From Burkholderiaceae bacterium (GTDB lineage Bacteria; Pseudomonadota; Gammaproteobacteria; Burkholderiales; Burkholderiaceae_C), in contig JAIESZ010000216.1 of assembly GCA_019745615.1 (NCBI GenBank), positions 1-34,473 on the forward strand: 34,473 nt of DNA. Reading direction: 5' to 3'. The notes under the pieces were generated by a model that was given only the letters and a program-made list of their open reading frames with translations, was not told the DNA's origin and made no database searches. Made by a program: the position numbers and the translations under genes. Numbering within the stretch: position 1 is the stretch's first letter; each line of letters begins with the position of its first letter. This document shows positions 1-34,473 of the stretch, in pieces.

Positions 1-210
1 CGAGCCGATCTGCACGCCGTCGCACTTGCTGAACCCATTGGTCAGCTTTTGCAGGTCGTAGCCCGAGAGCCACTGGTGGCGCTCCCGGATAGCGCGGTGG
101 CTGGTTTCGTTGCAGAAGTTCCAGACCTGATTGACCTCACGTGCCATCTGACGCAGCACTTTGGCGTGCTTGTCTTTGATGCGCAGGCGCAGGGTTTTGG
201 TGCAATCCAT
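1..210 (-). CDS. TnpB-like (IS200/IS605 OrfB) protein, N-terminal fragment running off the window edge
   Basis: Reverse complement from ATG at 210 reads MDCTKTLRLRIKDKHAKVLRQMAREVNQVWNFCNETSHRAIRERHQWLSGYDLQKLTNGFSKCDGVQIGS, typical of TnpB/OrfB N-termini. Not in the supplied ORF track because it is open at the edge. Confidence 0.75.
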   Translation of the reverse strand, partial: MDCTKTLRLRIKDKHAKVLRQMAREVNQVWNFCNETSHRAIRERHQWLSGYDLQKLTNGFSKCDGVQIGS

Positions 211-270
211 GGCGCATATTATTCCATCGAGGAGCATCCAACGGGACGGCTGCGCTGTCCGCGCTCTTGA

Positions 271-290
271 CCTCGGGCTGAACCCCGAGG
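271..290. repeat. Perfect hairpin (7-bp stem cctcggg/cccgagg, 6-nt loop) upstream of the tnpB-like start; possible subterminal imperfect-palindrome-type IS end structure
   Basis: CCTCGGG-CTGAAC-CCCGAGG read directly; IS200/IS605 elements have hairpins at their ends. Confidence 0.5.
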
Positions 291-397
291 CTTCCCACGC
301 ACCGGGTGATACCGATTGATTGCTATCAATAGTGTAGCTATTGTTGATGGCCCCATCGGCGCTAGAGTCATTTTTGGCTTTGTCATAATGGCGCTGG

Positions 398-1351
398 ATG
401 AATTCTGAGTTTTTTCTGATCTCGCTGCTCAATGGCATCAGCTACGGGCTGCTGCTGTTTATGCTCAGTTCGGGCCTGACGCTGATTTTTAGCATGATGG
501 GGGTGCTCAATTTTGCCCACACCAGCTTTTATATGCTGGGGGCCTACTTGGCCTACACCCTGTCTGGCGCTGTTGGGTTTTGGCCTGCGCTGGTGCTGGC
601 ACCGCTGGCAGTGGGGGTTTTGGGCGCGTTGTTTGAGCGCTATTGCCTGCGCCGGGTACGCCAGTTTGGTCATATTCCAGAATTGCTGGTGACGTTTGGC
701 CTGTCGTACCTGATTTTGGAGCTGGTGCAGCTGGTGTGGGGGCGCTCGACGCTGCCTTATGCCTTGCCGGTGCAGTTGCAGGGGCCGCTGTTTACGCTGT
801 ATGGCATGCAGTTCCCGAAGTCGCGCGCTTTCATCATGGTGGTGGCCTTGTGGATGCTGTGGGTGCTGTGGCTGTTGCTGACGCGCACCCGCATTGGGTT
901 GGTCATTCAAGCTGCCCTTAAACACCCGGAGATGGTGCAAGCACTGGGCCACAACGTGCCGCGCGTATTCACGCTGGTGTTTGGCGGTGGCTGTGCGTTG
1001 GCAGCCTTGGCAGGGGTGATGGGGGGCAATACCTACATTACCGAGCCAGCTATGGCCGGTGCCGTTGGCTCCATCATTTTTGTCGTGGTGGTGGTGGGCG
1101 GCATGGGGTCGTTGGCTGGGGCCTTTGGAGCCTCGCTGCTGGTGGGTTTGGTGCAAACCTTTGCTGTGGCACTCGACACCTCCTTGGCCCATGTGCTCCG
1201 CGCTTGGGGCTGGGCGGTTTCGGAGGCCACTTGGGGCTGGCCGTTGCTCAAGCTGACGGCTTCGCAAGTGGCACCTATCTTGCCGTACTTGCTGCTGGTG
1301 CTGGTGCTGATTTTTCGACCCAAGGGCTTGCTTGGTACCCGTGACGACTGA
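398..1351 (+). CDS. livH: Branched-chain amino-acid-type ABC transporter permease (LivH family)
   Basis: 317 aa, very hydrophobic; NSEFFLISLLNGISYGLLLFMLSSGLTLIFSMMGVLNFAHTSFYMLGAY is a LivH N-terminal pattern; followed by LivM/G/F. Confidence 0.9.
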   Translation: MNSEFFLISLLNGISYGLLLFMLSSGLTLIFSMMGVLNFAHTSFYMLGAYLAYTLSGAVGFWPALVLAPLAVGVLGALFERYCLRRVRQFGHIPELLVTFGLSYLILELVQLVWGRSTLPYALPVQLQGPLFTLYGMQFPKSRAFIMVVALWMLWVLWLLLTRTRIGLVIQAALKHPEMVQALGHNVPRVFTLVFGGGCALAALAGVMGGNTYITEPAMAGAVGSIIFVVVVVGGMGSLAGAFGASLLVGLVQTFAVALDTSLAHVLRAWGWAVSEATWGWPLLKLTASQVAPILPYLLLVLVLIFRPKGLLGTRDD

Positions 1352-2630
1352 AACCACAGCGATGCCCATATTTACCCCCCGGTTTTTGCTTTGGAGCTTG
1401 TTTGCGCTGGCGCTGCTGGTGTTGCCCAAGGTATTTAGCAGCAGTTTGGCGCTGACGATGTTGTCCCAAATGGGCTACTTGGTCATCATCTGCCTGTCGT
1501 ACAACATTTTGCTGGGCCAAGGCGGGATGCTCAGTTTCGGCCATGCGGTTTATACCGGGCTAGGCTCCTTTGTGGCTGTCCATGCCATGAACTGGGCGGG
1601 CCAAGGGACGCTGCCAATGGCGTTGCCGTTGGTGCCGTTGGTGGGCGGTGTCGCTGGCCTGCTGTTTGCTGTGCTGCTGGGTTTTGTCAGCACACAAAAG
1701 GCGGGCACCCCATTTGCCATGATTACGCTGGGCATCGGTGAGTTGGTGGCGGCCATGGCGTTGATGTTTCCCGAGTTTTTTGGCGGCGAAGGGGGCATTA
1801 CCGCCAACCGGGTTTATGGCAGCACCTTGATGGGGCTGACGTTTGGCCCGGCGATACAGGTCTATTACCTGATTGCTGTGTATTGCTTTGTGTGCACTGC
1901 GGCCATGTTCGCTTTCACGGCCACCCCTTTGGGGCGGATTTTGAACGCTGTGCGCGACAACCCCGAGCGGGTCGAGTTCATTGGCTACGACACCCACAGC
2001 GTGCGCTACTACGCCTTCATCATTGCCGGTTTTTTTGCGGGTATTGGGGGCGCTTTGGCCGCGATTAATTTTGAAATAGTCACAGGTGCCGACAGCTTTA
2101 GCGTACTGCGCTCAGGCAACTATTTGCTGTTTACCTTTTTGGGCGGGGCCGGATTCTTCTTTGGCCCGATCATCGGTGCGGTGCTGTTGGTGCTGGCATC
2201 GGTGCTGCTTTCCGATTTGTCCAAAGCTTGGCTGCTGTACCTTGGGTTGGTGTTTTTGACGATGGTGATGTGTGCGCCCGGCGGGTTTGCCAGCTTGGTG
2301 GCGGCCTCGTTGCGTGGGGGCCGATGGCGCACGCTCTGGGTGGCTTATGTGGCATTGGCGGGCACGGCACTGGTGGCGGTGTTGGGTGCGGCCTGCATGA
2401 TCGAGATGACCTACCACCTGCAATTGAATGCCACCTCGGGGCCGCAGCTGCGCTTTTTAGGTGTTGTGCTCAACGCCCACGGGCCAGACAGTTGGTGCGG
2501 CGCGGTGCTGCTGTGCCTGACTGGGGCCGGATTGTTTGAACTGTCGCGCCGCCAGTTTATTGGCCAGTGGCGCAGCACACAGCACGACCTTGAAAACGAT
2601 GCCCAGTTCGGTAGCGAACCAGCACCATGA
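1332..2630 (+). CDS. livM: Branched-chain amino-acid-type ABC transporter permease (LivM family) with C-terminal membrane extension
   Basis: YNILLGQGGMLSFGHAVYTGLGSF and AVRDNPERVEFIGYDTHSVRYYAFIIAGFFAGIGGAL are LivM motifs. The true start may be the internal ATG at about 1362. Confidence 0.88.
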   Translation: MVPVTTETTAMPIFTPRFLLWSLFALALLVLPKVFSSSLALTMLSQMGYLVIICLSYNILLGQGGMLSFGHAVYTGLGSFVAVHAMNWAGQGTLPMALPLVPLVGGVAGLLFAVLLGFVSTQKAGTPFAMITLGIGELVAAMALMFPEFFGGEGGITANRVYGSTLMGLTFGPAIQVYYLIAVYCFVCTAAMFAFTATPLGRILNAVRDNPERVEFIGYDTHSVRYYAFIIAGFFAGIGGALAAINFEIVTGADSFSVLRSGNYLLFTFLGGAGFFFGPIIGAVLLVLASVLLSDLSKAWLLYLGLVFLTMVMCAPGGFASLVAASLRGGRWRTLWVAYVALAGTALVAVLGAACMIEMTYHLQLNATSGPQLRFLGVVLNAHGPDSWCGAVLLCLTGAGLFELSRRQFIGQWRSTQHDLENDAQFGSEPAP

Positions 2631-3424
2631 GCGATACCCCCCCTTTGGCGCTAGAGCTGCGCGATGTGCGCAAGCGCTTTGGTCAAACCGAGATCATTCG
2701 GGGCATTGATTTGGCGGTGGCACCCGGCGAGCGCATTGCCATTATTGGCCCCAATGGGGCCGGAAAATCGACGCTGTTCAACCTCATCAGTGGGCGTTTT
2801 GCGCCCAGCAGCGGTCAAATTTGGCTCCACGGCCAGCGCATTGACGGCCAGAAGCCGTTCCAAATTTACCGCCGGGGTTTGGCGCGCAGTTTTCAGATCA
2901 GCCACCTTTTTACCCAACTGAGCGTGTTTGACAATCTGCGCTGCGCTGCGCTGTGGAGCAGGGGCTACCGCTACAGTTTTTGGCATTTTTTGTCGCGGCT
3001 GCACGATGCCAATGCGCTCACCGCTACCCTGATGGCCCAAATTGGCCTCGAAAAAAAGCGCGATGTGTTGGCGCTTCACCTGACCTACGCCGAGCAACGG
3101 GCGCTCGAAATAGGTATCACCATTGCCGGAGGTGCGGGCGTGGTTTTGCTCGATGAGCCTACCGCAGGCATGGGCCGCAGTGAGACGGCGCGTTTTGTGC
3201 AGCTCATCAAAGAGGTCACCCAAGGCCGCACGCTGCTGGTAGTCGAGCACGATATGGGCGTGGTGTTTGACTTGGCCGACAAAATTGCCGTGGTGGTTTA
3301 TGGCGAGGTCATCGCTTTTGATACCCCCGACAAAGTGCGCGCTAACGCGCGGGTGCAAGAGGCGTATTTAGGCTGCACTCTGGCCGACGCGCAGACTTTA
3401 GGGCACAGCCATGCTGCATATTGA
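2627..3424 (+). CDS. livG: ABC transporter ATP-binding protein (LivG family)
   Basis: Walker A GPNGAGKST, LTYAEQRALEI signature region, VVLLDEPTAGM Walker B, VEHD H-loop; overlaps the livM stop. Confidence 0.9.
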   Translation: MSDTPPLALELRDVRKRFGQTEIIRGIDLAVAPGERIAIIGPNGAGKSTLFNLISGRFAPSSGQIWLHGQRIDGQKPFQIYRRGLARSFQISHLFTQLSVFDNLRCAALWSRGYRYSFWHFLSRLHDANALTATLMAQIGLEKKRDVLALHLTYAEQRALEIGITIAGGAGVVLLDEPTAGMGRSETARFVQLIKEVTQGRTLLVVEHDMGVVFDLADKIAVVVYGEVIAFDTPDKVRANARVQEAYLGCTLADAQTLGHSHAAY

Positions 3425-4106
3425 CCAATTGCGGGCCGGTTATGGCCAGAGCCAAGTGCTGCACGGCATCTGCTTTGATGTGGCACCGGGGGAAATTGTG
3501 GCTTTGCTTGGGCGCAACGGCGCTGGGCGCTCCACCACGGCCAAGGCCATCATGGGGCTGATCGGCTGGACGGGCACGGTGCAGTGGCAAGGGCAAAGTC
3601 TGCAAGGAAAAAAGACGTTTCAGATTGCCCACCTCGGACTCGGTTACGTGCCCGAGGGGCGTGATGTCTTTCCCCAACTGACGGTGCAGCAAAACCTGCT
3701 GCTGGGGCAAAAGGGCCGTGGCAAGGCCAGCCGGTGGTCGTTTGACGATATGTACCGCATGTTTCCGCTGCTGCAACAGCGCCAGCACACTGAGGCGGGG
3801 GTGCTGTCTGGCGGCGAGCAGCAAATGCTGGCCCTGTGCCGCACGCTGATGGGCAACCCCGACCTGATCGTGATTGATGAGCCGACCGAGGGGTTAGCGC
3901 CCAAAATGGTCGAACTGGTAGGCCAGTATCTCCAGACGCTCAAGGAGCGCGGCGTTGCTGTGCTGTTGATCGAGCAAAAATTGACCATTGCCATGCAGGT
4001 GTCTGACCGGGTGTTGGTCATGGGGCGTGGCACCATCGTTTTTGATGGCACTCCCGATGCCTTGGGCCAGCGCAGCGATATTCGCCAAGAGTGGCTCCAA
4101 GTGTGA
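3411..4106 (+). CDS. livF: ABC transporter ATP-binding protein (LivF family)
   Basis: GRNGAGRSTTAKAIMG (Arg in place of the Walker A Lys), LSGGEQQMLALCRTLMGNPDLIVIDEPTEGL; LivF-type length of 231 aa. Confidence 0.9.
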   Translation: MLHIDQLRAGYGQSQVLHGICFDVAPGEIVALLGRNGAGRSTTAKAIMGLIGWTGTVQWQGQSLQGKKTFQIAHLGLGYVPEGRDVFPQLTVQQNLLLGQKGRGKASRWSFDDMYRMFPLLQQRQHTEAGVLSGGEQQMLALCRTLMGNPDLIVIDEPTEGLAPKMVELVGQYLQTLKERGVAVLLIEQKLTIAMQVSDRVLVMGRGTIVFDGTPDALGQRSDIRQEWLQV

Positions 4107-4152
4107 GTGCGCTTGTGGCTATCCTTGCCGCTTTGCTTGCCCGGAGTGACCT

Positions 4153-4584
4153 GTGTTGAAATTTGGTGTCGAAATCCCCTTTGTCAGCCATCTTGGCTTT
4201 ACTTTGCACCGTATGGAGGCTGGCGAAGCGGAATTGCACTACGAGGCCCGGCCTGAACACCTGAACTCGTTCGATGTGACCCACGGCGGTGCCTCCATGA
4301 CTTTGTTGGATGTGGCAATGGCCACGGCAGCGCGCAGCCAAACCCCCGACATTGGCGTAGTGACCATCGAGATGAAAACCAGCTTTATGCGCCCGGCCCG
4401 TGGCCCCTTGGTCGCTAAGGGCCGCATCATTGAGCGCACGGCGACGCTGGCTTTTACCGAAGCCTCGGTGTTTGATGCCCAAGGGCGCTTGTGCAGCCAT
4501 GCCACGGGCACCTTTAAATATGTGCGCCGCTTGCCTGTGGGTGCTCGCAGCAGCCACGCATTCAAGGCCCTATCGACCGATTGA
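4153..4584 (+). CDS. PaaI/YbgC-like hotdog-fold thioesterase
   Basis: HGGASMTLLDVAMATAAR ... TIEMKTSFMRPARGP is the PaaI-type hotdog thioesterase pattern. Confidence 0.8.
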   Translation: MLKFGVEIPFVSHLGFTLHRMEAGEAELHYEARPEHLNSFDVTHGGASMTLLDVAMATAARSQTPDIGVVTIEMKTSFMRPARGPLVAKGRIIERTATLAFTEASVFDAQGRLCSHATGTFKYVRRLPVGARSSHAFKALSTD

Positions 4585-4747
4585 GTTGCTTTGCGGAGTA
4601 CCATCCCGCTTTACCTTGGGCTGAACTCGGTGCTAGTTCGCATGGGGTAAGGGTGGAATGCTATCAAAAAAGTAGCTCACAAGTGGTTTGACAGACATCT
4701 AAAAGAAAGCGACTGACTCTAGAATCAACGCCATCCAGACCCCTGCC

Positions 4748-7700
4748 ATGTTCCGCCGATCCACTTCTTTTACCCTCCACTTTTGGTATTCCTTGGTTCT
4801 ATTGGTGACCTTGGTTTGTACCTTTGCCGTGTACGTGCGCTTTGAAAAACGCATTGATGTGCTCAATGAGGAGCGCCTTGGGTCGTACGTGCTGGTCGAT
4901 GAGTTGCGCCAGTCCTCAGACGACCTGACACACATGGCACGGCTGTACGTGGTAACGGGGGAGCCCCGTTTTCGGCAGTATTACCAAGATATTCTGGATA
5001 TTCGCAACGGCGTTAAACCCCGGCCCGAGCGCTACGACAGCGTTTATTGGGATTTTGTCGTGGCCACGGGTGCTGCACCTCGACCCGACGGCAAGCGGGC
5101 AGTTGCGTTGCTTGATTTGATGCGACAAGCGGGCTTTACCAACGAAGAGTTTGACATTTTGGCCCAAGCCAAAGGTATGTCTGACCTGCTGACGCGCACT
5201 GAACAAGAGGCCATGCGTCTGCGTGCACTACAGGGCCAGAACCAGGCCGCCAACCACGCCTTGGCGCTGACCCTGATGCACAACGCTGATTACCTCTCGG
5301 TCAAGGCGGGCATCATGCAGCCGATTGACCGCTTTCATGCGCTGATGTCAGAGCGCACCCAGCGTGCTGTGCTAGAGGCCGAACACAATGCCACGCAGAT
5401 ACGATGGGTGTTGGTGGGCTTGGCGCTGGGGTTGCTGTGTATTTTTTACCGTGCGTCGCAAGCGCTGTACACCGTGATGGGGGGCACGCTGGAGGAGGTC
5501 GATAGACACATTGCCCGCATGGGGCGGGGCGATTTCTTTGCACCGGCGCGGGCTAGTAGCTACAAGCAAGGCACCGTGCTGGCACGTTTGGTCGAAACGC
5601 AGGCCAAGCTCTTGCGCATGGCCGATGAGCGCGATCGGGTGCAAATCGAATTGCAATGCAGCGAAGTGCGCCTCAAAGAGGCCCAGCGCTTGGCTTTGCT
5701 GGGCAATTGGGAGCTTGACTTGGTCAGCAATACTTTGAGTTGGTCGCCAGAGGTTTACCGCATTTTTGAAATGGATCCCGCACTTTTTGGCGCTTCTTAC
5801 GAATCCTTTTTAAATGCGGTGCATCCACAAGACCGCGATGTGGTCAATCAGGCCTACGCTGATTCGGTGCGCCATAAAGTTCCGCATGTGGTGAGCTACC
5901 GTTTGCAAATGGCCGATGGCCGCATGAAGTATGTGCAGCAACAATGCGAAACCTTTTATGACAGCAATGGTCAGCCACTGCGCTCTATCGGCACGGTGCA
6001 AGACATCACTGCCAGCAAGATCGACGCGCTGGCGCTGGAGCGTTTGAACCGCGATTTGCGCCTGCTCAGCGATTGCAACATGGCGCTGGTACGTGCCCAA
6101 GACGAAGACAAACTGCTGGCCGAAATTTGCCGCCTGTGCGTACACACGGGCGGCTACCTGATGGCGTGGGTGGGTTACGCCCAGCACGACCAAGCCCACA
6201 GCGTGCTGCCCGTGGCGCACTACGGTAGCCACGATGGTGGGGAGTATCTGCGCCAAGCAAACATCTCGTGGGCCGATGTGGAGCACGGCCACGGAGCAGT
6301 GGGTACAGCCATTCGCACCAAAGAGCCGATTTTGGTGCGCGATATTGCCTCCGACCAGCGCATGCGTCCGTGGCACCCTGCGGCCATGGAGCGTGGCTAC
6401 CACTCGGCGGTTTCTTTACCGCTCATCAATGGCACTGCGGTGCTGGGGGCATTGACGCTGTATGCATCCGAGGTTCAGGTTTTTGATGCCGAGGAAATGC
6501 GCCTATTACAAGAGCTTGCCAATGATTTGGCCTATGGCGTTGTCACCTTGCGTACCCGCGCCGAGCACGCAGTAGCCAAAGAGCAATTGGAATTCTTAGC
6601 GCATTTTGATGCGCTGACCCATTTACCCAACCGTACTTTGCTGCGTGACCGCTTTGAGCAAGCGACCCTGCAGAGTTTGGGTGGGCCAGAAGCCTTGGTC
6701 GCCCTGCTGTACCTCGATTTGGATCGGTTCAAGCAAATCAACGACAGCTTGGGGTATTCGGTGGGCGATGCGGTCATTGTGCGGGTGGTCGAGCTGTTGC
6801 AACAGTGCGTACCGGCCACGGCCACGGTCAGCCGACTCAGTGGTGATGAGTTCGTCATTTTGCTGACCGACACCAACAGCGCCAGCGAGATTGCCGTGTT
6901 GGCGCATGCCATTCGCAGTGTTTTTAGCGATCCTGTGAAGGTGGACGAACACACGCTGAACATTTCTTGGTCGATTGGGATTGGCTTGTTTCCGGGCGAT
7001 GGCCAAGAGTTCGACACCCTGCTGAAAAACGCCCACACCGCTGTCGATAGCGCCAAAGAAGCCGGGCGCAACACCTATCGCTTCTTCGCGCAGCGCATGA
7101 ATGTCGATTTGGTTGAGCAAATTCGCCTTACGGGTGGCTTGGCACACGCGGTGCGGCGGCGCGAATTTTTATTGCATTACCAACCGCAGGTGGACATTGG
7201 CAGTGGCTTGATCGTGGGTGCCGAAGCGCTGGTGCGTTGGCAGCACCCTGAAGATGGCTTGCTGGCACCGGGCAAGTTCATTGCGCTGGCCGAGAGCAGT
7301 GGGCACATCGTTCAAATTGGCGAGTGGGTGCTGAACGAGGCTTGTCGGCAAGCCAAAGTGTGGCTCGATCGCAACCAGTTCACCCCGGTGATGGCGGTCA
7401 ATTTGTCGGCGTTGCAGTTCAAACATGGCAACGTCTTGGAGATGGTCACCAGCGCCTTGGCCGTTTCGGGTTTGCCCCCCGATCGGTTGGAGCTAGAGCT
7501 GACCGAGTCGATTTTGTTGCAAGACGTGGATGTCACCATCAAGACCTTGCACCGGCTCAAGGCGCTGGGTGTCAAGCTGTCGATTGACGATTTTGGCACC
7601 GGCTACTCCAGCCTGTCGTACCTCAAGCGGCTGGCGGTAGATAAACTCAAAATCGACCAGTCGTTTGTCCGCGACATGCTGACCGATAACGACGGTGCAG

Positions 7701-7897
7701 CCATCGTCCGGGCGATTGTCCAATTGGGGCACAACCTGCAACTGACGGTGATTGCCGAGGGGGTTGAAACCCGGGCGCAATGGGAATTTTTGGCCGCCCA
7801 AGGTTGCGATGAGGTGCAGGGCTATTGGCTCAGTCGCCCGGTGCCGCAGGCTGCCTTTGGGCAATTGCTCCAAAACGGCCTGTCTATCCCGGTCTGA
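4748..7897 (+). CDS. Membrane-anchored PAS-GAF-GGDEF-EAL protein (putative c-di-GMP synthase/phosphodiesterase)
   Basis: N-terminal TM, periplasmic region, second TM (WVLVGLALGLLCIFY); PAS region LGNWELDLVSNTLSWSPEVYRIF; GAF-like region; RLSGDEFVILL; GAEALVRWQHP; DDFGTGYSSLSYLKRL. Confidence 0.93.
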   Translation: MFRRSTSFTLHFWYSLVLLVTLVCTFAVYVRFEKRIDVLNEERLGSYVLVDELRQSSDDLTHMARLYVVTGEPRFRQYYQDILDIRNGVKPRPERYDSVYWDFVVATGAAPRPDGKRAVALLDLMRQAGFTNEEFDILAQAKGMSDLLTRTEQEAMRLRALQGQNQAANHALALTLMHNADYLSVKAGIMQPIDRFHALMSERTQRAVLEAEHNATQIRWVLVGLALGLLCIFYRASQALYTVMGGTLEEVDRHIARMGRGDFFAPARASSYKQGTVLARLVETQAKLLRMADERDRVQIELQCSEVRLKEAQRLALLGNWELDLVSNTLSWSPEVYRIFEMDPALFGASYESFLNAVHPQDRDVVNQAYADSVRHKVPHVVSYRLQMADGRMKYVQQQCETFYDSNGQPLRSIGTVQDITASKIDALALERLNRDLRLLSDCNMALVRAQDEDKLLAEICRLCVHTGGYLMAWVGYAQHDQAHSVLPVAHYGSHDGGEYLRQANISWADVEHGHGAVGTAIRTKEPILVRDIASDQRMRPWHPAAMERGYHSAVSLPLINGTAVLGALTLYASEVQVFDAEEMRLLQELANDLAYGVVTLRTRAEHAVAKEQLEFLAHFDALTHLPNRTLLRDRFEQATLQSLGGPEALVALLYLDLDRFKQINDSLGYSVGDAVIVRVVELLQQCVPATATVSRLSGDEFVILLTDTNSASEIAVLAHAIRSVFSDPVKVDEHTLNISWSIGIGLFPGDGQEFDTLLKNAHTAVDSAKEAGRNTYRFFAQRMNVDLVEQIRLTGGLAHAVRRREFLLHYQPQVDIGSGLIVGAEALVRWQHPEDGLLAPGKFIALAESSGHIVQIGEWVLNEACRQAKVWLDRNQFTPVMAVNLSALQFKHGNVLEMVTSALAVSGLPPDRLELELTESILLQDVDVTIKTLHRLKALGVKLSIDDFGTGYSSLSYLKRLAVDKLKIDQSFVRDMLTDNDGAAIVRAIVQLGHNLQLTVIAEGVETRAQWEFLAAQGCDEVQGYWLSRPVPQAAFGQLLQNGLSIPV

Positions 7898-7926
7898 AGC
7901 GGGCTGGGCGGTGTTAGAGTGGTCTT

Positions 7927-8949
7927 ATGCCACCGGATCGCCAGAAACTTATCCGCCAGTTGTTTGACGAATACATCGAGATGTATGCGTCCCGCGACAA
8001 GCGCTTGATTGACCGTTTTAGCCACAACTTCAGCGGCTATGCCGGCAGCAGCGAGGTGCTTGTCCAAGAGCGCGACGAGTGGATCAAAGTCACCCTGCAA
8101 GATTTTGCCCAAGTGCCCGGGCGCATTCGTATCGAGCTGCTCGACCTGTGCTTGCAAGACCTGAGTGAAGATGTGGTCGCTACCACGGCGTTTTTTCATA
8201 TCCATTTGCCCCAAGAAAATACCCTGTTTGCCCGCGAGACCGCGCGGCTGATGCTGGTGTTTTGCCGCGAGGGGCAGGCGTGGAAAATCACCCACAGTGG
8301 CATCTCGATCCCGTTTGGCTATGCCTGCGATGGCGAGGTGTACCCGCTGACGGGCTTGAATTTGCACAGCCAAAAGTTGGAGGCTTTGGTCGAGGAGCGC
8401 ACCTGCGCCTTAGAAGCCCTCAACAATAAACTCCAAGCGTTAAGTAACACCGACGGGCTGACCGGCATTGCCAACCGCCGCCACTTTGATGCCGTGCTGG
8501 CGCAAGAATGGGCGCGCGGCCAGCGCTCGGGCACGCCGCTGGCGGTCATCATGCTCGATGTCGATGTGTTCAAGCACTTTAACGACCACTACGGCCACTT
8601 GGCGGGCGATGGCTGTTTGCAGGCCTTGGCCCGTACCTTGGCCCACACCACCGGGCGGCGCGTGGGGGAGCTGGCAGCGCGTTTTGGTGGTGAAGAATTC
8701 GTTGTGCTGCTGCCGCGCACTGGCCCGGAGGCAGCGCTAGAGATTGCCCACCAAATCCAAAATGAACTGCGCGCACTGGCCCTGCCGCACGAGGGCGCGC
8801 CGTTTGGCATTGTCACCGTCAGTTTGGGTGTTGCCAGCACGGTGCCCCAGCGCGACAAGGCCCCCGACACTTTGGTGCAGTTGGCGGACGAGGCCCTCTA
8901 CCGGGCCAAGCAGTCGGGGCGCAACTGCGTCCAGCAGGCCAGCGGTTGA
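7927..8949 (+). CDS. Diguanylate cyclase with N-terminal NTF2/SnoaL-like domain
   Basis: C-terminal GGDEF domain with ARFGGEEFVVLLPRT; N-terminal about 135 aa (LFDEYIEMYASRDKRLIDRFSHNFSGY...) resembles SnoaL/NTF2-like folds. Confidence 0.87.
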   Translation: MPPDRQKLIRQLFDEYIEMYASRDKRLIDRFSHNFSGYAGSSEVLVQERDEWIKVTLQDFAQVPGRIRIELLDLCLQDLSEDVVATTAFFHIHLPQENTLFARETARLMLVFCREGQAWKITHSGISIPFGYACDGEVYPLTGLNLHSQKLEALVEERTCALEALNNKLQALSNTDGLTGIANRRHFDAVLAQEWARGQRSGTPLAVIMLDVDVFKHFNDHYGHLAGDGCLQALARTLAHTTGRRVGELAARFGGEEFVVLLPRTGPEAALEIAHQIQNELRALALPHEGAPFGIVTVSLGVASTVPQRDKAPDTLVQLADEALYRAKQSGRNCVQQASG

Positions 8950-9062
8950 GCCTTGCGGTACGCCCAGCGCGTGCCCTTTTGTCGTCCAAAACCATCCAAA
9001 CAGAGCTTAAAGTGCCAGCAGCCTTTGGGCAGTCAGTGTTTATAGCTATCAAAATCAGAGCA

Positions 9063-11441
9063 ATGAAAAACATCATTGGGCAAATCGCCACAGAAATCCG
9101 CATCACGGTGCCGCAAGTCCAAGCGGCCATTGAGCTGCTCGACAGCGGCGCTACCGTGCCTTTTATTGCCCGCTACCGCAAGGAAGCCACCCAAGGGCTG
9201 GACGACATCCAACTGCGTGAGCTGGAGGTGCGCCTGTCTTACCTGCGCGAACTGCAAGAGCGCCGCGTGGCGGTACTGAAAAGCATTGACGAGCAGGGCA
9301 AACTGACCGATGCCTTGCGCGCCGCCATCGCTGCCGCGCCGACCAAGCAAGAACTGGAAGATATTTACCTCCCCTTCAAGCAAAAGCGCCGCACCAAAGG
9401 CCAAATAGCCCGCGAGGCAGGCATCGAGCCATTGGCCGATAAGCTGTTTGCCGACCCGACATTGAACCCCGCTACCGAAGCCTTGGCCTTTTTGCGCCCT
9501 GCGCAGGTGCTCGACGATGGCAAACCCGGCCCCGATTTTTCGACCGTGCCCGCCGTGCTGGATGGGGTGCGCGATATTTTGTCGGAGCGCTGGGCCGAAG
9601 ATGCGCCGCTGGTGCAGTCGCTGCGCGAATGGTTGTGGGCTGAAGGTCTGCTGCGCAGCAAAAAAATCGACAGCAAAAACGAAAACGATCCTGAAGTCGC
9701 CAAGTTCCGTGATTATTTTGACTACGACGAACCACTGGGCCGGGTGCCATCGCACCGGGCGCTGGCGGTGTTTCGAGGGCGAGCGCTGGAAATTTTGGAT
9801 GCCAAACTGGCGCTGCCGATGGAGCCCGAACCGGGCAAACCCAGCCTCGCCGAGGGAAAAATCGCCCTGCATTTGCGCTGGAGCCACGCCGGGCGCGCTG
9901 GCGACGATTTGATTCGCAAATGCGTCGCTTGGACGTGGCGCGTCAAACTGAGCCTCTCGACCGAGCGCGACCTGTTCAGCCGCCTGCGTGACGAGGCAGA
10001 AAAAGTCGCTATCAAAGTGTTTGCCGACAATTTGCGCGATTTGTTGCTGGCCGCCCCCGCCGGGCCGCGCGTGGTGATGGGGCTAGACCCGGGCATCCGC
10101 ACGGGTGTCAAGGTGGCGGTGGTCGATGCCACAGGCAAGCTGGTCGATACCGCCACCGTGTACCCGCACGAGCCGCGCAAAGACTGGGATGGTGCCCTGC
10201 ACACGTTGGCCTTGTTGTGCCAAAAGCACGGCGTGAACCTGATTGCCATTGGCAACGGCACTGCCAGCCGTGAAACCGACAAATTGGCCGCTGATTTGAT
10301 CAAATTGTTGTCTAAACAGGCAGAAGCCCAAGAGCAGCAAGCGTTAGTAGCTATCGAAAAGATAGTGGTCAGCGAGTCTGGTGCCTCGGTCTATTCGGCC
10401 AGCGAGTACGCCAGCCAAGAAATGCCCGACGTGGATGTCAGCCTGCGCGGCGCGGCCAGCATTGCCCGGCGCTTGCAAGACCCGCTGGCCGAGCTGGTCA
10501 AAATCGACCCCAAAAGCATCGGTGTCGGTCAGTACCAGCACGACGTGAACCAGAGCGAACTGGCGCGCACCTTGGGCACGGTGGTCGAAGATTGCGTTAA
10601 TTCGGTCGGCGTTGATTTGAACACCGCCAGCGTGCCCTTGCTGTCGCGGGTTTCGGGGCTATCGGCCAGTGTTGCCAAGGCGGTGGTGCGCTGGCGCGAG
10701 GCCCACGGCGCTTTCCAAAACCGCAAACAATTGATGCAAGTGTCCGGGCTGGGGGCCAAGACCTTCGAGCAAAGCGCTGGCTTTTTGCGCATTCGCGGTG
10801 GCGACAACCCGTTGGACATGACCGGCGTTCACCCCGAAACCTACCCAGTGGTCGAGAAAATCATGGCCCACACCGGCCAGCCCGTCGCCGCCCTGATGGG
10901 GCGTGCTGACATGCTCAAAGCGCTGCAACCGGCACTGTTTGCCAACGACAAATTTGGCACCATCACCGTGCAAGACATTCTGGCCGAGCTAGAAAAGCCG
11001 GGCCGCGACCCGCGCCCAGATTTCAAGGTGGCGCGCTTGAACGACGACGTGCAAGACATCAAAGACCTGAAAGAAGGCATGGTGCTCGAAGGCACAGTCA
11101 GCAACGTGGCGCAGTTTGGCGCTTTTGTCGATCTGGGGGTGCACCAAGATGGGCTGGTACACGTCAGCCAGTTGGCACACAAGTTTGTCAGCGATGCGCG
11201 CGAGGTGGTCAAAACCGGCGACATCGTGAAAGTCAAAGTGCTGGAGGTCGATGTGCCGCGCAAGCGCATCAGCCTGAGCATGAAACTCGATGCCGCCCCA
11301 GCCCGGTCAGGTGGCCCACGCGACAACCGCTTTGAGGGCGCAGGGCGAACCCACCAGCCCCTGCGCCACGGCAACCCGGCACCAGCCGCCCCATCGAGCA
11401 TGGCCGCAGCTTTTGCCAAACTACAGGGCAAGGGCCGCTAA
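9063..11441 (+). CDS. tex: Tex family transcription accessory protein (RNA-binding, S1 domain)
   Basis: ATVPFIARYRKEATQGLDD, VMGLDPGIRTGVKVAVVD, DVSLRGAASIARRLQDPLAELVKIDPKSIGVGQYQHDV, C-terminal S1 domain. Start set at MKNIIGQIA rather than the longer ORF start at 8946. Confidence 0.96.
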   Translation: MKNIIGQIATEIRITVPQVQAAIELLDSGATVPFIARYRKEATQGLDDIQLRELEVRLSYLRELQERRVAVLKSIDEQGKLTDALRAAIAAAPTKQELEDIYLPFKQKRRTKGQIAREAGIEPLADKLFADPTLNPATEALAFLRPAQVLDDGKPGPDFSTVPAVLDGVRDILSERWAEDAPLVQSLREWLWAEGLLRSKKIDSKNENDPEVAKFRDYFDYDEPLGRVPSHRALAVFRGRALEILDAKLALPMEPEPGKPSLAEGKIALHLRWSHAGRAGDDLIRKCVAWTWRVKLSLSTERDLFSRLRDEAEKVAIKVFADNLRDLLLAAPAGPRVVMGLDPGIRTGVKVAVVDATGKLVDTATVYPHEPRKDWDGALHTLALLCQKHGVNLIAIGNGTASRETDKLAADLIKLLSKQAEAQEQQALVAIEKIVVSESGASVYSASEYASQEMPDVDVSLRGAASIARRLQDPLAELVKIDPKSIGVGQYQHDVNQSELARTLGTVVEDCVNSVGVDLNTASVPLLSRVSGLSASVAKAVVRWREAHGAFQNRKQLMQVSGLGAKTFEQSAGFLRIRGGDNPLDMTGVHPETYPVVEKIMAHTGQPVAALMGRADMLKALQPALFANDKFGTITVQDILAELEKPGRDPRPDFKVARLNDDVQDIKDLKEGMVLEGTVSNVAQFGAFVDLGVHQDGLVHVSQLAHKFVSDAREVVKTGDIVKVKVLEVDVPRKRISLSMKLDAAPARSGGPRDNRFEGAGRTHQPLRHGNPAPAAPSSMAAAFAKLQGKGR

Positions 11442-11457
11442 AGCGCGGGAACTGTTC

Positions 11458-12267
11458 ATGGACTTCACGACCCTGCTGGCGCTGCCGACCGAACTGCCCA
11501 GCCAGCCACGCGCTGTGGCCTTGCTGATGAACGAACTCAAGCACGAGGAGCCTAACCTGCGGCGGGTGAACCAACTTTTTGGCACCGACCCAGCGCTGGC
11601 TGCACGTTTGCTGGAGCAGGCCAATTCGCCCGCATTTGCGCTGCAAGGGCAGATTGCCGGCATTTCTGAGGCGCTGGCGCTGCTGGGCGTGGCGCAGTTG
11701 CGCAGCTTGGTCAATACAGCCCCGCTGGGCACCACCTCGCGCTCGGTGCCGGGCATGAACATGCAGCATTTTTGGCGCTACAGCCTCAATACCGCCAAAC
11801 TAGCGCGCTCGCTGGCGGGCAGCGTGCAGCAAAGCCAAGTGGCTGCCTACACCGCAGGCCTGCTGCATGGTTTGGGCGAGATTTTGATCCACCGTGCCCA
11901 CCCGGAAAAAATGGAATCGTTCAACGCATTGGCACCGCCGCTGGACATTCGGCGCGGCAAGCTGGAGCAGCGCTTGTTTGGGTACTGCTATGGCCGCGTC
12001 AGCGCAGCACTGGCCCGGCGTTGGCAGTTGCCGCAATTGGTGGTCGATGCCCTGAACTACCAACACGCCCCGTTTGATAACCGCGCTTACGAGCCGCTGG
12101 CGGGCGTGGTTCATTTGGCCTCGTGGCGTGCCCGCGCCCGTGAAGCGGGCCTGACCGACAAAGAAATGGCCGTAACCTTTCCGGCGGAGGTCGGCTTGGC
12201 GCTGGGCTTGGACATTGACATGGTGCTGCGCCAAGACCCGATTGATTGGTTGGCGCGGCATGGGTGA
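11458..12267 (+). CDS. HDOD domain-containing protein
   Basis: MDFTTLLALPTELPSQPRAVALLMNELKHEEPNLRRVNQLFGTDPALAARLLEQANSPAF... matches HDOD organisation; start chosen downstream of the tex stop. Confidence 0.85.
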   Translation: MDFTTLLALPTELPSQPRAVALLMNELKHEEPNLRRVNQLFGTDPALAARLLEQANSPAFALQGQIAGISEALALLGVAQLRSLVNTAPLGTTSRSVPGMNMQHFWRYSLNTAKLARSLAGSVQQSQVAAYTAGLLHGLGEILIHRAHPEKMESFNALAPPLDIRRGKLEQRLFGYCYGRVSAALARRWQLPQLVVDALNYQHAPFDNRAYEPLAGVVHLASWRARAREAGLTDKEMAVTFPAEVGLALGLDIDMVLRQDPIDWLARHG

Positions 12268-12564
12268 AATTCCAAACAGATTGGAATCGTAAATGGGCCA
12301 AGAGCAAGGCGTTGAATCGGTCAAAATTAAATCGGTTGCAGGTGTTTGATGGTATGGATTAATTCTGTATTGCCTGAAAATATATCTCAATCAAAATTGG
12401 CCCTCTTCATGTTGGATGCAAGAATAAATTTATGAGCAAAGTTCATTAAAACTACAATAGGAAGCACCTTGAATTGCAGAACAACCTCGCAAGGTTTTAA
12501 TCAAAAACCCATTGCAAATGGATGATGGCCTCACCCATACCACTGTGAAGTCAGTAAGTTAATT

Positions 12565-12606
12565 GACTACGACTACGACTACGACTACGACTACGACTAC
12601 GACCAC
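12565..12606. repeat. Hexanucleotide tandem array (GACTAC)6 plus one degenerate unit (GACCAC)
   Basis: Six perfect GACTAC units at 12565-12600 followed by GACCAC. Confidence 0.97.
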
Positions 12607-12727
12607 GGCGCGGGATTTTTCGAGTGAAATTAAGTTTTTAGACGGCTGATTCCCATTGGAAAATGACCATCCAAATTTTTCTGGTCGGGATAGGCCTGTA
12701 AAATAATTTTTTCTACAGGGAGTAACC

Positions 12728-14125
12728 ATGACGATTAATAAACAAAGCATTGCCACGGCTGTTGATACGACACGCCGACAGTTAACAGGATTGTTCTGCG
12801 GCAGCGGGCTGCTCACCTTGGCGGGTTGTGGCGGCAGTGGCGCAGATACTACAGGTACTGTAGTAGATACATTGCCAGCTATTCCGCGTATCACACTGGC
12901 CCCTCAATCTACCAGTGCTATAGAGGGAAAAACCTTCACCTTAACCGTAGAAGCCTCTGGTTTGAACCTGACTTACCAATGGAAGCGCAACGGCATCGCA
13001 CTGAATGCTGCAACAGGCAACAGCTTGCAGCTCACCGCCACCAGTGCCGATAACGGTGCAAAGTACACCGTAGTGGTCAGCAACTCGGCAGGCCAAGTGG
13101 AAAGCACTGCGGCAGTGCTGACCTTGAAATCGAGTGGCACTATCAGCTTGCTGGCAGGCGGTTTGGGCGCAGGTGCATCGGCCCAACCAGGTCAAGTCGA
13201 CGGTCAAGGTGCCCAAGCCCGGTTTGCCAACATGAGTGCCAGCTGTGTGGACCAGAGTGGCAACGTCTATGTAATCGACGCGTTGGCGAAGACCTTGCGT
13301 AAGGTCACACCCACGGGAATTGCTTCTACCTTGTTCACCGACTTTCCTTCCGATGGCGGTCTAGCGGTAGACGCCCAAGGCTATTTTTACGGTGTGCGCA
13401 AACACGCCATCATCAAGGTGGCACCGTCAGGGATACAGCAGTTGTGGGCCGGGCAAATCGATGTGCTGGGTTTTGCCGATGGCACCGGTGCAATGGCCAG
13501 TTTTGCCCGACCAATGGGTCTGGTGTTTGACGCGCAGGGTAACTTGCTGGTCGGAGACTCTCCCAATGCGACCCAACCAGATTCTTTGTCTGTGTATTTG
13601 AACTACACCTACGGTGGAACGATTCGCAAGATCACCCCCGCTGGTGTCGTCAGCACCATTGCAGGTATAGCGGGCCAACTTTTTTCTCAGTACAGCATAT
13701 ACGTGTCAAGCACTCCTTTTCCGAATCCGGATCTCATGTTCATTTCGGCAAGCGCCTTGGCGACGGATGCCACTGGCAGGATATGGGTGCTCGACCGCTC
13801 AGGTGTTCGCCGCATTGATGCACAAGGTAGCACCCCCGTCTGGCTGTTGCGCCACGGCAATCCAACCTCCATGTCCTACGCTGTGGGTTCATCAGGGGAT
13901 GTCTACGTTGCTGATGGGCATGTGATCAGCAAATTGAGCGCTGATGGAACCAAAACGGTGGTGGCCGGTGTAGATGCACCCGATCATGAGGGCGTTCACC
14001 ATGAGGGCGTTCAGCTTGGTGCACTGCCTGGTAGCTTGGGACAGGTCACATCCATTGCTTGCGGCGCAGAAAATGTTTTGTATGCTTGCTCTGAAAATTC
14101 TGTTTTGCGGATTCAGATGGCCTGA
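12728..14125 (+). CDS. Putative lipoprotein with Ig-like domain and NHL/beta-propeller repeats; possible Tat-type lipoprotein signal
   Basis: TRRQLTGLFCGSGLLTLAGC gives a twin-Arg stretch and lipobox LAGC; Ig-like YQWKRNGIALNAATGNSLQLTATSADNGAKYTVVVSNSAG; repeated NHL-like strands such as VDQSGNVYVIDALAKTLRKVTPTG. Confidence 0.82.
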   Translation: MTINKQSIATAVDTTRRQLTGLFCGSGLLTLAGCGGSGADTTGTVVDTLPAIPRITLAPQSTSAIEGKTFTLTVEASGLNLTYQWKRNGIALNAATGNSLQLTATSADNGAKYTVVVSNSAGQVESTAAVLTLKSSGTISLLAGGLGAGASAQPGQVDGQGAQARFANMSASCVDQSGNVYVIDALAKTLRKVTPTGIASTLFTDFPSDGGLAVDAQGYFYGVRKHAIIKVAPSGIQQLWAGQIDVLGFADGTGAMASFARPMGLVFDAQGNLLVGDSPNATQPDSLSVYLNYTYGGTIRKITPAGVVSTIAGIAGQLFSQYSIYVSSTPFPNPDLMFISASALATDATGRIWVLDRSGVRRIDAQGSTPVWLLRHGNPTSMSYAVGSSGDVYVADGHVISKLSADGTKTVVAGVDAPDHEGVHHEGVQLGALPGSLGQVTSIACGAENVLYACSENSVLRIQMA

Positions 14126-14146
14126 TTCGTCAGAATGTGGCTCGGT

Positions 14147-14223
14147 CGGCTGATTTAATCCATTGAATCAGCCGCTTCCAGACCGATTTCTATTCGGAAG
14201 TGACCGGCCTAATTTGGCCGGTC
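14147..14223 (+). terminator. Two adjacent hairpins downstream of the lipoprotein gene (14147-14174 and 14202-14223); possible terminator or processing structure
   Basis: CGGCTGATT-N10-AATCAGCCG and GACCGGCC-TAATTT-GGCCGGTC, both perfect stems; no clean U-tract follows. Confidence 0.4.
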
Positions 14224-14270
14224 GATGTTATTTGGCCAATAAAACCAGAAATTTTATGAGGAATCGAGCT

Positions 14271-14612
14271 ATGCATGGTAAGTCAGTGAGAGGCAAAAAA
14301 ATTAATTCTACCGAAGATGATTATCAAATAACTCCTGCTGGAGTTCTTATTATGTTGGCTTATTATGCCTATGATAAAACAGGGGAATGCCCGCCAGAAG
14401 TCCGTGATCGTAATTTAGAAAAGGTAAATGCAGTTTTGTCAGCAGCGCGCATTGGAGGATTTATGCAAGCCGATGTTCTGGAAACGATTTTATCTCAAAG
14501 AGAAATTTCAGCACGAACTGGAGCGTTGGCTGTAGCAGCCTGCAACGCTGCCGGACAAGAGGCTTTGGTTAAAATATTTGGCGACCCAAGAGCATTAAAA
14601 AAACACCATTAA
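14271..14612 (+). CDS. Hypothetical small protein (113 aa) immediately upstream of an MCP gene
   Basis: ATG at 14271 preceded by GAGGA-type SD (tatGAGGAatcgagctATG). MHGKSVRGKKINSTEDDYQITPAGVLIMLAYYAYDKTGECPPEVRDRNLEKVN... not recognised. Confidence 0.65.
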   Translation: MHGKSVRGKKINSTEDDYQITPAGVLIMLAYYAYDKTGECPPEVRDRNLEKVNAVLSAARIGGFMQADVLETILSQREISARTGALAVAACNAAGQEALVKIFGDPRALKKHH

Positions 14613-14628
14613 ATAAATTAATATTTGT

Positions 14629-16188
14629 ATGAATTTGTCTAACATTAAAATAACAACAAAAATTGGAATTGGATTTTCCGTTATTTTGTTGATGGCGCTT
14701 ATTCAAGGAATTGTGGCGCTGGTGCAGCTTTCTGATGTTCTGAAAATAACAGAGCAACTCGCAAACAAAAATTTGCCCAGTGTGGAGACTGCAAGCCAAA
14801 TACAAGGGTATGTTGCCACCATTCGCAGGTTGGAGGCGCGCCATGTGCTTGCCAATAATATGGGTGATAAAGAAAGCCGGGAGTCAGATATTTTATCAAA
14901 TCGTAAAAAACTAGCGGATTTGGAAAGTGTTGCTGCTGTTCTTTATGAGTCTGAGGTGGAAAAGAAAATATGGAATAATTATGTAAAAAATCGGGATGTT
15001 TGGTATGCGGAGTGGGATAAATTGCGGTCACTTTCGTTAAAATCAAACGAAAGTCCGGCTGATTTTGAAGCTTCTACCCATCGTTTTAACGATGCTTCGC
15101 AGAAAGCTTTTTCGGCAACTATCAAAGAAGTGCGCGCCCTGAGTGATTTTAATAAAGACGAAAGCGTCAAAGCAGGAGCCTCTGTAAAAGAGGTGTTTAA
15201 TCATTCTCGCACTGTCTTGGTGGTATCTGTCATTATCACCGTAGTTCTTGCTGGTTTTTTTGCTGTAGCCATCTCCAATTCTATTGTTAAGCCCATTAAA
15301 GAGGCAGTGCGAACTGCTCAAAGTATTGCAGAAGGAAATATGACGGTGGCTCTGCGTGCGATGGGAACCAATGAAGCAGCACAGTTATTGCAATCACTTG
15401 AATTGATGCGAGTCGGTTTAATTCAAGTTGTTAATAATGTGCGCAATGGTTCGGAAAGTGTAGCGGCTGCGAGCGCACAAATTGCCCAAGGAAATAATGA
15501 TCTCAGTGCCCGAACAGAGCAGCAGGCCAGTGCATTAGAGCAAACAGCAGTATCTATGAGTGAATTAAGCTCACAGGTAAAGAAGAATGTGGACAGTGCT
15601 CGGCAAGCAAATCAGTTGGTTGAAAATGCTTCAACCGTTGCAATCCAAGGTGGACAGGTGATTGGAAAAGTAGTGAACACCATGAAAGGAATTAATGAAT
15701 CTTCACAGAAGATTTCAGAAATTATTGGTGTCATTGATGGAATTGCGTTCCAAACCAATATTTTGGCCTTGAATGCAGCGGTCGAGGCAGCAAGAGCAGG
15801 AGAGCAAGGGCGTGGTTTTGCAGTCGTTGCATCCGAGGTGCGATTGCTGGCAGGACGCAGTGCTGAAGCCGCTAAAGAAATCAAAAATTTGATTCATTCG
15901 AGTGTCAATAGTGTTGAACAAGGAACGCTGTTGGTCGATCAGGCCCGAGAAACCATGAATGAGGTTGTCGAATCGATTCGATCTGCGACGGACATGATGG
16001 GCGAAATTAACGCAGCCAGTTGCCAGCAAGCCGCTGGGGTAGCACAAGTGGAAGATGCGGTAAACCAAATGGACCAAGCCACACAACAAAATGCAACCTT
16101 GGTAGAAGAAATGGCGGCCGCTGCCGATAGTCTCAAGAGCCAAGCGGGCGAACTGGTCGAAACGGTCGCGGATTTCAGATTGGCCTGA
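14629..16188 (+). CDS. Methyl-accepting chemotaxis protein (TM-periplasmic-TM-HAMP-MCP signal)
   Basis: Signal-domain hairpin motif ISEIIGVIDGIAFQTNILALNAAVEAARAGEQGRGFAVVASEVRLLAGRSAEAAKEIK; two TM segments and HAMP region. Confidence 0.96.
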   Translation: MNLSNIKITTKIGIGFSVILLMALIQGIVALVQLSDVLKITEQLANKNLPSVETASQIQGYVATIRRLEARHVLANNMGDKESRESDILSNRKKLADLESVAAVLYESEVEKKIWNNYVKNRDVWYAEWDKLRSLSLKSNESPADFEASTHRFNDASQKAFSATIKEVRALSDFNKDESVKAGASVKEVFNHSRTVLVVSVIITVVLAGFFAVAISNSIVKPIKEAVRTAQSIAEGNMTVALRAMGTNEAAQLLQSLELMRVGLIQVVNNVRNGSESVAAASAQIAQGNNDLSARTEQQASALEQTAVSMSELSSQVKKNVDSARQANQLVENASTVAIQGGQVIGKVVNTMKGINESSQKISEIIGVIDGIAFQTNILALNAAVEAARAGEQGRGFAVVASEVRLLAGRSAEAAKEIKNLIHSSVNSVEQGTLLVDQARETMNEVVESIRSATDMMGEINAASCQQAAGVAQVEDAVNQMDQATQQNATLVEEMAAAADSLKSQAGELVETVADFRLA

Positions 16189-16284
16189 GCGTGATGGCAT
16201 GAAGTTAGTGCCTTGAATGGCACAGCAGTGGCAAAAAACACCACTACCAACGCACCTTGAACTGGCTTGCACGGGTCATCATTG

Positions 16285-16304
16285 CAACAATTCAATAATT
16301 GTTG
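16285..16304. promoter_or_regulatory. Candidate ArsR operator: CAACAATT-CAAT-AATTGTTG dyad
   Basis: Perfect 8-bp arms, 4-nt spacer, ending 12 nt before the arsR start. Confidence 0.7.
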
Positions 16305-16316
16305 GATAATTGCTCT

Positions 16317-16655
16317 ATGGAAAAAACCACTGCCACCACCGTTTTTGAATCCTTGTCTTCGGGCGTGCGTTTGGATATCTTTCGGCTGTTGGTACGGCAA
16401 GGGCCGTCGGGGTTGGTGGCCGGAGAGATCGCTGCGGCCCTTGATTTGCCGCCGACCAATTTGTCGTTTCACCTCAAGGCGCTGACACAAGCCGGACTCC
16501 TCACGGTAGTACAAGAGGGGCGCTACCAACGCTACCGCGCCCACATCGCTTTGATGGTCGATCTGATTGACTACCTGACTGCCGAATGCTGTACCGGCCA
16601 TCCGGTGCAATGTGGCTTGCCGCCGAGCGTGGCCGAGACACTTTGCACTGGTTGA
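16317..16655 (+). CDS. arsR: ArsR/SmtB family transcriptional regulator
   Basis: LSSGVRLDIFRLLV...AAALDLPPTNLSFHLKALTQAGLLTVVQEGRYQRYRA winged helix; C-terminal AECCTGHPVQC cysteine cluster; beside arsC and acr3. Confidence 0.9.
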   Translation: MEKTTATTVFESLSSGVRLDIFRLLVRQGPSGLVAGEIAAALDLPPTNLSFHLKALTQAGLLTVVQEGRYQRYRAHIALMVDLIDYLTAECCTGHPVQCGLPPSVAETLCTG

Positions 16656-16714
16656 GCTGCCACAACGCCTTACCCCACCCCTTGTTTTTCCTCTTTTGAC
16701 TTGGATCTGTCCCC

Positions 16715-17242
16715 ATGACCAATCCCGCTACGGTTCCTGCTCCTTTAAATATTTTGTTTCTTTGCACGCACAACTCCGCCCGCAGCATCTTGGCCGAGGG
16801 CTTGTTGAACCACCTGAATCGCAAGACGACCCATCCGCGTTTTCGGGGCTACTCGGCAGGCAGCAGCCCGCGTGAGAACCAACAACCCAACCCGCTGGCA
16901 CTCGAAGCATTGGCGCAGGCCGGTATTTCGGTGGCGGGCTTGCGCAGCAAAAGCTGGGACGAGTTTGCGGCCCCCGATGCACCGTCCATGGATTTGATCA
17001 TCACCGTATGCGACAACGCTGCGGGCGAGGTCTGCCCGATCTGGCCCGGTCGCCCCGCCACCGCCCACTGGGGCTATCCCGATCCCTCAGAGGGTGATGC
17101 CCCTGAAGCACAAAAGCGCGATGCCTTTCGTGCCACCTTGCTCGCCATCGGCAAGCGCCTTGATATTTTGATGAATCTGCCGCCCGAAAAACTGCAAAAA
17201 GCCCTGCTGCAAGATGCTGTCCGTGCTTTGGCAGCTAAATAA
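16715..17242 (+). CDS. arsC: Arsenate reductase, low-molecular-weight phosphatase family
   Basis: NILFLCTHNSARSILAEGLLNHL (CX5R-type P-loop); operon context. Confidence 0.92.
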   Translation: MTNPATVPAPLNILFLCTHNSARSILAEGLLNHLNRKTTHPRFRGYSAGSSPRENQQPNPLALEALAQAGISVAGLRSKSWDEFAAPDAPSMDLIITVCDNAAGEVCPIWPGRPATAHWGYPDPSEGDAPEAQKRDAFRATLLAIGKRLDILMNLPPEKLQKALLQDAVRALAAK

Positions 17243-17255
17243 GCTTTCTCACATT

Positions 17256-17408
17256 ATGAGCACCATTAGTACGCGCAACGAACTCCACGGGATGGAGGCT
17301 GTAGCCACACAACACGCCGAGCGTTACGCCGTGGTGTCCTTGCTCCAAGACGAGCCGGTCGGTGTCGAGCGCTTGCAACGCTTGGCCTTGGGCGGGGCCT
17401 TGCTATGA
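17256..17408 (+). CDS. Small ORF (50 aa) between arsC and acr3
   Basis: MSTISTRNELHGMEAVATQHAERYAVVSLLQDEPVGVERLQRLALGGALL; its stop overlaps the acr3 start. Confidence 0.4.
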   Translation: MSTISTRNELHGMEAVATQHAERYAVVSLLQDEPVGVERLQRLALGGALL

Positions 17409-18499
17409 GCGCCGTCGGATGTGAAGCCGCAGCCCCATCTGCTGCCGGGGCACCGATGAGCGTGTTTGAGCGTTACCTGACGGTGTGGGTGTTTTTGTGC
17501 ATCGTGGCGGGCATTGGCTTGGGCCAGTGGTTTCCGGGTGCGTTTCAAGCCATTGGCCGCATGGAGGTAGCGCAAGTCAATTTGCCGGTGGGCCTGCTGA
17601 TTTGGGTGATGGTTATTCCGATGCTGGTCAAGGTCGATTTTGGTGCGTTGCACGAGGTGCGCCAGCACCTGCGCGGCATCGGCGTGACTTTGTTCGTCAA
17701 TTGGTTGGTCAAACCGTTCTCCATGGCGTTTTTGGGCTGGTTGTTTATTCGGCACTTGTTTGCTCCGCTGCTGCCGCCAGACCAAATTGACAGCTACATC
17801 GCCGGACTGATTTTGTTGGCAGCGGCACCGTGTACGGCGATGGTGTTTGTGTGGAGCCGCCTGACCGGCGGTGATCCGCTGTTTACGTTGTCGCAGGTGG
17901 CGCTGAACGATGGCATCATGATCGTCGCTTTTGCGCCGCTGGTGGCCTTCTTGCTCGGTATCTCGGCTATCACGGTGCCGTGGGACACGCTGCTGACCTC
18001 GGTGGTGTTGTACATCGTTATTCCGGTGCTTTTGGCGCAGCTTTGGCGCAAAGTCTTGCTTGGCAAGGGTCAAGCGGCTTTTGACAAAGCGATGCAAACC
18101 ATCGGCCCGTGGTCGATTGCCGCGTTGCTGGCCACGCTGGTGCTGTTGTTTGCTTTTCAGGGCGAAGCCATCTTGCGCCAGCCGTTAGTGATTGCCCTGC
18201 TGGCCGTGCCGATTTTGATTCAGGTGTTTTTTAACTCAGCGCTGGCTTACTGGCTGAACCGCGCTGTGGGCGAAAAGCACAACATCGCCTGTCCCTCGGC
18301 CTTGATTGGTGCCTCCAACTTTTTTGAGTTGGCTGTTGCCGCCGCCATCAGCCTGTTTGGTTTCCATTCGGGCGCGGCACTGGCTACGGTGGTCGGGGTA
18401 CTGATCGAAGTGCCGGTGATGTTGTTGGTGGTCAGAATTGTCAATCGTTCTCAGGGTTGGTACCAGCGGGGCTTGCCCCCTGAAAAATCTCGCCCTTGA
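17405..18499 (+). CDS. acr3: ACR3 family arsenite efflux transporter
   Basis: MSVFERYLTVWVFLCIVAGIGLGQWFP...VNLPVGLLIWVMVIPMLVKVDF; ACR3 hallmark; many TM segments; arsenic operon. Confidence 0.93.
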   Translation: MSAVGCEAAAPSAAGAPMSVFERYLTVWVFLCIVAGIGLGQWFPGAFQAIGRMEVAQVNLPVGLLIWVMVIPMLVKVDFGALHEVRQHLRGIGVTLFVNWLVKPFSMAFLGWLFIRHLFAPLLPPDQIDSYIAGLILLAAAPCTAMVFVWSRLTGGDPLFTLSQVALNDGIMIVAFAPLVAFLLGISAITVPWDTLLTSVVLYIVIPVLLAQLWRKVLLGKGQAAFDKAMQTIGPWSIAALLATLVLLFAFQGEAILRQPLVIALLAVPILIQVFFNSALAYWLNRAVGEKHNIACPSALIGASNFFELAVAAAISLFGFHSGAALATVVGVLIEVPVMLLVVRIVNRSQGWYQRGLPPEKSRP

Positions 18500-18607
18500 C
18501 TGGAAGTGGCTTGGCCGCTGTGAGGGGCGGTTGCCTCGGGTAACATTCACCCCCTGAACCGCCCGGCCTCGGCGCTGCGCCAGCGGTGCGGTGTTACAAG
18601 GTTTTTC

Positions 18608-21600
18608 GTGCGTCTCAACTCCATCAAACTCTCCGGCTTCAAGTCGTTTGCCGAACCCACCCATTTCATGCTTCCGGGCCAACTGGTGGGCGTGGTCGGG
18701 CCTAACGGCTGCGGCAAATCGAACATCATGGATGCCGTGCGCTGGGTGCTGGGCGAGAGCAAAGCGTCTGAGCTGCGCGGCGAGTCGATGCAGGACGTGA
18801 TTTTCAGTGGCACCACCAGCCGCAAACAAGCCAGCCGCGCTAGCGTGGAGCTGGTGTTTGACAATGCCGACCACCGCGCGGGTGGTCAGTGGGGTCAGTA
18901 CGGCGAGATTGCCGTCAAACGCGTGCTGACCCGCGATGGCACCAGCAGCTACTATTTGAACAACCAGCCGGTGCGTCGGCGCGATGTGCAGGATGTGTTT
19001 TTGGGCACAGGTTTGGGGCCGCGCGCTTACGCCATCATTGGGCAGGGCACCATCAGCCGGATTATTGAATCGCGCCCCGAGGATTTGCGCTTGTTTCTCG
19101 AAGAGGCGGCGGGGGTCTCTAAGTACAAAGAGCGCCGCCGTGAAACCGAGAACCGCCTTGCTGACACCCGCGAAAATCTGACGCGGGTGGAAGACATCCT
19201 GCGTGAGTTGAACGCCAACCTCGAAAAACTCGAAAAACAGGCCGAAATCGCCCAAAAATACCACGCGCTGCAAGCCAGTGTCACGCTCAAGCAGCACCAG
19301 CAGTGGTTTTTGAAGCGTGCCGAGGCCGAATCAGAGCAAATACGGGTGCGTACCGAGGGCTTGCAGGCCGTCAACGATTTAGAGTCGCGCATGGCCGATT
19401 TGCGCCATATCGAAGCGGAGTTGGAAACCATTCGCCAAGCCCATTATGCGGCGGGCGACCATGTGAACCAAGCGCAAGGGAAACTCTACGAGGCTACCGC
19501 CGAAGTGGGTCGCTTAGAGGCCGAAATTCGCTATGTGCTCGAAGGTCGCCAGCGCGTGCAGCAGCGCTTGCTGGCGCTGGCCGAGCAAATGGCCCAGTGG
19601 TCTGCCCGGCGCGAGGAGGCCGAAATCGACCTGGAAAATCTGGCCGGTGCTGGGCTGGACGCAGAAGAACAAGCCCAATTGTTGGCCGCGCAAGTCGAGG
19701 AGCAGGCGATGCAACTGCCTGATCTGGAAGATGCGCTGCGCCAAAGCCAAAGCCGCGCCAATACCCAGCGCACCGCAGTGGTGCAAGTGCAGCAGCAAAT
19801 TCAGGTGCTGGCTGCCGAGCAGCGCAGCATCGAGCAGCAAAGCCGCCAGCTAGAGGCACGCCACGAGCGCTTGTGCGCTGACCGCAATGCCTTGGCTGCG
19901 CCCGATGAAGCCCGCTTGCTGGATTTGCACGGCCAACTCGATGCCGCGCAAGAAGCGTTAGAGGTAACGCAAGCGCGCCTGACCGATGCGCAAGACGCGC
20001 TGCCCGGTCTGGACGAAGACCGCCGTAGCCGCCAGCAGGCCGTGAACGCACAGGGCGCGCGCCAAGCCGAATTGTCAGCGCGCATGGAAGCGCTCAAGGC
20101 TTTGCAAGAAAAGGTCAAAACCGACGGCAAGCTCCAGCCTTGGTTGGAGCGGCATGGCTTAGAAGGCTTGCAGGGCTTGTGGAGCCGTATTCACATTGAA
20201 CCGGGTTGGGAAAACGCCCTTGAAGCGGCCCTGTGCGAACGGCTGATGGCGCTGCAAGTGGGCAGTTTAGACCGGGTGCGTGGATTTTTGGGTGCAGGCA
20301 CCGGCGATGCGCCACCGGCCAAGTTGTCCTTTTTCAGTCCACCGGCAGCGGTGCTGGCCGATTTTGATGCGGCAAGGCGTTTGCATACCCACGCTTCTTT
20401 GCCCGCATTGGCCGATTTGTTGCGTTGGGACGATGCCGGTTTGCGGGCTGTGTTGGCCGATTGGTTGCAAGGCTGCTACACCGCCCAAACCTTGGATGAG
20501 GCCTTGAACCGGCGCAGCCAGCTCCAGCCGGGCGAGACCCTTTACGTCCCCGGCGGGCATGCGGTGACAGCCCACAGTATTGATTTTTATGCCCAAGATT
20601 CCGAGCAATCGGGTCTGTTGGCGCGGGCGCAAGAAATCGAGAACTTGGGCAAAGAACTGCGGGCCCAGGCCCTCATCAGTGAAGAGTCGCGCACGGCGCT
20701 GGTGCGGGCCGAAGCTGCCTATGCCGATGCCGCCCAGCGCCTGACAGCGTTGCGCCGCGAGACCACCGAGGCCCAAAACAGCGCCCATGCCTTGCAGGTA
20801 GAGCACCTGCGCCTGTCGCAACTGGTGGCACAAACGCAGGCCCGCAGCGCACAAATCGGCACCGATTTGGCCGAAGTGCAGGCCCAGTTGTTGGAGTTGC
20901 AAGAGCGCAGTGCAGAGGCCGAAGCCCGTTTTGAGGCACTCGATATGCAGTTGGCCGACAGCCAAGAGCAGCATGCCCAACTCGATGACCGGGTGATCGA
21001 GGCCGAGCGCAGGCTACACGCCAGCCGCGAGCAACAGCGCAGCCTTGAGCGCCAAGCCCAAGAAGCGCTGTTTGCCCAGCGCAGCATGGAGGCCCGCCGG
21101 GCCGAGCTGACGCGGTCGTTAGCCACCGCCGACCAGCAAACCACAGCGCTGGCCGATGAAATTTTGCGTGCCCAAGCCGAACTAGAACGCCTGTCCGATG
21201 CCGCCGCACAGGGTGGTTTGCAAGATGTGCTGGCGCTGAAAATAGAGCGTGAACAGCATCTGGCGGCCCAGCGCAGCGAGTACGATGACCTGACCAGTCG
21301 GCTGCGTGCCCGCGACGAGCAGCGGATGCAGCTCGAACGCGCTTTGGAGCCATTGCGCGCGCGCATCACCGAATTTCAGCTCAAGGAGCAGGCGGCGCGG
21401 TTGGGGCTGGAGCAATACAGCGGCCTGTTGGCCGACGCGCAGGCTGATTTGGCTACCGTGGCCCAATCGATTGCGCCAGGAAATGTCCGCGTGACAGGCT
21501 TGCAGGCCGAGATTGACCGCCTGCACCGCGACATTGCTGCACTGGGGGCGGTGAACTTGGCTGCGCTGGAAGAGTTGACTGCCGCGAGCGAACGCAAAAC

Positions 21601-22159
21601 GTTTTTGGATGCGCAAATGGCCGATTTGAGCGATGCCATGAACACGTTGGAAGAAGCCATCCGCAAAATCGATGCCGAAACTCGCGATTTACTGTCGGGA
21701 ACTTTTGATACAGTCAATCAGCACTTTGGGCGCATGTTTCCAGAGCTTTTTGGGGGCGGTAACGCCCGCCTTATCATCACTGGTGACGAAATTTTGAATT
21801 CTGGCGTACAAGTCATGGCCCAACCACCGGGCAAGAAAAACCAAACTATTCACCTGCTATCGGGTGGCGAAAAGGCCTTGACCGCTATTGCGCTGGTTTT
21901 TGCTATCTTTCAGCTCAACCCTGCACCCTTTTGCTTGCTCGACGAGGTGGATGCGCCACTGGACGATGCCAACACAGAGCGTTACGCCAAATTGGTGTCG
22001 AGTATGAGCCGTGAAACCCAATTTCTCTTTATCAGCCATAACAAAATAGCCATGGAAATGGCCGAACAATTGATCGGTGTCACCATGCAAGAGCAGGGCG
22101 TCTCGCGCATCGTCGCGGTGGACATGGAGTCCGCCTTGTCTATGGCCGATGCCGCCTGA
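18608..22159 (+). CDS. smc: Chromosome segregation protein SMC
   Basis: VVGPNGCGKSNIMDAVRWVLGE Walker A, long coiled coils with hinge, C-terminal LLSGGEKALTAIALVFAIFQLNPAPFCLLDEVDAPLDDAN. Confidence 0.98.
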   Translation: MRLNSIKLSGFKSFAEPTHFMLPGQLVGVVGPNGCGKSNIMDAVRWVLGESKASELRGESMQDVIFSGTTSRKQASRASVELVFDNADHRAGGQWGQYGEIAVKRVLTRDGTSSYYLNNQPVRRRDVQDVFLGTGLGPRAYAIIGQGTISRIIESRPEDLRLFLEEAAGVSKYKERRRETENRLADTRENLTRVEDILRELNANLEKLEKQAEIAQKYHALQASVTLKQHQQWFLKRAEAESEQIRVRTEGLQAVNDLESRMADLRHIEAELETIRQAHYAAGDHVNQAQGKLYEATAEVGRLEAEIRYVLEGRQRVQQRLLALAEQMAQWSARREEAEIDLENLAGAGLDAEEQAQLLAAQVEEQAMQLPDLEDALRQSQSRANTQRTAVVQVQQQIQVLAAEQRSIEQQSRQLEARHERLCADRNALAAPDEARLLDLHGQLDAAQEALEVTQARLTDAQDALPGLDEDRRSRQQAVNAQGARQAELSARMEALKALQEKVKTDGKLQPWLERHGLEGLQGLWSRIHIEPGWENALEAALCERLMALQVGSLDRVRGFLGAGTGDAPPAKLSFFSPPAAVLADFDAARRLHTHASLPALADLLRWDDAGLRAVLADWLQGCYTAQTLDEALNRRSQLQPGETLYVPGGHAVTAHSIDFYAQDSEQSGLLARAQEIENLGKELRAQALISEESRTALVRAEAAYADAAQRLTALRRETTEAQNSAHALQVEHLRLSQLVAQTQARSAQIGTDLAEVQAQLLELQERSAEAEARFEALDMQLADSQEQHAQLDDRVIEAERRLHASREQQRSLERQAQEALFAQRSMEARRAELTRSLATADQQTTALADEILRAQAELERLSDAAAQGGLQDVLALKIEREQHLAAQRSEYDDLTSRLRARDEQRMQLERALEPLRARITEFQLKEQAARLGLEQYSGLLADAQADLATVAQSIAPGNVRVTGLQAEIDRLHRDIAALGAVNLAALEELTAASERKTFLDAQMADLSDAMNTLEEAIRKIDAETRDLLSGTFDTVNQHFGRMFPELFGGGNARLIITGDEILNSGVQVMAQPPGKKNQTIHLLSGGEKALTAIALVFAIFQLNPAPFCLLDEVDAPLDDANTERYAKLVSSMSRETQFLFISHNKIAMEMAEQLIGVTMQEQGVSRIVAVDMESALSMADAA

Positions 22160-22176
22160 ATAAAACCACACCCACC

Positions 22177-25622
<3,446 letters not shown>

Positions 25623-25627
<5 letters not shown>

Positions 25628-27917
25628 TGTTAAACGCCCCCAGCGGCGCACGCTGGTGTGGTGTGTGGCCGCATTGCCACTGCTCCTGTTGCTGTATGTG
25701 TTGGTGCTGATTCCGCTGACCCCGGCGATCAGCGACATTCGCAAAGCCAAACTAGAGCAGCCCGCGCAGGTACTGAGCAGCGACGGCAAACTGCTGGCCC
25801 AGTACCAATGGGTTCACCGCGAATGGGTGCCACTGGCCCAGATGGGGCCGCACGTGGTCGATGCACTCATTGCCACCGAAGACCACCGTTTTTACCAACA
25901 TTGGGGCCTAGACTGGCGGCGCACTGCGTCGGCGGCGCTGGCGACTTTCTCGGGCGAGCGCCAAGGCGGCTCCACCCTGACGCAGCAACTGGCGCGCAAC
26001 CTGTTTCCGGAAGACATAGGCCGTGCGCCGACGCTCACGCGCAAACTCAAAGAGGCCATTACGGCACTGAAAATTGAGCTGCTCTACTCCAAAGACGAAA
26101 TTTTGGAGACCTACCTCAACACCGTGCCGTTTCTCTACAACGCTTACGGCATCGAGATGGCCGCGCGCACCTACTTTGACACATCGGCCAGCCAATTGTC
26201 GGTGCTCGAAAGCGCCACCCTGATTGGCATGCTCAAAGGCACCAGCTACTACAACCCGGTGCTGAACCCCGAACGGGCTCAAATGCGGCGCAACACTGTG
26301 CTGGCGCAGATGGTCAAACGCGGCAAACTGGGGCCAGAGCAATTGGAGGCCTTGCAAAAACGCCCACTGCGGATTGAATTTGAGCGCCAGCCCGAGCCGC
26401 AAGGCACGGCACCCCATTTTGCCCAGCAGCTTCGCAAATGGTTGATTGTGTGGGCCGACCGCAATGGCTACAACATTTATGCCGATGGCTTGGTGGTACA
26501 CACCACCATCGACAGCCGTTTGCAGGCATGGGCCACCCAAGCTGTGGTGCGCCAAGGCCAGCGCTTGCAAAACGTGGCCGATAGCGCTTGGGCGCAGCGC
26601 AGCGGCTGGAGCATTCGCAACCCGCTAGTGCAGTCGTTGTTGCGCGAAACGCCCGAATACCGCAGTGCCGTTGCCAAAGGCCAGTCCCCAGACGAAGCCA
26701 TCAAACCCTTGTTGGCCGATGCTGCTTTGGTGCGTGCCCTGCGCCAGAGCAAAACACGGGTGCAAGCCGGGTTCATGGCATTGGAGCCGCATACGGGCCA
26801 AGTGCGCGCTTGGGTGGGGAGCCGCGATTTTGCCCAAGACCCGTTTGACCATGTGCAGCAAGCCCGTCGCCAGCCCGGATCGACCTTCAAACCGTTTGTT
26901 TATGGCGTGGCCTTTGGGCAGGGTTTGCGCGCCAGCGACACACTGGTCGATAGGGCCGTAGAAATCACCCTGCCCAGCGGTGAGGTTTGGCGACCCACCG
27001 ATGCCAGCGCTCCCAGTGGCCGGGCCATGAGCTTGCGCGATGGGTTGGCTTATTCCAAAAACACCATTACCGCCCAATTGATGGAGCAAGTCGGCCCCAG
27101 CAAAGTGGCACAACTGGCCCGAGCGATGGGCGTGCGCGACAGCAAGCTCGACGCAGTGCCGGCGCTGGCGCTGGGCACCAGCCCGGTCACGCTCAAAGAG
27201 ATGGTGTCAGCCTACGGGACCATTGCCAATGCAGGCGGCTATGTCGAGCCGGTGCTGGTGACCCGCATCGAAGACCGCCGGGGTCAAGTGCTGCAAGTGT
27301 TTGCGCCTGTGACCCCGCAAGAAGTGCTGCCTGCCCCAGCCGCGCAAACACTGCGCGATGCTTTGCGCGGCGTGATCGACCAAGGCACGGGCCGGTCGAT
27401 TCGCACCCGCTACGGCATTCGCGCAGACGTGGCGGGCAAAACGGGCACGACCCAAGACAACGCCGATGGCTGGTTTATTTTGATGCACCCGCAATTGGTA
27501 GCAGGCGCTTGGGTCGGTTTTAACGACAGCCGCATCACGCTGCGCAGCGACCACTGGGGGCAAGGCGCGAACAGCGCTCTGCCGATGGTGGGCGAGTTTT
27601 TTCAGCAAACGCTGCGCGCCAAGGCGATTGATGTGCGTGCCCGTTTTACCGACGTACCAGAACAAAACCGTTTTGGCACACTGCTCAACCGGTTGCGCGG
27701 TTGGTGGCAGACGCTGGTGGCTCCTGCATTAGCACCTGCGCCAGCACCGCCGCCGCGCTTGCCAACCCCCGAGCCTGCGCCCGCAGCAGCACCGCGCCCA
27801 GAAATCACCGAACCCTCTGGGGTCGAGCCGGTGGTATCGCCCGAGGAGCGGCAATCGATCCTTCGCCATTGGTTGGATGCCGGTGGTGGGCTTACCCCCT
27901 CAGAAAACCAGCGCTGA
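25623..27917 (+). CDS. Bifunctional penicillin-binding protein (transglycosylase/transpeptidase, PBP1 family)
   Basis: ATEDHRFYQHWGLDWRRT, GGSTLTQQLARNLF, RQPGSTFKPFVYG, AYSKNTITAQLME, AGKTGTTQDNADGWF; Pro/Ala-rich tail; TTG start. Confidence 0.93.
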
Positions 27918-28036
27918 TGTGCGGCAGATTTCGCGTTGTTTCTTACCGGAACAGAGGTTACGCTACATGTTCGTTACGACTTTTACATGATCCTGTAGAT
28001 CAGCGAATACTCATAAAAAATGGAAGGATGACGTAG
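27917..28036 (+). pseudogene. Possible truncated start of an SRAP/YedK-like gene (MCGRF...)
   Basis: ATG overlaps the PBP stop (TGATG) and reads MCGRFRVVSYRNRGYATCSLRLLHDPVDQRILIKNGRMT*; SRAP proteins begin MCGRF. Only the first five or six residues match. Confidence 0.35.
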
Positions 28037-28117
28037 AGTGAATTTGTTTTGGTATTTAAATCAAAATTTGAGGTAATTTCATAATAAGCCTTGGTGTTGC
28101 TGCGTATTAATGAATAA

Positions 28118-28672
28118 TTACAGAGGATCTTTTGGTGTGATGACTGGTAATTTTTTATTTTCACGGATTATTTTTGCAAGTTGATCTGCCTCCGCTAGTA
28201 ATTGCAATACATCTGATTTTATTTTAATGAATTTTCGATATTCTAATGAGTCATTTGGTAAGGAATCTATTCCAGAGTATTTAGATAGATACGATTCAAT
28301 TCGTCTGGTGCGTTCTAGTTTCTCTGGTGCTCCAAGCTGGACAAGAAATACGCGCCAGTCCTTGTTACCCTTGGATGAGTTACATTGCTTGCAGCATGGC
28401 AGGAGATTTCCTAGTCGATGTCCATGCCCACTAAAGTTGGAGTTCTTGACTGTAGCAAATACATGATCCCAAGTTTGAGCCGGTTCATCACAGTATGCGC
28501 ACCGCAAATTCTCTGGATCTTGGCCAAGAGTGGCAATGGTTTCTCGTACAGTAGCAGCTGAGTACTCATCGCTGGGTGCGATAGCAGCAGCGAAGGCGTG
28601 GTTAATTGTTGTCTTGCGGCGCGCTAAAATAGCGTAAGGTTTTAAATGATTTTTGACAGATGAATAGTGCAT
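28118..28672 (-). CDS. HNH endonuclease domain protein (solitary)
   Basis: CAYCDEPAQTWDHVFATVKNSNFSGHGHRLGNLLPCCKQCNSSKGNKDW: CxxC...DH...CxxCNxxKG...DW of HNH nucleases; AT-rich. Confidence 0.85.
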   Translation of the reverse strand: MHYSSVKNHLKPYAILARRKTTINHAFAAAIAPSDEYSAATVRETIATLGQDPENLRCAYCDEPAQTWDHVFATVKNSNFSGHGHRLGNLLPCCKQCNSSKGNKDWRVFLVQLGAPEKLERTRRIESYLSKYSGIDSLPNDSLEYRKFIKIKSDVLQLLAEADQLAKIIRENKKLPVITPKDPL

Positions 28673-28721
28673 TTATTTTTTATTTTTAATAAACAGATGA
28701 AAAATTTTATATTTTGCAATA

Positions 28722-31325
28722 TCAAGCTACTCCATGTGTACTCTGCGGGGTATCTGAGGCTGCTTTGAAGTCGCCTTCGGCTGGGCGGCGCAGCACCTCC
28801 ATCAGTCGGGCCACGTCCAAGCATTGCACCAAAATTTTTCCTTCGTTCGCTTTGATGAGGCGCGTAATCAATCTGCCGTTGTGTCCCGGCAAAGAGGGGG
28901 CCACAATGATCTTGCTGCCCGAAAATGCCGTGACACCGTGCAGTTCATTCACCAGCAGTCCGACGCGCCTGCCTTCGTGTTGCAGCACAATGACTTGGCT
29001 TTGTTGGGTGATCTCTGAAGGCTCACCACGCAACAAGTGCCCCAGGTCAAAAACCCAGACGTAGCCTGTGATGTTGCCGTGGGATTTGCGTGCCAGTGTG
29101 CCAATGCAATAAGGCAAGCGCCCCGCCGAGACCGAGGCAATGGCGCTGGCGGGCAGAGCCTCTAGCACCCCTTGGGCATCGAGGGCAAAAATTCCGGCAT
29201 CCACAAAGAAGGTTGCCATCTCGTGGCTGTCGGTGGGGCTGGCATCGGCCTGTAGCGCTGTGCGGCGGCGGTTGACCGCATCGAGGGCACCGTTTTGTAC
29301 CGCCCCAAACAATTTGAAGGACAGCGCCAGCACATCGCTGCGGTAGCCATCGCTGATTTTGAATTCGCGGTAGCCGTTGGAGGCCGAGCAACCGATGATG
29401 CAGTAGTGGCCGTCATGCACCATCGTGCGCGAGAGGCTTTGGCCGTTGGGCAGGGTTGCCATGTCGGGTTGTAGCGCCATTTGGTGGCCTACGGGCCGGG
29501 CTGGGTCGGTGCTGGCAAGAACCAAGCCTTGGCGATCAACAAACACCGCCAGCGTACCGGGTTTGTTGGCCGTGGCCCCCTTGAGCATGGCAGCAAACTC
29601 GGTGCTGGAGTTAAAAACAATGCCAATGCCCCCGACGATGTTGGCATCGTCGCCCGGGGCGCGGATGGCCGCGTGGTACACGTAGGTCGGTTTGCCATCG
29701 TCCAAGGCCGAGGTCGTCCACGGGGTGACGTGGTACGACTGGGTGCTGGGCAGGGCCAGCACAGCGGCTACGGTCTCTTCTTCGATAAAGGTGCCAATGA
29801 CGCTGCTGCCGTCTTGGCAGGTCGGGCGGCTGGCAGCGACGATGCGACCTTGGCGGTCGTACACCACCAAGCGTGTATAGACGGTGTAGAGACCGTTGAT
29901 ATGCTCCAAAATGCGCCCAATGGCGTTGTAGTCGTTCGTGCTGGTGTGGGTGCCGCCGTTGGCTCGGTCGGCCAACAATGCCCGTAACTCGGGTGTCAAT
30001 GCCCACCAGCGGCAGTCGTTGGCCCGTTCGTACAGGTTGCGGTCGAGCAAATCGACCAGCAATTGCGTCAAAAACTCGCCATCGCGCATGCTCGAACTGA
30101 GCACCGTGTCGTACAAATCCCGGATCGATTGGGTGAACACCTCGTTGGTGCGTGCGCCGGTTTCGCCAATTTGATCCAGAATGGCTTTGAGTTTTTGCAC
30201 GTTGCCCGGCTGCCCGGCAGACATGACTTGGCCGTTCCAGACCACGCGGCGAATGGTGTTGGCCGCTGTGACAATTTCGTACAACGGGGGGCAAAAGGTT
30301 TGTGCGTGGGCCAACAGGCCTTGGGCGATGGCGGGTTCGAGGTTGTCGATGGCTCGCCCTGTTTTGGCCGAGAAGGCCAGCTCAATCGGCACCATGACTT
30401 GTCCCTTCCACCCGGCTGGGCCGGGGTAGCCTTGGTAGTTCTGTGCCACCATGGTTCGCACCAAATAGGTGCGTCCACCGTAGATCATTAACTGCGGCAC
30501 CCCGTTGGGGTTGGTGGGCACTGGGGCACCGATTGGAATCCACAGTGCATCGCTGCTAGAAACAACACGGTTTTGTGCGTTCAGCAGCAGCGCGATGTTG
30601 CGGTAATCTGCATCTTGCCGTGAGTGAAATATGCTGTCCATCTCGCGCTGAAAGCCAAAGCTCAGGCACAGTACACCCACCGGCTCGTTGGTGCGCGGGT
30701 CGAGCATGCGGTGTGAGTAGATGAGTGCGTGGCGCTTGCCTGGGCGCAGGTCGCTAGAGCGAAACGTCTCGACATAGCCATTGTTTTGCAGTGTTTGCCG
30801 AATCAGCGGGTCGCGGCTGCCTTCGACCGGTGAGTCTTCATCGGTTTGGGCCAGTACGTTGCCTCGGGGGTCCAGCAACAAAATTTCGTCGTACACCGTG
30901 TATTTGTTGCGGTATTCACGCAGCCGGGCGATGACCGGGCCGGGGTCTGGTTGGGTGCCCGCGACGAAGCGGCACAGTTCTTGGTCGGTGGCCAAGAAGC
31001 CGACATCGGCAGTGCGTTCGTAGAGGTTGCGCACCACGATGTCAATGACGTGGTGGGCGTGGGTGCCGATTTCGTCCATCACTTTGGTAATCGACTCATG
31101 CACCAAAGAGGTGACCAGATCGCCTTCCAGCCGTTGAAAGCCTTCGCGCGTAGCGGCCATCATCGGCAAAATGTTGTGCGCCTCTTCAGGACAGTTCATT
31201 TTGGCCGAGGCTTCTATTAGTCGCCACATCAGGTTGAGTTCGCGCAGCGAGGTTTCGCAGCGTGCAACATCGCGCATAAAGGGCATGAAGGTGTCGATAT
31301 GGACAGTGGCGCTCGATGATGGCAT
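28722..31325 (-). CDS. Soluble tandem-Cache sensor protein with C-terminal CheW domain
   Basis: Two repeated Cache-like blocks (NLYERTADVGFLAT...YTVYDEILLLDPRGNVLAQTD and NLYERANDCRWWAL...YTVYTRLVVYDRQGRIVAAS) then CheW-like VIVLQHEGRRVGLLVNELHGVTAFSG...; no TM stretch seen. Start set at MPSSSATVHID. Confidence 0.8.
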   Translation of the reverse strand: MPSSSATVHIDTFMPFMRDVARCETSLRELNLMWRLIEASAKMNCPEEAHNILPMMAATREGFQRLEGDLVTSLVHESITKVMDEIGTHAHHVIDIVVRNLYERTADVGFLATDQELCRFVAGTQPDPGPVIARLREYRNKYTVYDEILLLDPRGNVLAQTDEDSPVEGSRDPLIRQTLQNNGYVETFRSSDLRPGKRHALIYSHRMLDPRTNEPVGVLCLSFGFQREMDSIFHSRQDADYRNIALLLNAQNRVVSSSDALWIPIGAPVPTNPNGVPQLMIYGGRTYLVRTMVAQNYQGYPGPAGWKGQVMVPIELAFSAKTGRAIDNLEPAIAQGLLAHAQTFCPPLYEIVTAANTIRRVVWNGQVMSAGQPGNVQKLKAILDQIGETGARTNEVFTQSIRDLYDTVLSSSMRDGEFLTQLLVDLLDRNLYERANDCRWWALTPELRALLADRANGGTHTSTNDYNAIGRILEHINGLYTVYTRLVVYDRQGRIVAASRPTCQDGSSVIGTFIEEETVAAVLALPSTQSYHVTPWTTSALDDGKPTYVYHAAIRAPGDDANIVGGIGIVFNSSTEFAAMLKGATANKPGTLAVFVDRQGLVLASTDPARPVGHQMALQPDMATLPNGQSLSRTMVHDGHYCIIGCSASNGYREFKISDGYRSDVLALSFKLFGAVQNGALDAVNRRRTALQADASPTDSHEMATFFVDAGIFALDAQGVLEALPASAIASVSAGRLPYCIGTLARKSHGNITGYVWVFDLGHLLRGEPSEITQQSQVIVLQHEGRRVGLLVNELHGVTAFSGSKIIVAPSLPGHNGRLITRLIKANEGKILVQCLDVARLMEVLRRPAEGDFKAASDTPQSTHGVA

Positions 31326-31450
31326 GAGGGGCTTTCTGGGTGGTAGCGAGCTCAATCGCGTATTCTCAATGCAAGAGCCGGGCCATGACAATCAAGCTGA
31401 ACCGGGCCGGGAGATTGTCGCTGGAGGCAGGAGAACTTTCCAGAATTTTA

Positions 31451-31509
31451 ATGTAACTTACATGATTTAAAAAATAAAAAATCAAAGAGAGTTAAGAAAT
31501 GTCTTTGAT
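31451..31509. promoter_or_regulatory. Divergent intergenic region with two dyads: ATGTAACTTACAT (31451-31463) and ATCAAAGA-N13-TCTTTGAT (31481-31509)
   Basis: Perfect inverted repeats between the divergent Cache-CheW and Cache/HD-GYP genes. Confidence 0.5.
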
Positions 31510-31573
31510 CAAGTAAAAGGCATAATACTTCGATGACCCCAATCTAACCATTCAAAAATTCAAGGTTCTTTTG

Positions 31574-34417
31574 ATGCGCGACTCTATTTTTCAGGCGAAA
31601 CCACTGCACATCGCACTTGCAAGTCTGATGCTGGGCTTGGTTGTCATTTTTTACCTATCGATGCAATCGATGACTTTGTACCTTGGTAATGAACGTGACT
31701 TACGGGTCGCTGATGACAAAGTAGAGCGCGTTAGTCGAGAACTAAACGGGGTGTTTGATGCCGAATTACTGCCGATGAAAAGTGCTATAAAAAATATTAG
31801 CAGAAACTCCATTGGTTACCGGAAAAACCCACGAAGCCCGACTTGGGCAACTTGGCCCAATGGCGGCAGCACTGCGACAAAACCCATCGGCTGGTTCTGT
31901 GTACGCTGGAACATTGAATGGTTCCTTTGTCTTGATGCGTAATCTCAAAGATCAACCCAAAGATCGTAAAACCTTCAATGCACCAGAAGAGGCTATGTTT
32001 TTAGTACAAAGCGTAGATCGTGACAAAGAGGATTTTATAGGATATTTTTACTTTTATGATGCTGGATTAAACTTAATTCAAACTTTAGAAAAACCAGAAT
32101 ACCAATTTGATCCACGCATTCGCCCTTGGTACTTACAAGCTAAATCTGCAAATACGCCAGATGGCATCATACAAACAGTACCTTATGTCTTCTCTTCTAA
32201 CCAAAAAATTGGTATTACTTTAGCCACCATTGGCGTAGGGAAAGAAGGTGTTGTTGGGATAGATATGAGTTTGACTGGTTTATCTCGTCTAGTAGAAAAG
32301 CAAAATATAACGCCATCAGCTGAGTTGGTTCTTTTTAATTCTTCTGGTGTTGTATTGGCTTACCGTGATGCTTCGAAAATTTTCAAGAAAAACAGTGCTG
32401 GGAAAGATGATGTAGTGCTGGTAAATGAACTTGGTGTTCCTGCGCTTTCTGAATTATTTGAAAAATGGAAAACCTACTCTTACAATAATAAAAATTCTGA
32501 AAAAACAAATTCGCAAATAAATGTAGATGGTGATAAATGGTATTATCGCGTAGAGTCAATAGATGACTCTGGTGCAGAGAGGTTATTTTTAGGTGTTGCT
32601 ATACCTTATGAGGAATTAATGGCCGATTCCATTCATATGCGTAACTTGTCAGTATTTTTGGGGTTGGTGTTTACTTTGTTAATGCTTCCAGCAGTATTTT
32701 ATGCATCAAAAAAAATATCAAGGCCTTTGCGTGATTTGGTGAAGATAGCAAATTCAATTCAGAGATTTGATTTTTCTGGCCCTGATCCGTTGCGAAGCAG
32801 TATTGCAGAAGTAGATAATTTAGCGCTTAATATGACAAGCATGAAGCATACGCTAAAGCGCTTCTTGGAAATATCTGGAGCTCTTAGTAGAGAAAGTGAT
32901 TTTGAAAAATTAATTAACATTATACTGCGAGAAACCATTTCGATATCTGGTGCTGTTGGTGGTTCTTTGATATTAATATCAAATGATGGGAAAGAAGCAA
33001 AAATTGCAGCGCAACAATTCAATAAAATTGAGCAGGATATTGCTGCCTTGCCGGCATACAATTTAAATGATGGGGAAAATATCCGCTAGAGGTTAGATCT
33101 ATAATGGATGGCTGCTTGAAATCAATTCGCGTCAGTAGAGATGATTCGTTGGATCTTATAAATTATTCTAATTTATTTAAATCATTTGATATTTTAAATG
33201 CACATATTGTTTCTTTGCCATTGCGCAATCGTTCTAATGAAGTTTTAGGGTCATTAGTTCTGAATTTGCCGATTTCTCCTGCTGACTATGCTAGTTCAGC
33301 ACCTATTCCTTCGGAGTTGTTGGCGTTTCTTGATGCATTATCAGGTACTGCTGCAGTGGCAATTGATAATCAGAAAATGATTCAAGATCAGAAAATATTG
33401 CTTGAGAGTTTAATTCAATTGGTGGCTGGTGCAATTGACGCTAAAAGCCCTTACAGTGGTAGCCACTGCCAACGTGTTCCTGAGCTTACAAAAATGTTAG
33501 CTCAGGCAGCTTGCGAGAAAAATGATGGGCCTTTTGCTCATTTTTCTCTGACGGAGGGGGATCGTGAGACTTTGCACATTGCAAGTTGGTTACATGATTG
33601 TGGCAAGGTGACTACACCAGAATTTGTTGTTGATAAAGCCACAAAACTGGAAACTATTTACGATCGAATTCACGAAATTCGTATGCGATTTGAAGTGCTA
33701 AAAAGAGATGCTGAAATTTCTGCCTATCAAGAAGCACTCTATAAATTTCCGGCTGAAACCATCAATATGGATGAACTGCAAAAAGTAATTATACAAAAAT
33801 GTTCAATTTTGGATGAAGAATTTAATTTTATTGCTGCTTGTAATGTTGGCGATGAATTTATGTCACCAGATAAAGTAGAACGACTGAATTCTATAGCGGA
33901 GCGACGTTGGTTAAGAACTATAGACGACAGCCTTGGTATCTCTTACCCAGAGTTATTGCGGCGCAAAGACCAACAGAAAACCAAACTCCCAGTTTTTGAA
34001 AATTTAATTTCAGATAAACCAGAGCATATTTTTCCGCGTGTAGGCCGTGACGTGATTGATACCGAAAATAATCCATGGGGATTTAAAATTTCTTCACCGG
34101 AAAATTTGTACAACCGAGGTGAGTTGTATAACCTCTCTATTGCCAGAGGAACATTAACTAATGAAGAACGTTATAAAATTAATGAGCATATTATTCAAAC
34201 CATAAAAATGTTGTCTGCACTACCTTTTCCAAAACATCTGAGCAGAGTAACTGAAATTGCTGGCGGACACCACGAAAAAATGGATGGCACTGGCTATCCA
34301 TATCGTTTATCTCAACAAGAGATGAGTATTGAGGCGCGAATTATGGCTATTGCAGATATATTTGAAGCACTAACTGCAGTAGACCGCCCATATAAAAAAG
34401 GGCGGATTCAAAACTGA
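31574..34417 (+). pseudogene. Cache-HAMP-GAF-HD-GYP (putative c-di-GMP phosphodiesterase), split by two single-base frameshifts and truncated by an IS junction
   Basis: ORFs 31571-31942, 31812-33089 and 33104-34417 read as one protein after a 1-nt correction near 31809 and another near 33076; HD motif WLHDCGKVTTPEFVVDK and HHEKMDGTGYP; ends at DRPYKK inside the GYP domain. Confidence 0.82.
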
Positions 34418-34473
34418 AGTGCAACACCTGTCATCCAGTAAGGTACGCAGATGCACAGCAAGCCCGAGAACTA
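34400..34473 (+). mobile_element. IS element end (probably IS30 family), with a possible transposase start at 34451
   Basis: GGGCGGATTCAAAACTGAAGTGCAACACC resembles IS30-type terminal repeats; homology of the interrupted gene ends exactly here; ATG at 34451 reads MHSKPEN. Confidence 0.55.

Follow-up and report, generated by a model that had tools for sequence, protein, structure and literature searches.

Diagrams of chemotaxis arrays usually let signals in through MCPs only. One gene in the window (the whole 34,473-nt stretch of a Burkholderiaceae bacterium contig that was analysed) raises the question of whether a protein combining sensor domains with a CheW domain could offer another point of entry: the first-pass annotation had read its product as a soluble, non-MCP protein with two similar Cache-like sensory blocks and a C-terminal CheW domain. 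The reading frame of about 868 aa described there is present on the minus strand, running from an ATG at 31325 to a stop at 28722 and encoding 867 aa. An in-frame TTG upstream could move the start to 31391, for a product of 889 aa, and no hydrophobic segment would be gained. NCBIfam holds no model for a tandem dCache-CheW protein. Just downstream of the gene lies an AT-rich ORF of 184 aa (28118-28672, minus strand) with a weak match to an HNH endonuclease (E=0.002, under the cut-off); at the matching position Giesbergeria (L027) has a gene for a DNA/RNA non-specific endonuclease, and contig C305 a similar-looking ORF.

The sensory part of the protein is built of two related units (Table 1). 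Pfam dCache_1 matches two stretches of the query with E=4.9e-10 and 39.8 bits, under its cut-off of 45, which is exceeded in three relatives (50.7, 58.0 and 63.1 bits). When residues 10-330 were aligned with residues 330-690, profile against profile, hhalign returned a probability of 99.75% (E=2e-27) over 309 columns; judged from the sequence, these two units of ~320 aa are an internal duplication. Since the repeat takes in the entire ~320 residues, helical hairpin and double Cache together, the protein carries four Cache lobes rather than two single Caches. The proposal of two similar blocks therefore stood, while that of a single Cache in each block did not. An AlphaFold model made with an alignment of 90 homologues as input (mean pLDDT 91.2, pTM 0.88) has two pairs of helices, each running into a dCache, and ends in a CheW barrel, and a Foldseek search of the PDB matched the dCaches to DctB, Mlp37 and Tlp3. 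Pfam, AlphaFold and Foldseek thus agree in recovering both the Cache and the CheW fold, and both structural methods give the sensor units as a double Cache following a long N-terminal helix. The NLYER motif first noted in block 1 is part of a near-invariant NLYERTAD(V/I)GF, found in 87/90 homologues (R99, L101, E103-D107, F110 and D114 are invariant in the alignment); unit 2 has ERAND(C/V)RWW in all 90, and the linker that forms its hairpin bears a VWNG motif in 81/90. A regular-expression search for the amino-acid dCache (dCache_1AA) signature found its core R-x-W-Y in 1/90 homologues and a relaxed form in 0/90, and no dCache ligand signature was recognised among these 90 sequences.

Table 1. 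Features of the dCache-CheW gene, in window coordinates
Feature	Coordinates	Strand	Evidence
Whole gene, [helical hairpin + NLYER-dCache] x2 + CheW	28722..31325	-	90 homologues aligned, AlphaFold
Unit 1 helical hairpin, residues 18-111, into first dCache	30993..31274	-	AlphaFold helices 18-44, 53-111
Unit 1 motif RNLYERTADVGFLATD, residues 99-114	30984..31031	-	motif in 87/90 homologues
dCache unit 1, about residues 95-317	30375..31043	-	Pfam dCache_1 140-263; AlphaFold/Foldseek
Unit 2 helical hairpin, residues 346-441, with VWNG motif	30003..30290	-	AlphaFold helices 346-369, 376-441
Unit 2 motif RNLYERANDCRWWAL, residues 429-443	29997..30041	-	ERAND(C/V)RWW in 90/90 homologues
dCache unit 2, about residues 420-675	29301..30068	-	mini-MCP sensor-half profile match 99.9%, E=1e-36; internal duplicate of unit 1
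CheW domain, about residues 700-846	28788..29228	-	PF01584; PDB profile match; Foldseek
E722, equivalent of E. coli CheW Glu38 (receptor contact)	29160..29162	-	E in 79/90 homologues
Altered loop GTLARKSHGNITGYVWVFD, residues 742-760, replacing canonical GVxNLRGxxxPVxD of CheW	29046..29102	-	alignment

The C-terminal domain was correctly called as CheW. Pfam CheW (PF01584) covers residues 703-843 with E=8.9e-13 and 48.5 bits, well over its cut-off of 23.5; in the PDB, the family profile matched six sequences of CheW (E=1.7e-13), and Foldseek retrieved the CheW of 2ch4 (TM 0.85 by target length). A PDB search with the single sequence gave chance matches only, and the family profile was needed to reach CheW. 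Individual residues were compared by alignment with canonical CheW, CheV-like and CheA-P5 domains from the same bin. Besides the Glu38 equivalent, the position of E. coli CheW Gly57 is kept in 90/90 homologues and that of Asp70 in 82/90. The Arg62 column is variable (R in 14/90), NLRG is not conserved and a variable loop takes its place, and the Pro67 position is Trp in 64/90. The domain has the CheW fold but, on these residues, falls outside canonical CheW. In E. coli CheW, E38A disrupts receptor binding, whereas R62A keeps receptor and CheA binding and impairs chemotaxis; the Arg62-Glu38 bridge aligns the receptor and kinase binding sites (PMC3828127). As Arg62 is dispensable there for binding and needed for alignment, the present protein is predicted to dock without normal CheW coupling, which would make it a modulator rather than a CheW substitute, and with the NLRG motif gone the docking geometry may differ.

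Loss of the Arg62/NLRG coupling element would also suit a structural or inhibitory CheW-like cap, whose Caches bind no ligand and which, with no sensory input, restricts the growth of the array or takes the place of CheW. Having a CheW-like domain does not make a protein a sensor, as ParP of Vibrio illustrates, and the missing amino-acid-type dCache motif points the same way. Set against this, dozens of residues in the sensor units are invariant or nearly so in the homologue alignment despite overall identities of 27-75%, which would be unusual for inert spacers, and two complete dCaches have been kept. We therefore hold a cap to be rather unlikely.

We next consider where the protein resides. 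A hydropathy scan found no transmembrane (TM) segment or signal peptide in the query or 89 homologues: over windows of 19 residues the Kyte-Doolittle mean peaks at 1.38 in the query and at 1.88 or lower in every homologue, compared with 2.55 in a control MCP, and the N-terminal 70 residues of the homologues are polar (maximum <=1.39). Since hydrophobic, TM-like windows are absent, the protein is predicted to be cytoplasmic. The query has no match to the MCP signalling tip (PF00015) in Pfam, and the tip motif occurs in 0/90 homologues. On all three points, a soluble product, a cytoplasmic placement (here as a prediction) and a non-MCP nature, the first-pass annotation is upheld. It could be objected that 78% of Cache domains are confidently predicted to be extracellular (PMC4822843), so that the units might be periplasmic after all and this topology wrong. 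That is highly improbable given the lack of a hydrophobic segment or N-terminal signal sequence across the query and 89 homologues; moreover, the Caches and the CheW domain form one continuous chain, and the nearest relatives of the units are themselves soluble MCPs.

These relatives (L104-L106, L159-L162) are mini-MCPs of ~345 aa, carried on plasmids and megaplasmids of Caballeronia, Burkholderia, Paraburkholderia, Methylobacterium, Niveispirillum and Tistrella. The MCP tip (PF00015) comes first, followed by a single C-terminal NLYER-dCache, and no TM region was seen by inspection; they seem to represent an uncommon kind of cytoplasmic chemoreceptor. Their sensor unit is homologous to both units of the dCache-CheW protein (hhalign 99.8%, E=4e-30 for unit 1; 99.9%, E=1e-36 for unit 2), the difference being that the mini-MCPs combine one unit with an MCP tip, and the dCache-CheW protein, which lacks a tip, combines two with a CheW domain. 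Because mini-MCPs pair a soluble NLYER-dCache with an MCP tip, soluble dCache sensors tied to chemotaxis signalling already exist, and two soluble dCaches in one protein, though unusual for a mostly extracellular domain, are not unprecedented. The family may have arisen from mini-MCP-like proteins by loss of the tip, duplication of the sensor and gain of CheW. Alignment of residues 1-110 with the mini-MCPs is confined to the NLYER start, and the unit 2 linker, in its second helix, matches the C-terminal hairpin helix of the mini-MCPs weakly on its own (probability 58%) and more convincingly only within a larger alignment. The N-terminal region may be a relic of an MCP hairpin; the unit 1 hairpin, which has no MCPsignal match in Pfam, is possibly a decayed hairpin of this kind.

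The domain order recurs in many genomes, and the tandem dCache-CheW protein is a conserved family. Homologues at 43-75% identity occur in Simplicispira, Giesbergeria, Acidovorax, Comamonas, Extensimonas, Malikia, Rugamonas, Duganella, Massilia, Thiobacillus and others. Within the same taxonomic family, 64/301 sampled genomes are carriers, from 39/141 genera, and the matches split into a close and a distant subfamily, the latter at 31-40% identity. Twenty members of the distant subfamily were fetched, and their C-termini are CheW-like in all but one, whose reading frame runs on into unrelated sequence; Pfam verified the CheW ending in three. At class level 4/274 genomes matched, and a profile search at phylum level, in which the top three candidates per genome were scored, gave at least 3/299.

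The same bin holds a second copy of the gene (C305, L164), 62% identical to the query. We rejected it as a paralogue: its surroundings are again ligA and PBP genes, the second ligA being 81% identical, so that the MAG contains two syntenic regions of ligA, penicillin-binding protein and Cache-CheW genes (C305 and window positions 22177-31325). Because of this synteny, and because the gene is absent from four genomes of the same genus, we took the copy for an orthologue that belongs to a different organism and did not count it as a duplication. Two related organisms are probably mixed in the bin, and the contig of the window may lie outside the named genus. Another contig of the bin (C224; L002, L007, L009) encodes, in one 539-aa frame, a protein of the 3xCheW type with three CheW domains.

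The gene co-occurs with CheA. With a strong CheA defined by the CheA dimerisation domain (PF02895, E <=1e-15) and counts tallied by hand, 61/64 carriers have one compared with 142/237 non-carriers (Fisher p=4e-9, kinship ignored), an association that is confounded by phylogeny and motility. The three remaining carriers are G326, G422 and G564, with 45, 7 and 4 MCP matches, respectively. No CheA was detected in G326 or G422, which are nearly complete multi-contig drafts; G564 is 58% complete and has a CheA match that falls narrowly short of the threshold. It is plausible that these assemblies lack a che contig. In G422 the dCache-CheW protein holds the sole CheW domain found, which, with CheA undetected, speaks mildly against an obligate role at arrays.

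The gene does not belong to a che cluster: that location was rejected, as no CheA or CheW homologue lies in the flanks of any of 100 loci. The close neighbours are of other kinds. Within 1.2 kb we counted 23 GGDEF/EAL genes, at 21/100 loci, often on the same strand and 24-130 bp away; such neighbours occur in Giesbergeria, Rugamonas, Pseudoduganella and an Oxalobacteraceae MAG. Given the presence of such genes in a flank, their proximity has a binomial p=3e-10, with related loci not collapsed. MCP genes are close neighbours in six cases among the 100 loci. The divergently oriented neighbour in the window carries, by Pfam, dCache_1, HAMP and HD-GYP domains. This gene (31571-34417, plus strand) is split, with 31571-31942 and 33104-34417 in one frame and 31812-33089 in another; the two frameshifts suggest an assembly error or a pseudogene.

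The recurrent GGDEF-EAL adjacency is the basis for a different reading, in which CheW has been repurposed and the protein is a soluble sensor partner of c-di-GMP enzymes away from the array, or links one of them to a particular MCP. The HD-GYP neighbour in the window, the loss of NLRG from the CheW domain and the undetected CheA of G422 would all fit such a partner. The adjacency itself is nevertheless seen at a minority of loci (79/100 have no GGDEF-EAL neighbour within 1.2 kb), genomes of this sort are generally rich in GGDEF-EAL genes, and MCP genes are likewise found close by. Retention of the CheW fold with its Glu38 and Gly57 positions, together with the strong co-occurrence with CheA, also argues against it, and we regard this partnership as unlikely.

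Altogether, we think it probable, though far from certain, that the protein works in the cytoplasm as a tandem-dCache receptor-adaptor, entering CheA/CheW arrays through its CheW domain and modulating CheA. The lost NLRG motif, the lack of CheA and CheW homologues in the flanks, the two carriers in which no CheA was detected and the failure to recognise a ligand signature weigh against this reading. The two NLYER-dCache units would sense an intracellular ligand, the C-terminal CheW domain would occupy a CheW position in the CheA/CheW/MCP array, and the state of the ligand would alter CheA activity or the coupling of the array. Docking at the array and binding of a ligand are what we infer here, as is the direction of the effect. 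A more speculative extension, to which we give little weight, is that a conserved, mini-MCP-derived class of proteins, its CheW domain altered at the joint of receptor and kinase, feeds an internal metabolite signal into flagellar arrays from the CheW position and, through the GGDEF-EAL neighbours, links the state of those arrays to c-di-GMP. If that neighbourhood is functional, it would offer a concrete candidate for a connection of c-di-GMP with signalling by the array. The receptor-adaptor reading would also mean that the commonest bacterial extracellular sensor fold serves inside the cell in a large environmental and host-associated group. Furthermore, as Arg62 has been lost naturally, the role of the salt bridge becomes testable in a native protein.

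Several known systems share parts of this architecture. By Foldseek, the double-Cache fold is common to the dCache_1 chemoreceptors (Mlp37, Tlp3, PctA) and DctB; those proteins are periplasmic and have TM helices, whereas the units described here are predicted to be cytoplasmic, stand in tandem and lack the core of the amino-acid motif. CheV, too, is an adaptor in which CheW is joined to a further regulatory domain. That domain is a phosphorylatable receiver, while the dCache-CheW protein has no response-regulator match in Pfam, and NLRG, which is not conserved in the dCache-CheW family, is present in the CheV-like protein from the same bin.

Sensing by CheW-fused proteins is a published concept. 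According to the main text of Muok et al. 2023 (PMC10653840), 30 CheW architectures were undescribed in the literature, 12 of them with input domains; the authors mention CZB and PAS by name, and CheW-CZB and PAS-CheW, as here, fuse an input domain to CheW. The word Cache is absent from that main text, although the full architecture list of the paper may include the combination. Our literature search for Cache-CheW or dCache-CheW proteins found no describing paper, and the tandem dCache-CheW family is apparently uncharacterised.

The closest parallel is CheWS of Treponema denticola, which the main text of PMC10653840 calls the first characterised CheW-fused chemotaxis sensor; it is anchored in the array and mediates SAM taxis. 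Both proteins join a sensor and CheW in one soluble chain, and CheWS is proposed there to pass an intracellular signal directly to the array. They differ in that CheWS, from spirochetes, has a CheR-like SAM-binding domain after CheW, whereas the present protein, from Burkholderiales and relatives, has two dCache units before it. Array anchoring has been demonstrated for CheWS, while for the dCache-CheW protein we infer it. CheWS showed that a sensor can enter the array via CheW, and the dCache-CheW family would show the same route.
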